From a virus, in the IMG/VR virus record IMGVR_UViG_3300035181_001045, positions 124,001 to 188,000 of that record: DNA of 64,000 nucleotides. One strand, written 5' to 3'. Below are positions 1 through 64,000 of the stretch, in pieces. Each line of letters opens with the position of its first letter. Position 1 is the stretch's first letter. A program made the translations under genes and the position numbers. A model generated the notes under the pieces. The model was not told the DNA's origin. It saw only the letters and a program-made list of their open reading frames with translations, and ran no database searches.

Positions 1-375
1 ACTCGACGCAAGGATGTGGTGTACTTCGATCCCGGCACTTTGAAAATGCTCACGAAGGTCGACCCCAAGATCAGATTGGGGAAGATGTTCAAAGCAGATA
101 TGGTGGACGCTGCCAAAGCGGACACTGGTCTCAAAGGGCGTATCACACATGATGAAGCAGATGCCTATCATGTGGCTCGGTTTGCCGCTCGTTTCTGGCT
201 CTTTCTCAAAGGGGCCATCCTCGAAGACAGCCTATCTCCAGCAGAATACCAAGCATTCGCCAAGATACACACCTTCACAAAAGGGGATCGGGCGGGTCAA
301 ACGGTGATGCAGGGGGCGGCTTTCAAAGAGAATCGTCGTTTCTTCCGATTCTCTCAACTTGACACCCCCAAGTGA
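1..375 (+). CDS. RuvC-like Holliday-junction resolvase, C-terminal part (5' partial)
   Basis: The reading frame is open to the left edge, so the true start lies outside; a GTG at 16 is available but unlikely to be it. The visible part contains a segment like the end of RuvC-family RNase H-fold resolvases: a PGTLKMLTK stretch, a lysine-rich helix (GKMFKADMVDAAK), then THDEADAYHVARFAARFW, which resembles the DEADA helix carrying the last catalytic acidic residues of the fold. RuvC enzymes cut four-way junctions symmetrically; in phages they resolve recombination intermediates before packaging. The position directly upstream of HNH, RecA and SbcCD-type genes fits. The N-terminal catalytic Asp region is not visible, so the family call is moderate. 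Confidence 0.6.
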   Translation, partial: TRRKDVVYFDPGTLKMLTKVDPKIRLGKMFKADMVDAAKADTGLKGRITHDEADAYHVARFAARFWLFLKGAILEDSLSPAEYQAFAKIHTFTKGDRAGQTVMQGAAFKENRRFFRFSQLDTPK

Positions 376-833
376 AGACTTGCAAGTCTTGTGGAGAGGG
401 GAAGCCTCTGGAGGCTTTCTACGCTCACCCTCGTACGAAATTGGGGGTTGGCGTCACCTGTAAGCAGTGCATCAGTGATAAAGGCCGTGGAACATACGAC
501 CCTCAAAAAGGACGCGATAGTTACCAGAGGCGCCGAACAAATATTCTAGTTCGGATGAAAAACACTCGGGATGCACGGAAACACGAATACATAACTCTCC
601 TCGGAGGGCGGTGTAGAGACTGTGGGATTGCCCCTGGTAGTGAGTGGCCTATTGACGTGTTCGATTTCCATCATCTTGGGGTAGAAGCCAAGGATATGGA
701 GATAGGTCCCATGCTTCTGAAAAAGAACCAAGAGCAAGTTCGAGCTGAGGTTCTGAAATGTGTTTTGCTGTGCGCAACCTGTCATCGACGCAGACACGCA
801 TGGCCAAGCTTCTCCCAACTGGAGTCTAAATGA
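372..833 (+). CDS. HNH endonuclease with N-terminal zinc ribbon
   Basis: About 153 residues. The N-terminus has a CKSCG...CKQC zinc knuckle (residues 3-35) and the C-terminal half a treble-clef HNH core: CRDCG, then DVFDFHH with the metal-binding histidines, then LCATCHRRRH. The GTG start overlaps the previous stop as GTGA, and its stop overlaps the RecA start as ATGA, so the gene is tightly inserted in the operon. Codon choice is less C-ending than in RecA next door, which suggests separate acquisition. Free-standing HNH genes of this kind in phages are usually homing-type nucleases that nick or cut DNA; a general recombination nuclease is also possible. It shares its zinc-ribbon style with the HNH gene at 29580. 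Confidence 0.7.
   Translation: MKTCKSCGEGKPLEAFYAHPRTKLGVGVTCKQCISDKGRGTYDPQKGRDSYQRRRTNILVRMKNTRDARKHEYITLLGGRCRDCGIAPGSEWPIDVFDFHHLGVEAKDMEIGPMLLKKNQEQVRAEVLKCVLLCATCHRRRHAWPSFSQLESK
375..390. repeat. 16-bp perfect palindrome at start of HNH gene
   Basis: AAGACTTGCAAGTCTT reads identically on both strands and begins immediately after the GTG start codon of the HNH gene, where it encodes the K-T-C-K-S-C zinc knuckle. It could be an operator or nuclease recognition site, but coding for the repeated K-x-C pattern partly explains it. Confidence 0.6.
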
Positions 834-2143
834 CGACTGCGACGACCACGAAAGACAAGAAGGCCAAGGCACATGTCACCAATGCATCGGCAGTGGCGAC
901 CCTTGCCAGGGCCATGATCCTCAAGACCACCAAGCAGCGGCCGATGACGGCCCAGCAAACGACCCTACCTCACGTTCCTTCGGGCTCGGTCATTCTCGAC
1001 ACGAGCATCGGTGGTTCGCGAACGGCAGATGGGAAGGGCTTCGTTTGCCCTGGCTACCCCCGGCGTCGCATCACGGAAATCTACGGTCCTGAGTCGAGTG
1101 GCAAGACGACGGTGGCTCTCACGGCCATCGCGAACGTCCAGAAGAACGGGGGGACGGCGATGTTCCTCGACTTCGAGCACGCTCTTCACCACGGCTACGC
1201 GAAGCAGATTGGGGTTCAGTTCGAAGACCTCCTTCTCTACGCTCCCGACACGATGGAAGATGGTTTCAAGATGATTCTCGTCGGCATCATGGCCGGCGTG
1301 GATATCATCGTCGTCGACTCGGTCGCCTCGATGGTTCCTGCTCTGGAGCTGGAGAAGAAGATCGAGGACACCGCCAAGATCGGTGCTGTGGCGAAGAAGA
1401 TGAGCGAGACCCTACCCAAGCTCGTCTTGTGGCTCGCCAAGTACCCGACGAAGGGAGCAGGGGAGAGCAAGATTTCCGACCCCGAGCGTCTCGGGACGGC
1501 ACTCATCCTGCTCAACCAGGAGCGAGCCACCATCAGCACGGGTGGGGGTCACGGTGCTCCGGAAGCCAACACGGCCGGTGGAAAGGCTCTCAAGTACTTC
1601 GCCTACGTTCGGCTGCGACTCGCTCGGATTCTCTCGGAGCGTGTCGAGCGGAAGGACCCCGCCACGGGGAAGATCAAGAAGTACCCCTTCGGCAACCTCA
1701 CCTCCGTGAAGGTCATCAAGGCAAAGGCCGACGCCAAGCAGGGACACGAAGCGACGATCTTCATTCGGTACGGCTTTGGAATCGACGACCTCTACAGCAT
1801 CATCATGGCAGCCGAGGCCAACGGGATCATCAAGCGCGAGGGCTCGAAGTACACCTGTGCAGGCGAGGCCTTCATGGGGAAGGACAAGCTGCGCGCGCAC
1901 TTGATCGCCAACCCCAAGCTGGCAGCGGAGATCAAGGGGAAGGTTGTCGAGGCCATCTCTTCGGCCATCCCGACGGCGATCCCTGACGAGGAGATCTCGG
2001 ATGAGGACGCGATGCAGGCGGACCTCAGTGGCGAGCTGGGGGACGATGATGACGATGCGTCTGGGGGGACGCAGGAAATCACGATCGACACTGACGATCC
2101 GATCGTGGAAGATTCGGCTGAGGACGAGTCCGACGGCGAATGA
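830..2143 (+). CDS. recA: RecA-family recombinase
   Basis: About 437 residues. A clear RecA core ATPase: Walker A GPESSGKTT at residues 86-94, Walker B VDIIVVDS with Asp near 163, and the LNQ segment (ILLNQERATI) followed by a TAGGKALKYFAYVRLRL stretch typical of the RecA L2/C-terminal core. The tail is strongly acidic (runs of D and E in the last 60 residues), as in bacterial RecA. RecA forms filaments on ssDNA and drives strand exchange; in a phage it supports recombination-dependent replication and repair. The start overlaps the HNH stop (ATGA), and the stop overlaps the next gene (ATGA), so it is cotranscribed with the SbcCD-like genes. It resembles cellular RecA more than T4 UvsX. Confidence 0.9.
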   Translation: MTTATTTKDKKAKAHVTNASAVATLARAMILKTTKQRPMTAQQTTLPHVPSGSVILDTSIGGSRTADGKGFVCPGYPRRRITEIYGPESSGKTTVALTAIANVQKNGGTAMFLDFEHALHHGYAKQIGVQFEDLLLYAPDTMEDGFKMILVGIMAGVDIIVVDSVASMVPALELEKKIEDTAKIGAVAKKMSETLPKLVLWLAKYPTKGAGESKISDPERLGTALILLNQERATISTGGGHGAPEANTAGGKALKYFAYVRLRLARILSERVERKDPATGKIKKYPFGNLTSVKVIKAKADAKQGHEATIFIRYGFGIDDLYSIIMAAEANGIIKREGSKYTCAGEAFMGKDKLRAHLIANPKLAAEIKGKVVEAISSAIPTAIPDEEISDEDAMQADLSGELGDDDDDASGGTQEITIDTDDPIVEDSAEDESDGE

Positions 2144-3363
2144 TCTCGGTCGAGGTCTGCAACTTTCAATCGATCGAGCGGGTTTCTTTCCAGATTGACG
2201 GCTTCACGGCTCTTGTGGGCCGGTCGAACATCGGAAAGAGCGCGCTCATTCGGGCGATTCGTTGTGCTCTCACTGGAGCGCCCGTGGCGTCATTCGTACG
2301 TCACGGGCCTTCTTGTGCCCGCAAGCTGAAGAAGCAGAAGACGTGCAAGTGCCACGTCTCCGTGCATCTCCAGTCTGCGGACTTCGATCTCCTTTGGGAG
2401 AAGGGCGATTCGATCAATCGCTACGTCTTCAATGGAGCGGAGTACCCCGCTGCCGAGCGTGGGATGCCGGACTTTCTGACCGCGGCTTTCAACGAGGTCA
2501 AGGTGGGGGATAGGAACGTCCTCCTACAAGTCTCCGATCAATTCAACCCCATCTTCCTGCTCGACCAATCCCCTGGGGTTGTCGCGGATGTCCTCTCGGA
2601 CATGGCCAAGCTCGATCAGGTCAATCTCGCCATGAGGATGGTCGAGAAGGACCGGAGGGAGGCAACAGCTACACGGAAGGTTCGGGAGAAGGACGTCATT
2701 GAGGCAACGACACAGCTCGCTGCGTACGAAGGGCTCGACACAGCCCTTCGCGACGTCAAGACCGTCAAGACGAAGTTGGGGGTTGTCCAGGCGACTCAAG
2801 CCAAGGTCACACAGCTCGACTACTTCATCGACGGTCGAGCTGCTCTCGAAGCTCGGGTCATGGGTCTTGAGGGTGTCGTTGCTCAAACACCCCCAAATCC
2901 TTCTGACCTACAGGAAGGCCAGAAGACCTTCGCTCTTCTCCAGAGGCTCTGTCTTCAGAACAACACCCGGAGGGCGGCCCTGGCTTCTCTCGACGGGGTG
3001 GACAAGATCGAGATCCCGAGTGTGACGGATCTTCGGACCTTCGCGGAGGTGACCTTCCAGCTCCTCGAAGGGTGGATCGCTCGCCTTCGGGGGTTCAAGG
3101 AGAGCATGGGCCGTCTCAAGGATGTGAGGACCCTTGAGGTGCCAGCCCTTGCCTCAGTCCGTGCGGCCTACGAGAAACACGAAGACCTGGTCGAGTTCGC
3201 GCGAGATTACGAGGTGACTCTTCGTAATCTCGCCACCTTTGAACGAGGATGCAGCCTCATCTATCTGGAGGAAGAGGCCCTCAATCGGGAGTGGGCTGAG
3301 CTGGGGGTCTGTTCGACATGTTCTCGTCCTTTTCATTCCGATTCTCACCCCGAACAGGTGTAG
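2140..3363 (+). CDS. Rad50/SbcC-like ATPase, N-terminal half only
   Basis: About 407 residues. It starts like the N-terminal ABC half of Rad50/SbcC: a short strand-rich lead, Walker A GRSNIGKS at 27-34, a Q-loop-like stretch (VSDQFNPIFLLD) and then about 200 residues of heptad-like helix. It ends at ELGVCSTCSRPF with Cys391 and Cys394, matching the CxxC zinc hook that lies at the tip of the Rad50 coiled coil. It has no signature motif or Walker B. Those are found in a separate gene at 6876-7535, so the enzyme appears divided into two polypeptides at the hook. The next gene is the Mre11/SbcD partner. The complex would process DNA ends and hairpins. The ATPase identity is secure; the split is inferred. 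Confidence 0.8.
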   Translation: MISVEVCNFQSIERVSFQIDGFTALVGRSNIGKSALIRAIRCALTGAPVASFVRHGPSCARKLKKQKTCKCHVSVHLQSADFDLLWEKGDSINRYVFNGAEYPAAERGMPDFLTAAFNEVKVGDRNVLLQVSDQFNPIFLLDQSPGVVADVLSDMAKLDQVNLAMRMVEKDRREATATRKVREKDVIEATTQLAAYEGLDTALRDVKTVKTKLGVVQATQAKVTQLDYFIDGRAALEARVMGLEGVVAQTPPNPSDLQEGQKTFALLQRLCLQNNTRRAALASLDGVDKIEIPSVTDLRTFAEVTFQLLEGWIARLRGFKESMGRLKDVRTLEVPALASVRAAYEKHEDLVEFARDYEVTLRNLATFERGCSLIYLEEEALNREWAELGVCSTCSRPFHSDSHPEQV

Positions 3364-3374
3364 AGTGAGTGTGG

Positions 3375-4355
3375 ATGTCTCGACTATCTTTCCTTTTTAG
3401 GACCGACACCCACGTAGCGGATCGGAGCCCGGCGTCGTGGAAAGCGGACTACCCGTCGGAGATTTGGTCGAATCTCGAACAGATCGGGCAGTTCGCGAAG
3501 CAGTTCGAGGTGACGGCTGTTCTTGACGGGGGAGACTTCTTCCACGTCAAGGCAGCAAGCCGGAATCCTCACGCTCTCGTTGAGAGGGCCGCTCGGATCC
3601 ATCAGGCCTACCCCTGTCCTGTGTGGTCTGTCGAAGGCAACCACGACATCGCCTACAACAACCTGGACACCCTGGCGAAGCAGCCTCTCGGCGTGCTCCT
3701 CGCAACGGGGGTCTTCCACCATCTTCGAGAGCAGGTCTTCGAAGATGGTGGGGTTCGAGTTCGGGTGGTGGGGGTTCCCTACAGCCCGCATCGAACCGTG
3801 GCGGAGCTGAAGAGGATCCAGAAGAAGCCGGGGGACGACTTCATCATAGCGGTTGTCCACGCCCTCGCAGCTCAAGAGCCCCCTCCCAATGTCGAGGGTT
3901 TCTTCGGGGAGCCAGTCTTCCGGTACGGCGACCTCGTGACTGAGAATGGTCCGGATGCTTGGTGCTTCGGGCACTGGCACAAGGACCAGGGCATCGTGAC
4001 CGTGGGGGGCAAGCAGTTCGTCAACCAAGGGGCTGTGAGCCGAGGTGCTCTCGTTCGAGAGAACACCTTGAGGACCCCCCAGGTGTCCCACATCGTGATT
4101 GAAAACGGTGTGCTTCGGGTCTGGCCTGTCCCCCTGATCGTTGCCCCGGCGGAGGATGTCTTCGACATCGAACGCAAGGAACGAGAAGAAGCCGAGGATA
4201 CGGCAATCGATGCCTTTGCAGCTCGTATCAAGGCCGACGCGATGTTCGACCCCTCTTTGGGGATTGAGGAATCGCTGAATAGTCTTGACTATGCCCGTGA
4301 TGTGCGTGATCTCGCACAAGGGTATTTGGAGCGAGCGCGGGCGGAGGTGGGCTGA
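3375..4355 (+). CDS. sbcD: Mre11/SbcD-like metallophosphoesterase nuclease
   Basis: 326 residues from ATG 3375; an in-frame GTG at 3369 is an alternative. All calcineurin-like phosphoesterase motifs are visible in order: DTH (11-13), GGDFFH (52-57), GNHD (88-91), VVHA near 160 and GHWH near 200. This matches Mre11/SbcD, the Mn-dependent exo/endonuclease that works with Rad50/SbcC to open hairpins and resect ends. It lies directly after the N-terminal Rad50 half and its stop overlaps the next nuclease gene by one base (TGATG), implying coupled translation. The C-terminal region after residue 250 is charged and may contact the ATPase. Confidence is high for the family. Confidence 0.85.
   Translation: MSRLSFLFRTDTHVADRSPASWKADYPSEIWSNLEQIGQFAKQFEVTAVLDGGDFFHVKAASRNPHALVERAARIHQAYPCPVWSVEGNHDIAYNNLDTLAKQPLGVLLATGVFHHLREQVFEDGGVRVRVVGVPYSPHRTVAELKRIQKKPGDDFIIAVVHALAAQEPPPNVEGFFGEPVFRYGDLVTENGPDAWCFGHWHKDQGIVTVGGKQFVNQGAVSRGALVRENTLRTPQVSHIVIENGVLRVWPVPLIVAPAEDVFDIERKEREEAEDTAIDAFAARIKADAMFDPSLGIEESLNSLDYARDVRDLAQGYLERARAEVG
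3716..3751. repeat. Perfect 12-bp inverted repeat inside SbcD-like gene
   Basis: CCACCATCTTCG at 3716-3727 pairs perfectly with CGAAGATGGTGG at 3740-3751 around a 12-base loop. It is one of several long perfect stem-loops embedded in coding sequence in this window. Confidence 0.7.
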
Positions 4356-5260
4356 TGTATCTGTCGTATTCTGGGTTCAAGTCGTACGATTCCTGTCCCA
4401 AGTCGTACTGGTATCGCTACGTGGGCAAGACCCCTCTCTCCGAGCCGGAGAACAAGGTCAACTCCCTCTACGGCAGCACAGTGGGCCGTCTGTTCGAGCT
4501 GTTCTACGTCAACCAGATTTGGAAACAGTCGAACACCATCGAGACTCTTTTGGGGATGGTCGAGCCCGAGCTGGACGACACCATTCAAAAAGAGCGGCGG
4601 AATGGGGTCATCGACTACACGGACAAGAGGTCGAACTACGCATCCCGTGACCTCCTTGTTGCGGACATCCGAGCGGCGATTCCCCGAGGAATTGCCATCA
4701 TCAGGCACCACCGGCTGATCGGTGCTGATGCAGCGGCAGAGGTCAAGTACGACACAATGATCGAGGGGCACACGATTGGGGGTCGTGCTGACTTCGTTCT
4801 ACGTCGAGTCGCCCCTCATCGAGACCTCGTTCTACTCGATGGGAAGGGGTCCCGTCATCGAGAGAAATACGTCGATGATCGCCAGCTCGTGTGGTACGCG
4901 ATGCTTCATCGAATTCGTCATGGATATCCCCCCGATCGTTTGGGGTTCGTCTTCTGGCGGTATGAGCCGGAGGAGAGCCTGGACTGGATCAACTTCACCG
5001 CGGCGGACCTCGATGGGCTCCTAGCCCATGTCCTCAACACGGTGCGGAAGATTGATGAGGGTATCAACACCTTCATCTCGGGGAGCAGGGAAGTTCAGAA
5101 AAAGGTGATGGAGGATGTGTTCCAGGCTCAACCTGGACAGGGCAAGTGCAAGCTCTGCTCCTACCTCGCGCTTTGCCCTGAAGGTCAGAGCTTCACAGCG
5201 AAACATCAGATCCCCGTCTACGCTGGAGAGGGTGTAGAAGACGTGGGCATCGGGGATTGA
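4355..5260 (+). CDS. PD-(D/E)XK nuclease with Fe-S cluster motif (Cas4/AddB-like)
   Basis: 301 residues. The nuclease core is visible as GGRADF (Asp146) followed by LVLLDGKG (Asp162, Lys164), the D...DxK arrangement of the RecB/Cas4 nuclease superfamily, then a QLVWYAML helix like the downstream QxxxY motif. One N-terminal cysteine (Cys14 in DSCPKSYW) and three C-terminal ones (Cys265, Cys268, Cys274) give the C...CxxCxxxxxC spacing of 4Fe-4S nucleases such as AddB and Cas4. Such enzymes degrade DNA ends, often 5' to 3', which would complement the adjacent Mre11-like nuclease in producing ssDNA for RecA. No helicase domain is fused. The start overlaps the SbcD stop. Confidence 0.8.
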   Translation: MYLSYSGFKSYDSCPKSYWYRYVGKTPLSEPENKVNSLYGSTVGRLFELFYVNQIWKQSNTIETLLGMVEPELDDTIQKERRNGVIDYTDKRSNYASRDLLVADIRAAIPRGIAIIRHHRLIGADAAAEVKYDTMIEGHTIGGRADFVLRRVAPHRDLVLLDGKGSRHREKYVDDRQLVWYAMLHRIRHGYPPDRLGFVFWRYEPEESLDWINFTAADLDGLLAHVLNTVRKIDEGINTFISGSREVQKKVMEDVFQAQPGQGKCKLCSYLALCPEGQSFTAKHQIPVYAGEGVEDVGIGD

Positions 5261-5270
5261 AAGGACACGT

Positions 5271-5543
5271 ATGACTCCGGACGAGATCAAGAAGAAGATC
5301 GACGACCTATCGAGGCGAACCGAAGTCGCCCAGAAGAAGAAGTCGCAGTACGAGGGGCAGCTCCAGAAGGTCAAGGAAGACCTCGCGGATCTGGTCACCG
5401 AAGTGAAGGCTGCGGGCTACGACCCCAAGAACCTCTCGGCGGAGAGGGACAAGGCGGAGGCAAGTCTCCTTCAGGAGATTGCCGAGTACGAGACCAAGTT
5501 GCTGGCCGTGGAGACTTCCTTGGCCGGCTACGACAAGAAGTAA
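5271..5543 (+). CDS. Small coiled-coil protein, unknown function
   Basis: 90 residues, almost entirely charged heptad-like helix (KKKIDDLSRRTEV..., LQKVKEDLADLV..., ASLLQEIAEYETKLL) broken near YDPKNL. A good AAGGA ribosome-binding site precedes the ATG. No enzymatic motif is present. It lies between two nuclease genes and the clamp-like gene, within the interval that separates the two Rad50 halves, so it might be an accessory of that complex or of the clamp. This is inference from position and shape only. Confidence 0.6.
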   Translation: MTPDEIKKKIDDLSRRTEVAQKKKSQYEGQLQKVKEDLADLVTEVKAAGYDPKNLSAERDKAEASLLQEIAEYETKLLAVETSLAGYDKK

Positions 5544-5565
5544 CGACTCTCCAAATGAGGATGGA

Positions 5566-6846
5566 ATGAAAATCACGCTCAAGCTCGCCGACCTGATCAA
5601 GGCCCTCGCAATCGTTTCGATCGTCCCTCCGCGTCCCCTGACCCCCGCGGGCGGGGCCGGCTACCTCTTCGTCATCCGAACGGGAGGCCTCTGCTCGATC
5701 TACTCCCGCGATGCTCTCCACGTCGCTCGCGCCACGATCTCCTGTGACGAGACGGACACCGAGGGATCCTTCATCTTCCCCTCGGAGTTCACGAGCGGCT
5801 TTCGCTTCCTTCGGGATGACGAGATCACGATCGAGTCCAAGGTGGAAGCGGACAACTTCACGGTCTCCTGGAGCACGAACTCGGGAGCTGGGGCCGATCG
5901 CGCGAGCTTCGACCCGAAGCTCATGGCCTCGTGTGATCGGGATCTCGCCGGAGCCAAGGATGAGCGGTCCTTCCCCGTGGGCCTATTCAAGGAGGCGATG
6001 ACGCTGGCCAAGCCCTTCCTCGGGAAGGCCGACGACACGCGGATCCCGGAGCACTTCAAGACGCTCCAGCTCTTCGACAAGTCCAAGCACGAGTGGGAGA
6101 AGGGCTCAGGGCACCTCTTCGCTGCGAACACCTTCCAGGCGTTCTGGTTCTACAGCGCTGCCTTCGTGGACAAGGGTTTCTCGATCCACGTCCAGCACAT
6201 GTCTTTCTTCACGAGCTTCCTCGCGAAGTCGGACGGGGAAGTGAAGCTCGTGACGGGCGACAACATGATCTTCGCCGTCGACTCCAAGGGGAACGCCCTT
6301 GGGTGGGCGAAGCACGAGGCCGTTCACGGGAAGTTCTCGTACTACTCGAAGACGATGGACAAGCTCATCCTTGGGCTCCCCAAGTCGCTGACGGTGGACG
6401 CCCTCCGCTTCATGCGCTCGGAGCTGGATTCCAAGGAAGACAAGATCACTCTGGTCGTCAACGAGTTCCGTGACGTCGAGGTGGGCGAGAAGGTGCAACG
6501 CCAGGCCACGATGCTCTTCCGGGTCGCGGAGACGAAGGGCAAGGCTCGGAGCTTCCCGCTCCCGGCTGTCGTCATCGACGGCTCCGAGGAGCAAGAGATC
6601 ACCTTCAACGTCAACATCGATCGGCTCATCGACCTCATCGACGGCGTGAAGGGCATGGACGTCCAGCTTCGGATCGCGGTCATCAAGGCCGACGACAAGT
6701 CCCCCAAGGAACGGGCCATGTTCCGCACCATCGACGAGTTCCTCATGGACGACAACGGCAAGGTGGTCGGGGACATCACGGCGGAGAACCGGCCGGAAGG
6801 GTCGCACGAGTGCCGCGTGACCCGGTACATGCCCTCGAAGGACTGA
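5566..6846 (+). CDS. Sliding-clamp-like protein (divergent DnaN/beta clamp candidate)
   Basis: 426 residues from ATG 5566, chosen because of the GAGG site just upstream; the frame extends further 5' but without sensible sequence. Features compatible with a DNA polymerase III beta-type clamp are the opening MKITLKLADLIKALAIV, repeated beta-rich segments (SIYSRDALHVARATI; EVKLVTGDNMIFAVDSKG; FNVNIDRLIDLIDGV) and an ending RVTRYMPSKD reminiscent of the yxMPmr terminus of beta clamps. A clamp loader (9894) and primase (8672) nearby support a replisome role. Sequence similarity is weak by eye, so this is a candidate; a phage single-strand-binding or unrelated beta protein is the alternative. Codon use is strongly C-ending, suggesting high expression. 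Confidence 0.5.
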   Translation: MKITLKLADLIKALAIVSIVPPRPLTPAGGAGYLFVIRTGGLCSIYSRDALHVARATISCDETDTEGSFIFPSEFTSGFRFLRDDEITIESKVEADNFTVSWSTNSGAGADRASFDPKLMASCDRDLAGAKDERSFPVGLFKEAMTLAKPFLGKADDTRIPEHFKTLQLFDKSKHEWEKGSGHLFAANTFQAFWFYSAAFVDKGFSIHVQHMSFFTSFLAKSDGEVKLVTGDNMIFAVDSKGNALGWAKHEAVHGKFSYYSKTMDKLILGLPKSLTVDALRFMRSELDSKEDKITLVVNEFRDVEVGEKVQRQATMLFRVAETKGKARSFPLPAVVIDGSEEQEITFNVNIDRLIDLIDGVKGMDVQLRIAVIKADDKSPKERAMFRTIDEFLMDDNGKVVGDITAENRPEGSHECRVTRYMPSKD

Positions 6847-6875
6847 TTCGGGGCGGACGGGTGTAGGACAGAAGC

Positions 6876-7535
6876 ATGAAGGACTGGGTTGCGAGGACCG
6901 AAGCTCTCGCGTTGAAAGCAGCTCGACTCCAGGCCCTCCGCGATCAAAAGCGGGCGGACTTGGAGTCGAAAAGCGCGGAAGTGTTGACCCTCTCGGCCCA
7001 GATCGAGAAGCTCTTCAAGGTTGGGGAGCTTCTTCGCGTTCTTCTGGACAAGCTCGTCACGGATCGCGTCAAAACTTTGGAGGCTCTTGTCTCCGAGGGG
7101 TTGAAGACCATCTTCTTCGATCAGAAGCTATCTTTCGAGGCAGCGATCGGACAGGCGCGGAACAGGGTCTCCATCGACTTCTTCATTCGACAGGGAGACG
7201 AGGAGACGGGCGTTCGAGGACACCCCCTTGATTCTTTTGGGGGTGGACCCGCGAGCATCGTCTCCCTGATCCTCCGTCTCCTTCTTCTTCTCCGCTTGAA
7301 GCGGTTCCCTGTGCTCCTACTCGACGAGACGCTTGCGGCAGTCTCGGATGAGTACGTGGATGCAGCCGGACGTTTCCTTCAGCGTCTCGCGGAATCGACC
7401 AACATCGACATTTTGTTTGTCACCCACAAGCAAGCCTTCCTCGAACACGCGGACATCGCGTACCAAGGGTCTGAAGAGCTGGGTGCGGATGAGACGACGT
7501 GGCTAGACATTCGCCGCCTTCGGAGTCATCGGTGA
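6876..7535 (+). CDS. Rad50/SbcC-like ATPase, C-terminal half only
   Basis: 219 residues. The first 60 residues are coiled coil (LALKAARLQALRDQKRADLE...). The rest is the C-terminal ABC half of Rad50/SbcC: a signature-like DSFGGGPASIVSLILR, Walker B VLLLDET and a D-loop region, then DILFVTHK with the switch histidine. There is no Walker A, which is present in the separate gene at 2140-3363. Together the two encode a complete Rad50-type head, with this half's coil far shorter than its partner's. An AGGACAG site precedes the ATG. The two halves are separated by four genes, so they must meet as proteins. Confidence is high for the ATPase half. Confidence 0.8.
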   Translation: MKDWVARTEALALKAARLQALRDQKRADLESKSAEVLTLSAQIEKLFKVGELLRVLLDKLVTDRVKTLEALVSEGLKTIFFDQKLSFEAAIGQARNRVSIDFFIRQGDEETGVRGHPLDSFGGGPASIVSLILRLLLLLRLKRFPVLLLDETLAAVSDEYVDAAGRFLQRLAESTNIDILFVTHKQAFLEHADIAYQGSEELGADETTWLDIRRLRSHR

Positions 7536-8089
7536 GAACGCAATCTGAAATCATGGGCCGCATTCGTTTTCTGCTCGTGAAGGAGCTGGAGGATCGCGTG
7601 AAGGCTGCCAGGGAGAGGTTGCCTCACCGCTGCACGTACAACTACAGGCAGCCCCTCGATGTTCGTCGGACCATCGATGACGAGCCCAACCCGAACTACA
7701 ACCGAATCACGATGGGCTCGGGTCCTGGGGGTCGCCACCTTCCTGTCCTTCAGACGATCGGTCTCTGCATGTATGGGGTCGAGGACATCACCTCAGCCGC
7801 GATCCGGATCTGTGAAGATCCCTCCGATGCACAGCAGTGTCCCTTGTTCGAGCCCACCCTCAACAAGCACCAGTTGTGGACGGAGTACGCGGAGCAGATC
7901 GATAGCCCCGATTGGCTTCGAGAGAACATGCCCGAGGTTCATGGCCTCGCGTGGGCCCTGGGAGAAGGAATGCCTCGGATTCCTTGGTGGGCCCGTCTGT
8001 GGTTTCGCCTGACTCAGATTCGACCCGAGCCCATCCGAATCCCCACGGACCTCGTGAAGTACCTCCCGGACCCCAACTCCCTGCAATGA
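7532..8089 (+). CDS. Hypothetical protein
   Basis: 185 residues from GTG 7532, which overlaps the preceding stop as GTGA; an internal ATG at 7553 is an alternative. No family is recognised. Visible features are a basic N-terminal helix (ELEDRVKAARERLPHRC), a glycine-rich GSGPGGRHLP stretch, a central segment with three cysteines (LCMYGVEDI, RICEDP, QQCPLFEP) and a tryptophan-rich C-terminus (RIPWWARLWFRL) that may be amphipathic or membrane-associated. It is cotranscribed with the Rad50 C-terminal half and the primase, so a DNA-metabolism role is plausible but not shown. Confidence 0.55.
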   Translation: MRTQSEIMGRIRFLLVKELEDRVKAARERLPHRCTYNYRQPLDVRRTIDDEPNPNYNRITMGSGPGGRHLPVLQTIGLCMYGVEDITSAAIRICEDPSDAQQCPLFEPTLNKHQLWTEYAEQIDSPDWLRENMPEVHGLAWALGEGMPRIPWWARLWFRLTQIRPEPIRIPTDLVKYLPDPNSLQ

Positions 8090-8685
8090 GCTTCTCAATC
8101 CTGGAGCAAGTGCTGGTTGTCGACCGGCATCGGCAGAGGGCTTCGGGTAAGCAGGGGTTCTCTACCCCCTACCTGTGTGCTGCGAAGGTGAACCCCAGCT
8201 CGGTTCCCTTGGTGGTCACCAATGCCCGGGGTGGCTTCGTCGGCACACGGCCTTCCAAGGAGGGGGACGCCAGGTACGGCTTCTCCCCTCTCTCCGAGGA
8301 AGGGGACCCGGATGTGCTCGTCCTTGCTCTCTACCGGGATGTTCTGGATCTTTCGACTCGAAGCCAGTGGGGAAATCGGTGTAGCTCGGTCCCCGTGGCA
8401 GTTGAGCGTCTCCGAAGATCAGGACTCGAACCGAAGTCCCTCATCCTCTCGTCGTCCACCCTCAAGGAAGTCTGCGGGGAGAAGGCGGCATCTGTGAAGG
8501 GGGGGTTCGTGACGACCTTGGAGGGCGACCTCCGTGTCTTCGTGGCTGCTCTTCCTGATGGGGCAGCTCTCGTGCTTCCTTCACCGGAGAAGTTGGGGTT
8601 CTACACGCGAGTCCGCGATTACGTGGGGGTCATGATCCAGCGAGCCAACCAGACGATCATGGTGGTCGGCCGTGACCTGGCTTGA
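8086..8685 (+). CDS. Hypothetical protein
   Basis: 199 residues, ATG overlapping the preceding stop as ATGA, and overlapping the primase start by 14 bases. No known family is recognised. The sequence is mixed alpha/beta with an SLILSSSTLKEVCG stretch and a hydrophobic C-terminal segment (YVGVMIQRANQTIMVVG). The tight overlaps on both sides argue that it is a real gene translated as part of the replication operon. No catalytic motif could be picked out. Confidence 0.55.
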   Translation: MSFSILEQVLVVDRHRQRASGKQGFSTPYLCAAKVNPSSVPLVVTNARGGFVGTRPSKEGDARYGFSPLSEEGDPDVLVLALYRDVLDLSTRSQWGNRCSSVPVAVERLRRSGLEPKSLILSSSTLKEVCGEKAASVKGGFVTTLEGDLRVFVAALPDGAALVLPSPEKLGFYTRVRDYVGVMIQRANQTIMVVGRDLA

Positions 8686-9403
8686 CGAGTTCGTCGCTGA
8701 ATCTGAATCTGGAGCTGAGCTACCCGAGCGTGTTCGTGAGTCCTTGTGGGGACGCGGGGTCACTGACGAACAGATCAGTCAATTTCAAATTGGGTACGTT
8801 GACCGGGTTCTACCGGCAATCAACTACCCCCAAGACTTCGTGTCTTGGTCGGGGGATGGGGGGAAGCTCGACGATTGCTACGTCCTTCCGATTACGAACA
8901 CCATCGGCGAGATTCGAGGCCTCCAGTTTCGGCACGTCGATAGGGAGCGTGGGGGCTACATGGACTTCATCCTCGCGCAGGATGAGGCTGTGGGGTTCGG
9001 GCTCGCTCAGGCAATGCCCACAGTGTGGGAGACGGGGGAGATCCTTCTGGTCGAGGGTGGCTTCGATCTTCTACCCCTCCAGAGGTTCCTTCCTGGTATT
9101 GCTTCGACGCTGACTGCTCGGGTCACGGAGGGATTTGTTCGGATCCTACGACGTCTTGTACGTCGCGTGTGGATCGGATATGATATGGATTCCGCCGGAA
9201 ATAGGGCGTACGATAGGTTTCGCCAACAGTACGGCCGGGAATTCGATGTTCGTCGGGTAGTTTACCCCCGGGTCACTTTGGTTGGCGGCAAGCTGGTCAA
9301 GGATCCTGGAGACCTCTGGGAGGCCTGGGGAGATGCCCGACTTGGAGAGTACCTCCGATCTCATGTGAGGTCGGGTAGCCTGATGGAGTTTCCCTATGGG
9401 TAA
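8672..9403 (+). CDS. DnaG-type primase, TOPRIM catalytic part
   Basis: 243 residues starting at GTG 8672. It carries an N-terminal DnaG-like segment (RESLWGRGVTDEQISQFQIG, as in the helix after the zinc domain; YVLPITNTIGEIRGLQFR) and a TOPRIM domain: ILLVEGGFD with Glu128 and Asp132, then WIGYDMDSAGNRAY with Asp171 and Asp173 binding metal. This is the RNA-primer-making core. There is no N-terminal zinc-binding domain and no fused helicase, so it is shorter than bacterial DnaG (about 600 residues); the missing parts may be elsewhere in the genome. It fits with the clamp loader two genes downstream. Confidence 0.8.
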   Translation: MTWLDEFVAESESGAELPERVRESLWGRGVTDEQISQFQIGYVDRVLPAINYPQDFVSWSGDGGKLDDCYVLPITNTIGEIRGLQFRHVDRERGGYMDFILAQDEAVGFGLAQAMPTVWETGEILLVEGGFDLLPLQRFLPGIASTLTARVTEGFVRILRRLVRRVWIGYDMDSAGNRAYDRFRQQYGREFDVRRVVYPRVTLVGGKLVKDPGDLWEAWGDARLGEYLRSHVRSGSLMEFPYG

Positions 9404-9887
9404 GATTTACAGTGAGAGTGAGACGATCGCAACCATTGCGAAGAACCTGATCCCCGGGTATCACCCGGAGCTGGCCACCGCACGGTTGAAGTACGCCTTC
9501 GTGGACAAGGGCTCGACGAAGTCTGGCCGTCCCGTCCTCGGCAAGGCCCGAAAGCTATCGGGCATCTCGCAGTTCTTCATCGACTGCGACTTCATCATCG
9601 AGGTCGCCGAGGACACCTGGAATGAGCTGACGGAGAACAAGCGAACGGCGCTCGTCGATCACCTCCTGGAGCACTGCACGGGAGAGGAAGACGACAAGAC
9701 CGGGGACATGGTCTGGGTTCTCCGTACGCCGGATGTCGAGGAGTTCACCTCGATTCTCCGTCGGCACGGTGCCTGGAACGAGACCCTATCTGCGTTCGCG
9801 AGCGTCGCCAAGGCCATCGAGATCGAAGACATGGTGGACGATATCGTGATGTCGTCCTCTGAGGGGGAGTCCGCTACGGCGCACTGA
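9396..9887 (+). CDS. Putative phage metallopeptidase family protein with degraded HExxH
   Basis: 163 residues, overlapping the primase gene by 8 bases. The layout matches the 'putative phage metallopeptidase' family: ARLKYAFVDKG, GKARKLSG, then FFIDCDFIIEVAEDTW, LTENKRTALVDHLLEHC and a late DVEEFTSILRRHGAW. In that family the zinc site is normally DHELCHC, an HExxH. Here it reads H89-L-L-E92-H93, so the glutamate expected next to the first histidine is replaced by leucine. The zinc ligands could remain while catalysis is lost. Family assignment rests on motif order remembered from the family; the function of its members is not established. Confidence 0.6.
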   Translation: MGKIYSESETIATIAKNLIPGYHPELATARLKYAFVDKGSTKSGRPVLGKARKLSGISQFFIDCDFIIEVAEDTWNELTENKRTALVDHLLEHCTGEEDDKTGDMVWVLRTPDVEEFTSILRRHGAWNETLSAFASVAKAIEIEDMVDDIVMSSSEGESATAH

Positions 9888-9893
9888 AAACCT

Positions 9894-11354
9894 GTGTGGG
9901 ACACCAAGTACAGGCCCCGTAAGTTCTCGGACGTCCTCGGCCAGCGAGGCACTGTCCAGATCCTCCAGACACGCCTTCGTGACGGAACGGCCCTCAGCAA
10001 GAACTACATCTTCGCTGGGGGTCACGGTCAGGGGAAGACGACGCTTGCTCGGATCATGGCAAGGGCCATGCTCTGCCAGGCGATCGACTTGGCCAACCCT
10101 GAGCCTTGTAACGAGTGCGACAACTGCCTGTATATTCTCTCCGAAACCTCGCTCGCATTCGTCGAGCGAGATGCGGCGAGCTGCGGGACTGTCGACCACA
10201 TGCGAGCCCTCGTCGAGGAGCTGCCCTTCGCGGTCTATGGGGCCTCGAAGCGGATCCACCTCTTCGATGAGGCGCATCGCATGACCCGGGATGCACAGGA
10301 TGTTCTCCTCAAGCCTTTGGAGGAGAACAAGCTCGTCGGGATCTTCTGCACGACGGAAGTGGAGAAGATCCGGGCGACGATTCGGTCCCGGTGCGAAGAC
10401 TACGCCATTCGAAAGGTGACCCGAGAGGACATCCTCGGAAGGATGAAGTCCATCCTCACGGCGGAAGGGGTCTCCTTCGAGGATGACGCTGTGCTCACTG
10501 TCATCGACTACTCCGGGGGGCACGTTCGGGATGTCCTCAACCGGCTGGAGATGATCGGGCAAATGGGGGATGTCAATCTCGCCAATGTGCGGGAGTACCT
10601 CCGCCTCCCGCTCGTCTCGACGTACTACGAGATCATGCTCTCACTCGGGACTCCTCAGCGTGCGATCGAGTTGGTAGGACAGGCTTGTGAGCAGGTCTCT
10701 CCTCAAGATGTGGCTGATGGCCTCGCCGAAGCGGCCATGAATTCATACCGAATGGCGAACAACATGTTCGCTGACTTCGTCTACGTCGACCGCGCACTCG
10801 GTCAGAAGGTCTACGAAGCGTTCGGCGTGAACACCCTCAAGCTCTCGGAGTACTTCCTTCAGCGGAGGAACACCACAAGGGTGAATCTCTTCTGCGACAT
10901 CCTCAATCTGGCAGGGGGCATTCCTGCTCCGTCGGTCGCGGGGGTCCCCATGGCGGCTCCCATTCAGGTGGTCACGGCAGCTCCCGTTCAGGCTCCGGCT
11001 CCTGTTCAAGCTCCTGTGATCAGCTTGACGGTTGACCCTTCGATCACTCCCAGTGTGGTGGCCCCGGCTGGGTATATTCCGCCGGCAGTCCAGGTCTTGC
11101 CGGAAGTGAAGAAGCCGGAGAAGAAGCCCGACGGTACTCGATTCGATGGGGTGGGTCCCATTGGTTCTGGCGATGTCTGTGCCCTGACTGAGCTGGATCA
11201 CAAGGGCGTCCCTGTGAACAAAGCTCGGGGTCGCGATCACGTCCATGTCCCGGTTTCTTTTCCCCGACGTGGGGATCCGGCAGACGACCTTCGTATGTTG
11301 ACTCCGGATGAATGGCGGCGAGAGTTCGAGCGAACTTGGCCCAGCCGAGGATAG
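9894..11354 (+). CDS. dnaX: DNA polymerase III clamp-loader subunit (DnaX, gamma/tau-like)
   Basis: 486 residues from GTG 9894. Opens with KYRPRKFSDVLGQ, the standard DnaX N-terminus, then Walker A GGHGQGKTT (42-50), a four-cysteine zinc module (Cys60, Cys71, Cys74, Cys77), Walker B LFDEAH (122-127), sensor 1 (FCTTE) and the SRC arginine-finger motif. Residues beyond about 340 form a Pro/Ala/Val-rich linker and a short unique tail (LTPDEWRREFERTWPS), unlike the tau polymerase-binding domain. It loads the sliding clamp onto primed DNA. A phage carrying a bacterial-type DnaX with a beta-type clamp rather than T4 gp44/62 and gp45 is notable. Confidence 0.9.
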   Translation: MWDTKYRPRKFSDVLGQRGTVQILQTRLRDGTALSKNYIFAGGHGQGKTTLARIMARAMLCQAIDLANPEPCNECDNCLYILSETSLAFVERDAASCGTVDHMRALVEELPFAVYGASKRIHLFDEAHRMTRDAQDVLLKPLEENKLVGIFCTTEVEKIRATIRSRCEDYAIRKVTREDILGRMKSILTAEGVSFEDDAVLTVIDYSGGHVRDVLNRLEMIGQMGDVNLANVREYLRLPLVSTYYEIMLSLGTPQRAIELVGQACEQVSPQDVADGLAEAAMNSYRMANNMFADFVYVDRALGQKVYEAFGVNTLKLSEYFLQRRNTTRVNLFCDILNLAGGIPAPSVAGVPMAAPIQVVTAAPVQAPAPVQAPVISLTVDPSITPSVVAPAGYIPPAVQVLPEVKKPEKKPDGTRFDGVGPIGSGDVCALTELDHKGVPVNKARGRDHVHVPVSFPRRGDPADDLRMLTPDEWRREFERTWPSRG

Positions 11355-11357
11355 TCC

Positions 11358-13334
11358 ATGGCATCACGCCAAATCAAACCTGTCATTGACCCCGCAAAGC
11401 CGTCGGAGTGGGTTGCTCTTGAGCTTGGGCCCAAGGCGGATGGGGAAGATCCGGATCTCATCAAGCAGTCCATCCGGCACCATCTTCGAGATGCGGACGT
11501 GTTCATCCCCGCGTCCGTCACTCAGGTGGGTGGGGACAGGGTCATCAAGTACCTCCTCGAAGGGTACGCCTTCATTCGGCGGGCTCATGCCGAAGAGAAG
11601 TACTACCGGCTCGAAGGAAGCAAATACGTACAGGGGGTCATCAGCCACGTCGACCGGAGTCGTTTTCGGTCGACACGCAGAATCGCCTACGTTCCAGATC
11701 GGGATGTGCTCAAGCTTCGTCGTCAGATTGAAGCAGAAGAGAACCAGGGGATCGAGGTGGGGGACCTCGTGCTCATTCTCTCGGGGCCCTACCGGCTGGT
11801 CAAGGCGAAGGTCATCGAGGACATCCCGGAGAAGGATGAAGTCCAGGTCTACATTCAGCTCCGCTCAAAGGAGTCTCTCATCACCTTCCCCCGAGCTGGA
11901 CTCCGGCTTGTTGCGAAGGGGGAGAAGAGTTCTCTGACCTACCAGACCCGATGGATGACCCTTCAGCAATGGGGAGAGGCGGCTTTCCCTGTCATGCAGT
12001 GGTCTTCGGAGGGTTTTGACGGGCTCCTTGATGTATTGGCGTCCTACACAATGCTTGATGTGTGGACCACCAAGGAGCGAGCCCTTCTCGATCAAGACCT
12101 GGTTGCTGGTTACGCGCTCGACCTCGAACCCATCCGGTTGGAGCTGTTGTGGGGGGAGCACGCCAAGCTTTCAACGTGGATCTCGGTGGGGCAGAAGCAG
12201 GTGAACTTCCTTCGGGCGATGTCCTCGACTTCTTCCACGGAGCATCTGCTCCAGCTTGGTGAGGAGGTCCAACGTCTCTCTCGGTGGACTGCGGACGTCA
12301 ACCAGTTGGTGACGGTCGTCCGAGCCTTCAACACCACCCCCTCTCTCACCCCCATCGAATCTCGGTATCTCGAATTGGAGTGGCTCCAAGACATTCAGCT
12401 CCGGTTGAAGGCCTTGAGCGACAAGTTGACGGACATCGAAGACGATGTGGAAGACCCTGCAATGACCCAAAATCTCATCATCGACGGCAACAACCTCGCG
12501 GTCCGCTGTGGCCGGGCACCGGGACTCGACCAGCTCAAGGACAAGCAGGGGCGTCCTTCTGGGGTGGTGACGGGGTTCCTTCGGAGCCTGATATCTCTTC
12601 GCAAGAGGTTCCCCAAGGCCACCATCTACGTGTGCTGGGACTACTCCTCGCAGCGTCGGATGAGCGTCTTCCCCGGGTACAAGGCAGGGAGGATCCCCTT
12701 CGAGGGTCGCGATCAGATCGAATGGCTGAAGGCGGCCCTACCGTCTTTTGGGGTCGTCCAGGCCTACAACGAGGTGGAAGAGGCCGACGATGCCATCGCG
12801 ACTCTCGTCACGGGGCGCCTCAAGGAGGATGTGAACGTCATCCTCTCGAACGACCGGGATCTTCTCCAGCTCGTGACCGCAACGACGACTGTCCTCGCTC
12901 CTTCGAGTGGTCTTCGCCCCGAGAAGCTCTTCGATGTCGATGCCGTGAAGGAGGAATACGGGGTTCCTCCGGGCAAGATGGTCTACTTCCGGGCCATGTC
13001 GGGAGACAGCTCGGACAAGATTCCTGGTGTTTTCAGGCTCCAGGAGAAGACCATCGTGCATTTGATTCGTACATACGGATCCATTGATGGCGTTTTTTCA
13101 TCTTCTCTGCCAGAGTTGACAAAATCTCAGCAGGAGAAGATTCGTGCCTCGGAGGCACAGGTCAGGAAGAACGTGGGACTCATGGCCCTCGTCTCGAACC
13201 TGGATCTCACTTTCGTCCACCCGATGACGAACCCGGAGGCAGCCTCGAAGCACCTCCAAGATGTTGATGTGAAGGTCGAGCCGATGCTGACGGCGTTCTT
13301 CCGTCTGGCGGAGTCCTCTACGAATACAACGTAG
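11358..13334 (+). CDS. NusG-like domain fused to 5'-3' exonuclease (FEN/PIN) domain
   Basis: 658 residues. Residues 16-110 look like a NusG N-terminal (NGN) domain (EWVALELGPKADGED, LLEGYAFIR, YVQGVISH). Residues 131-188 look like its KOW domain (IEVGDLVLILSGPYRLVKAK, then a VQVYIQL strand). Residues 190-368 are a helical linker of unknown role. From 369 the protein is a FEN-like 5' nuclease: NLIIDGNNLA, VCWDYSSQRR, EVEEADDAIA, SNDRDLLQL and MSGDSSDKIPGV contain the usual acidic metal ligands and the H3TH start. An ATG at 12462 (codon 369), preceded by GGAAG and in an ATGA context like gene junctions here, could give a free exonuclease. Okazaki-primer removal is the family role of the C-terminal part. 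Confidence 0.75.
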   Translation: MASRQIKPVIDPAKPSEWVALELGPKADGEDPDLIKQSIRHHLRDADVFIPASVTQVGGDRVIKYLLEGYAFIRRAHAEEKYYRLEGSKYVQGVISHVDRSRFRSTRRIAYVPDRDVLKLRRQIEAEENQGIEVGDLVLILSGPYRLVKAKVIEDIPEKDEVQVYIQLRSKESLITFPRAGLRLVAKGEKSSLTYQTRWMTLQQWGEAAFPVMQWSSEGFDGLLDVLASYTMLDVWTTKERALLDQDLVAGYALDLEPIRLELLWGEHAKLSTWISVGQKQVNFLRAMSSTSSTEHLLQLGEEVQRLSRWTADVNQLVTVVRAFNTTPSLTPIESRYLELEWLQDIQLRLKALSDKLTDIEDDVEDPAMTQNLIIDGNNLAVRCGRAPGLDQLKDKQGRPSGVVTGFLRSLISLRKRFPKATIYVCWDYSSQRRMSVFPGYKAGRIPFEGRDQIEWLKAALPSFGVVQAYNEVEEADDAIATLVTGRLKEDVNVILSNDRDLLQLVTATTTVLAPSSGLRPEKLFDVDAVKEEYGVPPGKMVYFRAMSGDSSDKIPGVFRLQEKTIVHLIRTYGSIDGVFSSSLPELTKSQQEKIRASEAQVRKNVGLMALVSNLDLTFVHPMTNPEAASKHLQDVDVKVEPMLTAFFRLAESSTNTT

Positions 13335-13345
13335 GCGGAAGGAAA

Positions 13346-14056
13346 ATGATGTCGACTGGATACGTGATTTCGGTAGACCCGGCTACTTTGGCCAACCGCT
13401 TTCCTTCTGGTCGAGGGAACGAGGAGGAGGATCTCCTTCTCGATCGTCTCCAGGTTCTTGAGGATACGGCCGCGGGCCTCATTCAAGAAGAGGACGATGA
13501 CGACCCCATCGCAGAGTTCCTCTACTCGGGGGACTACGAAGATCGTCTGGCTCCGCTCCTAGATCGCATCCCCAAAAGGGAAGCCGATCTCATCTACCTC
13601 TACTACATTCAAAAGAAGCGTCAGGCGGATATCGCCGAGATCTTCGACGTCACCCAAGCTGCCATCTCCTATCGTCTTGATCGAGGTCTTCAGAGGATCA
13701 AGTTCCTCCTGTCAATCCCCCAAGTCACTGAGACCGAGCTTCGGCGGGACCTTCCCCTCATTCAAGATGGCCATCTCAAGCCTGCGTTCAAGGCTATCGA
13801 TGTGGACATTCTGGTGGGGATGTGGTCGACGACCTGTCAGAGCGAAGTGGCGATGCGACTTGGCTTGACCCAAGGTCGAGTCCGGCATCGGTTCTTCAAG
13901 GCGGTGAAGCTTCTTGGAGAGGCTTCGGGGAAGGATGGTCGCTTCCTTCGCTACCACAAGGTCTTCGCTGCCATCTCGAACAAGAAGTTCAACATCCTCC
14001 GTGAAGTGAAGCTCCCTCAGTGGGCGGATCGTGGAGGCGATGCTCTCGACGGGTAG
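13346..14056 (+). CDS. Sigma-factor-like regulator with two helix-turn-helix regions
   Basis: 236 residues; tandem ATG codons at 13346 and 13349 follow a GGAAGGAAAA site. Residues 64-122 resemble sigma-70 region 4 (LLDRIPKREADLIYLYYIQ, then QADIAEIFDVTQAAISYRLD, RGLQRIKFLL). A second HTH-like segment is at 152-192 (QSEVAMRLGLTQGRVRHRFF). An acidic patch (EEDDDDP) precedes region 4 and no region 2 is evident. It may be a reduced sigma factor for middle/late transcription or a region-4-type activator. It is the last gene before the structural module, where a late-gene switch would be expected. Its stop codon lies inside a large inverted repeat. Confidence 0.65.
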   Translation: MMSTGYVISVDPATLANRFPSGRGNEEEDLLLDRLQVLEDTAAGLIQEEDDDDPIAEFLYSGDYEDRLAPLLDRIPKREADLIYLYYIQKKRQADIAEIFDVTQAAISYRLDRGLQRIKFLLSIPQVTETELRRDLPLIQDGHLKPAFKAIDVDILVGMWSTTCQSEVAMRLGLTQGRVRHRFFKAVKLLGEASGKDGRFLRYHKVFAAISNKKFNILREVKLPQWADRGGDALDG

Positions 14057-14109
14057 GTAGCCCCCCGAGAGGGCGGAAGGTACGCATCGGAACATCGCCT
14101 CCACGATCC
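14026..14109. repeat. 17-bp perfect inverted repeat enclosing the sigma-like gene's stop codon
   Basis: GGATCGTGGAGGCGATG (14026-14042) is perfectly complementary to 14093-14109, with 50 bases between the arms. The stop codon TAG at 14054-14056 lies between them. Inside, CTCTCG (14043-14048) can pair with CGAGAG (14066-14071), so a branched RNA structure is possible. The left arm is coding (ADRGGDA) and the right arm is untranslated. Confidence 0.75.
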
Positions 14110-14132
14110 ATGCCCTTCTCAAAGCAGACCCT

Positions 14133-14171
14133 ATGCCAGGTCCCGAGGTCTCGGGGTAGCCTGGCATTTTC
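14133..14171 (+). terminator. Intrinsic-terminator-like hairpin at end of the early/replication block
   Basis: ATGCCAGG (14133-14140) pairs with CCTGGCAT (14160-14167), and inside it CCCGA pairs with TCGGG. A short T run (TTTT at 14167-14170) follows, then TATTTC. It lies between the sigma-like gene and the first structural gene. The surrounding stretch 14057-14305 has no gene: it also holds the right arm of the large inverted repeat, a TGCCTCA-C-TGAGGCA near-palindrome at 14213-14227, and the start-region hairpin at 14285-14321. Confidence 0.65.
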
Positions 14172-14284
14172 GTATTTCGCTTCGTCTGAAGGGTGCTCTT
14201 GTCGCGGCACCTTGCCTCACTGAGGCAGCAAATCTCGAAACACGGCTGTTTTCCAGCAAACATCAGTGTTTTCTTTTATCGTTT

Positions 14285-14321
14285 ACGCAGAGATGAGGCC
14301 GAGCCTTGCCTATCTCTGCGT
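14285..14321 (+). promoter_or_regulatory. Hairpin presenting or masking the start of the 14306 gene
   Basis: ACGCAGAGAT (14285-14294) pairs perfectly with ATCTCTGCGT (14312-14321). The loop holds a GAGG ribosome-binding site (14295-14298) and the TTG start codon at 14306, and can itself form AGGC-CGA-GCCT. Translation of the first structural gene is therefore likely to depend on this structure. Confidence 0.6.
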
Positions 14322-15208
14322 CCAATCTTCAGACCCAAGAATACCAGTTCAAAGTCCAGACCCCCTCCGGTCTGTGGCGGTGGACAACTCGCGTCGATCT
14401 TTCGCAGGCAACCCCTGCCTACCAGATCCGTGACATCACCACCCCCTATGGGCTGCTTCGAGACTCCATCCCGCTTCCTGGCGCTGTCGTTCAGGAGATG
14501 GGCAACTCGATTACGCTGCTCCAGCAACAGTTCGCTCCGTCGATTCTGTTGGGGTTGTCGAGTCTGACTTTTGTGGTTGATGAGGGTCGAGGCTTCAGTC
14601 TCCCCCAAGACCTTCAGATCACCAACAACGGGGTCTTCGGGTCCCTCCTCGGCACGGTGCTCACAACCTCCGCTCCTTGGGTCACAATGGACCCTCAACG
14701 AGTGGGGGGTTTGGCCTCGGGTTCTGCCGGCGTGTCGAGTGTTGCGGTGGACTCGACGACCCTCGTGTCTGCGAACAGCCCGTATGCAGCCACGATCCTG
14801 ATTCAAGACCCCTCGGCGGTGAACAATCCGCAGACAGTCTCGATCGCGATTGTGGTTCGACCGTTGGCCATCATCAGCCTCAACCCCACTGTTCTCAACT
14901 TCGCTGTGACGAAGCCGATCAGCGGACCGTTCCCTGGGGTTCCTACCCAAACCTTCCAGATCACCAACACAGGTCCTACGGGGTCTCTTCTCGATTACCA
15001 GATCCAGAAGCTCTGTGGTTGTACCGATTGGTTGGTATCCTTCAACCCTCCTTACAACACTCTTGCCGCTGGGGCCTCTCAAACAACAACGGTCATGGTT
15101 CAGCCTCCGGATACCTTGTGTTCGGGGACCTATACAGAGACCCTACGTGTGAGTGGGTACAGCCAGAACTACACTCAAGACGTCGTTGTGACTCTTGTCA
15201 TTTCGTGA
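14306..15208 (+). CDS. BACON/Ig-like domain protein, putative virion accessory
   Basis: 300 residues from TTG 14306 (GAGG seven bases upstream). After about 90 unique residues come two beta-sandwich domains. The second is clearest: PTVLNFAV, TQTFQITNTG, CTDWLVSFNPPYNTL, AGASQTTTVMVQ, SGTYTETLRVSG, the repeated pattern of BACON-type domains. The first (LTFVVDEGRG, LQITNNG, PWVTMDP, SPYAATILI) follows the same order. Such domains decorate phage capsids or tails and are thought to bind carbohydrates. It opens the structural block after a terminator. There is no signal peptide. The fold call is good; the location on the virion is inferred. Confidence 0.65.
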   Translation: MPISASNLQTQEYQFKVQTPSGLWRWTTRVDLSQATPAYQIRDITTPYGLLRDSIPLPGAVVQEMGNSITLLQQQFAPSILLGLSSLTFVVDEGRGFSLPQDLQITNNGVFGSLLGTVLTTSAPWVTMDPQRVGGLASGSAGVSSVAVDSTTLVSANSPYAATILIQDPSAVNNPQTVSIAIVVRPLAIISLNPTVLNFAVTKPISGPFPGVPTQTFQITNTGPTGSLLDYQIQKLCGCTDWLVSFNPPYNTLAAGASQTTTVMVQPPDTLCSGTYTETLRVSGYSQNYTQDVVVTLVIS

Positions 15209-15214
15209 GGATCT

Positions 15215-15481
15215 ATGGCCAATTTTGATCTCAGCCAAATTCAGATCTCCGGGGCATCTGGCTTCGACTCTCTGTTCGATCGAGAACCGCAGATCGTGAA
15301 GCCCCTCAAGACCACCCGGCGCCGGGTGGCTTCCCTTCAGGACCTCAAGGGGTTTCAAAGGGTTTCGGAGGACACTCTGGTCCGAAAGAGCGACAACGAC
15401 CTCTGGGCGATCCGCAAGGAATCGAACGGTTCTTTCTACATCGAGCGCTTGTTCGATGATGTCGAGCCTGTGAAGGGGTGA
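15215..15481 (+). CDS. Small hypothetical protein
   Basis: 88 residues, six bases after the previous gene with a GAGGATCT site before the ATG. The protein has a basic middle (KTTRRRVASLQDL) and a mixed beta C-terminus (DNDLWAIRKESNGSFYIERLF). No family is recognised. It overlaps the next gene by four bases (GTGA) and contains an 18-bp perfect palindrome over the codons for T-T-R-R-R-V-A. Confidence 0.55.
   Translation: MANFDLSQIQISGASGFDSLFDREPQIVKPLKTTRRRVASLQDLKGFQRVSEDTLVRKSDNDLWAIRKESNGSFYIERLFDDVEPVKG
15312..15329. repeat. 18-bp perfect palindrome in coding sequence
   Basis: CCACCCGGCGCCGGGTGG is identical on both strands with no spacer. It lies within the 88-residue hypothetical gene. 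Confidence 0.75.
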
Positions 15482-16677
15482 GAGGATCCATGGTGGCGTA
15501 CAAGAAGACGTTGGCGGCTCTCGCAAAGACCGAGCGTATGAGGCTCGCGGCGGGTCCTGTATTGCCTCCTGACACATCCGGGGCCCCTCCGGGAGCCCCG
15601 CCTGGCGGGATGGCGCCCTCTCCTTTCGCGGACAATGCGAAGCGGACCATCCCGGCGAACTTCAAGTTCGACCCCCATTCGCTCAAGCCTCTTGCGCAGA
15701 CCCTCTGGGCCTTGTCGATCTCCCTTGGCCACACCTTGACGGCACACCGTCAGTTCGCCCGGGTGAAGTCTGCAACGGTGTCCCCGGATGGGATGTTGGG
15801 GGGCCGAGGCTATGTCATGGGGGTCAAGGACATTCGGCAGCGTCTCTACGAGGCGTCCGAAGCTCTGTCGGCCATCTGCGACACGATTCACGACGAGATC
15901 AACGCTCCCCACTGGAAGCCCCGGCTTGCCGAGCTGGAGAAGGATGAGGCGGACGACCTGAAGCGCCTGCTCACCGACGCCGAAGACAATCTCCAGAATC
16001 CCGAAGAGGAAGCTGAAGAGGACATGGCGGCTGTCGAGCACGGGGAAGGTGGGGGCAAGCCTCCCGGAGAAGGCAAGGATGTCTCCTGGAAGCCCGGAGG
16101 GGATGATCGTTTCGACAAGCAGGAACCTGCCTCTGCGGTTCCTGCCGGCGGTGACCAGGAGACTTTGCATAGAGGAGGCCCCAAGCCTCCGAGCAAAAAG
16201 CAGGCGTCTTCACGCTACTCCTACGACTACACGGGCGGCCCTGTGGCCGAATCGGGGATGCCTGACTCGGGTATGGACCTCACTCCGACCGATGCGAATG
16301 ACTACGGTTTGGGGTTCGGAGCACACGGTGACGGTATTGCCCAAAGGGGGCAACCCGGCGGGTCGGCTTCGACTTTGCCGCACCTGTCAGGGGGTTCGGA
16401 ACTCCCGAATGATGGGGAGGATGCAGTCGATCGGTCCGATTACTACCGGGGACCGAAGGGCAATGGGGTTGCTACAGGGCCCGTGTCGGAGTCCGAGCTT
16501 CCGTCTGCGGATGGCGGTCCTCCGACGGAGGACATCGACCTCCCCAACACCAGTCTTCGTGGGCAAGACCCCAGCAACCCCCATCCCAACTGGGATTCTC
16601 CGGTACACGAAACGTACATTCGCGACCCTTATCAGAGGCTCGACGATTCGATGATGAGGAGGGTTCCCCGTGGGTGA
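15478..16677 (+). CDS. Disordered hypothetical structural-region protein
   Basis: 399 residues from GTG 15478 (GTGA overlap); ATG 15490 is an alternative. Residues 30-60 are Pro/Gly-rich, residues 65-165 look helical (LKPLAQTLWALSISLGHTL, DIRQRLYEASEALSAICDTI) and the rest is low-complexity, rich in G, P, S, D and E. No enzymatic motif. A perfect 9-bp inverted repeat (16119-16127 with 16137-16145) lies in the disordered part. Position between BACON and terminase genes suggests a virion or assembly role, but this is only inference. Confidence 0.55.
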   Translation: MRGSMVAYKKTLAALAKTERMRLAAGPVLPPDTSGAPPGAPPGGMAPSPFADNAKRTIPANFKFDPHSLKPLAQTLWALSISLGHTLTAHRQFARVKSATVSPDGMLGGRGYVMGVKDIRQRLYEASEALSAICDTIHDEINAPHWKPRLAELEKDEADDLKRLLTDAEDNLQNPEEEAEEDMAAVEHGEGGGKPPGEGKDVSWKPGGDDRFDKQEPASAVPAGGDQETLHRGGPKPPSKKQASSRYSYDYTGGPVAESGMPDSGMDLTPTDANDYGLGFGAHGDGIAQRGQPGGSASTLPHLSGGSELPNDGEDAVDRSDYYRGPKGNGVATGPVSESELPSADGGPPTEDIDLPNTSLRGQDPSNPHPNWDSPVHETYIRDPYQRLDDSMMRRVPRG

Positions 16678-18925
16678 TCTTGGCGATCTCGGTTCATTTC
16701 TGAAGGATGGTTCTCTCGCAAATCTCGACTGGCTCAACGTCAATGAGTCGGACTACCGGGATCTCGACAACCTCCCCAAGCAGAACCTCGACGTGTCTCC
16801 TGACCTGGAGGCTCTCTGGGGGCATGACGGGTCGAATCCGACGAGCTTCGTCCCCAATCGTGGGGATGCTCCTCGAACGGTTGGCGATCTCAGCGCGCAA
16901 GGGAACTTGCGGGCGGGGCCGGAGGATGTCGTGAAGGTTGCTCGGCTCGCGCTGATGCAGTCGAGCGACACCCAGAAGTTCCGTGCGGCCCTTGTGGGAC
17001 GCTTTGACCAGAACACGCTTCGAGCGAATCGTGCGGTCATTGCTGGAGTCCTCGCCGAGCGGGGTCTTCTGGGCAAGCTCTACATCTCTGCCGAGGACTT
17101 CCCTGGTTGCCATCGCGGCTCCAAGAAGCCCATCGAGTTCGTCCGCAAATTCGCAGGGGATGCTCAGTTCGTCCTTGCGAAGCCTGCGTGCTCGGGCTGC
17201 ATTCATTCCCAGAAGAGCCCTGTGGGAGCTTCGCAGACCTGCTCTGTCTTCCACAAGGAGATCCAGATCGAGGTCCCGTACTCGGATGCTCTCGCGGCGG
17301 AAGTCGAGCAGATGCAGCGAGCAAAGGGGAAGGATATTCAGCACTTGGCTTCCGTTCCTCGTGAACGTGTGCGTCTTGCCATGCTGGCTCCGAACGTCCG
17401 TCTCGAAGGCCCGGCTCCTCAGCAGAAGCCTGTAGAGGCAACGGGCCGTCTTCTTCGTCCGATCGAAGAGACGCCTCAGCTCCAGCTTCCGGTGGACCTC
17501 ACCTACATCCGGGCAACGGCTCGGGAGACGGCGGCAAAGGCCTTTACCAAGGGCGGGCTCACGGTCGCGCAAGCCCAAGACACCTTCTTCGCAATCGCTC
17601 ACTCTCAAGATGAGAGCTTCCTCCTCAAGATGGCGGAGCGCATGGCCGATCTCGCAGATGTCGAGCTGGCTCCTCGTGTCTACCAGGGGATGGGAGAGCA
17701 GGCGAAACCTCAGCTCATCGACAGGACCGAAGCGGAAGCACAGCTCATCTCCGTCGCCAACCTCACGAAGAAGAGGGAGGCGGCCACCAAGATGATGCTG
17801 TCCACGGATCGAGCCCGGCCGGTTGTGGAGCTGCTTCGGAGGGAGATGCTCAAGGGTCGAACTGCGGAAGATGTGGCGAGCATCTTGAAGCAGTCCTTCC
17901 AATCGACGGACCTCCAGGCAACCAAGGACCACTGGGGTCCCATCTTCCGTGAGGCGGGTGTCTTTGGGGTGCTCTACGCCACACAGGAGAGCTTCGACGA
18001 TTGCCGAACTGGGCATGACTTCCTCGCGAAGCACAACCCTGGCATCAAGGTGATGGTCGCCGGCTCCAAGTGTGGTGGCTGTATCTACAACAAGATCGGT
18101 CGGTGCCTCCTGTACGGGAAGCCCTTGGTGGCGTCCGCGGAAGCGGTCCTCACCTGGGATACGGCAGAGCGCCAGCTCCAGGAGCACAAGGCATCGGGGC
18201 GTATTCAGCCGTGGGGGCCCCCGGCTTCGGAATGGGGTGCTTCTCCTCGGGAGGCTCTCCAGAAGATGCATCGGTCGGCTTCTCTGAAGAGCGGGGCCAC
18301 CTCGACACCTACTCGAATGGAGATTGTCAAGGCCTTCCACAGCCGGTCTCAGGCGGTACGGACCAGCGCGCTGGTCCGTCGCGACATCGTGAAGGTGGCC
18401 TCCCGCTTCATGAATGAGGGCCTCTACGGGAAGGACCTTCTCATGGCCCTCAAGGGGCGGTTCGATTCGCGGGACTTGGCGGCATCAGCGGAGGACTTGA
18501 GGCCGGTCATTGCGGAGCAGGGTCTCCAGGGGATCTACTTCGTCGACCCGAGCATCTACGACGATTACGGCAAGGGGTGCGATGAGGCCTCCCGGCTGCA
18601 TCGGGCTCGCCTGGTCGAGTATGTGAAGACCGGCTCACGCTGTGGGTCGTGTGTTCTTCAGACTCGTTCGGGCTTCTGCTCGAAGCTCAACAAGCCTCTG
18701 GTTGAGGAGCCGCCCTACTACGACAAGCTCGCTCAACAGCGGGAGATTATGGCTTCGGGAGCGGCGACCGAGATCCCGTTCAGCCAGATCATGAACAACG
18801 GTCAGTCGATGATGGTCGAGTACGAGATGCAGCACAGCGCGATGGACATCGACCTCAACCCTGTCACGACGGCGGCTGACGTCGATGTCGAGCTGGGGAC
18901 GGCCAACCAGGGGTTCAGGTTGTGA
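16670..18925 (+). CDS. Large protein with three cysteine-rich repeats
   Basis: 751 residues from GTG? at 16670 (coding GDLGDLGSFL), overlapping the previous gene. Three copies of one module are visible, near 16925-17325, 17815-18192 and 18370-18765. Each has a helix ending L..RFD or L.QSFQ, a segment ending GLxGxLY or GVYF-like, an acidic D-D-C or P-G-C, then C-x-x-C-I (CSGCIHSQ, CGGCIYNK, CGSCVLQT), a fourth Cys (TCSVFHK, RCLLYGK, FCSKLNK) and a PL/IEV ending. The conserved cysteines suggest one zinc site per module. I do not recognise the family. It sits before the terminase genes, so a virion or packaging-associated role is possible. Confidence 0.6.
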   Translation: MGDLGDLGSFLKDGSLANLDWLNVNESDYRDLDNLPKQNLDVSPDLEALWGHDGSNPTSFVPNRGDAPRTVGDLSAQGNLRAGPEDVVKVARLALMQSSDTQKFRAALVGRFDQNTLRANRAVIAGVLAERGLLGKLYISAEDFPGCHRGSKKPIEFVRKFAGDAQFVLAKPACSGCIHSQKSPVGASQTCSVFHKEIQIEVPYSDALAAEVEQMQRAKGKDIQHLASVPRERVRLAMLAPNVRLEGPAPQQKPVEATGRLLRPIEETPQLQLPVDLTYIRATARETAAKAFTKGGLTVAQAQDTFFAIAHSQDESFLLKMAERMADLADVELAPRVYQGMGEQAKPQLIDRTEAEAQLISVANLTKKREAATKMMLSTDRARPVVELLRREMLKGRTAEDVASILKQSFQSTDLQATKDHWGPIFREAGVFGVLYATQESFDDCRTGHDFLAKHNPGIKVMVAGSKCGGCIYNKIGRCLLYGKPLVASAEAVLTWDTAERQLQEHKASGRIQPWGPPASEWGASPREALQKMHRSASLKSGATSTPTRMEIVKAFHSRSQAVRTSALVRRDIVKVASRFMNEGLYGKDLLMALKGRFDSRDLAASAEDLRPVIAEQGLQGIYFVDPSIYDDYGKGCDEASRLHRARLVEYVKTGSRCGSCVLQTRSGFCSKLNKPLVEEPPYYDKLAQQREIMASGAATEIPFSQIMNNGQSMMVEYEMQHSAMDIDLNPVTTAADVDVELGTANQGFRL
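18358..18379. repeat. 22-bp perfect palindrome in coding sequence
   Basis: The 22 bases from 18358 to 18379 form a perfect palindrome without spacer, centred on GCG|CGC and beginning ACGGACCAG. It lies at the start of the third cysteine-rich repeat (codons for R-T-S-A-L-V-R). Confidence 0.8.
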
Positions 18926-19323
18926 TTGGCCCTGCTCTTGTCAGGCGGGTCGTGGCTCGCTTCCTTGCTCAGGCGGATCAACCCGCCGGGCAACGGAAGC
19001 GGGATCGCGAGCTTGCGACCCCCATCAACCGTACACGGGGGATTGACGAGAAGATTCAAAAGGACAACGCGAGGACGGATGACAGCCACGATGATGCTGT
19101 GGAGCCGGATCGACGGGACATCCGGCCTTCGGATGTCTTTTCTCCTTCGCCTCGCAGCATGAGCGTCCTCAACTTCGCTGAGACCGGCGAAGACCAGGAC
19201 AAGGTGCTTCGTACTCAGGTCCACAAGGACAAGGGTTGGGACACCGTCAAGAACCTCTCTCAGTACCTCATTCGGACCGAAGGCGGCGGGGACACCCCTC
19301 CAGCCGGGAAGAACCTGAAGTAA
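18922..19323 (+). CDS. Hypothetical protein
   Basis: 133 residues from GTG 18922, overlapping the preceding stop as GTGA. Strongly charged: a short hydrophobic/basic start (IGPALVRRVVARFLAQA), then many Arg, Asp and Lys and an SPSPRS stretch. No family recognised. Lies directly before the TerS candidate and TerL. Confidence 0.5.
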   Translation: MIGPALVRRVVARFLAQADQPAGQRKRDRELATPINRTRGIDEKIQKDNARTDDSHDDAVEPDRRDIRPSDVFSPSPRSMSVLNFAETGEDQDKVLRTQVHKDKGWDTVKNLSQYLIRTEGGGDTPPAGKNLK

Positions 19324-19324
19324 A

Positions 19325-20014
19325 ATGGCAACTGCAACCGACGAAACCATCAAGGACGCGACGCTCGAAGACGCCGTTGATGAGGCCTATGACGAGACGG
19401 ATCCGGGGGCGGATCCGGTCGAGCCGGATGATGCGGAGGAAGAAGAAGCCGAGGTCCTACCGGACAACGTGCGGAAGCTCCCTCTGCACTCGCTCGCCGA
19501 CAAGGACGGCATCATCAAGGTCAAGAGGAGCCGAGGTCGTCCGCGCACCGTTAATCGGAAGCCGGACATCTCGGACCTCGAATACCACGCCGAGATGAGC
19601 GAGGAGAAGCGGAAGTACATCGCCACGGACCCCGTCGTCATTGCCGCCAGTGGGCATGGCGAGGCGATGGTCATGCTCCGTGTCATTCGCTCCGAGATCG
19701 CGAAGGAGCAGGCTGCACTGGCCTTCCAGCGGAGTGAGACCGAGAAGTACGGCAAGGACACGGCACAAGTCTCCAGCCGCCGGATCGAAGCTCTCACGAA
19801 GATCGCCAACATCGAGCTGGAGATGAAGAAGCTCGGCGGGGACGTCGTCGACTTCCGCGGGGAGCGGTTCCAGAAGGTCTTCCAACTGTGGGTTTCGACT
19901 CTACAGGAGATCGCTGAGGAGATCCTCTCGCCGGAGCAGATCGATCTCTTCTTCAACCGCTTCGCAACGAAGATGGATGGTTGGGAGGACCGCGCTTCAA
20001 GCGTGGCACGGTGA
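19325..20014 (+). CDS. Terminase small subunit candidate
   Basis: 229 residues. An acidic N-terminus (EDAVDEAYDETDPG...) leads to KRSRGRPRTVNR, an AT-hook-like basic motif, then a long helical region (SSRRIEALTKIANIELEMKKL; FQKVFQLWVSTLQEIAEE) likely to oligomerise. It is immediately upstream of the large terminase with a three-base gap. In tailed phages the gene in that place is commonly TerS, which recognises DNA for packaging. The assignment rests on position plus a DNA-binding motif; no TerS sequence similarity could be verified. Confidence 0.45.
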   Translation: MATATDETIKDATLEDAVDEAYDETDPGADPVEPDDAEEEEAEVLPDNVRKLPLHSLADKDGIIKVKRSRGRPRTVNRKPDISDLEYHAEMSEEKRKYIATDPVVIAASGHGEAMVMLRVIRSEIAKEQAALAFQRSETEKYGKDTAQVSSRRIEALTKIANIELEMKKLGGDVVDFRGERFQKVFQLWVSTLQEIAEEILSPEQIDLFFNRFATKMDGWEDRASSVAR

Positions 20015-20017
20015 CCC

Positions 20018-22054
20018 ATGGCCTCCCCCAAAACCAAAGCTGAGAACGCCGGGACGAGCCTTGCAGCGCTCGTCCGGACAGCCGGACAGCACGCAAAGAC
20101 AACGGTTGTCGAGAACCTCGAAAAGGAGGCCCTCTCCCAAATCGAGGTCGTCGAGGGAGAGCCCCCGGCTCAAGTACGGCCCGCCCTGGCTCGTATCTTC
20201 AGCATCCTCGACTACATCGAACAGCCCTGGGGGTTGGGGATCACTCTCTATCCCGTCCAGAAGTTCATCGTCAAGCTCTACTACCATCTTCCGTTGGAGA
20301 GCAAGGTCAAGACCATCAAGGTCACGGACATGTTCAACACGGTGCAAACGCACTTTCTCACGGAAGTGGAGTACCTCAAGTTCCTGTACGAAGACGGCCG
20401 CTGTAACATCGGCGTTCAGGATCACATGCGTCGCGAGCTGCTTCTGGCCATCGGCCGTCGTGGGGGCAAGACGACGCTGTCGGGCATCTTCGCGAGCTAC
20501 GAAGTCTACCGGCTTCTGAACCTTCATCACCCCCAGGGATACTACGGGCTCCCCGGCGGTAACCGGATTCAGATCGTCAGCATCGCGACGGACAAGGACC
20601 AGGCAGGTCTCCTCTTCAACGAGGTGACCTCCCACTTGAGCCGTTGCGAGTACTTCAAGCCCTACATCGCCAACAACACCCTGAGCCACATTCAGTTCAG
20701 GACCCCACACGACATCGAGAAGTACGGGCAGACGAGCCGGCACGAGAACGGCAAGTTCACCTCGTTCAACGGCAAGGCGACCATGAGGGTCACCTTCAAG
20801 TCCTGTATCGCGAAGGGTCTTCGTGGAGCGGGTAACGCCGTCGTCATCATGGACGAGATGGCCCACTTCAAGGACACGGGGCAGTCGAGCGCGAAGGACA
20901 TCTACGACGCCGTCACTCCCTCGACCGCCGCCTTCTCTCCAAAGGACCCCAACGATACGACGAAGCCGATTGGCCCCGTCGAGTCTCGGATCATCGCCAT
21001 TTCGTCGCCCCTCAACAAGCAGGGGAAGTTCTACGAGCTGTACCACCAAGCAATGAGCGGGGGTCCCAGCTCCGAGAACATCTTGGCGATTCAGGCTCCC
21101 ACCTGGGAGATCAATCCCACGATCCCCGCCGACTACTACCGGCAGAAGTACCACGCCGATCCTCTGGTCTTCATGACCGAGCACGGGGCGCAGTTCTCTG
21201 ACCGCGTCCGTGGTTGGATCGAGCGGGAGGTGGATCTCCTGGACTGCATCGACGCCAACCTACGGCCCAAGGAGTCGGGCCGTCCTCGCGAACCTCACCA
21301 GATGGGGATCGACATCGGGCTCATGGGGGACGGGACGTCGATTTTCATCACTCACGTCGAGAACAACGAGATCGTTCTGGACTATCACGAGTCGTGGTAT
21401 GCTGGCGTGGACTGGCGTGAGACGAATGACCATCTTGGGGGGTCCCCTTCGATGGCCTATGCCCGCGGCCTGAAGGACGTCGAGCGTCTGGACTTCGAGG
21501 AGATCGGGAACTGGATCGAGAACCTGACCAAGAGGTTCTTCATCACCGCTGGTATCTTCGACCGTTGGAACGGTATCCCGCTGGAGCAAGCCCTCAACAA
21601 GAAGGGCCTCAAGCAGTTCAAGTCGGAGCACTTCAAGCGCGACTTGTCGAGCCAGATTTACCAGAACACGAAGCTCATGATGTTCGATCGGAAGCTCCGT
21701 CTCTATGACTGGCCCAAGGCGAAGGTCGGGAACCGGCACTCTCCTTTCATTCAAGAGTTGCTGGGCCTCCAGGCTGAACAGGTCTCTCGGAACCTGGTCA
21801 TCGTCTCGGCTTCCGAGACGGTTGGCCAGCACGACGACATGGCGGACGCCTTCGTTCGAGCTGTGTGGCTGTCTGCTCAGCGCATGACGAATACCCGGCT
21901 TGCTCTTGGGCCTTCGGACAGCCGAGGTCAGACGGGGATGGGGATGTCTCTCGCTCGCTACCAGATGGCCCGAGCCCGCAACCATGGAGGGTTCTCTCAG
22001 AGGGTCGTGCCGAGGGGCAGCGGCATGGGGACTCGGTCGCGAGGAGGCCGGTAG
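20018..22054 (+). CDS. terL: Terminase large subunit (packaging ATPase-nuclease)
   Basis: 678 residues. The ATPase domain has Walker A AIGRRGGKTT (Lys151), Walker B AVVIMDEMAH (Asp279, Glu280) and a coupling-type ISSP motif after it. The nuclease domain has GIDIGLMGDG (Asp432) and QHDDMADAF (Asp606, Asp607), the RNase H-like acidic cluster. About 140 residues precede the ATPase core, more than usual, and the C-terminus is a Gly/Arg-rich tail (GSGMGTRSRGGR) that may contact portal or DNA. It pumps DNA into the prohead and cuts concatemers. Portal and protease follow downstream. Confidence 0.93.
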   Translation: MASPKTKAENAGTSLAALVRTAGQHAKTTVVENLEKEALSQIEVVEGEPPAQVRPALARIFSILDYIEQPWGLGITLYPVQKFIVKLYYHLPLESKVKTIKVTDMFNTVQTHFLTEVEYLKFLYEDGRCNIGVQDHMRRELLLAIGRRGGKTTLSGIFASYEVYRLLNLHHPQGYYGLPGGNRIQIVSIATDKDQAGLLFNEVTSHLSRCEYFKPYIANNTLSHIQFRTPHDIEKYGQTSRHENGKFTSFNGKATMRVTFKSCIAKGLRGAGNAVVIMDEMAHFKDTGQSSAKDIYDAVTPSTAAFSPKDPNDTTKPIGPVESRIIAISSPLNKQGKFYELYHQAMSGGPSSENILAIQAPTWEINPTIPADYYRQKYHADPLVFMTEHGAQFSDRVRGWIEREVDLLDCIDANLRPKESGRPREPHQMGIDIGLMGDGTSIFITHVENNEIVLDYHESWYAGVDWRETNDHLGGSPSMAYARGLKDVERLDFEEIGNWIENLTKRFFITAGIFDRWNGIPLEQALNKKGLKQFKSEHFKRDLSSQIYQNTKLMMFDRKLRLYDWPKAKVGNRHSPFIQELLGLQAEQVSRNLVIVSASETVGQHDDMADAFVRAVWLSAQRMTNTRLALGPSDSRGQTGMGMSLARYQMARARNHGGFSQRVVPRGSGMGTRSRGGR

Positions 22055-22309
22055 GTGAACGACCGCCCCGATCCCCCTCGTGTCTTTGCGAATCGTGTCA
22101 TCCGGCAGATGATTGATCACATGCTGGCGGAGGACATGATCGCAGAGCCCGAGGACTACCTCACCATGCGGACGGCCTTCCGAGCCAAAGGGGGGTCGTG
22201 GAGTGAGATTGGGGAAGGGTCGACGAAGGACCTGGGGATCCTCAAGGACATTGTCGTCGAATGGGGGCAGATGCCCGACCGTGAGAAGGAATCGGACAGG
22301 GAAATCTGA
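22055..22309 (+). CDS. Small hypothetical protein
   Basis: 84 residues from GTG directly after the TerL stop. Predicted helical (VFANRVIRQMIDHMLAEDMI, DLGILKDIVVEW) and acidic, with no known motif. The stop shares a base with the start of the next gene (TGATG). Possibly a packaging accessory because of its place behind TerL. Confidence 0.5.
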   Translation: MNDRPDPPRVFANRVIRQMIDHMLAEDMIAEPEDYLTMRTAFRAKGGSWSEIGEGSTKDLGILKDIVVEWGQMPDREKESDREI

Positions 22310-22830
22310 TGCCTGAGCTACCTCGTACCCGAGACTCCTACATCCTCTCGAAGGGGGATACATTCACCGTCACGATCACGGACCGTATGGCTGTGGGTGG
22401 CTGGAAGGGCGGACAGGGGGTTCAGTACATCTCCTCTGCCAAGGATGAGGTGACGGTCGACTACTCGGACGGGCTCTACGCAGGGTTCATGCTTTGGGGG
22501 TCGGACGAGTCTTCGGACAAGTTCACGGCCATGACGCAGAACCAGCCGGCGTACAAGTTCGTGGTCGTTGGAGCTGGGGGTTGGGTCATCATGACGACAA
22601 CCTACGAGAAGTACACCTATGCCTCTCGCATGGCAGGCCCTCCTTACGTGCCCATTGATTACCACGCCAGCGACCGGATGGTGTTCTCGCTTCGGGGGTA
22701 CTGGACGAACGAGGATGAGTGGACTCTCTCAGGGGACCCGCGGGGAGCCAACAACTACTACATCGGCTTCCTGATCCAACGCCCTACTCCGGCTCGAAAC
22801 GAGTACATGACACTCCAGGTGTCCGTCTGA
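22309..22830 (+). CDS. Tandem paralog 1 of 3, beta-rich structural protein
   Basis: 173 residues. Shares with the two following genes the conserved order: GWKGGQGVQY, YSDGLYAGFMLWGSDE, DKFTAMTQNQPAY, YEKYTYASRMAGP, FSLRGYWTNEDEWTLSGDP and a final I-G-F hydrophobic strand. No cysteines, helices are few, and no catalytic motif is visible, so a structural role (capsid decoration, fibre or head-neck component) is most likely. The family is not one I can name. Confidence 0.65.
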   Translation: MPELPRTRDSYILSKGDTFTVTITDRMAVGGWKGGQGVQYISSAKDEVTVDYSDGLYAGFMLWGSDESSDKFTAMTQNQPAYKFVVVGAGGWVIMTTTYEKYTYASRMAGPPYVPIDYHASDRMVFSLRGYWTNEDEWTLSGDPRGANNYYIGFLIQRPTPARNEYMTLQVSV

Positions 22831-22836
22831 GGGGCT

Positions 22837-23352
22837 ATGGAAATCGAACGAACTCGTGACGTCATCGTTCTCGTTTCAGGCACAGCCAATCCCGTGGTCG
22901 TTGACGCCCAGATGGCCTCTCAAGGCTGGCCTGGGGGACAAGCCGTAACGTGGAAAGACAGCCCTGACGACACCTTCATGGTCACGTTTTCGGACGGGAC
23001 CTACGGAGGCTTCTTGCTGTGGGGGTCGAACGAGGCGGCCGACCAGCTCACGGCGATGACGGGTCAACAGTCGATCTACAGATACGCGACCCTGTGCTCG
23101 GGGACCTGGATCATCTCGACTTCCACCTTCGAGAAGTATACATACGCGAGTCGAATGGCTGGCCCTCTTGTCGAGAACCTGTACGTTGAAGGGGGGCGGT
23201 TGACCTTCTCGCTTCGAGGGTACTTCACACCCGAGGACGAGTGGACGCTCTCTGGGGACCCTCGTGCTCCCAACGACTACTTCATCGGGTATGTTGCTCA
23301 AGCTCCGAGCCTCATCACCAAGAACTACTTGACGGTTCAAACCTCGATCTGA
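22837..23352 (+). CDS. Tandem paralog 2 of 3, beta-rich structural protein
   Basis: 171 residues with the same motif order as its neighbours (GWPGGQAVTW, FSDGTYGGFLLWGSNE, DQLTAMTGQQSIY, FEKYTYASRMAGP, FSLRGYFTPEDEWTLSGDP). Divergence is greatest at the N-terminus and in the segment before the last conserved block (VENLYVEGG). Six bases separate it from copy 1 and two from copy 3, so the three are translated together and may form a hetero-oligomer. Confidence 0.65.
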   Translation: MEIERTRDVIVLVSGTANPVVVDAQMASQGWPGGQAVTWKDSPDDTFMVTFSDGTYGGFLLWGSNEAADQLTAMTGQQSIYRYATLCSGTWIISTSTFEKYTYASRMAGPLVENLYVEGGRLTFSLRGYFTPEDEWTLSGDPRAPNDYFIGYVAQAPSLITKNYLTVQTSI

Positions 23353-23354
23353 CC

Positions 23355-23888
23355 ATGGACATCAACTTCCGAGGGATCAATATCATCCGGGGTCGTGACT
23401 GCACGATCTTCATCAAGGGGGATACCTACGCTGTGACCGTGGACCCTGCCATGCTCGCGAACGGGTGGGTTGGGGGTCAAGGTGTACAGTGGGTGGACTC
23501 GGATACGGATGAGCGCGTCGTCACGTATTCCAAGGGTCTGTACGGAGGGATTCTCATTTGGGGGTCCGATGAGCAGGCGGATCGCTACACAGCCATGACC
23601 CAGCAACAGCTCGTCTACTCGACGGCTGTGATGATGGTGGGCCGTGGGCTCATCTCGACTCTTGCTTATGAAAAGTACACGTATGCAAGTCGATTGATGG
23701 GCCCACTCGTTCCCATCGTCTACATGCCGCACGACATCTTGTACTTGTCCCTTCGAGGGTACTGGACGAACGAGGATGAGCTGACGCTGTCTTCCGACCC
23801 TCTGGCCCCCTGCTTCTTCACGGGATTCGTGGTTCAAGTTCCGAAGGTCAACAACCAATTCCAGCTCGGCATTCAGACGAGCATGTGA
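23355..23888 (+). CDS. Tandem paralog 3 of 3, beta-rich structural protein
   Basis: 177 residues from ATG 23355; the frame runs further upstream but overlaps copy 2, so this start is preferred. The shared motifs are GWVGGQGVQW, YSKGLYGGILIWGSDE, DRYTAMTQQQLVY, YEKYTYASRLMGP and LSLRGYWTNEDELTLSSDP. It is slightly longer at the N-terminus than its two paralogs. The third member keeps every core block, so no decay is evident. Confidence 0.65.
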   Translation: MDINFRGINIIRGRDCTIFIKGDTYAVTVDPAMLANGWVGGQGVQWVDSDTDERVVTYSKGLYGGILIWGSDEQADRYTAMTQQQLVYSTAVMMVGRGLISTLAYEKYTYASRLMGPLVPIVYMPHDILYLSLRGYWTNEDELTLSSDPLAPCFFTGFVVQVPKVNNQFQLGIQTSM

Positions 23889-23894
23889 GTTTCG

Positions 23895-24320
23895 ATGCCG
23901 CACCAAAATCCCGCTCGTATGGCTCCCGAGGAGATTGTTCGCGAGATCCGAACCCTTCAGAGTGGAATCGAGCAGCACACCATGCGGATCTCGGAGTTGT
24001 CCCTGTCCCTCTACAGCAGGGCTCGCCGTCGGAAGCTTGCCCTACCCGGGCAAGAGGAGCCGAAGGATACGGTTCCCTACATCGTGTTCGCGAACTCGTG
24101 GGCGAGGATGTCCAGCTCTCTTCGGAATGGCGTGCAGCGAATGGCACGCACCGATCGGGTCTTCACTCGGCACACCACCCCCGACCTCGAAGAGACCCCC
24201 AAGAGGGAACGACCCGCTGTTCTTCCAGTCTTGGCCCCGGAGTTCGAGGACGATGATCCGATGGAAGACCTTGTGTCCCTCTATGGTGGGGAGGTCGTGA
24301 ACGATGCCCGCCCGCGGTAG
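23895..24320 (+). CDS. Hypothetical protein upstream of portal
   Basis: 141 residues. N-terminal half helical (PEEIVREIRTLQSGIEQHTMRISELSLSL), then basic (RARRRKLAL) and an acidic C-terminus (EFEDDDPMEDLVSLYGGE). It overlaps the portal gene start by 17 bases, implying translational coupling. No family recognised. Confidence 0.5.
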   Translation: MPHQNPARMAPEEIVREIRTLQSGIEQHTMRISELSLSLYSRARRRKLALPGQEEPKDTVPYIVFANSWARMSSSLRNGVQRMARTDRVFTRHTTPDLEETPKRERPAVLPVLAPEFEDDDPMEDLVSLYGGEVVNDARPR

Positions 24321-26142
24321 AATTTCCAACGCCACCACTCGCTTCACTTCGATGCCGTCGCAAAATCGACGGCATACGACTCCGCATATTGCGCAGGGTG
24401 AAGGTGGGGGTCGAACCCCCCTCACCCCCAACGAGCGTGAAGCCCGGCGGCAGCAACGTGCCCTTCGTCAAAACAACCGCACCGCGGCGATGAATGGCGC
24501 GTTCTCGGTGGACAACATCGGGGGCTCCAACACGGTCCAAGCTGGGGCACAGCAGACTTTCTCCGTCCAGATGTCCACGGACTTCCTGGAGCTTCCTCAG
24601 TCGATCCAAGAGAAGCGGGAGATATACAAGCACTTCTACAACTCGGATCCGATCGTGGGGCAGGCAATCGACCTGCACACGGAGCTTCCCCTCTCGAAGG
24701 TTCGTCTGGCGACTCCGAAGCCCACCACGACCCCGAAGGGTTTCAAGAGCCCCGAGGACTACGGCAAGTACATCCTCTCGCGCTTCGAGAAGATGTGCAA
24801 GAAGGTGAAGCTCTTCCAGCGGCTCATCACGGCTGTCCACCACTACTGGCTCGACGGGACATGCTGCATCTTCGCTGAGGACTCCGATGTCCAGGTGCCG
24901 TCTGAAATTGGGTATGACCGTCAAGTCGAGCTTCGAAGCTCGATTGATGACGAAGGCAACCCGATCGAAACGAAGGAAGACATCTGGGTCGAGCGGCCTG
25001 ATCGTGAAGAGCAGGAACTCGCGCACTACCAGAAGAACTACAAGGGGTGGGACCGGCTGATCGTCGTCCCCGTCGATCAGATCCGAGTCACGGCGTGGTC
25101 GTTCTCTGATCGCTTTCGTGTGGAGCTGATCCCGTCGGATCGTGATCGGGCCATCGTCGAGCAAGCTCGCATGGGTGACCCTGACGCTGAGGAAATGGCG
25201 TCGGACATTCCGGATGAGGTTCGGGAGCACATCGAGGATGGGCGCCTCATCCCTCTTGGAACGGACCCTGATGAGGGGAGCTTTGCGTTCATCCTGACGG
25301 GGCGCAAACAAGCAGGGGAAGAGCTGGGGGCGAGCATCCTGGATCGCTGCCTCCGGACCCTCTACTACCGAGAGAAGCTCCGCCAGGCTCAGACGCAGAT
25401 CGCCAGCCGGGCGATGACCCCGAAGCGTATCGTGTGGGCCGAAGACATCTCGGATGACGATTGCGAGCAGCTCCGCGAGCAGGTCGACCTTTCGTTGGTC
25501 GACCCCGACTACTCGATCGTGGCCAACTACGAGATCCACTGGGAAGAGATGGGGTCGAAGGACCGTCTCTTGGACCTCTCGGGAGAGTACGAGATCACGG
25601 ATCGCCAGCTCCATGCGGGGCTTGGCGTCACGGAATCGCTCCTCTCGGGGGAGTCTCTCTACTCGGGGGACCGCCTCAAGCTGGAGGTCATCAACACCCG
25701 CTACTTGTTCCTTCGGGAGATCCTTCAGGAGTACGTCGAGGAGTACCTATTCAAGCCTGTTGCCCGTCGCATGGGCTTCGTCGAGAAGGACGAATGGGGC
25801 GAAGAGGTCGTGCTCTACCCTCGTCTGTCGTTCACCCGCCTTCCGCTTCGGGACAGCCAAGACACGTACGACGCACTCTTCAACCTCTATCAAAAGGGCT
25901 CGATTTCGATCGACGTCATCCTGGAAATGTTCAACATCGACCCGAACGACACCAAGCTCAAGATCGAGAAGGACATGTTCACCACCAACGACGCGACCTT
26001 CAACGAGGTCATGCGCGGCATCTACGGTGCGGTGGGTCAAAAGCTGGCGGACTCGACGGACGTCGCGGAGAAGATCGCCACCTACCTCAAGCTCAAGATG
26101 ACGGCTGCGCCTGAAGCTGAGGGTGAGGATCGATTTGGTTGA
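24304..26142 (+). CDS. Portal protein
   Basis: 612 residues. Typical myovirus portal pattern: a disordered basic/Gln-rich N-terminus, then LPQSIQEKREIYKHFYNSDPIVGQAIDLHTELPLSK and LFQRLITAVHHYWLDGTCCIFAED, a stem/clip region with ASILDRCLRTLYYREKLRQAQ, and a late segment on a repeated ETYLFxP-like theme (LQEYVEEYLFKPVARRMGF). The portal forms the dodecameric ring at one capsid vertex through which TerL packages DNA. It follows TerL and precedes protease, scaffold and capsid genes, as expected. ATG 24304 overlaps the preceding gene; a second in-frame ATG at 24352 lies inside a small hairpin. Confidence 0.85.
   Translation: MPARGRISNATTRFTSMPSQNRRHTTPHIAQGEGGGRTPLTPNEREARRQQRALRQNNRTAAMNGAFSVDNIGGSNTVQAGAQQTFSVQMSTDFLELPQSIQEKREIYKHFYNSDPIVGQAIDLHTELPLSKVRLATPKPTTTPKGFKSPEDYGKYILSRFEKMCKKVKLFQRLITAVHHYWLDGTCCIFAEDSDVQVPSEIGYDRQVELRSSIDDEGNPIETKEDIWVERPDREEQELAHYQKNYKGWDRLIVVPVDQIRVTAWSFSDRFRVELIPSDRDRAIVEQARMGDPDAEEMASDIPDEVREHIEDGRLIPLGTDPDEGSFAFILTGRKQAGEELGASILDRCLRTLYYREKLRQAQTQIASRAMTPKRIVWAEDISDDDCEQLREQVDLSLVDPDYSIVANYEIHWEEMGSKDRLLDLSGEYEITDRQLHAGLGVTESLLSGESLYSGDRLKLEVINTRYLFLREILQEYVEEYLFKPVARRMGFVEKDEWGEEVVLYPRLSFTRLPLRDSQDTYDALFNLYQKGSISIDVILEMFNIDPNDTKLKIEKDMFTTNDATFNEVMRGIYGAVGQKLADSTDVAEKIATYLKLKMTAAPEAEGEDRFG
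24352..24420 (+). repeat. Two small hairpins at the 5' end of the portal gene
   Basis: ATGCCGTCG (24352-24360) pairs with CGACGGCAT (24367-24375); its first three bases are an in-frame ATG, codon 17 of portal. Then GGGGGT (24406-24411) pairs with ACCCCC (24415-24420) over a CGA triloop. They could tune portal translation. Confidence 0.45.
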
Positions 26143-26172
26143 CGTGTATCCTTCTATCAGGCATGTCTGGTG

Positions 26173-29139
26173 ATGTTGCATTGGGCGACGAAGGATACGC
26201 ATGAGCGGGAAGAGGAAGAGGCTGAGCGCCTTGTCCGTCCCGCCCCGAAGATCAAGCCTCCTCGGCGGGATCGTCGTCGGGAAGACATGCGTCCTGAAGC
26301 CGACCCTGACTTGAAGGAGTCCGACAAGGACTTGTCACTCAACTACAAGGGTTCTTTGGGGGGCCGTATCCTCGATCGCTTCCTCGAAGCCGCGAAGGAC
26401 AACGGGAAAGTCAAGGTTGTCCGCAAGGAGACAGGGGAGACCACCTACATCAAGCCGGAGACGTTGAAGCAACGCTCCGACGAGTACTCCTTGCCCGAAG
26501 AGGGGGACTCGGGACCGGCATGGGCGCCCGAGGATCACGAATCCTACGCACAGGGCAAGAAGCTATGGGACGCCTCGAAGGCGGATCCCGAGCTGGCGTC
26601 TGTCTTCAAGGACCTGCTCAACCCGACCTCGCAAGGTGGCGGGTACGTGGCGAAGAGCACTCCCAATCTGCCCGCCGAGATCATGATGCGGGGGCGCCCT
26701 CTTCCTGAAGGCGTCAAGACGCTTGGGCAGCTCGTCAAGGTCCTGAACCAGGGGAAGAAGAACCCCCCCAAGACTCAAGAAGCGCCCAAAGACCCCGAGA
26801 GTCCCAAGGCCCCGGAAGCTGAGAAGGTCCCTGACGAGGCTCCGAAGGGGGAAGACCCTGGTACGCCTCCGGAACCTGATGAGGGCAACGAGGAGCCCAA
26901 GGAAGACGAGAAAGAGCCTGAGAAGGCCCCTGAAGAGGCTCCGAAGGAAAAGGGCAAGACCCCTGAGCCGAAGAGGCGTCAAGCGGAAGAGTGGGAGCAA
27001 ATGGCTGCGAAGTCAGCCATTCTCGAAAACCTTCCCCGCGGTGCCATGCGGGAGGGCTTGCTCGATGCGAACCTCCATCCGGATGATGTGGCGGATATCC
27101 TTGCGACCTACCACGCTGCCCGCTCGGGTGACATGGGGGCAAAGGCGGCGGAGAAGCTGGTTGGGAAGGCCCAACATTGGTTTCAGCCGGATCCCACGAA
27201 GGTCCCTCTTCCGAAGACAGGGAAGGACCAGGCTGGAAATGAGATCCCGTTCACCGAGCTTTCACCTGAAGAGCAGGCTGAAGCTGGGGCTCAACACCGA
27301 AATCGAACGGTGGCTTTGAGCCTTGCTGCGCATGACCAGGTGACCCGGTCGCTCACCCGCACGTTGGGGGCTCCCCCGGCGTTGGCCGACTTCCTCTCTG
27401 CCTTCCTTCTACAGCAGAAGCCGCCGAAGGAAGGCGAGCAGGTCGACCCTGAGAAGGACAACGCCCAGTCGAAGGAGCTGGCCGCGAAGGTATTCCAGAA
27501 GGTTCTGACGGAAGGCAAGGATGAGAAGATCGCCCCCGGGACGATCAAGAACGTCCTGGAGTTCACGAAGAGCAACCCGGCAGCCGAGCGTCTTGCGGTC
27601 TCCTACTTCCAGGCTCGCGACTACCAGACGGCTCGTGCTCGTTTTCTAGACCCCTCCTCTCCTGAGCACATCTCGGAGCATCAGGGGCCTACGGACATTG
27701 CTCGTGGGGTGGTCGACGGCAGCCGGTTCCTCATGGATCGCTCTCGGCTATACCCGCCAACGGCTATTACTCAGGATCCGGCGGGGGCATTTCGGACCCG
27801 AATTCTGAAGCATGTTCAGACTCTCAACCCGGAGAAGTACCCCTTCGTTCGGAACCATGTCGACAAGTACGAGCGCCAGCTCTTCGATTCTGAGACTGCC
27901 CGTCATGAGAAGCTCGTGACGCGGACCATGGATCGGTACGAGAAGGTTGTTCAGAAGGTCATCGACAAGCACGACAAGATCATCGAGAAGCTCCGCTCGA
28001 AGCATGAGGGGACCATCGACGAGTACAAGGAGCAGGCAAAGGCGTTCGACAAGGAGTACCGAAAGTACGTCAAGGAGAAGGTCAAGTACCAGAAGCTCGT
28101 GCAAGAAGCCATGCCCTCTGTGGGGGACTATCGCGAGTCCCCCACAGAGGGCATGGAACCGCCGAAGCCCCCCGTGGCTCCGAAGCCTCCGCCGGATCTG
28201 GACTTGCCTGAAGCTCCTGAGCTGCCTCCGGAACCTGAACTCCCTGAGCCCCCGGCGAAGCCGGTCCGGTATGGTTTGGGGGGTGAGGACCAGGAAGAGG
28301 AGCGGGAACGGCTCTGGGACGAGCAAAATCGCCAGGTGACAGCCTCGTTTTCTTCTTATTCAGGGTGCAAGTCGATGGGTCCTCAGAACCGCCAGGCTGT
28401 CTATTGGGGGGTTGCCCCCTACCCGAAGGGGCATGAGGGCTTCGCCCCCTATACGAAGTGGAATCAAGTCCACGATCGTGACCTTGGGGAGAAGGACTAC
28501 ACGAAGGTCCTCAAATCGGCAAGGGAGTGGCTCAAGGCCCCTGTGTTGTCGAAGTCTGTGGAGGGAATTGAGCGGGACACCCAGCTACGGGCCGCTCTTG
28601 ACCTCGCCATTCAAACGCTCGAAGACGGGAGGTACTCTGCGGGTTTCGACCACAAGACGTACAATTCCCTTCTCGCTCGGTTGGCTGGGAAGTCCGAAGA
28701 CGAAACGCTGTTGACGGTCCATGAAGCCGCTGCTCACGGATCCGTTTATGTTGCTACAGGAGAAGAACCCATGAGCGCATCCGCCGTAATCCGCAAGCAG
28801 GCCGCCGAAATGGCATACACCAACCCCTCCGCCGCGTACGACTTCATCGTCCTCGCGGACAAGGTTGCTCAGGAAGAGCAACAGGAGAAGGCTCAGCAGT
28901 CCCAGGAACAGCAGAAGCAGGGTGGACAGGTGCCTCCCCAGTTCCTTGAGCACATGAAGGGCAAGGGGGACGACAAGAAGGACGAGAAGAAGGACGACAA
29001 GGACCAGGGTCAGGAACAGCAGAAGCAGGCTGCCTCCTACCGTGCTCTGAAGGCGTCGATCATCGACTTCGCCACGAAGAACCCGGCGATGCGTCCCCAC
29101 ATCCGGCCGATTCTCCAGACCATCAAGAACCTCGGCTGA
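26173..29139 (+). CDS. Long head-region protein with disordered and coiled-coil segments
   Basis: 988 residues from ATG 26173 (GTG 26170 precedes it); no clear ribosome-binding site. In order: charged N-terminus; a KETGETTYIKPE segment; a Pro/Glu/Lys-rich low-complexity stretch (about residues 210-290); helical domains to about 560; a highly charged coiled coil (RYEKVVQKVIDKHDKIIEKL...) near 590-650; a Pro-rich hinge; a conserved-looking block (YPKGHEGFAPYTKWNQVHDRDL); and a Gln/Lys-rich C-terminus. A perfect 21-bp hairpin lies in the gene, and an ATG at 28771 probably starts a nested product. Location between portal and protease suggests a head-core or scaffold component. No enzyme motif seen. 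Confidence 0.55.
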   Translation: MLHWATKDTHEREEEEAERLVRPAPKIKPPRRDRRREDMRPEADPDLKESDKDLSLNYKGSLGGRILDRFLEAAKDNGKVKVVRKETGETTYIKPETLKQRSDEYSLPEEGDSGPAWAPEDHESYAQGKKLWDASKADPELASVFKDLLNPTSQGGGYVAKSTPNLPAEIMMRGRPLPEGVKTLGQLVKVLNQGKKNPPKTQEAPKDPESPKAPEAEKVPDEAPKGEDPGTPPEPDEGNEEPKEDEKEPEKAPEEAPKEKGKTPEPKRRQAEEWEQMAAKSAILENLPRGAMREGLLDANLHPDDVADILATYHAARSGDMGAKAAEKLVGKAQHWFQPDPTKVPLPKTGKDQAGNEIPFTELSPEEQAEAGAQHRNRTVALSLAAHDQVTRSLTRTLGAPPALADFLSAFLLQQKPPKEGEQVDPEKDNAQSKELAAKVFQKVLTEGKDEKIAPGTIKNVLEFTKSNPAAERLAVSYFQARDYQTARARFLDPSSPEHISEHQGPTDIARGVVDGSRFLMDRSRLYPPTAITQDPAGAFRTRILKHVQTLNPEKYPFVRNHVDKYERQLFDSETARHEKLVTRTMDRYEKVVQKVIDKHDKIIEKLRSKHEGTIDEYKEQAKAFDKEYRKYVKEKVKYQKLVQEAMPSVGDYRESPTEGMEPPKPPVAPKPPPDLDLPEAPELPPEPELPEPPAKPVRYGLGGEDQEEERERLWDEQNRQVTASFSSYSGCKSMGPQNRQAVYWGVAPYPKGHEGFAPYTKWNQVHDRDLGEKDYTKVLKSAREWLKAPVLSKSVEGIERDTQLRAALDLAIQTLEDGRYSAGFDHKTYNSLLARLAGKSEDETLLTVHEAAAHGSVYVATGEEPMSASAVIRKQAAEMAYTNPSAAYDFIVLADKVAQEEQQEKAQQSQEQQKQGGQVPPQFLEHMKGKGDDKKDEKKDDKDQGQEQQKQAASYRALKASIIDFATKNPAMRPHIRPILQTIKNLG
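28109..28156. repeat. 21-bp perfect inverted repeat inside coding sequence
   Basis: Bases 28109-28129 (starting CCATGCCCTCTG) are fully complementary to 28136-28156 (ending GAGGGCATGG), with a six-base loop ATCGCG. The stem is GC-rich and not followed by a T run, so it is not a normal terminator. It falls between the coiled coil and the Pro-rich hinge of the 988-residue protein. Confidence 0.9.
28771..29139 (+). CDS. Probable nested in-frame product (scaffold-like C-terminal piece)
   Basis: 122 residues from ATG 28771, in frame with the long gene. The start has a strong AGGAG site nine bases upstream, better than that of the long gene itself. Codon use becomes sharply more C-ending from this point, as in the highly expressed capsid genes. 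The product is helical then Gln/Lys/Asp-rich (SQEQQKQGGQVPPQF; KGDDKKDEKKDDKDQGQEQ). Nested scaffold proteins within a protease or head gene are known (for example lambda Nu3). This is inferred, not proven. Confidence 0.5.
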   Translation: MSASAVIRKQAAEMAYTNPSAAYDFIVLADKVAQEEQQEKAQQSQEQQKQGGQVPPQFLEHMKGKGDDKKDEKKDDKDQGQEQQKQAASYRALKASIIDFATKNPAMRPHIRPILQTIKNLG

Positions 29140-29147
29140 GGGCCTGA

Positions 29148-29170
29148 GTCGCTCAGATCCTCTGAGCGAC
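29148..29170 (+). promoter_or_regulatory. Intergenic hairpin
   Basis: GTCGCTCAG (29148-29156) pairs perfectly with CTGAGCGAC (29162-29170) over a five-base loop. It lies in the 57-base gap before the 29197 gene. C-rich sequence follows instead of T's, so it looks like an attenuator or mRNA-stabilising stem and not a classical terminator. A CGGAG site follows before the next start. Confidence 0.5.
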
Positions 29171-29196
29171 CCCCTTCCACCCCCGGAGAATTCTCA

Positions 29197-29574
29197 ATGA
29201 GCAACATGAAGTTCGCGTCCAAGGACGCCAGCCGTATCCTCGGGCGTCTCGACGTCCTCGCCAAGACCATACAGGAGAAGTACGCCGACTTCGGGTTCTC
29301 CTTCGAGGATGCCAAGGGGATGGTCAACGATCTCGACACGGTGGCCGATCGTGTCGAGATCGACTCCTTCGGCAAGGAGTCGTTCACCGCCCGCCAGGCG
29401 GAGGTGATCCAGAAGGAGCCCGATGAGGGGTACATGGGGACGTTCAAGAACCCCATGTACCCCATTCAGACGGAGTCCGACGAGCCGTACATGAAGGCCT
29501 ACGGGGATGACCAGTCGTCGGCTGTGATCCACGGCAAGGCGGAGAACGGTCGGCCTCTCGCACAGGGTCACTGA
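29197..29574 (+). CDS. Hypothetical head-region protein
   Basis: 125 residues with a CCCGGAG site upstream. Starts with a helical, lysine-rich segment (FASKDASRILGRLDVLAKTIQEKYADFGFSF) and ends disordered. Codon use is strongly C-ending, suggesting abundant expression, so a virion or scaffold component is plausible. No known family. Confidence 0.55.
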   Translation: MSNMKFASKDASRILGRLDVLAKTIQEKYADFGFSFEDAKGMVNDLDTVADRVEIDSFGKESFTARQAEVIQKEPDEGYMGTFKNPMYPIQTESDEPYMKAYGDDQSSAVIHGKAENGRPLAQGH

Positions 29575-29579
29575 TCCTC

Positions 29580-30020
29580 GTGGAAACCGGACAGAAGATT
29601 GGGCAAGATAAAATCTGCACGAAGTGCGGAGACCCCAAGGATCTGTCCGATTTCTACAAAGAGCCGCGCAACCAAAACGGCCGGTACAGTTGGTGCAAAC
29701 TATGTGTCAAGACACACAAGAGCACACAATCTCTACTGAACCGTGGTAGGTACGCCATTGACTTCAACTCCATGTGGGCTCAGCAACGTGGTCTCTGTGC
29801 TGTTTGCAGTACCCCAATGCTTCCAAATGGGAAGCACCCCATGTCAGTGGCCGTCGACCATGACCACAATTGTTGTGCCGGCCCTAAGTCGTGCGGCACT
29901 TGTGTTCGAGGGTTGATACACAGCAAGTGCAATAGGGTTTTGGGGGCCAGCTCGGACGACCCTCATCTGTTGGAACAAGCAGCCGCTTATCTGATGAAGT
30001 GGCGGGGGATGTTGACGTGA
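29580..30020 (+). CDS. HNH endonuclease, endonuclease VII-like
   Basis: 146 residues from GTG 29580. N-terminal zinc ribbon (ICTKCGDPKDLSDFYKEP; WCKLCVKTH), then an endonuclease VII-type core: QRGLCAVCSTPM, VAVDHDHNC, CVRGLIHSKCNRVLG and LLEQAAAYLMKW. Asp-His-Asp-His and the Asn of KCN form the beta-beta-alpha metal active site. T4 endonuclease VII resolves branched DNA before packaging; free-standing relatives in phages often behave as homing endonucleases. The gene is neatly inserted among head genes, overlaps the next one as GTGA, and has lower GC-ending codon use than its neighbours, suggesting later acquisition. Confidence 0.75.
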   Translation: METGQKIGQDKICTKCGDPKDLSDFYKEPRNQNGRYSWCKLCVKTHKSTQSLLNRGRYAIDFNSMWAQQRGLCAVCSTPMLPNGKHPMSVAVDHDHNCCAGPKSCGTCVRGLIHSKCNRVLGASSDDPHLLEQAAAYLMKWRGMLT

Positions 30021-30730
30021 GCATCGACTATTGGAGTCTCACAAAAGACTACCGTGTCGGCGACACGGTACAACGATTTGTTCCTGGGCTAGGTGGGCTC
30101 TCCTTGTCTCCGTTTATGGGACGAGTGACGCATGTTCATCCTGGTCTTGGGGTGCTTGATGTCCAGTGGCCGTATGGTGTGGACAGGATGTTTCCAGACG
30201 ACATCGTTCGGGTCGACCCTCGTCTGTCCGTGTATCTTCCTCCGACGCTCGACCAGTCGTACTCCTCGTACGACACCCAAAAGCAAGCCTCCGCTGGGAC
30301 CTGGCGCACGCTGGAGGTCCCTCCCGATTTCCATCGGAACCTCGCGCAGCTCTGGGCTCGCAAGGCGAGCGACGTTTTGGCTTACGACGAGCTGTGGAAG
30401 AAGTACGGCTCCTCGGTCTCGGACGCCGTTCTACAGAGTGAGGTGCAGAAGTTCTACACCGTCGCCTCAACTCTTGTGGAGCTTCGGATTCAGCAACACG
30501 CCACCAAAACCGCGGCGTACTGGGTCTCGCAGAACCGGCAGTATCGGGTGACGAGCGAGGAGCACAACAGCCAGAAGCCTCTCTGCCCTCGGTGCGGTAG
30601 CTTGATGAGGAAGACCACCTACAAGATGGACAAGGGCGCACGGATGCGTCTCTTCGCCTGTCCCAAGGATCTCTTCCTCGTCAAGCAGACAGACCTTCTC
30701 GGACCTGGGGGAGAACCCATCGAATGGTGA
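30017..30730 (+). CDS. Hypothetical protein with C-terminal zinc ribbon
   Basis: 237 residues from GTG 30017. N-terminal beta-rich barrel-like part (DYRVGDTVQRFVPGLGG; FMGRVTHVHPGLGVLDVQWPYG) resembling small SH3-like or KOW-like barrels, a helical middle, then CPRCGSLMRKTTYKMDKG and ACPKD near the end, consistent with a zinc ribbon. No family is named with confidence. It lies in the head operon between HNH and a coiled-coil gene. Confidence 0.55.
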   Translation: MSIDYWSLTKDYRVGDTVQRFVPGLGGLSLSPFMGRVTHVHPGLGVLDVQWPYGVDRMFPDDIVRVDPRLSVYLPPTLDQSYSSYDTQKQASAGTWRTLEVPPDFHRNLAQLWARKASDVLAYDELWKKYGSSVSDAVLQSEVQKFYTVASTLVELRIQQHATKTAAYWVSQNRQYRVTSEEHNSQKPLCPRCGSLMRKTTYKMDKGARMRLFACPKDLFLVKQTDLLGPGGEPIEW

Positions 30731-30990
30731 CAGGTGCTCGTGTTCTCCAGCGCTTCTACCAAGAGAAGGCAGCCTCCGAATCTGCTGACCTCGCTCAACA
30801 GATCAAGGATCTGTTGAGCGCTATTGAGAAGGCCCAAAGACAGGCTTCAAAAGCTGAGGCCTCGGGACAACTCGGTAGGGCCGATGGCCTTCGATCCAAG
30901 ATCCGAGACTACCGTCAGAAGCTCGAACGTGCTGAGCATGTCATGGCCTTGGACCGTGAGGCTCCCTTTGAGGGGGAGGGCTCCAAGTGA
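30724..30990 (+). CDS. Small coiled-coil protein
   Basis: 88 residues; ATG 30724 or GTG 30727 overlap the preceding stop. Almost entirely heptad helix (DLAQQIKDLLSAIEKAQRQASKAE; RSKIRDYRQKLERAEHVMAL). A 13-bp perfect inverted repeat lies inside. It ends overlapping the next start (GTGA). Likely a small structural or assembly partner; function unknown. Confidence 0.5.
   Translation: MVTGARVLQRFYQEKAASESADLAQQIKDLLSAIEKAQRQASKAEASGQLGRADGLRSKIRDYRQKLERAEHVMALDREAPFEGEGSK
30792..30820. repeat. 13-bp perfect inverted repeat inside coding sequence
   Basis: CGCTCAACAGATC (30792-30804) pairs perfectly with GATCTGTTGAGCG (30808-30820) over a three-base loop AAG. Located in the coiled-coil gene (codons for A-Q-Q-I-K-D-L-L-S). 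Confidence 0.85.
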
Positions 30991-31532
30991 GTGCTGTCGA
31001 TGCAGGGTGGTTCCACAAGGACCTGAAGGACTTGGGGGATGGAGAGGGGAACTCTTACAACCTCGCCGGTCGTAATGGTATCCGCTACCCGTTTGACCAT
31101 GGGATCGTGATCGACTTCTACGCGAAGGACGGTCTGTTCCATGTCCAACAGGCTGGAGACAAGCTGGGGGTAGAGCCCACCCTCTTGGAAGCCAAGAAAC
31201 TGGCTCTCTCCAAGGCCGACTTCATGAAGTACGAGTATATGACGGGGGTCATGGCGACTCGGGTCTTTGCTCGTTTCCAAGCCGAATCGAAGGATGGCAA
31301 GCACCTTGAGCGGGACCTGAAGGATAGCCTGGAGGCAGTTGCCTCTTGTTTTGAGCATGCTGCAAAAGCAGCTCACCATGGGGATATCGACAACGTCTTC
31401 CAAGAGCTAAATCGGATTCTCTTGCCTCTGGGTTCGACATTCGTGTCTCTTGGTGGAGACACGAATGTCGTCTCAACTCTGTCAAGGGAGTTGACCAAGC
31501 TACACAGCTCCTACTCAGAAAAGAGCCCCTGA
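30987..31532 (+). CDS. Hypothetical protein
   Basis: 181 residues from GTG 30987. Contains a beta-rich half (FDHGIVIDFYAKDGLFHVQQAGDKLGV), a helical segment (LSKADFMKYEYM; RDLKDSLEAVASCFEHAAKAAHHGDIDNVFQELNRIL) and a Ser-rich tail. No recognised family. A 15-bp perfect stem-loop is embedded near the 3' end. It abuts the prohead protease gene with no gap. Confidence 0.5.
   Translation: MSAVDAGWFHKDLKDLGDGEGNSYNLAGRNGIRYPFDHGIVIDFYAKDGLFHVQQAGDKLGVEPTLLEAKKLALSKADFMKYEYMTGVMATRVFARFQAESKDGKHLERDLKDSLEAVASCFEHAAKAAHHGDIDNVFQELNRILLPLGSTFVSLGGDTNVVSTLSRELTKLHSSYSEKSP
31435..31470. repeat. 15-bp perfect inverted repeat inside coding sequence
   Basis: CGACATTCGTGTCTC (31435-31449) pairs perfectly with GAGACACGAATGTCG (31456-31470), loop TTGGTG. 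It lies 60 bases before the end of its gene and about 60 bases before the protease gene starts. No T run follows. Confidence 0.9.
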
Positions 31533-33020
31533 ATGGCCTTCCTACGCTACGCAAACGCAGCCATCGTCAAGCCGGACATCAAGTTCGCGGGCTGGGATGA
31601 AGTCAAGAGCAAGAGTCAGATGAAGGGGAACCCCTTCGCTGATCGTGCCGCTGCCAAGGTCGTCTTCCAGAAGTATGACCCTTCGAGCTTCATGCTCTCC
31701 CACTGTACGATCATCGCCTCGGTCGACACGGAAGAGAGCCCGGCAGAGCTTGGGGAACAGGTTGTCGCGGGCTTCCCGATCACCCGCAAGTACAAGGACT
31801 GGCTGATCGCCCCCAAGACGTCGAAGTACATCAACAACAACCACGATGCCTGGGAGCGGAAGCTCCTTCTGTCGTGCTTCCGTACGTTCATTGGCGGGGA
31901 GAACTACGTCGAGCACATTCAGATCCCAGAGATGTCTCGCGGGAAGATCATCGACGCTGCGGCTCGGGATATCGGGGACTCCATCTATGTGGACATCCTC
32001 GTGGCCACGGATCGGAAGCACCGCCCCCTCATCTCGGCCATCACGAGCGGCCAGCTTCAGACCCTCTCGATGGGGTGCCAGGTCGAGTTCACCGTCTGCA
32101 CGAAGTGCGGCAACGTCGCCTACGACGAGACGCAGCTCTGTCCCGACATTCGCTACGCCAAGGGCAACGAGTGGGTTGACGACTTCGGCAACAAACGTCG
32201 GATCGCAGAGCTGTGCGGGCACATCGCAGACGAGCCCGGGAGTGTCAAATTCATCGAGGCGAGCTGGGTTGCAAACCCAGCTTTCACGGGCGCCGTCCTT
32301 CGCAGCATCCTATCCCCCGAAGAGATTGCCACTTATGGGGGTCAGATTCAGGCGGCATTCGCTGGGGGTACTCGGGTGGCAAATCCGGATCTCTTCCAGA
32401 AGGCTGCCTACAGCCTCATTCGGAAAGCTCAATTTGGGGGTGACGATTCTCAGGAAAAGGAGGATGTCACCAAGCCTCCCACTCCCGCCCCCAAGGCCCC
32501 GGAGAAGGCTCCCTTCGACAAGGCCGTCGATGACCTTGCCGCAACTCTCCAGGAGAAGGCTCTGGAGAAGGTGCGTGGGGATATGGCCAAGAGCGATTCC
32601 CCGATTGGGGACGCGAACGACAACGATACCCTCATCAAGTCCGCTCTCCGGAATCCCGTCTGGAAAGAGGTGGCTCGTTCCTTGGTGGCGACTGTTGGGG
32701 GTGGTAGGTCTGCACGGCAAACCCTTTTGGGTCTCATCCTCCTCAAGACGGGTGGTTGGGGTGCTGTGCAAGCTTCAAAAAGGCTCAGCGGACGTGAAAT
32801 CCTGGCTGTTTCCCGCATTGTGGACCTCGCAAGCAAGCGAACCATGATGGCAGGGGAAGGCCGGATCTATCGGGCCGTGGTCGCGGTTGGGGGGACGTCC
32901 CGCTACCGTGATGTCACGCAATACATGACGGCTTGCTGTCATGCCCTCGGACGTGAGCCCTCCGAGGACGAGAAGAAGGCACTCTTGGTCAAGGGTCAAC
33001 TCTTCTCGTTGGGTGCGTGA
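31533..33020 (+). CDS. Prohead maturation protease candidate
   Basis: 495 residues. The N-terminal 260 residues match the layout of myovirus prohead serine proteases with a zinc insertion: YINNNHDAWER (candidate catalytic His), IYVDILVATDRKH, TLSMGC (candidate catalytic Ser), then CTKCGNVAYDETQLCPDI and ELCGH with a four-cysteine-type zinc site, and EASWVANPAFTGAVLR. The C-terminal half is Pro/Lys-rich then helical. These proteases cleave scaffold and capsid protein during head maturation. It sits between portal and scaffold/capsid genes. The family call is from motif pattern, not a search. Confidence 0.65.
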   Translation: MAFLRYANAAIVKPDIKFAGWDEVKSKSQMKGNPFADRAAAKVVFQKYDPSSFMLSHCTIIASVDTEESPAELGEQVVAGFPITRKYKDWLIAPKTSKYINNNHDAWERKLLLSCFRTFIGGENYVEHIQIPEMSRGKIIDAAARDIGDSIYVDILVATDRKHRPLISAITSGQLQTLSMGCQVEFTVCTKCGNVAYDETQLCPDIRYAKGNEWVDDFGNKRRIAELCGHIADEPGSVKFIEASWVANPAFTGAVLRSILSPEEIATYGGQIQAAFAGGTRVANPDLFQKAAYSLIRKAQFGGDDSQEKEDVTKPPTPAPKAPEKAPFDKAVDDLAATLQEKALEKVRGDMAKSDSPIGDANDNDTLIKSALRNPVWKEVARSLVATVGGGRSARQTLLGLILLKTGGWGAVQASKRLSGREILAVSRIVDLASKRTMMAGEGRIYRAVVAVGGTSRYRDVTQYMTACCHALGREPSEDEKKALLVKGQLFSLGA

Positions 33021-33109
33021 TTCTGTTTATATTTCGTCAGCCTACGTAAAACACGGTCGAGAACTTCTTCTCATCGTCTTCGGAGGCTGTCCCGATAGGG
33101 AGTCAAGAC

Positions 33110-34366
33110 ATGCGTACACGCACCACCTGGAACCGAGATCAGATCAAGCAGGGGTCGTCGCGGACGGCAGAGGACCCCCGGTCCATGAATCAGGACCACC
33201 TCAGCCAACAGCCTTCGGCGGACAAGTACACCAACGGAGATCCGTCTTCGTGGGCGGAGGACATTCACTCCCCCAATGAGTGGGAGAAGGAGTACTCGGG
33301 TGGGCAGACCAAGCGTGACGAGATCGGCATGCCGGAGAAGCGCCCCGAAACCTACAACCACCCTGAGAAGACGGCTGCGTCTGAAAAGTTCTACATGAAG
33401 AAGGCAGATTTCACCGTCAAGCTCGCTCGAATGATGCTCGGCAACACGGCTCCCGAGTTGGCCATCGAGGATCAGGCGGTCAATCTGATGCATGTGCCGG
33501 ACGCGGCCCTCATCGCGACCTACGCCAGCCTCTCTGAGCGTCTCGCTCAGCAGGGTCAGTCGCAGGACGATCAGGACAAGGAGAAGGCTCAGCAGAAGCA
33601 GGCTGCCCTTCAGCTCCGCGCTCAGAAGGCCTTCCAGGCTGGCGACCTCGCTGGAGCCAAGCTGGCTCTCGATGAGGCCCTCGCCATGCCGGCTCCTGTC
33701 GACATGGCGAGGGCCTCATCGACCAGTGTCGCTGCGCCCGCGGCCACGCAGACCACCCAGGCTCCCGCGATGTCTCCGGACATCATGCAGGTTGTCCAGG
33801 CGGCTGTCACCGCTGCTCTCAAGCAGGCGGGTGTCCTTCGCGCGAACGATCAGCAGATGCCGCAGCAGCAACAGGCTCAGCAGCAGATGCCCCAGATGCA
33901 GCAGTCGCAGCAGATGCCGCAACAGCAGCAGGTCTCGCAACAGCAGATGCCGATGCAACAGCAGTCGGATGACGCTCTCCTCGACGACCTCATGGGCGGC
34001 GGGATGGGCGGCGGCGACATGTCTGAATCGGACATTGAGCTGGACGCTCCTCCGATGGACCTCGGCGATGGCGGGGAGATGCAGCTCGGTCCGGAGGACG
34101 ACGTCCTCAAGACCCTCTTCGCAACTCAGGAGTCGCAGGACGCGGAGCAGGCTCAGCAGGCTCAGCAGGGCGCGCAACAGCAGAAGCAGGCTGGCATGGG
34201 CCGCACGGCTTCGACTCGCACGGTCGGGACTCGTCCCACGGGCGGTGTCTCGCGGGTCGGCGGCGGGGTGGCTGGCTCGGGCAATCGCTCTGGCAACGAC
34301 ATCGACAAGCTCTCGGCCCTCTGGCCCTCGGCTCCCGATGTTCGCGACGCCTTCAACATGAAGTGA
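33110..34366 (+). CDS. Gln-rich scaffold/prohead-core candidate
   Basis: 418 residues with an AGGGAG site. N-terminus charged and disordered; residues 95-145 helical (ADFTVKLARMMLGNTAPELAIEDQAVNLM). From 150 it is very rich in Gln, Ala and Met (long QQQ-M repeats near 245-290), then acidic (SESDIELDAPPMDLGD). Such low-complexity helical proteins directly upstream of the capsid gene are usually scaffolds. Codons are strongly biased. It contains a 20-bp perfect inverted repeat. The 33021-33109 gap holds a TTTATATTT stretch that could be a promoter element but nothing definite. Confidence 0.55.
   Translation: MRTRTTWNRDQIKQGSSRTAEDPRSMNQDHLSQQPSADKYTNGDPSSWAEDIHSPNEWEKEYSGGQTKRDEIGMPEKRPETYNHPEKTAASEKFYMKKADFTVKLARMMLGNTAPELAIEDQAVNLMHVPDAALIATYASLSERLAQQGQSQDDQDKEKAQQKQAALQLRAQKAFQAGDLAGAKLALDEALAMPAPVDMARASSTSVAAPAATQTTQAPAMSPDIMQVVQAAVTAALKQAGVLRANDQQMPQQQQAQQQMPQMQQSQQMPQQQQVSQQQMPMQQQSDDALLDDLMGGGMGGGDMSESDIELDAPPMDLGDGGEMQLGPEDDVLKTLFATQESQDAEQAQQAQQGAQQQKQAGMGRTASTRTVGTRPTGGVSRVGGGVAGSGNRSGNDIDKLSALWPSAPDVRDAFNMK
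33669..33722. repeat. 20-bp perfect inverted repeat inside coding sequence
   Basis: Bases 33669-33688 (TCGATGAGGCCC...) pair perfectly with 33703-33722 (...GGGCCTCATCGA) around a 14-base loop. In the protein this region reads A-L-D-E-A-L-A-M then D-M-A-R-A-S-S. No T run follows. Confidence 0.9.
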
Positions 34367-34462
34367 ACCAGCCGTCCGAAAGGACCTCTGGTACGCCCTC
34401 ACGGGCGGGATCGAATCGAATTAACACCCGAAATCACGCCACGCTAAGGGAGTAGATACAAA

Positions 34463-35092
34463 ATGAGTTCCTTCGCCATCGGCGGACAGTCTTCGGGTGA
34501 CTTCAAGGAGACCGCGTCACGGGTCCAGCTTCTCAACATCGTCACGCGCAATGCCGTGGGTGTTCTGACGCCGGATTCGTTCACACAGGCCAATCCCCCC
34601 GTCGTCACCACGCAGAAGTCCGCCACCCTCTCGAACATCAGCAAGCTCGGAGTGCTTGGCGGATCCATCGCCTTCACTCGCTACGACTACGGCAATGGGT
34701 TCCACGGTGGGCCTGTCAAGGTCTCGGCTGCCTACGACGCCAAGATCAAGCCGCTGGGCATCTACCTGAACGACAGCCTCGGGAACGCCTTCGAGAACAC
34801 CCCTGGTGTCGCCTCGAACCGTGGGCCCTACGCCTGTGGCTCGGGCACCACGGCGGGTCTCTCGATCTACGAGACGAAGACCCAGATCAGCTCTCCCGGG
34901 ACCGCGGTCGTCTACGCGGCTGGGGATGCGGTCTACGCTTCGGTCAACGGACTCGTCACCAACGTCCTCGCGGACGCCTACGAGTACAACGTCTCGGGGC
35001 AGAACAGCCTGCCTTTCGTGACCCTGATCGGCATCGTGAAGGTGGCTCCGGACGCCAACTCGTCGCTCCTCGTGATCGACCTGCGGGTCTGA
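34463..35092 (+). CDS. Capsid decoration / head accessory candidate
   Basis: 209 residues, preceded by a strong AAGGGAG site. Beta-rich, no cysteine in the N-terminal half, with segments such as GVLGGSIAFTRYDYGNGFHGG and AVVYAAGDAVYASVNG typical of small head decoration or fibre-like proteins. Codon use is among the most biased in the window, suggesting high copy. It lies between scaffold and major capsid genes, the usual place of a decoration protein. Its leader (34367-34462) contains small hairpins GTCC-GAAA-GGAC and GCCC-TCAC-GGGC. Confidence 0.55.
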   Translation: MSSFAIGGQSSGDFKETASRVQLLNIVTRNAVGVLTPDSFTQANPPVVTTQKSATLSNISKLGVLGGSIAFTRYDYGNGFHGGPVKVSAAYDAKIKPLGIYLNDSLGNAFENTPGVASNRGPYACGSGTTAGLSIYETKTQISSPGTAVVYAAGDAVYASVNGLVTNVLADAYEYNVSGQNSLPFVTLIGIVKVAPDANSSLLVIDLRV

Positions 35093-35129
35093 TCAAACAC
35101 CGGACTTCTGAGGAGCAAAAGAGGACGAC

Positions 35130-36011
35130 ATGAACAACCAGGTTTCCAACGAGCTGAAGCAGCAAATCATCAGCGAGTACATCAAGACGGCCGCCGGCCG
35201 TGCAAAGCTCGCTGCATCGATGATCCAGCCCCTTCGGCTGCGTCGTGACTACACCGCGGTCGGTCGCAAGACCTTCCTCGTCGAGCAGCTACCGGATGGA
35301 GCGCTGCCCATCTACGACAAGGATCCCGACGTCACGGCCTTCGTGGTCGGCGAAGAGGGTCAGAACATCCTCGCGATCCAGAAGCCGCGTCGGGTCATCT
35401 TCCCGCTGTTCGAGATCGCCTCGAACCCCGAGATCCCGCTCACGCAGATCAAGGAGCGTCGCTTCGACCTCATCGAGCGTTCGCAGGACCTCGCGAAGGC
35501 CCAGATCCAGGCCGCGGAAGACGAGCGCGTCTTCACGGTTCTCGACTCGATCGCCGTCTCCGGCTTCGACACCCTCCCCGGGCAGTCGAACCCTGACGTC
35601 GCGGTGGTGGCTCCCATCTCTCCGGCCGTCCTCGCGGACGCGTTCGCCGAGATCGAGCGTCACGACCTCCGGGTTGCCCGGATCTACATGAACGCGGTCG
35701 ACTACGCGGACATCCGCAAGTTCGGCCGTGACATCCTGGACATCGAGAGCCAGGCCACCCTCCTCAAGACCGGCCTCCAGGCCGTCCTCTGGGGCGCGCA
35801 GATCATCACGTCGAGGCTCGTCCCCGTCGGGTTCGTCTACATCTGCGCGGAACCCGAGAACTTCGGTCGCTTCCCGGTCCGCACGGAGCTGACGGTCCTC
35901 TCGGCCGACGATCCCAAGGCACGCACGATCGGCTTCTCGTGCTTCGAGAACGTGGGCATCGGCGCCTTCAACCCGAAGGCTCTCACCCGCGTCGTGGTTC
36001 AGCGCTTCTAG
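35130..36011 (+). CDS. Major capsid protein (HK97-fold type)
   Basis: 293 residues with GAGGAGC and AGAGGA sites upstream. N-arm: ELKQQIISEYIKTAAGRAKLAA; E-loop region with KRRFDLIERSQDLAKAQIQ-type helix; P-domain/A-domain motifs ARIYMNAVDYADIRKFGRD, ESQATLLKTGLQAVLWGAQ, PVGFVYICAEPENFGRFPVR and a final SCFENVGIGAFNP. These segments match those of major capsid proteins of many myoviruses. The most extreme codon bias of the window and a downstream terminator agree with very high expression. Fragments similar to its N-arm and its C-terminal segment occur in other genes (36100 and 49875). Confidence 0.8.
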   Translation: MNNQVSNELKQQIISEYIKTAAGRAKLAASMIQPLRLRRDYTAVGRKTFLVEQLPDGALPIYDKDPDVTAFVVGEEGQNILAIQKPRRVIFPLFEIASNPEIPLTQIKERRFDLIERSQDLAKAQIQAAEDERVFTVLDSIAVSGFDTLPGQSNPDVAVVAPISPAVLADAFAEIERHDLRVARIYMNAVDYADIRKFGRDILDIESQATLLKTGLQAVLWGAQIITSRLVPVGFVYICAEPENFGRFPVRTELTVLSADDPKARTIGFSCFENVGIGAFNPKALTRVVVQRF

Positions 36012-36042
36012 TCGCTGAGCTGGCCTGAAAGGGCCTGAAAAG

Positions 36043-36079
36043 AAAAGGCCCTGCTCGGGAAACCGGGTGGAGCCTTTTT
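36043..36079 (+). terminator. Intrinsic terminator after major capsid gene
   Basis: AAAAGGC (36043-36049) pairs with GCCTTTT (36072-36078) with a CGG/CCG inner pairing around a GAAA loop, and the stem runs into TTTTT. It lies 31 bases after the capsid stop. Confidence 0.75.
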
Positions 36080-36087
36080 CTTTGGTG

Positions 36088-36108
36088 TATATTCGGGCCA
36101 TGCCCGAA
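36088..36108 (+). promoter_or_regulatory. Possible -10 element and start-codon hairpin of the 36100 gene
   Basis: TATATT (36088-36093) lies seven bases before ATG 36100, just after a terminator, which would suit a leaderless or very short leader transcript. TTCGGGC (36092-36098) pairs with GCCCGAA (36102-36108), placing the start codon at the CAT loop. No clear -35 box is visible. Confidence 0.35.
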
Positions 36109-36414
36109 CAAGACCTCTCAGCTCTCAAAGAGCAAATCTTCCAGGTGTACACCCGCACTCCGGAAGGAAGGAGCAAGCTCAGCAACGCCTTCCTCTACCC
36201 CACTCGACAGAGGTTGGAGTTCCGAGAGATGAATACCAGGATGCTGGATCTCAGCATGTCCCTCGAAGGGACGGACATGGACATCGCTCTTGGGGAGAGG
36301 ATTCTAGCGACCGTCCCCGAAGAGGAACGGTCAGCCGACGAAGTCTTCTCCAAGCTCCAGTCGCTTCTTGATGAGCTTCGCCGGCTGAAGGCACACTTGC
36401 AGACCTTGGCCTGA
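36100..36414 (+). CDS. Small protein resembling the N-arm of the major capsid protein
   Basis: 104 residues from ATG 36100. Residues 8-40 (ALKEQIFQVYTRTPEGRSKL, then R-Q-R-L-E-F-R) align by eye with the capsid N-terminus (ELKQQIISEYIKTAAGRAKL, then R-L-R-R-D-Y): shared LKxQI, Y, T, GRxKL and spaced arginines. The rest is helical and acidic (SADEVFSKLQSLLDELRRLKAHLQ). It follows the capsid gene across a terminator. It may be a capsid paralog fragment that regulates or caps assembly. It ends one base before a convergent minus-strand gene. Confidence 0.55.
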   Translation: MPEQDLSALKEQIFQVYTRTPEGRSKLSNAFLYPTRQRLEFREMNTRMLDLSMSLEGTDMDIALGERILATVPEEERSADEVFSKLQSLLDELRRLKAHLQTLA

Positions 36415-36415
36415 G

Positions 36416-36694
36416 CTACTCCAAGAGTTCGAGCTGCTCCGGTCCGTCGTCGATGACGGCGTCCTTCTTCGAGCCCTTGCCCTTCTTGAACTTCACGGGT
36501 TTCTGACGCTGCTCTTCGATGAAGGAGCGGATCACCGTGATGCAGTCTTCCTTCGCAATCCCAGATCGCATGCACGCGTAGAGCGTGATCTTCCAGTTGC
36601 CTGGGACCACCTTGGCAACTGCTCGTCCCAGCTCGCGCAGATCCTCGATCCCCTCGGCTCGCTTCTTCTGCATGATGGTGAGGAGGCTGTCCAT
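36416..36694 (-). CDS. Minus-strand small hypothetical protein
   Basis: 92 residues starting at 36694 on the minus strand with a GTAGGAAGACC site before its ATG. Helical start (LLTIMQKKRAEGIEDLRELGRAVAKVV), then a basic KFKKGKGSKK stretch and an acidic end. No family recognised. It is the last of three minus-strand genes interrupting the late plus-strand genes and converges on the 36100 gene. Confidence 0.6.
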   Translation of the reverse strand: MDSLLTIMQKKRAEGIEDLRELGRAVAKVVPGNWKITLYACMRSGIAKEDCITVIRSFIEEQRQKPVKFKKGKGSKKDAVIDDGPEQLELLE

Positions 36695-36701
36695 GGTCTT
36701 C

Positions 36702-36902
36702 CTACGCTTGAAGCACTGCCTGGAAGTCTTTCTCCAGACTGATGGTGTCGATCGGTCCCGTCGAGGTCTTGATGTACTTCAGACAGATGAGCAAGAGTTC
36801 GAGGGTGGTGGCCACGCCGTCGATCGCAGGGGCTTGATCTCCTTGACCAAGGCAATCGAGCTGAGCTTGAGCAACTTCTTGAACTGTATCGAGAGCGTCC
36901 AT
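36702..36902 (-). CDS. Minus-strand small hypothetical protein
   Basis: 66 residues beginning at 36902 with GAGGTGAG upstream of ATG. Predicted all-helical (TVQEVAQAQLDCLGQGDQAP; TTLELLLICLKYIKTSTG) with two cysteines. It is followed seven bases later by the next minus-strand gene. Unknown function. Confidence 0.5.
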   Translation of the reverse strand: MDALDTVQEVAQAQLDCLGQGDQAPAIDGVATTLELLLICLKYIKTSTGPIDTISLEKDFQAVLQA

Positions 36903-36932
36903 CTCACCTCTACAGAGCGAAGGGGTTGAGGA

Positions 36933-37289
36933 TCAACCGACCGCTTCCGGGATGTCGTTCATGTCGGCCCACGTCCAGTAGCCCCCAGCGCCGGCCCACT
37001 GCACGGTGGGGTTCACCACCATAGCCTCGGGATCCCCGGGGTGCCTTTGCTCTCGGCTCCAGCCGTTGGTAATGGAGTGGATCCGGACCTTGTAGGTCCG
37101 ACCGGCTGGTCCGTGTTTCCCTGGACCAGTAGAGCCCAGCAGGGTGCCCTTGGGGATGGTCACCCATTGCCCTTTGCACACCTGGAAGGAGGTGGGGTCG
37201 CAATAGCCAACGAACTTTTTGGGGGTAGTCACGCCTCTACCTACACCTCGACCAGCTCCAAGATCAACCTCTCGGACGCGGTAGTACAC
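36933..37289 (-). CDS. Minus-strand hypothetical protein
   Basis: Up to 118 residues from GTG at 37289; a GTG coding V-T-T-P-K-K about 20 codons in, with GTAGAGGC upstream, may be the real start. Beta-rich (FVGYCDPTSFQVCKGQWVTIPKGTLLGSTGPG; TYKVRIHSITNGW) with two cysteines. First gene of the minus-strand cassette, transcribed away from the 37342 gene. Unrecognised. Confidence 0.5.
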   Translation of the reverse strand: MYYRVREVDLGAGRGVGRGVTTPKKFVGYCDPTSFQVCKGQWVTIPKGTLLGSTGPGKHGPAGRTYKVRIHSITNGWSREQRHPGDPEAMVVNPTVQWAGAGGYWTWADMNDIPEAVG

Positions 37290-37341
37290 TTATCCGTTTG
37301 CTCTTGATGGGGACCTACATCTTCTTCAGGAGAGCGGACAC
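37290..37341. promoter_or_regulatory. Divergent intergenic region
   Basis: Only 52 bases separate minus-strand and plus-strand genes, so promoters for both should lie here or overlap the coding ends. A CAGGAGAG ribosome-binding site serves the plus gene. No convincing -35/-10 pair was found for either strand. Confidence 0.3.
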
Positions 37342-38571
37342 ATGGCATCGGAACAGATTGCATTTCGGCACGGCGAACTCCAGCACTTCATCACGACCCG
37401 GGGCTTCACGCTCGGCAACATCGGCAACGGGCAGCCCTTGACCCTCTCGAAGGGAACGGACGTCCTGTTCGATGGGACCACGGCGGAAGTGAATGGGGGC
37501 CGCTACCCGATGCCGCAGCTCCGAGGGGCATTCAAGGCGGGCTGGCTCATCCGTGCGGCGAGCTACGACGAGTTCGACACGACGTCGGAGCGTCCTCGTT
37601 CGGCGAACATACAGGTCAAGCACGCGGCGGATGGTGGCAACCCCCTACGGCCGAACCAGTCGAACTTCGCACGGGCCACGAGCGAAGATGTCGATGAGCG
37701 TGAGGTGGGGAACGTCACGGCCCACGCGAACTCGATTCGGGATCGCAACAATGGGTATGTCCCCGGCCAGCGGGTGACGGGGCAGGTCATCATCGAGCCG
37801 CAAGACGGCGTCGAGGTTCGCTCTGGTTTCCAGACTCCCTCTGGAGATGAAGCAAACCGGCACGCCCTCAACAGGGCTCACCTCACGGGCAACAACATCG
37901 GTGGTCTTCTGCATCACGCGAACAACGTGGGACAGATCGCTCCGGGAGAGGGTATCTCCGAAGAGGAGTACTTGGCTCGCATGAGTCCTCGACAGAGGGA
38001 TGAGTATCTCGCGCAGATCGAGATGCGTCGTTCGCAGTACGTCTCGGAACCCCGTCCTTCCCAGCCGACGATGCTGGACAACGGCGGTTCGCGTGTCGTG
38101 GGCCGCGTTCAGAACCGTGGGTCGGAGACTCGTGAGGGGATCACCGCCAGCCTCTTCACGGGCGGCGGGACCGAGACGGCTGACATGTCGGGATATGATC
38201 AGGCCCCGGCTCGCTCCTCGGTTCTCACCCAGGATGGGATGACTTTCAGGACCACCAACGGTCCCCGGAAGGATGTCCATTTCTCGGCCGAAGCTTCGGG
38301 AGCCCCCACTCGGGTGGTCGCTTCGCTCAACCCTTCGCCGGCTGTGTCGGTCAAGGAAGCCCCCGCGGCTGTTCGTCGGATGGTTGCCAAGCAGTTCTGC
38401 GCGGACTTCCCCGACAACTACGACTTCACGGTGTCCCCCCGGAAGAAGCTCGCTCGCCTCCAGGCCGACTACGAGGATCGTCACGATGTCCTCAAGGCCG
38501 TCTTCGCAGCCGAGGGCGACGACATGAAGCAGATGCTTCTCTCGGAGTTCCCCCAGGCTTTCGAGGGCTGA
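37342..38571 (+). CDS. Hypothetical structural protein
   Basis: 409 residues with a strong CAGGAGAG site and highly biased codons. N-terminal 80 residues beta-rich (FITTRGFTLGNIGNGQPLTLSKGTDVLFDGT), the middle disordered and Asn/Arg/Gly-rich, and a short helical C-terminal domain (AVRRMVAKQFCADFPDNYDFTV; ARLQADYEDRHDVLKAVF). No known family. Expression signals similar to capsid genes suggest an abundant virion component. Confidence 0.55.
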   Translation: MASEQIAFRHGELQHFITTRGFTLGNIGNGQPLTLSKGTDVLFDGTTAEVNGGRYPMPQLRGAFKAGWLIRAASYDEFDTTSERPRSANIQVKHAADGGNPLRPNQSNFARATSEDVDEREVGNVTAHANSIRDRNNGYVPGQRVTGQVIIEPQDGVEVRSGFQTPSGDEANRHALNRAHLTGNNIGGLLHHANNVGQIAPGEGISEEEYLARMSPRQRDEYLAQIEMRRSQYVSEPRPSQPTMLDNGGSRVVGRVQNRGSETREGITASLFTGGGTETADMSGYDQAPARSSVLTQDGMTFRTTNGPRKDVHFSAEASGAPTRVVASLNPSPAVSVKEAPAAVRRMVAKQFCADFPDNYDFTVSPRKKLARLQADYEDRHDVLKAVFAAEGDDMKQMLLSEFPQAFEG

Positions 38572-38587
38572 AACCATAGTTCTCTTG

Positions 38588-38618
38588 TGAGCCGTCTCCC
38601 GGTGATGGAGATGGCTCA
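38588..38618 (+). promoter_or_regulatory. Hairpin sequestering the ribosome-binding site of the 38618 gene
   Basis: TGAGCC-G-TCTCC (38588-38599) pairs with GGAGA-T-GGCTCA (38607-38618), 11 pairs with one mismatch and a seven-base loop. The GGAG site and the first base of the ATG lie in the 3' arm, so folding should reduce initiation. Confidence 0.6.
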
Positions 38619-40048
38619 TGACAGAATCTAGCGGCGGTTGTCTGAGTCGATCAGGACACGAAAAGAACGCTTCCGGCGTCGTCGTGTACCTCATTGAAGA
38701 GCTGGGAGACGCCCGTCTCCGTACAGCACAACTCAAGAAGTACGTTCAAGAAGCCGTCGACCTCATCGACAAGGCCGAAAATCGGGATCAGCTCTTCGAG
38801 GTGGCGGGGCATTTGATCCACGGGATTCCCGACATGCTGTTCAAGCTCGACAAGGCTTTGGACGCATCGGCCATGGCTGCCGCTCGCCTCGACTACGAAG
38901 AAATCAAGCAGAATCTCAAGCCTGAAAAGGCGGAGGAACTTGAAGGTGTTCTTCAGGACATCCGTCTGCCCTATTTGAAGCGCCGGTCCACAGACAAGGA
39001 AGCTCAAGTTGGGGAGAAGATTCTCCGGGAGCTGATCGCCTCTTACGAGGGCGGGGTCCATTCGGGGGGTCGGTTTGGCTCCGACAACGTCGACATCCGA
39101 GGGGTGATCTCTGAAGGCACCTCGGTGTTGAATGAAGTCGAAGCATTCGCCAAGAAGAACGCTCCGAAGGCAGAGCCCAAGCCTCTTCTCAACAAGCTCG
39201 CCAACGCCTGTTACAACCTGGCGTCGATGATGGGCATGACGGCTGCCTTGAACAAGGATCCGCCTCCGTTCAATGGGCCTGAACCCTTGAAGCCTATCAA
39301 TCCCCCGAAGTTTTTGGGGCTTTTCGCAAGAGATGAGAGCACGACAATGGCTACAAAACAGGCAGGCTCGGCAACATTCCGGGAGATGGGTAACGCTTTC
39401 AACCAGGGACTTGAAAGCCCCAATCCTCGTCGAGATAAGCTCCCCAAAGCCATCCGCGACATTGAGAACGCGCTTGACCAGATTGAAGGCAATCTGGGTA
39501 AACAGGCGGTTGTCGAAAACATCTTGAGTTACGTGGGAGATCAGGTGGTGGATCTCGCACGGGCTGTTGGTGAGGCCTGTGCAGGACCGAGACAAGCAAG
39601 TTACCACCCCCAAGAAAGGCACACGATCATGAAGAACACGAAAGAAGCGGCTGCGGAACTCCTCAAGATGGCAGAGATTGCCGATGCCACGGGCAAGGTC
39701 CCGATGGCTCGTCTCGTCTCTCTCATCGCCCACCTGGAGGGGAACCAGCGTCAGGCTGGGGACATCTCGAAGAAGGCTTCACGCTTCTTCCAACAGGCGG
39801 CAACGACCCTGTCGACGCAGAAGAACCCGAGCCGGACGCAGCTCGCGTCCGTCCTTCGGAAGGTGCTCGCCGACTCGATGCAGATGGATGCGGCGACCAT
39901 GCAGTCCGCCATCTTTCAGCAGGCCAACTCCCGCGAGGACGTCATGAAGGGCTTCCAGAAGGCCAACCCCAGCATGTCGGATGAGGATGCCGAGAAGGCC
40001 GCCGACCAGTGGGAGAAGAACAAGAACGTCGTCAAGGACAAGCACTGA
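38618..40048 (+). CDS. Helical hypothetical head-region protein with nested start
   Basis: 476 residues from ATG 38618. Mainly helical (VYLIEELGDARLRTAQLKKYVQEAVDLIDKA; a middle region to 270), then a second half containing NAFNQGLESP, and a C-terminal 139 residues that begin at an internal ATG (39629). No enzyme motif. It resembles the 26173 gene in architecture: a long, weakly expressed N-terminal part followed by a strongly codon-biased C-terminal part with its own ribosome-binding site. Confidence 0.5.
   Translation: MTESSGGCLSRSGHEKNASGVVVYLIEELGDARLRTAQLKKYVQEAVDLIDKAENRDQLFEVAGHLIHGIPDMLFKLDKALDASAMAAARLDYEEIKQNLKPEKAEELEGVLQDIRLPYLKRRSTDKEAQVGEKILRELIASYEGGVHSGGRFGSDNVDIRGVISEGTSVLNEVEAFAKKNAPKAEPKPLLNKLANACYNLASMMGMTAALNKDPPPFNGPEPLKPINPPKFLGLFARDESTTMATKQAGSATFREMGNAFNQGLESPNPRRDKLPKAIRDIENALDQIEGNLGKQAVVENILSYVGDQVVDLARAVGEACAGPRQASYHPQERHTIMKNTKEAAAELLKMAEIADATGKVPMARLVSLIAHLEGNQRQAGDISKKASRFFQQAATTLSTQKNPSRTQLASVLRKVLADSMQMDAATMQSAIFQQANSREDVMKGFQKANPSMSDEDAEKAADQWEKNKNVVKDKH
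39629..40048 (+). CDS. Probable nested in-frame product
   Basis: 139 residues from ATG 39629 in frame with the longer gene, preceded by AAGAAAGG about 12 bases upstream. Codon bias rises from here. The product is helical (KEAAAELLKMAEIADATGKVPM; SRTQLASVLRKVLADSM; EDAEKAADQWEKNK), like a small scaffold or internal head protein. Inferred from start signals and codon use only. Confidence 0.4.
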   Translation: MKNTKEAAAELLKMAEIADATGKVPMARLVSLIAHLEGNQRQAGDISKKASRFFQQAATTLSTQKNPSRTQLASVLRKVLADSMQMDAATMQSAIFQQANSREDVMKGFQKANPSMSDEDAEKAADQWEKNKNVVKDKH

Positions 40049-40049
40049 G

Positions 40050-40370
40050 ATGTCTATTGAAGATCGTGTCAGTGCGCGATTTCTTCAAGCATCCGATGCT
40101 GTGTCTCCGGACAAGCTTGCCGGAGAGCTTGAAGCTCTCGTGAAGAAACGCATCGAATTGCGTCGCCCTCTTCGTGATGTGAACGATCACGTTCAAGCTC
40201 TGAAGGAGGACTTTCAGGGTGTCAGCGGATACCCTGGTCCGGGCGACCGTCAGGTTCAGGATACCCGCGATGTTCTCTACGAGCTTGACCATCAAATCGG
40301 TCAAGCATTTCGCTCCGCTGAAGTTCTGGCGGACAAGCTACGGAAGTTCAAGCCTCCGCCGGCATGGTGA
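40050..40370 (+). CDS. Small helical hypothetical protein
   Basis: 106 residues from ATG 40050, two bases after the previous stop. Helical and charged (KLAGELEALVKKRIELRRPLRDVNDHVQAL; VLYELDHQIGQAFRSAEVLADKL), ending Pro-rich. Contains mutually exclusive hairpins near its 5' end. Overlaps the next gene. No family recognised. Confidence 0.5.
   Translation: MSIEDRVSARFLQASDAVSPDKLAGELEALVKKRIELRRPLRDVNDHVQALKEDFQGVSGYPGPGDRQVQDTRDVLYELDHQIGQAFRSAEVLADKLRKFKPPPAW
40104..40139 (+). repeat. Two overlapping, mutually exclusive hairpins
   Basis: TCTCCGG-A-CAAG pairs with CTTGCCGGAGA (40104-40126, one bulge), and GAGAGCTT pairs with AAGCTCTC (40123-40139). They share 40123-40126, so only one can form, a switch-like layout inside the coding sequence. 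Confidence 0.45.
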
Positions 40371-41167
40371 GTCGATACTCTGTGTCCTCTTGGGTGGGTC
40401 CCACTGGAGAGTCCAAGCTCCCTGGTGGGGGTCCTTCGCCTCGCGGTTTGTCTCTTGACAAGGACATCCCGGGGCAGAGCACCTACAACAAGCCCGAGAG
40501 TGACTCCAGGGATTCGGACCGGGGTACGGACACGTCCATCTATGATGTGGACAACGCCGACGATCTCCTCAAGGACCAATCGCATCCCGACGTCAACGAG
40601 GACAACGCGGACAAGCATGATGGGATTGGCTGGAGCGGGGGTGGGAAGCAGGATGACTCTGCGAAACCGAAGTACCCCTACCGAGAAGGCCATCCTGAAG
40701 GTCTGACCGCCTCTTTCGTTGCCCACATGTTCTTCATGGAGCGGGCTCCCGTTCGGGTGATGACGGCCGCTCGGGTCGAGCACATTGAGCAGGGGTTGTC
40801 CCGTCAGATTCGAGATCGAGCCAAGAAGTGCCGGGTGACCCTCAAAAGGGTGGACGCCGGCAATCTGCGCTGGATCTTCGCAGTCGACTCCGGCAAGGGT
40901 CCCAAGGTCGTCCGGCTCAAGGCTACCCGTCTTGGGAAGGTCGTCAAGTTGACCAAGATGGACCTTCACTTCGCTTGCTCGTGTCCTTCCTGGCAGTGGC
41001 AGGGACCCGAATACCACGCGAAGCAAGAAGGATACATTGATGGGAAGCCCAGAGGTACAGCCTCAGCTCCAAACGTCACAGATCCGGAGCGCGAAAACCG
41101 CGTGTGCAAACACGTTGCAGCCGTGCTCGACTTCGTTCGCAAATGGGAGGTTCCGCCTCCAAAATGA
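40364..41167 (+). CDS. SWIM zinc-finger-like protein
   Basis: 267 residues; ATG 40364 and GTG 40367 are both possible and overlap the preceding stop. The N-terminal half is disordered and Asp/Ser-rich. Residues 150-267 hold beta strands (CRVTLKRVDAGNLRWIFAVDSG) and a SWIM-type zinc motif: HFACSCPSW, then, after a 40-residue insertion, NRVCKHVAAVLDFV, i.e. CxC...CxH. SWIM fingers bind DNA or proteins and are found in recombination and transposition-linked factors. Its presence among structural genes is unusual. Confidence 0.6.
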   Translation: MVSRYSVSSWVGPTGESKLPGGGPSPRGLSLDKDIPGQSTYNKPESDSRDSDRGTDTSIYDVDNADDLLKDQSHPDVNEDNADKHDGIGWSGGGKQDDSAKPKYPYREGHPEGLTASFVAHMFFMERAPVRVMTAARVEHIEQGLSRQIRDRAKKCRVTLKRVDAGNLRWIFAVDSGKGPKVVRLKATRLGKVVKLTKMDLHFACSCPSWQWQGPEYHAKQEGYIDGKPRGTASAPNVTDPERENRVCKHVAAVLDFVRKWEVPPPK

Positions 41168-41180
41168 AAAAGGAATCAGA

Positions 41181-41591
41181 ATGCCTACCTACACGTCTCG
41201 CTGTCTTGGGTGCCAGGTCACCAACAGTCTCCGTCTTTCCTTCTCGGATTACGAAGTGGTGAAGCTCGGAGTGAAGCTCCTGGAGTGCTCCTCTTGCCAA
41301 GGGAAAGTGGAGATCGTCTTCAGCCCGGGGGAGATCAGCTTCGTTCTGAAGGATGGGGAGAGTGGGGGTTGGCCGGGGAAGGCTCTCATCGAGAACAAGC
41401 TGAGGGCCCGGCGTCGAGAGATCCTCGCCAAGAAGGAACGGGATCACGTCTTCAAGTCGCGGCTCATCCCGAACTACAAGGGGATGGACACCGGAACTTG
41501 GAAGGAAGCACAGGAGGTTGCCCGGTCTGAAAACGGCAACCATCTCGCTGCAACGTATGATCCTCTTGTCCAGAAGGAGAAGGCAGGATGA
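41181..41591 (+). CDS. FmdB-like zinc-ribbon protein
   Basis: 136 residues from ATG 41181 with an AAAAAGGA site; the frame extends upstream but overlaps the SWIM gene. MPTYTSRCLGC then LLECSSCQGKVEIVF gives a CxxC...CxxC zinc ribbon of the FmdB type; the remainder is basic helix (IENKLRARRREILAKKERDHVFKSR). Function unknown. It is related in style to the gene at 58912 (also MPTY...). Confidence 0.55.
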   Translation: MPTYTSRCLGCQVTNSLRLSFSDYEVVKLGVKLLECSSCQGKVEIVFSPGEISFVLKDGESGGWPGKALIENKLRARRREILAKKERDHVFKSRLIPNYKGMDTGTWKEAQEVARSENGNHLAATYDPLVQKEKAG

Positions 41592-42223
41592 ACAGAACGT
41601 TTTCAGTCATCAGGCGGCGAGCCCCTATCGTCGATCTGGTCACTCCCTTGGTCGATGGGACCCAGACCTACCGTCTCAAGTGGGCGGCGAACTTCGATGG
41701 GTCCTTCACCACGTTCTTGGACTCGACGAACGTCGGCTTCCTTGACCCGGCGATCAACATCGCCGTTGTGGGTGCTCAGCCGACCTCGGGACGGCAAGTC
41801 AGGATCGTCTTCAATCCGACGACCTACAGCATCCCCGACGGGAAGTCCTTCTGGCTCCAGCTCTGGCGGGTCCCTTTTGGGGGTAGCGAAGTCCAGGTCT
41901 CGGCCGCTGGACTCATCCTGGCGGATACGGCTCAACATGGGATTGGGGCGGTTACGATTCAGGGTACAGCCCCCAATGCGTCGGACAGCACGGGGTCCCT
42001 ACAGATCGACTTCCCTCGGCTGATGCAGGACTTCAGGGTCCACAACCAGGATGCGGCCAACTCTCTGTTCGTGTCTATGGAACAGGACGGAGCAGAATCG
42101 AAGGTGCTGCCCAACGCTGTTTCGCAATTCGGCTTGAATTCAACACAGGGGAGCTTGTGGGTTCGAGGTGGCGGGGGGTCTGTGCCTTTCTCCATCGTCT
42201 GTACCGCGGCTTTCCCGCGTTAG
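41588..42223 (+). CDS. Beta-rich structural protein
   Basis: 211 residues, ATGA overlap with the previous gene. Alternating hydrophobic strands throughout (TYRLKWAANFDGSFTTFLD; RQVRIVFNPTTYSIPDG; SFWLQLWRVPFGG) with a Gly-rich end. Typical of tail or fibre accessory proteins, but no specific family is recognised. Confidence 0.5.
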   Translation: MNRTFSVIRRRAPIVDLVTPLVDGTQTYRLKWAANFDGSFTTFLDSTNVGFLDPAINIAVVGAQPTSGRQVRIVFNPTTYSIPDGKSFWLQLWRVPFGGSEVQVSAAGLILADTAQHGIGAVTIQGTAPNASDSTGSLQIDFPRLMQDFRVHNQDAANSLFVSMEQDGAESKVLPNAVSQFGLNSTQGSLWVRGGGGSVPFSIVCTAAFPR

Positions 42224-42284
42224 CGTTCGAGCTTCCTTTTATGACTTCAGATCGACGATCCCATTTTGAAGGGGTAGGAGCACC

Positions 42285-43247
42285 ATGATTCGACTCATCC
42301 ACGCACAGACTGTCTCTGGTGCCATCCTCGTCGATGACCTCGACGATGGGCTACCCAACAAGCAAGTCCACCGGCTCGGGAGCACGGCAGACCCCAAGGC
42401 CTACAAGCGCGACGGGTACGCGAATGAGCCGAAGCAGCCTTGCTACGTCCCTCGCACCAAGCCGGGCGATGCGACCCTCCCGGGCTACATCGACTTGCAG
42501 GAAACGGCTCGTGTCGTCCTCTCGGCTGGCAAGGGGAAGATCTCCAAGCTCGTCACGGCGGGGCTGATTACGTCGGTCTCGCTGGTTGCATCGAGTCTCG
42601 CGACGCCCGTCATCACCAATGCTCAGGCGAACACCCCGTCGGCTGGCGATGTGACCCTCACGGGGACGGGCTTCCTCTCGACGGCGCCCAACTTCTCGTC
42701 GGTCATCCTCACGGGAAGCGGTGCGGTCACCCTCACGCAGGCTCAGATCCTCACGGGTGGCGGGACCATCTCAAACACTTCGATCGTCATCCCCTCCGCT
42801 CTCATCCCGGCCGCTGTGGCTGCCACGGGCTCGATCACGGTGGTGGCTGGGGCCAGCTTGGTGGACGGCCAGACGTTCACCCTCAACGACGGCGTCAACG
42901 CGGCCACGGTCTTCGAGTTCGACTCCGGTGGTGGTGTGACGGGTGCCCATGTCGCGGTCGCCTTCACCTCGGGTGATTCTCTTGCCACTGTGAAGGCGGC
43001 TGTTCTGGCCGCGATCAACGGGGTTGGAGCGGGTCTCGCCATCACGGCTTCGAGCGGTGGTGCTGGGGTTGTCAACCTCGTGAACGACGCGGTCGGCACG
43101 GTCGGCAACGTGGCGATCACGGAGACGGTCATCAACGCCGGCTTCATCGTCTCGGGGATGTCTGGTGGTGGCGGGGCGGCGGCCACCTTGTCCTCGGCAC
43201 AGGTCAAGTCGGACGACCACCTCTCGAACGTCTTCGTGCTGGTCTGA
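42285..43247 (+). CDS. IPT-like structural protein with inserted sheath-type module
   Basis: 320 residues with a GTAGGAG site. N-terminal LIHAQTVSGAILVDDLDD is similar to the 43662 gene. Residues 105-185 form an IPT/TIG-like Ig domain (PVITNAQANTPSAGDVTLTG ... SIVIPSALIPAAVAATG). Residues about 190-297 are a separate module (VDGQTFTLNDGVNAATVFEF ... GLAITASSGG) nearly identical in layout to residues 717-821 of the tail sheath. The end, AQVKSDDHLSNVFVLV, completes the IPT-type strand as in 43662, so the module looks inserted. A virion surface role is likely. Confidence 0.6.
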   Translation: MIRLIHAQTVSGAILVDDLDDGLPNKQVHRLGSTADPKAYKRDGYANEPKQPCYVPRTKPGDATLPGYIDLQETARVVLSAGKGKISKLVTAGLITSVSLVASSLATPVITNAQANTPSAGDVTLTGTGFLSTAPNFSSVILTGSGAVTLTQAQILTGGGTISNTSIVIPSALIPAAVAATGSITVVAGASLVDGQTFTLNDGVNAATVFEFDSGGGVTGAHVAVAFTSGDSLATVKAAVLAAINGVGAGLAITASSGGAGVVNLVNDAVGTVGNVAITETVINAGFIVSGMSGGGGAAATLSSAQVKSDDHLSNVFVLV

Positions 43248-43254
43248 TCGTGAC

Positions 43255-43623
43255 GTGCAGTACCGCCTTCTACGCGAAATCCTGGATCTGGAGGGGTCTT
43301 CCTTTCAGCGGATTGAACGTCGTTGGCGGCCCACGGACCTGTTCTACCAACAGCAGGTCCGTGCTCTCCTCAACGACATTCGCTCACGGTACGATCGGAT
43401 GTCGTCTGCGGAGGAAGAGCTTCGGACGTTGGATCGGTCGGACCTCTACATCCGTGCCATTCGGAGAATGCGGCTATTCACACGAGCGGCAAACTTCACT
43501 TGGAAGTCGGACCAGCTCATCTTTCTCCGGTCGATCTCTGGGTTCTACGAAAGTTACGGCGTCATTCTACGCCTTCTCAAAATCGACCAGGCGAGTGGAC
43601 GACTCGCCGATAGCACAACGTAG
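43255..43623 (+). CDS. Hypothetical protein
   Basis: 122 residues from GTG 43255, seven bases after the previous stop. Basic and helical (YRLLREILDLEGSSFQRIERRW; RALLNDIRSRYDRMSSAEEELR; IRAIRRMRLFTRAANFTWKSD). No family recognised. Contains a 10-bp perfect inverted repeat. Confidence 0.5.
   Translation: MQYRLLREILDLEGSSFQRIERRWRPTDLFYQQQVRALLNDIRSRYDRMSSAEEELRTLDRSDLYIRAIRRMRLFTRAANFTWKSDQLIFLRSISGFYESYGVILRLLKIDQASGRLADSTT
43332..43363. repeat. 10-bp perfect inverted repeat in coding sequence
   Basis: CACGGACCTG (43332-43341) pairs with CAGGTCCGTG (43354-43363), loop of 12 bases. Confidence 0.6.
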
Positions 43624-43661
43624 GGGGTCCTCGAACCTCCGTAGATTGGGAGTCTGAGACA

Positions 43662-44774
43662 ATGCGTATTGGTGTCATTCGCGGGGACCTTTCGGGGCCC
43701 ATCTTCTTGGCCGATCTGGAGCCCACGTCCCAGACCGACTTCCCGATCGAGCCCGCGGGCTCGACACGGTACATCTCGCGCCCGGATTCCACGGTTGGGG
43801 CATCAGCTCTGGCCTTGGTCCCGGCGACGATCGCCAGCACGGGAGACATCACGTTCCCGTTGACGGTGAACGGGTCGAACAACGTCCTGAAGCTCCGGAT
43901 CCTCAGCACGGGTCTGTACACCACGGTCACGATTGCCAGTGCGACCTACGCCAACATCACGACGCTGCTCGCGGCGATCAATGCGGCTCTGGTGACGGCT
44001 ACCATCTCGGCTCATGCCTCGACGTCGATCGGGCTCAGCTCGACCCTTCGGATTGCTCTCAGCACGACGGCTTCCTTCGGGCCCGCAGCAACCATCGGAA
44101 TCGACTCGACTGGCAATGGTTCGAACGCCAACGCCTCTCTCGGACTCGGCACCGCTGCCCGTGCAGTCACGGTTCCCACCGTGGCATCCATGGTCGCGGC
44201 TTTCCTCCCGGTGGGTGGGCCCCTCGATGTTTCGCAGGCAACGATCCTCTCGACGGTCGGGTACGGTCTTTCCCTGGTTCAGGTCAAGGCCATCGCAGAC
44301 GCCATTGCTCCGCAGTTCGTCGAGAGCAACGTCGCCATTCAGAGCCTCAAGAAGGGCAACCTGGCGGGGTTCCTGTCGGCGAGCTTCAACCCTGATGTGT
44401 ACCGGCTTCCGGCCATCTCCTCTGGGGCAGCCATCACGGTCGTCCACGATGATGGGAGCACGGTCTTCTCGACGGGGCTTCCGGTCATCTCCAGCGCGGC
44501 CATCAACACCCCGAATACGGGTGACGTTACCATCACGGGGACCAACCTCGGCAACGCCGAGCAGGAACTCGTGACCGTCAAGTTCACGGGCCTGGTTCAG
44601 AAGTCGATCGTCCAGAAGGTCCTGGAGACGACCAATACGGGTGGAACCCAGGGCTCCGTCTCTGCGACCTCGATTGTGATCCCGGCTTCCCTCATCCCCG
44701 GGGCGGCTGCGGCCACCACGAGCGTGCAGGTCAAGTATGACAGCTTCGCATCGGGGATCGCGGTTCTCGCCTGA
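43662..44774 (+). CDS. IPT-like structural protein
   Basis: 370 residues, GGGAG site upstream. Starts MRIGVIRGDLSGPIFLADLE, like the 42285 gene. Residues 50-165 are a Thr/Ser/Ala-rich beta domain (GDITFPLTVNGSNNVLKLRI ... LLAAINAAL) resembling units repeated in the sheath. The C-terminus is an IPT-like domain (PVISSAAINTPNTGDVTITG ... TSIVIPASLIPGAAAATTS), paralogous to 42285 but without the inserted module. Probably a virion surface or tail accessory protein. C-ending codon bias is strong. Confidence 0.6.
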   Translation: MRIGVIRGDLSGPIFLADLEPTSQTDFPIEPAGSTRYISRPDSTVGASALALVPATIASTGDITFPLTVNGSNNVLKLRILSTGLYTTVTIASATYANITTLLAAINAALVTATISAHASTSIGLSSTLRIALSTTASFGPAATIGIDSTGNGSNANASLGLGTAARAVTVPTVASMVAAFLPVGGPLDVSQATILSTVGYGLSLVQVKAIADAIAPQFVESNVAIQSLKKGNLAGFLSASFNPDVYRLPAISSGAAITVVHDDGSTVFSTGLPVISSAAINTPNTGDVTITGTNLGNAEQELVTVKFTGLVQKSIVQKVLETTNTGGTQGSVSATSIVIPASLIPGAAAATTSVQVKYDSFASGIAVLA

Positions 44775-44811
44775 TCTCTCCACGCTACATCAAGATGAAA
44801 TGAGGATGGTA

Positions 44812-45060
44812 ATGCCTGTTGGAAACGCTCCCGAATTCCGTACGTCAGATCTCTACTTCGCGGCCTACCTGAAGACCGCGGGGGTCGAGATGAGGCGTGC
44901 GGAACGCTCTACAAGCGGCAAGGTGCAATTCGTGTTCGACACGAGCATCGCGAACATCGACGAGTTGACCTCCGGCTGGGTCAACAACTCGGGGAAGGTG
45001 CCTGCCAACACCTACGCCTTCAACATCAAGAGCTTGAAATCGATCTGCCACATGCAGTAG
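44812..45060 (+). CDS. Small DUF5659-like protein
   Basis: 82 residues from ATG 44812, chosen for the GAGGAT site; upstream in-frame ATGs at 44800 and 44806 exist. The pattern TSDLYFAAYLKTAGVEM, KVQFVFD, TSGWVNNSGKVPANTYAF and IKSLKSICHM matches the small DUF5659-type domain seen in many phages and bacteria, whose function is unknown. Confidence 0.55.
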   Translation: MPVGNAPEFRTSDLYFAAYLKTAGVEMRRAERSTSGKVQFVFDTSIANIDELTSGWVNNSGKVPANTYAFNIKSLKSICHMQ

Positions 45061-45073
45061 GGCTCGGAGCACC

Positions 45074-45247
45074 ATGGCCGTCATCGAGCTGAATGCCGTC
45101 GTTCTGGGGGTGTCCGAAGTGAGGGCTGGCGTGGGGGTGGCGATGTCCCTCTCTGCGTCGCTTCGCACTTCGAGCGCCCTTGGGGTGGGTCGCCCCAAGC
45201 AACCCGTCGAGAGCCCTCCGAAGGCTCATGAGGAACCCTCATCGTGA
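45074..45247 (+). CDS. Small ORF, 57 residues
   Basis: ATG 45074 with a CGGAG site six bases upstream; the stop overlaps the next start (GTGA at 45244). The sequence is hydrophobic at the start (MAVIELNAVVLGVSEVRAGV) and Ser-rich then Pro/Glu-rich at the end. It fills the gap between two genes exactly, supporting translation. Function unknown. Confidence 0.45.
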   Translation: MAVIELNAVVLGVSEVRAGVGVAMSLSASLRTSSALGVGRPKQPVESPPKAHEEPSS

Positions 45248-45627
45248 ATCTTCGCTGGAGGCTCATCCCCACGAATCAGCCGGCTCTCGATCTGGCTGAT
45301 ATCTTCCAGGTGGACGGGTACACCCGGATCACGGGCCTCTCTGCGTCGAATGTCGCCATTGCAGTCTTCTGCAACAACGTCCCTCAGCCCTGGACGACCC
45401 TCAATGGGGCTGGGCTCACGGATGCCCAGCTCCTCGCGGGGCATGTCTACTGGCATGAGGTTGGAGCTGGGACGGGGTACTACAGCGTCCGCTGGCGGCC
45501 GAATGGGGTTGGGTTCTGGCGGGTGCTCATCACCTATGCCGCGGTTCCCCAAGTCACAGCTCTGGACTACGACGTCGTGGCGTTTTCCCCCGAGAGCCAG
45601 GGGCTCAAGGTTTCATTTGTACCGTAA
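45244..45627 (+). CDS. Beta-rich tail/fibre-region protein
   Basis: 127 residues from GTG 45244. All-beta with many aromatic residues (HVYWHEVGAGTGYYSVRWRP; FWRVLITYAAVPQVTAL). The G-Y-Y-S-V-R-W-R motif resembles the ends of Ig-like units in the 46521 and 48959 proteins (GEYYA...RIRW). Likely a virion accessory; no family recognised. Confidence 0.5.
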   Translation: MNLRWRLIPTNQPALDLADIFQVDGYTRITGLSASNVAIAVFCNNVPQPWTTLNGAGLTDAQLLAGHVYWHEVGAGTGYYSVRWRPNGVGFWRVLITYAAVPQVTALDYDVVAFSPESQGLKVSFVP

Positions 45628-45647
45628 CGAGGGGAGGAGCCCGCGAC

Positions 45648-46031
45648 ATGCCTAAGAGCACATACCTCATCAATCAAGTTCTGAACTCGGTTCTACGGAA
45701 CACGGCGTTCACCGTCCCGGCGACGTCCTACGTCGCTCTCTACACGGTGGCCCCGGGCATTGGTGGCGGTGGGACGGAGGTGACTGGCGGCTCCTATGTG
45801 CGTCAGGCGGCCACGTTCGCTGCCCCTTCCGGTGGTGCCTCAGCCAGCTCTGTCGACGTGGTGTTCCCCATCGCCACAGCGGACTGGGGGACGGTGGTGG
45901 CCTTCGCTCTCCTCGATGCCTCGACAGCGGGCAACCTTCTCTACTTCGCGAACCTCACGGCTTCCCGGTCCGTTCTCACGAACGACCAGGTGAAGTTCCC
46001 CTCCGGCCAGCTCATCGTCACCGAGTCCTGA
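45648..46031 (+). CDS. Tail-fibre-type phage structural protein
   Basis: 127 residues with a GGGGAGGAG site. The pattern LINQVLNSVLRNTAF, YVALYTVAPG, GGTEVTGGSYVRQAATF, DVVFPIATADWGTVVAFALLD, GNLLYFANL is that of a common small phage protein in fibre/baseplate clusters, widely found next to tail fibre genes. Its molecular role is not established; a trimeric virion component is typical. Confidence 0.6.
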   Translation: MPKSTYLINQVLNSVLRNTAFTVPATSYVALYTVAPGIGGGGTEVTGGSYVRQAATFAAPSGGASASSVDVVFPIATADWGTVVAFALLDASTAGNLLYFANLTASRSVLTNDQVKFPSGQLIVTES

Positions 46032-46034
46032 TCC

Positions 46035-46517
46035 ATGGCCTCCGGCCAAACAGTCTTCCAGGTATTTCCCCAGGGGTTTCAGATCGCCCCCTCGGTCACT
46101 TCTGCGCTTCCTGATACGAACTTCGGGTTCGTTATCAACTATGCGCAAAATACCGCCGCGATGTACCCGATCCGTTTTGAAGAGCATTACGGAGGAGGGG
46201 GGATCACCCTCAAGCTGGAATACAACGCTCAGACGGCCACATCGGGTAATGTGGTTGTCCGTGCTGGGTTTTCGCGACTCAATTCAGGGACCCAATCAAG
46301 TCCGCCTGTGTTTGCTTCGCTTGTGTCTTCAGTGGCTACGGCTGTGCCTGGCACCGTCGGTTTGATCGTTGTTGCGACTATCACGTTCACCAACTCTCAA
46401 ATCAACGGTATGGTCGGAGGCGACTTGGGGTGGATCAAGATTGATCGCGATGTGGCCGGGACCGACACCATGGCGGGTAACCTCCAGTTCCGAGGAGCTG
46501 AAGGCCGGGAGACCTAA
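46035..46517 (+). CDS. Beta-rich structural protein
   Basis: 160 residues, three bases after the previous stop. Beta-sandwich-like (FGFVINYAQNTAAMYPIRFE; GITLKLEYNAQTATSGNVVVRAGF; TVGLIVVATITFTNSQINGM; AGNLQFRGAEGRET). Resembles receptor or fibre accessory proteins but no family is recognised. Codon use is less biased than in the capsid region. Confidence 0.5.
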   Translation: MASGQTVFQVFPQGFQIAPSVTSALPDTNFGFVINYAQNTAAMYPIRFEEHYGGGGITLKLEYNAQTATSGNVVVRAGFSRLNSGTQSSPPVFASLVSSVATAVPGTVGLIVVATITFTNSQINGMVGGDLGWIKIDRDVAGTDTMAGNLQFRGAEGRET

Positions 46518-46520
46518 ACC

Positions 46521-48545
46521 ATGTCTCTTGGTTTTGGGTTGTCTGGGACAGGGCAGCTTGATGTAAGCAACACTGCTTACACGACGCACACTACCAACTC
46601 CACATACAGTATTTGGGTATACCGGACGGGTCCTGGGGGTGGGAGCCTCGGACGTGTGTATCAAAAACAGAACGGTGGGGCGTTCATCACTCAGTTCCGG
46701 TGGAATGGTATCAATGCTCGGTGGGAGTTCCTCCGTGTCTTCACGGCTGGGACAGGGCAGTGGTACTTCACGGGGGGTACGGCCGCCAATACATGGATCC
46801 ATCTTCTCCTCGTGTACAACGAGTCCTCGTTGTCGAATGTCCCGACCCTGTATGTTGATGGCGTTGCACAAGTAACGACAAACGTAGCTTTTGGGACGAC
46901 TCTCCCTGCAATCACGTCCACGGGCATTTATGTGCTCGGTAATCAACCGACGGGGTCGCGAGCTTTCGATGGGCAGCTCGCCGAGTATGCCCATTGGAGC
47001 GGCACCTATACACAGGCGGTGATTTCGTATCTGTCGAAGAACACGTCCCCCTTCTTCGCCCCTACAAAAGCAGTCAGTTACATCCCGATGATGCGGGACA
47101 ACGTTGACTACTACAATGCAGCTCCGACGATCACTTCTGCGGTTGTCCAGCCCCACCCGCCCATCGTCTACCCCTTCGTACCTTCCAAAATCTCCCCCAT
47201 TCGGACGGTCTCTCTCTCTCAAACAGGGACGGGGGCAGGGAGCCTACAAGGGACTGTGATCCAGACAAAGCTGGTCTCAGGGTCCATTGTGGGGGCCGGG
47301 TCTGCACAGACTGTAGTCGGCTTGATTCATCGTCTCGCCTCAACTACGTTGGGTGCCGCTATCCTTCAAGGGACAATGCTGCACACCATCTCGCTCGCGA
47401 GAACAATCTCGGGGGGTGCCTCTTTCTCTGGGGGTGTCCGAGATACGATGCCCCTCTCGGGTAGCATCCTGGGGGCAGGGCTTCTTCAAGCGCCTCTTAT
47501 CCGAGGTCTCTCTTTGGGAGGTTCCCCTCTTGGTGCCGGGGATGTGCAAGAGGCCCTCCTGTTGACCCATTTGTTGCAGGGTCTCGCCTCTGGTCAGGGG
47601 TCGCCTCAAGGGGCTCTACGAGCGGCCGACTTTGCAGGGCTGGTCGCGGGCTCCAGTAGCTTGCAAGGAACCCTTCTCATTCTCGGCTCACTCGCTGGCG
47701 CAAGTGGGGGCTCAGGCCTGATTCAGGACACCCTCATTCGGACCCTGTCCTTCTCCGAGTCCGTGGGAGGCGTCGGGGCACCCCAGGAATCTATGCAGAG
47801 ATTCTTGGGTGTCTCTGGGCATCCCTTCGGGGATGGGGTCTTCCATGGCGTTATCGTCAACGTGCATTCCGTGTCCGGGACCTCCGATGGGGTGAGCGAC
47901 TTCTCTGGTGCGTTGATTGACGTTGGCTTTATTGGGGTTGTGTTCGGAGTGGGGACGCTTCAGGGTTCTCTCAGCATCGTGATGAACCCGACGGCCCATG
48001 CTTTTGGGGGTGGCGATCTTCAAGGCAATGTCGCTCTCATTCGTTCGCTCATAGGGGATGTTTTTGGGTATGGCGGGCTCCAGCTTTCCGAGCTGGAAGC
48101 CCTGGCAGGCATGGGGCTCTTGTCGGGCTACCTGGATCTCGTCCATGTCCCGAGGCCCGTTCGTTGCCACCAGAAGTACAGGGAGTTCCGACTTGGCCAT
48201 GTCTTCGGCCGTGGCGACTTGAGCTTCTTGCTGCGCCTCGACGGAGCCCCCAGCTCGCTGTACCGAGTGACATACAGCTTGTTCCAGGTGCATCCCGGAG
48301 GCTCTCAACAGCTTGTGGGTTCCCCCGAACGCTACCCTGTCATGGCAACGGTCGGAGAGTACTACGCAACCTTCCGGTCTGATGATGTGGGCCAGCCTGG
48401 GGACTGGTTGATCCGATGGCGGTATCAACTAAGTCCTTCTACTCAACCTCTTGTTGAGGACTACAGGTTCAGCATCCTCGATGCTGTTCTTGCGAAAGAT
48501 CCAAACGATGGCACTCCCCGAAAAACACGACGCGGCTGGTTCTGA
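46521..48545 (+). CDS. LamG-like protein with about fifteen 20-residue repeats
   Basis: 674 residues. Residues 1-195 are a concanavalin/LamG-like sandwich (STYSIWVYRTGPGG; WIHLLLVYNESSLSNVPTLY; STGIYVLGNQPTGSRAFDGQ; YAHWSGTYTQAVISYLSKN), a carbohydrate-recognition fold common in fibres. Residues about 228-540 are roughly fifteen tandem ~20-residue units with a consensus of S-hydrophobic-G-x-x-x-G-x-G-x-L-Q-G. Residues 560-665 form an Ig-like domain ending GEYYATFRSDDVGQPGDWLIRW, paralogous to the N-terminus of the 48959 gene. Probably an elongated virion fibre or spike. Confidence 0.65.
   Translation: MSLGFGLSGTGQLDVSNTAYTTHTTNSTYSIWVYRTGPGGGSLGRVYQKQNGGAFITQFRWNGINARWEFLRVFTAGTGQWYFTGGTAANTWIHLLLVYNESSLSNVPTLYVDGVAQVTTNVAFGTTLPAITSTGIYVLGNQPTGSRAFDGQLAEYAHWSGTYTQAVISYLSKNTSPFFAPTKAVSYIPMMRDNVDYYNAAPTITSAVVQPHPPIVYPFVPSKISPIRTVSLSQTGTGAGSLQGTVIQTKLVSGSIVGAGSAQTVVGLIHRLASTTLGAAILQGTMLHTISLARTISGGASFSGGVRDTMPLSGSILGAGLLQAPLIRGLSLGGSPLGAGDVQEALLLTHLLQGLASGQGSPQGALRAADFAGLVAGSSSLQGTLLILGSLAGASGGSGLIQDTLIRTLSFSESVGGVGAPQESMQRFLGVSGHPFGDGVFHGVIVNVHSVSGTSDGVSDFSGALIDVGFIGVVFGVGTLQGSLSIVMNPTAHAFGGGDLQGNVALIRSLIGDVFGYGGLQLSELEALAGMGLLSGYLDLVHVPRPVRCHQKYREFRLGHVFGRGDLSFLLRLDGAPSSLYRVTYSLFQVHPGGSQQLVGSPERYPVMATVGEYYATFRSDDVGQPGDWLIRWRYQLSPSTQPLVEDYRFSILDAVLAKDPNDGTPRKTRRGWF
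47203..48145. repeat. Degenerate ~60-bp tandem repeat array encoding 20-residue units
   Basis: Within the 46521 gene, units such as GSILGAGLLQAPLI, GSPLGAGDVQEALL, GVVFGVGTLQGSLS and AHAFGGGDLQGNVAL recur about every 20 residues, around 15 times. Protein conservation is clear (G-x-G-x-L-Q) while DNA is only partly conserved, so the array is old. Confidence 0.75.
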
Positions 48546-48957
48546 CTTGACCTCTCGGGTGGCTCATCGCTACTCGGGGTCAAAGAAGGTCGCCCTCAAC
48601 CAGGATTTCTGGTTGAACCCCGAGGATGTCGCCGAGGTCTGCCCGCCTTGTGGGCAGCGTATGGCTTCTCTGGGGATCCGCCGAATTCGCGCGTCGGTCA
48701 TCTATGGGCAGGACATGCTCAAGCTCGCGGCCACAGCTCATCAAGCTGCGGAGTGGAAAGACCTTCCTGAAGGGTGGACTGATGACTCCCGGAAGAAGTT
48801 CTGGGAGAGCATTGGAGGGTCTGTTGCAAGGTGCGTCGCGAAGGTCCAAGGGCATGTGACGGACCCCCAGGCGTTCGCAGAGGCCCTCAAGGATCGCATC
48901 GAAGGCAAGTCGGGGTGGTCTCAGCCAAGGGCGTCAGAGTCCACCTTGGAGGACTGA
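48508..48957 (+). CDS. Hypothetical protein
   Basis: 149 residues from ATG 48508, overlapping the end of the repeat protein by 38 bases. Mostly helical with a CPPCGQR zinc-knuckle-like pair and a second helical part (QDMLKLAATAHQAAEWKDLPEGW; AFAEALKDRIEGKSGW). No known family. It ends just before the connector-like gene. Confidence 0.5.
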   Translation: MALPEKHDAAGSDLTSRVAHRYSGSKKVALNQDFWLNPEDVAEVCPPCGQRMASLGIRRIRASVIYGQDMLKLAATAHQAAEWKDLPEGWTDDSRKKFWESIGGSVARCVAKVQGHVTDPQAFAEALKDRIEGKSGWSQPRASESTLED

Positions 48958-48958
48958 C

Positions 48959-49858
48959 ATGGGCACAGCATTCTTCCGAGGGCAACAGCTCGGGCGTAGC
49001 GACCTCAACATCTTCTTGGTCAACGCCTCGGGCACGCCCACCAACGCTGCCGAGATCACGTACGCTCTCCTCGACTTCACGACGGGAGGGGAGGTCGTTG
49101 TGGGGCCTCCTCGAAGGAACCCTGCGAACCCCTCGGTTGGGGAGTACTACGCCAGCATCGTGATCCCCCTCGATGCCAACGTCGGCAACTACCGGATCCG
49201 TTGGACGATTCGGGAGCTGGTCGGGGCTCCCATTCAGCAGGTCGTCCAGGAGTTCGAGGTGGTGGACAAGACGACCGTGGGGGAGTGGGGCCCGGCGACG
49301 TACACCCTCATCGAGAGGGACCTCATGCGCCGGCTGCGCATGCTCCTTCGGGACAACAACCCGGACCGGAACTACCACTTCAGGCCGCCTTCACGGGAGA
49401 CCACCGTGAAGCAGTACAACAGGGTCTTCGGGTACATCTGGGAGGACGAAGAGCTGCAAGAGTTCATCGAGCGATCGATGGACATGGTCATCGCCTCACC
49501 TCCGAGGACACCGTTCGCGAACATCGACCAGATGTGCCGGGCTCGCCCCGAGTGGCGGACGCTGCTCCTCACGGGAGGGATGATCCACGCCCTCCAGGCG
49601 GTCCGCATCAACTGGATTGCCGACGAGTTCGATTACTCGATTGGCGGTGTATCCCTGAACCTCGACAAGGCCAGCAAGTATGAGGGGGCTCTCCAGTCCT
49701 CAACCGAGCAGTTCGACAAGCAGCTCGAAAAGGCCAAGGCCACGGTCAACTACGTTCGCGGTCTCCAGCAACCCAAGTTCGGGGTTGGTATCCGGTCGGC
49801 CTTCGGCCCCTATACCGGAGCTGGAGTCCTGACCCCCAGAAAGTTCACGGGATTCTGA
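48959..49858 (+). CDS. Head-tail connector/neck-type protein with Ig-like N-terminus
   Basis: 299 residues. Residues 1-105 are an Ig-like domain (LNIFLVNASGTPTNAAEITYAL; SVGEYYASIVIPLDANVGNYRIRW) paralogous to the end of the 46521 protein. The rest has a helical connector-like layout (ERDLMRRLRMLLRDNNPDRNYHF; EELQEFIERSMDMVIA; YSIGGVSLNLDKASKYEGAL; GVGIRSAFGPYTGAGVLTPR), as in myovirus neck/adaptor proteins that follow fibre-type genes. Assignment is by pattern and position. Confidence 0.5.
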   Translation: MGTAFFRGQQLGRSDLNIFLVNASGTPTNAAEITYALLDFTTGGEVVVGPPRRNPANPSVGEYYASIVIPLDANVGNYRIRWTIRELVGAPIQQVVQEFEVVDKTTVGEWGPATYTLIERDLMRRLRMLLRDNNPDRNYHFRPPSRETTVKQYNRVFGYIWEDEELQEFIERSMDMVIASPPRTPFANIDQMCRARPEWRTLLLTGGMIHALQAVRINWIADEFDYSIGGVSLNLDKASKYEGALQSSTEQFDKQLEKAKATVNYVRGLQQPKFGVGIRSAFGPYTGAGVLTPRKFTGF

Positions 49859-49874
49859 TCCCAGGAGAAATCAC

Positions 49875-50783
49875 ATGGCATTCGATCTAAATCACATCTT
49901 CACGTACCACCGCCCCACCGAAGACCAGCTCCCGAAGTACGAGATGATCCGGGATGCCGCGAAGACGTTCGCCTCGGTCGTTCTCGCGTGTACTCCCGCG
50001 GGGGAGGACCAATCGGTGGCAATTCGGCACATCCGGGATGCGGTGATGACCGCAAACGCGGCCGTCGCTCTCAAGGGCCTTCTGACCAAGGGGGAGACGC
50101 TTCTGGAGGCTCTGGCCAGCAAGGTCTATGCACATATCGAGCGGAATGATGTCCGTGTTGTTCGGATCTACCTCAACATGGAAGAATACATGACTCTGCG
50201 GAGCGAATGCTCCGCGTCTTTTGACGCGCAACACAACGGAGAACTTCTTCGGGCTGGCATCATGGGGAGCTTGTGGAACGCTCAGGTCTTCCTCTCCAAG
50301 GAAGTTCCTCCGGGCTTTGCCTGTGGGTTTGCAGACGACGTAGACTTCCCCACCCTTGTGATCACTCCGGAGCTGATCCGGACGAAGCTCGTGAACCTCT
50401 GCGACCATGGGGGGGTTGTTTCGGTGGGCCCCCATCCGGATGCTGTGGCCCGAAAAGCGGCTGTGCTGAAGGCCTACGCGGAGAGGGTCTTCGCCCCCCA
50501 TGGGTCTGAGGACAAGAAGGTCGAGCACATCTACATGAACGCATACGAGTATGCGGACCTCCGCAAGTACGGACGCGATGTCCTGGACATCGAGAGCCAA
50601 GCCGTCATCCTCCGCAAGGGGATCATGGGGGTCTTCCACGGCGCTCAGATCCACGTCTCGCGGGAGGTTCCTCGCGGACAGGTGGCCGTCTTCGCGACGG
50701 GGGACGTGATCCCCAATCAGGTCTCGGAGATGAAGTTCTTCACGCTGATGTACCCCGAGGAGCAGGGGTCGGCGGCGGTGTAG
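49875..50783 (+). CDS. Protein with two copies of the capsid-protein C-terminal segment
   Basis: 302 residues, CCAGGAG site. Residues 89-157 (VRVVRIYLNMEEYMTLR ... LLRAGIMGSLWNAQVF ... EVPPGFACGFADD) and 216-277 (VEHIYMNAYEYADLRKYGRD, ESQAVILRKGIMGVFHGAQ, EVPRGQVAVFATGD) each align by eye to residues 175-243 of the major capsid protein; the second copy is the closer, even at the DNA level. The capsid E-loop/N-arm region is absent. It may be a minor capsid, vertex or neck protein derived from the capsid gene. Confidence 0.65.
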   Translation: MAFDLNHIFTYHRPTEDQLPKYEMIRDAAKTFASVVLACTPAGEDQSVAIRHIRDAVMTANAAVALKGLLTKGETLLEALASKVYAHIERNDVRVVRIYLNMEEYMTLRSECSASFDAQHNGELLRAGIMGSLWNAQVFLSKEVPPGFACGFADDVDFPTLVITPELIRTKLVNLCDHGGVVSVGPHPDAVARKAAVLKAYAERVFAPHGSEDKKVEHIYMNAYEYADLRKYGRDVLDIESQAVILRKGIMGVFHGAQIHVSREVPRGQVAVFATGDVIPNQVSEMKFFTLMYPEEQGSAAV

Positions 50784-50792
50784 GGACGGAGC

Positions 50793-51170
50793 ATGCCCGC
50801 CTTCGTTCACCCTTGTATTTGCGGTTTTCTAGGGCGGGGCCTGAATCCGATGAAGCGACATCGAGCCCGATGTCGCTTGTGGAAGGACCGGCCGGACCCG
50901 CGAGGGTTGTCGATCCAGCGTCGGAAGGCAGCGCTTCTTCAGAGCGACAATCACAGATGCACCGAGTGCAATCACCGGGTTGATTGCCACCTCTCGACAT
51001 GCTCCCAGTCGTTGTCCGAGAAAGCACGCAAGGATGCGCTTCTCCGCAACGGGATCAACCCGGCACAGTTCGAGGTGTTTCTTCGTCTCCTGGCGAAGAA
51101 GTACGTGGACGGGGATCAGTTCAGCGACAGGGGAGCGGCCGGCGGCTTGAGCACCGCGCTGTCGAAGTAG
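50793..51170 (+). CDS. Zinc-finger-like hypothetical protein
   Basis: 125 residues from ATG 50793. N-terminus CICGFLGRGLNPMKRHRARCRLW suggests a C-x-C...H...C zinc finger; CTECNHRVDCHLSTC adds further cysteines; the C-terminus is helical. Its 3' end overlaps a minus-strand gene by 55 bases. No known family. Confidence 0.5.
   Translation: MPAFVHPCICGFLGRGLNPMKRHRARCRLWKDRPDPRGLSIQRRKAALLQSDNHRCTECNHRVDCHLSTCSQSLSEKARKDALLRNGINPAQFEVFLRLLAKKYVDGDQFSDRGAAGGLSTALSK
50853..50878. repeat. 11-bp perfect inverted repeat in coding sequence
   Basis: AAGCGACATCG (50853-50863) pairs perfectly with CGATGTCGCTT (50868-50878), loop AGCC. It encodes part of the zinc-finger-like segment (K-R-H-R-A-R-C-R-L). 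Confidence 0.75.
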
Positions 51171-51373
51171 CAGGTCTTGTCCTTCGCGTCCGTGGCCATG
51201 AAGATCATGCGGAGGCCGGAGGCTTCGGGGACGTTCACGACGTGCGGCGTCCACCCGGTCTGCTTGCAGATGTGGAAAAGGGCGTGAAGGGCCCCATCCG
51301 TTGCGAGGTTGATGGCCATCTCCACGTCCATCGGCATGGACAGGGGGACTTCGGTACTTTGGTTCATAGACAT
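51116..51373 (-). CDS. Minus-strand hypothetical protein
   Basis: 85 residues from ATG 51373 on the minus strand (a second ATG follows two codons in). Composition is ordinary and protein-like (MAINLATDGALHALFHICKQTGW; VNVPEASGLRMIFMATDAKD), unlike a shadow frame. It converges with and overlaps the 50793 gene by 55 bases. No clear ribosome-binding site. A second minus-strand insertion in the late region after the 36.4-37.3 kb cassette. Confidence 0.5.
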   Translation of the reverse strand: MSMNQSTEVPLSMPMDVEMAINLATDGALHALFHICKQTGWTPHVVNVPEASGLRMIFMATDAKDKTCYFDSAVLKPPAAPLSLN

Positions 51374-51414
51374 ACACGTCGTACAAGCTTCGAGCCCCGA
51401 CGATCAACAACGAG

Positions 51415-51705
51415 ATGAAAATGAGTAACGAATCCGAGAAGAAGCTCACCGTGAACGACCCGGTCGATGCGACCACCATGAAGCACCTCGCGGAAGTGGA
51501 CGAGACCCGGAAGATGCTCGCGGCCCAGCTCCTCGACTTGGAGGAAGAGAAGATCCGCCTTCTTGTGGCAGCGCGGCCTCTTCGAGATGAGCGGGACAAG
51601 GTCTTCCAGAAGATCCTCATGGATCGTGGGCTACCGCCGGACTTCCCTGTGGATATTGACGAGACGGGGAAGCTATTCCCCTTGAAGCCGATCCCGAAAG
51701 GGTAA
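51415..51705 (+). CDS. Small coiled-coil hypothetical protein
   Basis: 96 residues; ATG 51415 or 51421. Helical and charged (MKHLAEVDETRKMLAAQLLDLEEEKIRLLV; RDERDKVFQKILMDRGL), Pro-rich end. No family recognised. Confidence 0.5.
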   Translation: MKMSNESEKKLTVNDPVDATTMKHLAEVDETRKMLAAQLLDLEEEKIRLLVAARPLRDERDKVFQKILMDRGLPPDFPVDIDETGKLFPLKPIPKG

Positions 51706-51735
51706 TCTTTTTGTCTCTGGGCCTCTGTAAGGCAC

Positions 51736-53076
51736 ATGCCGTACGCAACTCAACGAGACCGACCGATCACCAACCTGGAGATTTCCAGGGCTCCGTGGCC
51801 GGCTCCGCCGTTGAATCTCTTCCTCACCAGTGGGTACGAAGCGTGGATCTTCGACCTGGTATGGGACGACCCTTCCCAGCTCAGCCGTAACGGAGACTTC
51901 ATCCTTTTGGGGGTGAACGTCTACCGTAGCTTCGACAGTGAATTCGGGCCCTTTCAACGGCTGACGAATCTCCCTGTGGGGTCGACCTATTGGCGTGATC
52001 GCACAGATATCGAGCTGATTGTCGAGGAAGACGTCTCGGCGAATTTCGTCTTGAAGGGTCAGGCCAGCGTGAGCCACGACCTCCGCCGGTACGTCTTCAA
52101 GACGCTCCACTACCCCATCGTGAAGTCCGGCTCGCAGGGGACGAACGCGGACAGCCCCGAGGATGTCTACGTCTACGTGGATGGGGTTCAGGCGGTCGTG
52201 AAAGCCGTCCGAGGCTTCGTGGGTGAAGTCGAGATCGACGGCTCCGTACAGGCCGACGTGGCGACCCAGAAGGCTGTCCTTCCTGTGTACCCGAAGGAGG
52301 ACAGCCAGGTCCTCTGTTCCTATCGGCGGGTGAGGTCCCTGCTTCGTACCGACCTCTCTCAGCGGGTGTTCTACCGAGTCACGACGGTGGGTATCTTGGC
52401 GAGCGATTCGACAGGGAAAGTCGTCGAGACACCCCTGGAGAACGCGATCTCGACGTCGAGCTTCGAGATCGAGAAGCTCGACTACATCTGGCGTGAAGCT
52501 GTCCACCGGAACCGTTGGATTCTGGAGCAGGGTGGGGAGCGGGTGAAGGTCTTCCTCCGAAAGAACGTGGGGCTCCCTTGCCCCTGCATCGAGGATGACT
52601 TCCACAACCAGCCCATCAACGACTGCATCATCTGCTTCGGGACGGGGATCGTCGATGGCTATGAGGGGCCCTACGACATCATCATCGCCCCCGACGATGC
52701 GGAACGGAAGATATCCCAGAAGGACATTGGTCGTACGATTGAGCACACCTACGAAGCCTGGACGGGGCCTTCACCCTTGCTCGCTCACCGTGACTTCTTG
52801 GTCAAGGTCAACGGAGAACGGTACAGCATCGGGGCCGTTCGAATGCCGACGAACCGAGGCATGATCCTCCAGCAACACTTCAACATCGGGCACTTCGACG
52901 AGAAGGACATCCGGTACAAGGTGCCCATGGACGGCCCCCGGAGATACCCCGCCGCTGGCTTCATTCCTTCGGGACCCGAGGACGAAGCGGAAGCTATCCC
53001 CACCGACCATCCTGATGTCCCGGCGGAGGTACAGCTTCGAGGTCGTTCTTTGGCGTGGGAGAACACGGAATACTGA
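51736..53076 (+). CDS. Neck/tail-completion-type protein with cysteine cluster
   Basis: 446 residues. Beta-rich first half. Near residues 278-305, LPCPCIEDDFHNQP and DCIICFGTGIVDGYEGPYDI form a four-cysteine zinc-type motif followed by GYEGP and IIAPDDAERK, a signature often seen in myovirus neck or tail-completion proteins. Followed by HK97 gp10-like and other tail-assembly genes, supporting a head-tail joining role. Functional name is inferred. Confidence 0.55.
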   Translation: MPYATQRDRPITNLEISRAPWPAPPLNLFLTSGYEAWIFDLVWDDPSQLSRNGDFILLGVNVYRSFDSEFGPFQRLTNLPVGSTYWRDRTDIELIVEEDVSANFVLKGQASVSHDLRRYVFKTLHYPIVKSGSQGTNADSPEDVYVYVDGVQAVVKAVRGFVGEVEIDGSVQADVATQKAVLPVYPKEDSQVLCSYRRVRSLLRTDLSQRVFYRVTTVGILASDSTGKVVETPLENAISTSSFEIEKLDYIWREAVHRNRWILEQGGERVKVFLRKNVGLPCPCIEDDFHNQPINDCIICFGTGIVDGYEGPYDIIIAPDDAERKISQKDIGRTIEHTYEAWTGPSPLLAHRDFLVKVNGERYSIGAVRMPTNRGMILQQHFNIGHFDEKDIRYKVPMDGPRRYPAAGFIPSGPEDEAEAIPTDHPDVPAEVQLRGRSLAWENTEY

Positions 53077-53579
53077 TGAGTACCGACTTCTTCCGTGTCT
53101 CGCGGGTCAATCTCAAGCCTATGCTGGGGGATCCTTTCAAGGGAATTGACCCCCATCGAGCTTTGAATCTGCTACAGAGGACGCTCCTGAAGCAGATTCG
53201 AGAGAAGCTGATGCAGACGGCTTTCTCCCTTCGGGCTCGGAAGTCTCTTTCAAAAGCACTGTCTCTCAAGGTGGGGGATAGCAGCCTCACGGTGATCGCA
53301 AATCACCCGGCTTGGGGACCTCTCGTCAAGGGGCAGAAGAAGGGGCCGATGACTTGGCTACAGAAGGCCAAGGGCCCTATCCCGATTGTCACGGAAACTG
53401 GGGAAGTCATTTTCCGGTCGGCCAACGCCAAAACGATGAAGAACGGGGCCTGGGTTCATCCCGGAAGGGGCCCCACCAACTTCATCGAGAAGGCGAAGAA
53501 AGAGGCCCGAGAAGCTGTTCGTACAAGGCTTCTTCGGGATCTCACCAAACAAATTCAAGCAACATGGTCGAGGAAATAA
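53076..53579 (+). CDS. Tail completion protein candidate (HK97 gp10-like)
   Basis: 167 residues from ATG 53076, sharing one base with the previous stop (TGATG). Basic and helical at first (NLLQRTLLKQIREKLMQTAFSLRARKSLSKALSL), then WVHPGRGPTNFIEKAKKEAREAV, a motif like the H-P-G...P...F-I-x-x-A block of gp10/minor tail proteins. Such proteins close the tail tube or join tail to head. Moderate confidence. Confidence 0.5.
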   Translation: MSTDFFRVSRVNLKPMLGDPFKGIDPHRALNLLQRTLLKQIREKLMQTAFSLRARKSLSKALSLKVGDSSLTVIANHPAWGPLVKGQKKGPMTWLQKAKGPIPIVTETGEVIFRSANAKTMKNGAWVHPGRGPTNFIEKAKKEAREAVRTRLLRDLTKQIQATWSRK

Positions 53580-54349
53580 TGTCAGGTAACGTCGTTGTTT
53601 TTGGGATCTCTCCGGACACGGTCATGCTGGAGGACATTCAGATGGATGTCCCCCATTCGACTTCCGTCACGATCCCGGAGGATCTGGCCCTCAAGTCGAA
53701 GGACCTGTGGCGGGCGCTCTCGCAGCGGAAGATCTTCCGTCTGACGAGTGACCTCAACCCCCACAAGGTGTTCACGGCTTCCCCCGCGCCTCTCCTCGTG
53801 AGCCCTCCGCCTTCGGATGACCAGGAGCGAGTCACGTCTCTGGCTCATGGGTACAAGCAGCTTCAGGATGAAGTCGAGCGGCTCTTGCCGTTTGAATCCG
53901 CCAACGTCCAGCTCGCGCGTGAGCTGGACGAGTCCGAGCTGGGGAAGAAGTACGCTCTCGAAGACGGTGTGATCCTTCGAGAAGCAAAGGCCACGGTGGA
54001 AGCGGAGCTGTCGACCGTGACGGCTGCCAACGTCCAGCTCACGAACGACATCGCTCGTCTCCAGGGCCAGCTCGACCTCTATGAGGCACAGATCGGAGGA
54101 CGCGAGAAGCTCGATGAGATCCTCAAGCTTCTCAAGGAGCGGCCTGTCGTGATCATGCAGAACACGGGTGGGCTCGGGATCCTGAAGGCTGTGACGGATG
54201 TTGTGGGTGGTGACGCCCCGGCATTCATCCCCTCGACGATCGCCTCGAAGGACATGGATGCCCATGTCGAGGTTCAGTCGGAGACTTCGGAAGGGTCTTC
54301 GGTCTCGGGCGCCTCGGCCGCTCTCAAGAAGAAGCGTCAGGGGAACTGA
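53579..54349 (+). CDS. Coiled-coil hypothetical tail-region protein
   Basis: 256 residues from ATG 53579, overlapping the preceding TAA by one base. Beta-rich N-terminus (GNVVVFGISPDTVMLEDIQM), then a long coiled coil (LQDEVERLLPFESANVQLAREL; ATVEAELSTVTAANVQLTNDIARLQGQL). Could be a tail assembly factor or tail wire protein. Contains a 10-bp perfect inverted repeat (53905-53914 with 53921-53930). Confidence 0.5.
   Translation: MSGNVVVFGISPDTVMLEDIQMDVPHSTSVTIPEDLALKSKDLWRALSQRKIFRLTSDLNPHKVFTASPAPLLVSPPPSDDQERVTSLAHGYKQLQDEVERLLPFESANVQLARELDESELGKKYALEDGVILREAKATVEAELSTVTAANVQLTNDIARLQGQLDLYEAQIGGREKLDEILKLLKERPVVIMQNTGGLGILKAVTDVVGGDAPAFIPSTIASKDMDAHVEVQSETSEGSSVSGASAALKKKRQGN
53905..53930. 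repeat. 10-bp perfect inverted repeat in coding sequence
   Basis: CGTCCAGCTC pairs perfectly with GAGCTGGACG over the six-base loop GCGCGT; it lies in the coiled-coil codons. Confidence 0.6.
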
Positions 54350-54385
54350 TAACCTTCTTTCGAAGCATCACAGTGAGGAGTTAGC

Positions 54386-55609
54386 ATGCACCCCCGACAA
54401 GCCAGTATTTTGATCGAGGCCACCGAGTTGAGCGACAAGCTCGCGGCCAAAGCTGATCCCAAGCCCGGGGGTCCCGCTCTCCTCTGGAAGTACACGGATC
54501 CGGAGGGGCGTGTCTTCTACCTGGAGGAACGCCTCACCTCGATCAAGTCGCCCTACAACGGCAAGACCTTCGTGGCCAAGCCGAAGCGATTCACGCCGGC
54601 TCAGGTCGGACAGGAGATGCGCGAGGAGGGGCAGGAAGCCAAGAAGGCCCCCAAGACCCCCAAGGGGCCGAAGACCGCCGCTGACTGGGCTGTGACGTCT
54701 GGGTTCGACTCGAACATGAGGCAGTTCGATCGGGATCTTCAGAAGATTTACAGCGACTTGACGGGGGTCGACGTCAGTCTTTCTGTCCTCGGTATGACCT
54801 TGGAAAAGGTTCAAGACAACGACGTGACCCCCAAGGAAGCTCTTCAAGACCTCAACGACTTCGTATCGAAGATTCGAAGGGCCCGTTGGACCTGGAACGT
54901 CTCTATTCGAGATCAGTTCAAGAACTTGGAGCGAATCGTCAAGAGTGGCACCGCCGCTTCGAAGATGACCTTCACGGCTCTCGACTCGCGCAGTGAGTCG
55001 AAGTTCGATCGGTTGAGCGAGGACGGGACGAAGCTCGCTCTGGCCATCTCGCGGGACATCGACACCTACCAGCACATCATGGAGCAGATCCAGCGGCTCC
55101 CTGGCATGCCTTCTCGTGCTGTCGCCACGGCCAAGGAAGCGGCTTCAGCGGCCGACAAGGACATCAATCGCTGGAAGGGCCTCATGTCCAGCTACTTCCC
55201 CATCATCGCAACGCACATGAAGAAGGAAGAGGGCAAGGAGCCGGACTGGTCCAAGATGAACAACAACCATATCATGGTTGCGAAGAAGGACCCTTGGGCT
55301 GCCAAGACGGCTGAGGACTGGGTCTCGGATGGGAGCCCGGAAGAGAACTGGAGCGAGGGGATCCACACGGACAAGTGGGAATCCCTCCAGGCCAAGCACG
55401 AGAAGCTCACGGTCGAGATCTCGCAGGACATTCAGGAGTACACGAACCTGATGGAGGACGTGCAGGACTACAAGAACGCTCCTCCGAAGGTGAAGGAGTT
55501 CGCTCGGAAGTGTGAGGACATGGGCCGGAAGGAAATGAAGACGTGGAAGGACACCTTCGACGACTTCACGGTCTTGGAGCACCTCTTCGAAGAGTCCCAC
55601 AAGGAGTAG
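54386..55609 (+). CDS. Helical hypothetical tail-region protein
   Basis: 407 residues with a GAGGAG site. After a short beta segment (LLWKYTDPEGRVFYLEERL) and a Pro/Lys stretch, nearly all helix with regular charges (MRQFDRDLQKIYSDL; QIQRLPGMPSRAVATAKEAASAADKDINRW; LTVEISQDIQEYTNLMEDVQDY). No cysteines of note, no catalytic motif. Upstream of the Dps-like gene in the same operon. Unknown function. Confidence 0.5.
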   Translation: MHPRQASILIEATELSDKLAAKADPKPGGPALLWKYTDPEGRVFYLEERLTSIKSPYNGKTFVAKPKRFTPAQVGQEMREEGQEAKKAPKTPKGPKTAADWAVTSGFDSNMRQFDRDLQKIYSDLTGVDVSLSVLGMTLEKVQDNDVTPKEALQDLNDFVSKIRRARWTWNVSIRDQFKNLERIVKSGTAASKMTFTALDSRSESKFDRLSEDGTKLALAISRDIDTYQHIMEQIQRLPGMPSRAVATAKEAASAADKDINRWKGLMSSYFPIIATHMKKEEGKEPDWSKMNNNHIMVAKKDPWAAKTAEDWVSDGSPEENWSEGIHTDKWESLQAKHEKLTVEISQDIQEYTNLMEDVQDYKNAPPKVKEFARKCEDMGRKEMKTWKDTFDDFTVLEHLFEESHKE

Positions 55610-55612
55610 ATC

Positions 55613-56329
55613 ATGCGCCAGGGAGACCCGGAGCTACCTGAGCGAGAAGAGAGCGAACATGCCGAGGGGATCTTTGCAATGTGGCACGACCCCACGATGT
55701 ACGATCCCTCCCAGCATGGGCCTCCCTATCTCCCTGAGTCGAAGTCTCGAATGCCTGTGACTGCGGGACAGAAGGAAGCGGATGCTCCACTCATCATTCT
55801 GTCCCAGATCCTCCAGAGCATCGCAGCCGATTACGGGGGTGCGCCTCTTTCCGAGCTGGCGGCGATTCTCGCGTTCCTTCGAGCAGAGGCCATGGTTCAC
55901 CAGTCTCACCACTGGCAGACCCGAGGGACGACGTTCTATGGGGATCATCTCCTCTACGACCGGCTCTACGACGACGTCCAGAAGCTCATCGATCGTGTGG
56001 CCGAGCGTGCCGTTGGGGCAGGGCATCACATCCTTGCTCACCCTCTGATGCACTCCTACCATGCGGCGGTCCTGGTTCGAGTCATGTACGAGGGGGCCCC
56101 TCTTGACCCTTCCCCGAGCGACTATGCTCTCCTCAGCTTGAGGATGGTGCATCGGTTTCTCGCTTTTGAGAAGATGGTCTACGCCATCCTCGATGAACGT
56201 GGCCAGCTCTCCCACGGGACCGACAATCTCCTCCAAGAGATTGCAGACAAGCACGAGGAGCACATCTACGTTCTGAAACAACGGACCCGAACAGCGTCGT
56301 ACGACCGTCGGGATATGGCAGTCAAATGA
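55613..56329 (+). CDS. Dps/ferritin-like protein
   Basis: 238 residues, three bases after the previous stop. Residues 75-190 follow the Dps four-helix pattern: ILAFLRAEAMVHQSHHWQTRG (His96, His99, His100-Trp101), FYGDHLLYDRLYDDVQKLIDRVAERAV (His112, Asp116, Asp127, Glu131-Arg132), another helix, then a GTDNLLQEIADKHEEHIYVLKQ helix. In Dps the H...D...D-x-x-x-E set forms the ferroxidase site and the protein stores iron and protects DNA. About 50 N-terminal and some inserted residues are extra. A head- or tail-located ferritin-like virion protein is possible. Confidence 0.65.
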   Translation: MRQGDPELPEREESEHAEGIFAMWHDPTMYDPSQHGPPYLPESKSRMPVTAGQKEADAPLIILSQILQSIAADYGGAPLSELAAILAFLRAEAMVHQSHHWQTRGTTFYGDHLLYDRLYDDVQKLIDRVAERAVGAGHHILAHPLMHSYHAAVLVRVMYEGAPLDPSPSDYALLSLRMVHRFLAFEKMVYAILDERGQLSHGTDNLLQEIADKHEEHIYVLKQRTRTASYDRRDMAVK

Positions 56330-57363
56330 GAAAGAAGGATCAGATGGGACAGGATCGCACGGGATACAAGCCGGGGGTCGGCCTCGACATCGGCACGATG
56401 AACATCGTCAGCGCCCGGATGGCTGGCAACGACATCAAGACCAAGCGGATGCGTGACGCCTTCATTGACCTCGACTTGGAGGCCAAGAAGCAGCTCCGGC
56501 TCTCGAAGGTCAACTACGTCGAGAAGGACGGCAACCTGCTCGTTCTCGGGGACTCGGCCATGGTCATGGCGAACCTCTTCAAGAGGGAAGTTCGCCGACC
56601 TCTCAGCCGCGGGGTGATCTCCTCGGGGGAGCTGGACGCACAGCAGATCCTCAGCCTGCTCATCTACCATGTCTTGGAAGACCCCACGATTCCTGACGAG
56701 CACTGCTTCTACTCGGTGCCGGCGTCTCCGATCGATGACCAGGAGCAGGACGTCGTCTACCACACGGAGATCTTCCGGAAGATCGTCGCGGAGCACGGCT
56801 ATACGCCGCACCCCATGAACGAGGCCATGGCCATCATCTACAGCCAGTGCGCTGCGGAGGGCTTCTCGGGGCTCTCTGTCTCGTTCGGCTCGGGTATGTG
56901 CAACATTGCCCTCGCCTACCAGACGGTGATGGGGATGGACTTCGCGCTCGCTCGGGGTGGGGACTGGATCGACAGTCATGCGGCAAAGGCCACGGGCTCG
57001 ACGGCGTCTCGCATGTGCTCGATCAAGGAGCGTGGGATCGACATCTCGAAGCCGAAGGGCCGTGAGGAAGAGGCTCTCGCCCTCTACATCCGGACCCTCA
57101 TTCGCTACTGCCTGGAGAACATCGCAGTGCAGTTCCGCCGTGTCCAGAACACGCTCAGCCTTCAAGAGCCGATTCCCTTCGTGGTCTCGGGAGGCACGAG
57201 CCGGGCAGGGGGCTTCCTCGACATCTTCCGCGAGGAGTTCGAGAACGTCAAGAAGAAGGGCTTCCCGATCCAGATCAGCGAGATCCGGTCCGCCGTCGAC
57301 CCGATGACGGCCGTCGCAGAGGGTCTCCTGGTTCTGGCGATGGAAGAGCACAACGACCAGTAG
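56326..57363 (+). CDS. Actin/Hsp70-fold ATPase (ParM/MreB/PilM-like)
   Basis: 345 residues from ATG 56326 (ATGA overlap); ATG 56344 has a better AAGGA site. Sugar-kinase/actin fold motifs are visible: phosphate-1 GVGLDIGTMNIV, connect-1-like NEAMAIIYSQCA, phosphate-2 LSVSFGSGMCNIAL and the adenosine motif VVSGGTSRAGGFLDIF, with a final MTAVAEGLLVLAM. Bacterial relatives polymerise (ParM, MreB) or anchor pili (PilM). The location, between a Dps-like gene and tail genes, is odd for a segregation or nucleus-positioning filament, and may indicate a tail-assembly or intracellular-organisation role. Confidence 0.75.
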   Translation: MRKKDQMGQDRTGYKPGVGLDIGTMNIVSARMAGNDIKTKRMRDAFIDLDLEAKKQLRLSKVNYVEKDGNLLVLGDSAMVMANLFKREVRRPLSRGVISSGELDAQQILSLLIYHVLEDPTIPDEHCFYSVPASPIDDQEQDVVYHTEIFRKIVAEHGYTPHPMNEAMAIIYSQCAAEGFSGLSVSFGSGMCNIALAYQTVMGMDFALARGGDWIDSHAAKATGSTASRMCSIKERGIDISKPKGREEEALALYIRTLIRYCLENIAVQFRRVQNTLSLQEPIPFVVSGGTSRAGGFLDIFREEFENVKKKGFPIQISEIRSAVDPMTAVAEGLLVLAMEEHNDQ

Positions 57364-57372
57364 GAGCGTCCG

Positions 57373-57738
57373 ATGACTGTCCCCCCCAATCACCCGTCGT
57401 GGAACAAGGCTGCGAGTGTCACGACCCTTTTCGAGTACTTCCAGAAGGCTCTGAAGCACTACGCGCGTGATGCCACGGCGGACATTGCGGATGCTCTTGA
57501 TGCGAGGGCGCCTTCGATGGTCATCGAGGACCCGTCTCGTATGAAGTGCATCACGACGATCGAAACCAATCAGGAAGATGTCCTGCATCTCTATTGGGAG
57601 TACGCCTACGACACGGTCATCTGCACCATCGTCGGGGGATTGGACAAGTCAAAGAAGGTGACGCACACCTTCAAGGCCGAAGATGGGGACATTGACCGGG
57701 TCATGGCCCAGTTGGTGTCCCGCGAATTCGGGATCTGA
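57373..57738 (+). CDS. Hypothetical tail-region protein
   Basis: 121 residues from ATG 57373. Helical first half (VTTLFEYFQKALKHYARDATADIADAL), then beta (VLHLYWEYAYDTVICTIVGG). The stop shares a base with the next start. No family recognised; probably a neck/tail component by context. Confidence 0.5.
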   Translation: MTVPPNHPSWNKAASVTTLFEYFQKALKHYARDATADIADALDARAPSMVIEDPSRMKCITTIETNQEDVLHLYWEYAYDTVICTIVGGLDKSKKVTHTFKAEDGDIDRVMAQLVSREFGI

Positions 57739-58907
57739 TGTACTACTACCTGGTCTCTTCGCTCAAGCGTCGGGTCATCGAGGAGTTGAAGGACTCCTTC
57801 AAGGACCATCCGATCTACGACAAGATCGTGCCGTCCATTCAGAACAAGTACGGCTTCACGGAGAGACCCCAATACGGGATCGTCGTCAAGGGGTCGAGTG
57901 CCAACAAGGTACAGCTCTCTGGCGACAACTACATGGGGGTCATCGAGGGCCACGCGATGTTGGCGTACGCCGGGAACAAGCCGGCGTATCCTCTTGAATG
58001 GATCCGAGAGGACCAGAACGCGGTGCGGGCGAGTGGCGATCATTTCCCCACGCAGCCAGGCATCTACTACATGGAGATCCTGGAGGTCCCCACCAACGCG
58101 ACCACACCAGGCCTGTTCATCATCGACCCCTTGGTGACGGTGTCGGATGAGCCCGTGCTCATGTTCCGCTCTGGCATCGAGCATGAGGCACAGCTCCAGG
58201 GGGTCCCCGTTCGAGGGACGCTGAGGCTGTGGGAGAACGGCCGAGTCCTCTTCGAGGAGGGCACGGACTACACGATCAACTGGGCGACGGGAGCCCTCAA
58301 CATCTTGTCTCGCTCGGGCCCCGGGTCCACCCTTGTGGCGGACTACAGGGTTGCAGCTCCTTCCTCAGAGCCCACCCAGTTCTTCTGGAATGTCTCGGAT
58401 TCGAAGTCCATCCCTGGGGTCGTGCTCGCGTTCGGTAAACGAGCAAAGGTGGGAGACAAGGTTGCGATCGTCATCTACAAGGATCGCGTGGACACGGCGA
58501 ACGCCTACGGAGGCAAGTTCGAGGTGACCTTCGAGCTGGACGTCATCTCTCGGGACCCGAACCAGATGGAGGAGATGGCGGACCTCGTCATCATGTACCT
58601 CTGGGGGCACAAGAAGCCTGCTCTGGAGTTCGAGGGCATCGAGATCATCGACATCTCGATGGGCGGAGAGACCGAGGAGATATACGATGAAACGACGGAG
58701 GAGCCCTACTTCAACGCCTCCATCTCGATCCAGCTTCGAGCTGATTGGGAGATCCATCTTCCTCTGCCGTTGACCATCAGCAAGGCCACGGCTGAGAACC
58801 CCACGACCAAGGAATCGGATATCGTGGGAGGCCTCAACAACTCCCTGTTCTTTGCGACGGCTCCTGTTCTACCGGGCCGCAACAGCAACTACGAAAAGAT
58901 CGGATAA
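57738..58907 (+). CDS. Tail terminator / tail-assembly structural protein candidate
   Basis: 389 residues from ATG 57738. A long beta-rich protein (YGIVVKGSSANKVQLSGDNYMG; FIIDPLVTVSDEPVLMFRSG; EGTDYTINWATGALNILS; FEVTFELDVISRDPNQMEEMADLVI) with a final mixed segment. Its place two genes before the sheath suggests a tail-completion or terminator function, but no specific family is confirmed. Codon bias is strong. Confidence 0.45.
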   Translation: MYYYLVSSLKRRVIEELKDSFKDHPIYDKIVPSIQNKYGFTERPQYGIVVKGSSANKVQLSGDNYMGVIEGHAMLAYAGNKPAYPLEWIREDQNAVRASGDHFPTQPGIYYMEILEVPTNATTPGLFIIDPLVTVSDEPVLMFRSGIEHEAQLQGVPVRGTLRLWENGRVLFEEGTDYTINWATGALNILSRSGPGSTLVADYRVAAPSSEPTQFFWNVSDSKSIPGVVLAFGKRAKVGDKVAIVIYKDRVDTANAYGGKFEVTFELDVISRDPNQMEEMADLVIMYLWGHKKPALEFEGIEIIDISMGGETEEIYDETTEEPYFNASISIQLRADWEIHLPLPLTISKATAENPTTKESDIVGGLNNSLFFATAPVLPGRNSNYEKIG

Positions 58908-58911
58908 ATCA

Positions 58912-59361
58912 GTGCCTACCTACATTTTCCTGTGCGAGAAGCAGCAATGTGAGGTGCGTTTCGAGAGGAACCTCCCCATGTCCAACCCCACCTCACACCC
59001 GTGTCCGAATTGCAAGGAACCCGCGCCCCGATATCTTCGGGCGGAGGGATTCTCGTTCGGCTTCACGGGGCCTTCTGTGGGAGCAACGGCCAACACGGGG
59101 GTCCACAAGGAGGACTACCCCACGGCGGATCATGCTGTGGGGAAAGACGCCGAGTCCCGTTGGGGGGTGGTCCAAGCTCGGGAGAAGGTGAAGGAAGGGG
59201 CTCGGAAGCAGGGCGGCTCCCCTGCTCTGATTCGACACACGGCGAGTGGGCACATCGACTACGAGCCCATGAGCGATGGGGGTCGAGTGGCTCGACGGAA
59301 CTTGGCGAAGAAGGCCATCGATACGTTTCGGGCTGCCGCTGAATCGAAGCGTTCGCGCTAG
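58912..59361 (+). CDS. FmdB-like zinc-ribbon protein
   Basis: 149 residues from GTG 58912. MPTYIFLCEKQQCEVRFERN followed by HPCPNCKEPAPRY gives the zinc ribbon of FmdB-family regulatory proteins; then a Gly-rich segment (FGFTGPSVGATANTG) and a basic helical tail. Similar N-terminus to the 41181 protein. FmdB proteins are usually linked to regulation; the role in phages is unknown. Confidence 0.55.
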   Translation: MPTYIFLCEKQQCEVRFERNLPMSNPTSHPCPNCKEPAPRYLRAEGFSFGFTGPSVGATANTGVHKEDYPTADHAVGKDAESRWGVVQAREKVKEGARKQGGSPALIRHTASGHIDYEPMSDGGRVARRNLAKKAIDTFRAAAESKRSR

Positions 59362-59377
59362 TCCTCTTATCTCGGCG

Positions 59378-59411
59378 CGAAAGGTGACGCTCGCCAGGGT
59401 GTCGCCTTTCG
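59378..59411 (+). promoter_or_regulatory. Hairpin in the sheath leader
   Basis: CGAAAGG (59378-59384) pairs with CCTTTCG (59405-59411) and GAC pairs with GTC inside. No T run follows. The gap 59362-59523 also holds an AT-rich GATTAAAATC-like stretch and a strong GAGGAGA ribosome-binding site just before ATG 59524. It probably stabilises the mRNA or carries a promoter for the sheath; no sure promoter is seen. Confidence 0.4.
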
Positions 59412-59523
59412 TCGGAGCCCTCCTCGGGCAGATTAAAATCCGAATCAGATCAGAATTTGGTGGTTCGTTCCACCCATCCCCGAAGATGTAAATCGGATTC
59501 TACGTCCCTTTGAGGAGACTCTA

Positions 59524-62500
59524 ATGGCCACTGGAAACGGACCGTTCCAAACGTTCACCCCCACGCCGGAAATGAACCCCGGTGTCTACACCCAGACGTT
59601 CGCAGACGCGAACGTGACCAACATCCTGGGTGGGTTGCGGATCCCCGCGATCATCGGGGTGGGTCAAGAAGAACTGGTGCAAGACGACCTGGAACTGGTC
59701 CGAGGGAGCAGCGCTTCCATCGATCAGCAGATCGTCAATGAGGACCCGAGCCTGGCATGGGTCGCCGATGCGACGAACCCCCAGAACCTCATCCTCGGGG
59801 CGCAGGATGGGACCCGGACTCAGTTCCGCGTCCGCAACTTCCCCATCGTCGATGGCAGCGGCCTTGGTCGGGTCTCGAACGCCACCAAGGACATCTCCTC
59901 GATCACGGTCAACGGGCTGCCTGTTGCTCTCGGGGCAGTCCAGGGTGCCAAGGGCCTCATCACGCTTCAGATTCCGCCTCAGCCGACGGACGTCGTTCGA
60001 GTGACCTACTTCTTCCACCGGGGAGACACGGCATTCACGGACGACGTCTCGGATCAGGTGACGAACCTGGACGCCATTCTGACGTCCCCTGGGTTCGAGC
60101 CCTTCCTCGTCACGACCGGCTCCAATGACAGCTTCGTCGTCAAGGTCGGCGGCACGTCGTACACGGTTACGCTCACCGCGGGCTCCCTCACGGCGTCCAA
60201 CGTCAAGAGCCAGATCGATGCAGCGATCATCCCCAACCTTCAGACAGCGGTGTCGACGGACAACCAGGGGCTCAAGCACGTCGCGCTCACCTCTCCTGTC
60301 TCGCTGGAGATCGGGTCTGGTTCGGCCAACGGTCCCCTCGGCTTCCTGGCGAACACGAAGACGTCGAGGAACCTGAGCTTCCGTGTCTTCCAGCGTCCCA
60401 TCGTCGATGGGACGAGCGGTGGAATCACCACGACGGACCCCTCCAAGGTGGTCGTCAAGGTCAACGGTGCTCAGGTCATCCCGACGTCTGTCGATGGGAC
60501 CAACGGTGTTGTGACCCTTGCCACGCCTCCCGCTCGCGGAGCTGTGGTCACGGTTCAATACTGGGCCAACACCTGGCAGGACACGTTCGACTACCTCCCC
60601 AACACGTTCGTCACCACGGTTGCCCGCTGCGGTATCTCGAACGGTCGTTCGGACTTCATTCAGGGGCAGGACTTCGTTGTCTCGAATCCTTCGGCGGATG
60701 TCTCGATCATACACTGGGGAACGAGCTTCGTGGTCGCTTCCACGAAGACGTCCCCCGGGTCCACGCCGTTCAACGAGTCTCAGATCGTCGGGTCGCTCGT
60801 CGATGAGAAGCTCTACCTCGCGACTTGCGCGAGGGTGACTGACACGTCCGTTCTCCCGGCGAAGGTCTCGACGACGGACTTCCGTCTCCCTGAGATCCCC
60901 ACCACGGGGAACGGTCGGTCGACGCCTCTCGGCAACTCGCTCTACGCCTCGATCACCAACAACCGCCAGGACCTCATCACGAACCGCCCGGATCTGATCC
61001 AGGTCTTCGTGGGCCGGACTCTCCGGGATGCCTTGGGTCGAGCAGCCGTGAAGGTTCTCACGGTGGACGGTGCCTCGCGTCTGCTTCGTCTTCGGGATGC
61101 TGTCCCCCCGGACTGGAACGCCTACGCGACGTTCAACTACAACCGGATCGTGGACGACACCTACATCCTCACTTGCACGGTTCCTGGAGCCGTTGGGATG
61201 GGGCAGTACGAGGTCTTCTCGGTTCAGCAGAACACGAACCTCTTTCAGGTCCGCTTCGGCTCGAAGTCGTCTCTCAGCGAGACGGTTCAGTGGCCCCGTG
61301 GGGTCGAGACGGTTCCGGATGCCTTCCACTCGGGAACGGGTACTCCCGTTGTCGAGACGGTCACCGTGACCTTCGGATCCGCTGCGGCAACGAACGCGGC
61401 CTTCACGAACAACCTCGCGGAGCCCTACTCGTTCTACGCTCCTTCCTCGGCCACCTGGTCGATGGGGATCAACGGGAACACCCAGGCGACGAACCTTGCG
61501 TCGGCAGCTCCGGCCTTCCTGGTCTCGGGCCATGTCGTGCCGGTTCAGTCGGGCGGCAACTCGGGCAAGATCCTCATCCCGGCTTCCCCGGCCAACGTCC
61601 TCAACCTCTCGATCAACGCGGGGGTTCTGGCGGCGAGCGGACTCATCACGACGGTGGCGGGCTCCCTCCTCGTCGATGGGGAGACGTTCACTCTTGACGA
61701 TGGGGTGAACCCTCCGTCGATCTTCGAGTTCGATTCTGGGGGTGGCGTTGCCTCTGGGAATGTTGCGGTCGCCTTCACCTCGCTCGATTCGGTGGGCACG
61801 GTTCGCGACGCGATGATCTCTGCGATCAACGGTGTCGGAGCTGGGCTTGCCATCACGGCCTCCATCGGAGGTTCGACCAAGGTCGCTCTCGTCAACGGGG
61901 CAACTGGAACGGTGGGCAATGCTGCCATCACCGAGACGGTGGCCAACGCTGGCTTCGTTGTGGTGGGGATGACGGGCGGCAACGGCCTCATCAACGTCCC
62001 CCTCACGGTCGGTTACCGGACTCCGACGCAGCTCGTCGCGGACATCAACGCTGTCATCGATGCGACCGCTCCGTTCTCGGGAACGGCTCCCAACACGCTC
62101 GCGAGCTTCCACCAGATCGGTGGCTCGACGGGTGACGTCTTCTTCGTGGTCAAGAGCGACACGACCCCCGGGGCTCTTCCTGGCGGGTTCGATGACATCT
62201 CGACGGTCATGGTTTCCCAGGGGACGGCAGAGACGCTCCTCGGCTTCACGACCTTCCAGTCTTCGCATGGGACGACGGGGGCCATCAACAAGCCCGCAAC
62301 GCTCCTCGGGTCTCTGGTCGGTCCGTTCAACATCACCGCTGGCGTGAACGACACCTTCAAGTTCCGCGTCAACGGGGCGCAGTACTTGGTGACGCTCCCC
62401 GCGGGTGCCACGGTTGCGACCTCTGCGGTGGTCTCGGCCATCAACGCTGTGGCCACGGGACGTGCTTCGGCGGGTACGGGGATCAACCTCGACAAGCTCC

Positions 62501-64000
62501 GCCTCACCTCCTCGACGAACGACCCGCAGTCGTCGGTTCTCATCCTCGATGGGACGGCCAATGTGGTTCTCGGGTTCGCACAGAACGCGCAGGGCTCACA
62601 GACCCTCGTGTCGGCTCAGGAGGTTGTGGACGCGCTCCTCGCCACCGCGGGCTTCCTCACCGATGGGGTTGCGTACGTCGATACCATCAACGGCTCGAAC
62701 TACATCACCTTCGAGTCCCTGACGGTCGGAGCGGCTTCGAGCAGCATCGTCTTCAACACGGTGGCCAACTCCGCGTTCAACGCGACGACGGGCATCGGGC
62801 TCACGGCTGGGGTGGACGGGGACAACGGCGAAGACGCGCAGGACAACTTCGTGGTCTCCTCGAACAACGCCTCTGGTTCGGCTGGTACGGGCATCCCCGG
62901 CCAGACGTACACGGACGCGCAGACGGGGCTTCGCTTCACGGTCCTTCCCGCAACGACGGGTGGGTACGATGCGGCGGGGACTTTCACGCTCCTCGTCACC
63001 CCGACGTTCGCGGTCGACCCCTCACGCCCCTTCCTGGCAATCGCTGGGTTGGAGCTGGGGGTCGCCAACACGGTCGGCGTCGCGGTGAACGACACGGCCA
63101 CCGTCCAGACGTTCAACCCGGGTGGGGTCGAGCCGAAGGTGGGTGACTTCTACTACATCACCTACAATTTCCTCAAGCAGGACTTCTCGACCCGCATCTT
63201 CCGCACGATCAAGACGATCGAGCAGAACTTCGGGTTGGTCAGTGCGGAGAACCGGGTGAGCCTCGCGGCTTATCTTGCGATCACCAACGGGGCTCTCCTC
63301 GTCGGGATCAAGCAGGTCATGAAGGCGGCGAACACCGCTCAGGCAACGGACGTCTCCTTCCTCGACGCGATCGATGAGCTGAAGACGCCTCTGCCCGGCA
63401 ACGTCAAGCCCGACATCCTCGTGCCTCTGGCGACCTCGACGGCGGTCTACTCGCGGCTCACCCAGCACGTCGAGACACAGTCTCACATCCGCAACCAGGC
63501 GGAGCGGATGGGCTTCTGCGGCTTTGCTTCGGGGACGAGCCCGACCAACGCGCAGACCATCGCTCGGAGCCTGAACTCGAACCGGATGGCCATGTTCTAC
63601 CCGGACTCGGCTGTCATCACGCTCTCGGATGCTCTGGGGCAGACGTTCGACTCCCTCGTGGATGGGACGTTCTTTGCAGCGGCCGTCGCTGGAGCTGTCG
63701 TGTCTCCCTCGGTCGATGTGGCGACGCCCTGGACTCGGCGTCGCATCGTCAACTTCACGCGCATCCCGCGCATCATGGATCCCGTCGAGGCCAACCAGAC
63801 GGCCGCCGCGGGGATCACGCTCTTGGAGGACCTCCAGCCGCTTGTTCGCATCCGGCAGGGGCTCACCACCAACATGTCGTCTCCGCTGACGCGCCTCCCG
63901 ACGGTCACTCAGATCGCCGACTATGTGCAACAGCAGAGCCGCATCGTCCTCGATTCCTTCGTCGGTTCCAAGTTCCTCGCGAGCCGGACCAACGAGGTCA
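59524..64000 (+). CDS. Giant contractile tail sheath protein (3' partial)
   Basis: At least 1,492 residues, open at the right edge. The first 60 residues carry the sheath N-terminal pattern (NPGVYTQTFADANVTNILGG; RIPAIIGVGQEE). From about 1220 the typical sheath C-terminal half appears (FLKQDFSTRIFRTIKTIEQNFG; LAAYLAITNGALLVGIKQVM; ERMGFCGFASGTSPTNAQTIA; VNFTRIPRIMDPVEANQTA; QQQSRIVLDSFVGSKF). Between them lie several inserted beta-rich, Ig-like or IPT-like units, including residues 717-821, which match the module in the 42285 gene. Usual sheaths are 400-700 residues. It polymerises around the tube and contracts on infection. Codon bias is extreme. Confidence 0.85.
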   Translation, partial: MATGNGPFQTFTPTPEMNPGVYTQTFADANVTNILGGLRIPAIIGVGQEELVQDDLELVRGSSASIDQQIVNEDPSLAWVADATNPQNLILGAQDGTRTQFRVRNFPIVDGSGLGRVSNATKDISSITVNGLPVALGAVQGAKGLITLQIPPQPTDVVRVTYFFHRGDTAFTDDVSDQVTNLDAILTSPGFEPFLVTTGSNDSFVVKVGGTSYTVTLTAGSLTASNVKSQIDAAIIPNLQTAVSTDNQGLKHVALTSPVSLEIGSGSANGPLGFLANTKTSRNLSFRVFQRPIVDGTSGGITTTDPSKVVVKVNGAQVIPTSVDGTNGVVTLATPPARGAVVTVQYWANTWQDTFDYLPNTFVTTVARCGISNGRSDFIQGQDFVVSNPSADVSIIHWGTSFVVASTKTSPGSTPFNESQIVGSLVDEKLYLATCARVTDTSVLPAKVSTTDFRLPEIPTTGNGRSTPLGNSLYASITNNRQDLITNRPDLIQVFVGRTLRDALGRAAVKVLTVDGASRLLRLRDAVPPDWNAYATFNYNRIVDDTYILTCTVPGAVGMGQYEVFSVQQNTNLFQVRFGSKSSLSETVQWPRGVETVPDAFHSGTGTPVVETVTVTFGSAAATNAAFTNNLAEPYSFYAPSSATWSMGINGNTQATNLASAAPAFLVSGHVVPVQSGGNSGKILIPASPANVLNLSINAGVLAASGLITTVAGSLLVDGETFTLDDGVNPPSIFEFDSGGGVASGNVAVAFTSLDSVGTVRDAMISAINGVGAGLAITASIGGSTKVALVNGATGTVGNAAITETVANAGFVVVGMTGGNGLINVPLTVGYRTPTQLVADINAVIDATAPFSGTAPNTLASFHQIGGSTGDVFFVVKSDTTPGALPGGFDDISTVMVSQGTAETLLGFTTFQSSHGTTGAINKPATLLGSLVGPFNITAGVNDTFKFRVNGAQYLVTLPAGATVATSAVVSAINAVATGRASAGTGINLDKLRLTSSTNDPQSSVLILDGTANVVLGFAQNAQGSQTLVSAQEVVDALLATAGFLTDGVAYVDTINGSNYITFESLTVGAASSSIVFNTVANSAFNATTGIGLTAGVDGDNGEDAQDNFVVSSNNASGSAGTGIPGQTYTDAQTGLRFTVLPATTGGYDAAGTFTLLVTPTFAVDPSRPFLAIAGLELGVANTVGVAVNDTATVQTFNPGGVEPKVGDFYYITYNFLKQDFSTRIFRTIKTIEQNFGLVSAENRVSLAAYLAITNGALLVGIKQVMKAANTAQATDVSFLDAIDELKTPLPGNVKPDILVPLATSTAVYSRLTQHVETQSHIRNQAERMGFCGFASGTSPTNAQTIARSLNSNRMAMFYPDSAVITLSDALGQTFDSLVDGTFFAAAVAGAVVSPSVDVATPWTRRRIVNFTRIPRIMDPVEANQTAAAGITLLEDLQPLVRIRQGLTTNMSSPLTRLPTVTQIADYVQQQSRIVLDSFVGSKFLASRTNEV

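Follow-up and report, generated by a model that had tools for sequence, protein, structure and literature searches.

A NusG-type protein fused to a FEN-type 5' nuclease, with a conserved candidate internal start codon, in a group of large uncultured phages

The 64,000-nucleotide stretch of viral DNA analysed here (the window) carries a single gene in which a NusG-type factor is joined to a FEN-type 5' nuclease, and comparison with related phages established that this fusion is genuine, long maintained, and under purifying selection. The open frame runs without interruption on the plus strand from 11358 to 13334, encodes 658 aa, and is present in the whole 234,659-base IMG/VR virus record containing the window. 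Both halves come from known families; as far as the searched literature shows, what is new is their covalent combination, its conservation across a clade, and the built-in internal start. No published description of a NusG–FEN combination was found in a partial literature search, so this absence is weak evidence. A NusG-type factor covalently joined to a replication nuclease across a group of large uncultured phages offers a genetic handle on the sharing of one template by replication and transcription, and the natural series of NusG alone, NusG and FEN fused, and one apparently split form, together with a conserved gene order, makes the question testable. The gene, its parts, and its immediate neighbours are as follows.

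11358..13334, plus strand: fused coding sequence (NGN-KOW, helical linker, FEN), 658 aa; uninterrupted frame, fused in about 20 relatives
11406..11741, plus strand: NGN domain, residues 17-128; NusG profile match 4.3e-10, Foldseek matches to NusG/Spt5, invariant GYAF at residues 69-72
11742..11918, plus strand: KOW domain, residues 129-187; phmmer matches to NusG/Spt5, beta-strand pattern in the model, Pfam KOW 0.018 (under the cut-off)
11922..12449, plus strand: helical linker, residues 189-364; alignment, long helices of low pLDDT, dN/dS 0.14
12449..12453, plus strand: GGAAG, a weak Shine-Dalgarno-like stretch 8 nt 5' of the internal ATG; pairing energy -3.3, ordinary for the gene
12462..12464, plus strand: internal in-frame ATG (ATGA), candidate start of a 290-aa free FEN; ATG or GTG conserved near this place in 16/16 distinct fusions
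12462..13331, plus strand: FEN-type 5' nuclease, with PF02739 at residues 373-535 and PF01367 at residues 536-619; Pfam, acidic residues, fold
9894..11354, plus strand: upstream neighbour, DnaX-like clamp loader; PHROG 5846 at 3.1e-52, conserved neighbour
13346..14056, plus strand: downstream neighbour, sigma-like factor (region 4); PF04545 at 2.5e-13, conserved neighbour

The N-terminal half is a divergent member of the NusG/Spt5 family, as profile and fold comparisons of greater sensitivity than Pfam show. Its Pfam scores lie under the curated cut-offs (KOW, 15.3 bits against 22.3; NusG, 12.5 against 22.2), and Pfam on its own would not have revealed it. With phmmer, the single sequence matched Thermotoga (T.) maritima NusG at 2.8e-5, and the family profile matched the same protein at 4.3e-10 with both domains covered; a further match was to PHROG 6386, annotated as "transcription antiterminator" (2e-4). 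The AlphaFold model of this half had a pLDDT of 83, its best PDB matches in Foldseek were NusG, Spt5, and RfaH chains, and the GYAF motif was invariant across 22 sequences. For the C-terminal half, both Pfam domains scored above their cut-offs (PF02739, 1.8e-27, 96.5 bits against 34.3; PF01367, 3e-13, 50.5 bits against 40), and the FEN of M. smegmatis (6c33) matched it structurally with a target TM of 0.79. Nine acidic residues (D376, D428, E475, D477, D478, D499, D501, D550, and D553) were invariant in the 17 sequences aligned and correspond to the expected metal ligands of the family; the half would be a structure-specific 5' nuclease. The sequence-only reading had proposed just such an NGN and KOW half and a FEN-type nuclease with its acidic motifs in one frame, and profiles, Foldseek, and relatives confirmed both the domain identities and the fusion. 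A C-terminal ILxxFF stretch resembles a PIP-like motif for clamp binding; it is not claimed as one, because in the alignment it coincides with the final element of the 5'-nuclease domain of Pol I, the normal end of the fold. N-terminal extensions were also sought on other phage FENs; the nuclease of Rhodococcus phage Finch proved to be an ordinary protein of ~310 aa.

Between the two halves of the window protein lie ~180 residues that were modelled as long helices with low confidence. Among the fusions, the alignment showed this linker to range from 90 to 180 aa and to be poorly conserved in sequence. Its dN/dS between the window and a 95% relative (L002) was 0.14, compared with 0.09 for the whole gene, indicating purifying selection.

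When the same arrangement was sought in related phages, profile-guided searches found it on about 20 IMG/VR contigs of up to 437 kb, with identities of 38-100%. One of these, from another IMG/VR dataset (L001), was identical over the 13,974 bases fetched, while L002 has no indel in the gene and differs from the window at 142 of its 1974 nucleotides (dN/dS 0.09). Among 50,697 GenBank phage records, no locus covered 80% of the protein; the matches fell on the nuclease half, or on the NusG half in a single record, and no record of this collection held both halves in one place. In cellular genomes (one genome per species, 84,980 bacterial and archaeal species), the best 80 loci of a capped list matched the nuclease half only, and the fusion was not seen among them.

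Toprim, metallopeptidase, DnaX, NusG, and sigma follow one another in a conserved order, apart from a few upstream genes that were not found at some NusG-only loci; DnaX ahead of NusG and sigma after it were found at all loci compared. In more distant large phages (LR745208, L029-L038), DnaX and sigma flank NusG alone, and a search of seven such NusG-only records detected no FEN. In the fused clade, FEN lies between NusG and sigma and is joined to NusG in 18 of 19 tree rows. The exception is a 406-kb contig (L006), in which the halves are separate genes overlapping at ATGA. It is the sister of the fused L016, with support of 97/97 in the NGN-KOW tree and 100/100 in the tree of NGN-KOW plus FEN, and its placement outside all fused forms was rejected (AU p 0.019), which disfavours the split as the ancestral state. 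Since L006 is nested inside the fused clade, its split represents either a later fission or a one-base error; it could be an error in a GGG run or real, and we give it little weight because it is a single record in which such an error is possible. Rather than related phages all encoding two separate proteins, nearly all relatives are thus fused, with the lone split record inside them. On these trees, the simplest history would be a single acquisition and fusion, with one later split.

Judging from codon conservation, the gene most likely also yields a free nuclease from an internal start. An in-frame ATG is located 5-13 codons ahead of the first catalytic Asp-Gly of the nuclease in 14 of the 16 distinct fusions, and the remaining two have GTG at that place; elsewhere in the linker, a segment of equal size contains an ATG in about 3/16, which sets the expectation for this codon. 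When linker codons were dealt at random, the tail probability in subclade A came to 1e-7 with ATG only and 5e-10 with ATG or GTG, and in subclade B to 1e-10. These values err on the optimistic side, since the sequences share ancestry and the positions were picked after inspection. In three fusions (L040, L048, and L049), the internal start is the sole ATG of the linker. Within subclade A, the methionine is exchanged for GTG codons only while the residues around it vary, a pattern more in keeping with a start codon than with a structural residue. At the internal start of subclade A, pairing with the anti-Shine-Dalgarno sequence is enriched (mean -5.8, where the background of the gene is about -2.8; p 0.012), with neighbouring true starts at a mean of -4.6, and subclade B showed no such enrichment (p 0.34).

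In the window itself, the ATG at 12462 does stand in an ATGA context with GGAAG 8 nt upstream (12449-12453), as first described from the letters. The further statement that this is exactly like the gene junctions of the genome holds in part: GGAAGG is found at the next gene too, but pairing at least as strong as the internal value of -3.3 occurs at 42% of the fusion gene's codons. The suggestion of two products from one gene gains support from the conservation of the internal start codon in 16/16 distinct fusions. Synonymous changes between the window and L002 leave a gap around the internal start, which was not used as evidence because comparable gaps occur elsewhere in the gene.

Ten larger records of the clade were searched for related functions. 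Each contains exactly one FEN, in the fused or the split form, one NGN-KOW, and a family-A DNA polymerase of its own (about 930-1000 aa) without a FEN-domain match. A phage-encoded RNA polymerase was considered as the NusG partner, and no beta or beta' subunit was recognised in these ten records with PF00623 and PF00562, a search that very diverged phage polymerases could escape. The window also encodes RecA-, SbcC-, and SbcD-like proteins, a clamp-like protein, a clamp loader, a sigma-like protein, a terminase, and a portal, which places the fusion gene in a tailed phage, within a cluster for replication-recombination and transcription.

Several other features of these loci were recorded. The RecA-like, SbcC-like, SbcD-like, and clamp-like genes form a cluster at 830-6843 of the window that recalls the recombination-replication region of T4. 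A PhageMetallopep protein (9396-9887; PF18894, 1.9e-29) separates the toprim protein from DnaX, and nearly all relatives with contigs extending that far keep it there. At 16670-18925, the window encodes a protein of 751 aa in which cysteine-containing segments recur; it has no PHROG match and is kept in the same position after sigma in most relatives that extend to it. In two NusG-only relatives (L034, 2971-6053; L008, 4221-6107), DnaX carries an apparent intein in the Walker B region (FDE|C...), and in L034 a separate 409-aa ORF (3737-4966) is nested in the DnaX gap. The DnaX of L015 (3285-5989) occupies two overlapping frames (3285-5390 and 5300-5989), reflecting a programmed frameshift, a mutation, or a sequence error. 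Finally, L007 has a repetitive 373-aa ORF (8363-9484) between sigma and the next conserved gene, composed of three similar segments and homing-endonuclease-like by eye.

Taken as a mechanism, we give a probability of about 0.5 to the reading that the fused form tethers the phage flap nuclease to the host RNA polymerase while the conserved internal start adds free nuclease. The NusG-type module, to judge from its family, would bind elongating host RNA polymerase, and the FEN module would be the nuclease of the phage replisome, clearing away RNA primers and 5' flaps as the phage replicates. The long helical linker would let the halves act as flexibly tethered modules, so that part of the FEN could ride the transcribing polymerase to where nicks, flaps, or R-loops form, structures that would arise when replication and transcription share one template. 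Initiation at the internal start of the same mRNA, which its conservation suggests is in actual use, would supply free FEN to process Okazaki fragments in the ordinary way. A nuclease tethered to RNA polymerase is plausible, and we infer that such tethering may matter for replication-transcription conflicts, R-loops, or replication-coupled late transcription. In favour of the reading as a whole are the presence of a sole FEN in the ten larger clade records, their family-A polymerases with no FEN-domain match, the negative search for beta and beta', the age of the fusion, its low dN/dS with no indel against L002, the conserved gene order, the conserved internal start codon with Shine-Dalgarno-like pairing enriched in subclade A, and the nine intact FEN acids; against it are the poorly conserved linker, the weak internal Shine-Dalgarno stretch in the window, the lack of enrichment in subclade B, and the KOW and NusG scores under the Pfam cut-offs. 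The split in L006, if real, shows that tethering is dispensable. A more demanding version is tentative and, in our view, rather unlikely: that the only flap nuclease is permanently tethered through NusG, which would physically couple primer, flap, or R-loop removal to transcription and perhaps link the polymerase to the clamp encoded nearby so that late transcription follows replication, with the internal start again providing free nuclease.

A plainer account, which we take seriously while holding it to be less than evenly probable, is that the fusion is a matter of operonic convenience. The FEN would have been gained beside NusG and fused in frame, the halves would function independently, and the fusion would only set co-expression and ratio, with or without internal initiation and with no polymerase-linked nuclease function. 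The variable length and sequence of the linker and its low confidence in the model agree with this, as do the apparently separate genes of L006 and the sister phages, in which NusG works without FEN. What speaks against it is that the fusion has persisted in every member but one despite deep divergence, though a one-base indel could split it, and that the linker is itself under purifying selection. It is improbable that the fusion instead links RNA polymerase to the replication machinery (clamp, clamp loader, nicked DNA) and helps to start or sustain late genes. Genes for a clamp-like protein, a clamp loader, and a sigma-like factor are found nearby, and T4 provides a precedent, coupling late transcription to replication via the clamp gp45, gp33, and gp55 (PMC2988020); however, no clamp-binding motif can be claimed from the C-terminal ILxxFF, NusG is an elongation and not an initiation factor, and gene neighbourhood alone is weak evidence. 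A sequencing error of one base or a very recent fusion of two overlapping genes, raised in the sequence-only reading and favoured by the ATGA context and the split L006, has practically no probability left given the identical L001, the indel-free L002, about 20 fused homologues, the nesting of L006 inside the fused clade, and the origin of the fusion in the ancestor of a clade that has diverged at as many as ~60% of residues.

Compared with known systems, the late-transcription system of T4 (gp33, gp55, gp45) likewise shows a phage linking the host RNA polymerase with replication proteins, and clamp-like, clamp-loader, and sigma-like genes lie near the present gene; the fusion is likened to it by purpose, and NusG is not gp33. 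The NusG/Spt5 family, including the RfaH-type paralogues, has NGN followed by KOW in the same order as the fusion and shares with it the GYxF motif, the fold, and the profile match, whereas the fusion adds a C-terminal linker and nuclease, and cellular NusG has PGY in the aligned motif where the fusion family has EGYAF or DGYAF. The NusG-only relatives (LR745208, L029-L038) carry a homologous NGN-KOW protein in the same place between DnaX and sigma; in contrast to the fusion, it is about 180-220 aa long, with FEN neither fused nor adjacent. With the FEN/5'-3' exonuclease family (Pol I 5'-nuclease domain, M. smegmatis FEN, T5 D15, E. coli ExoIX), the fusion has both Pfam domains, the nine acids, and the fold in common. 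The known relatives stand free or are attached to a DNA polymerase, while here the FEN forms the C-terminus of a NusG-type protein.
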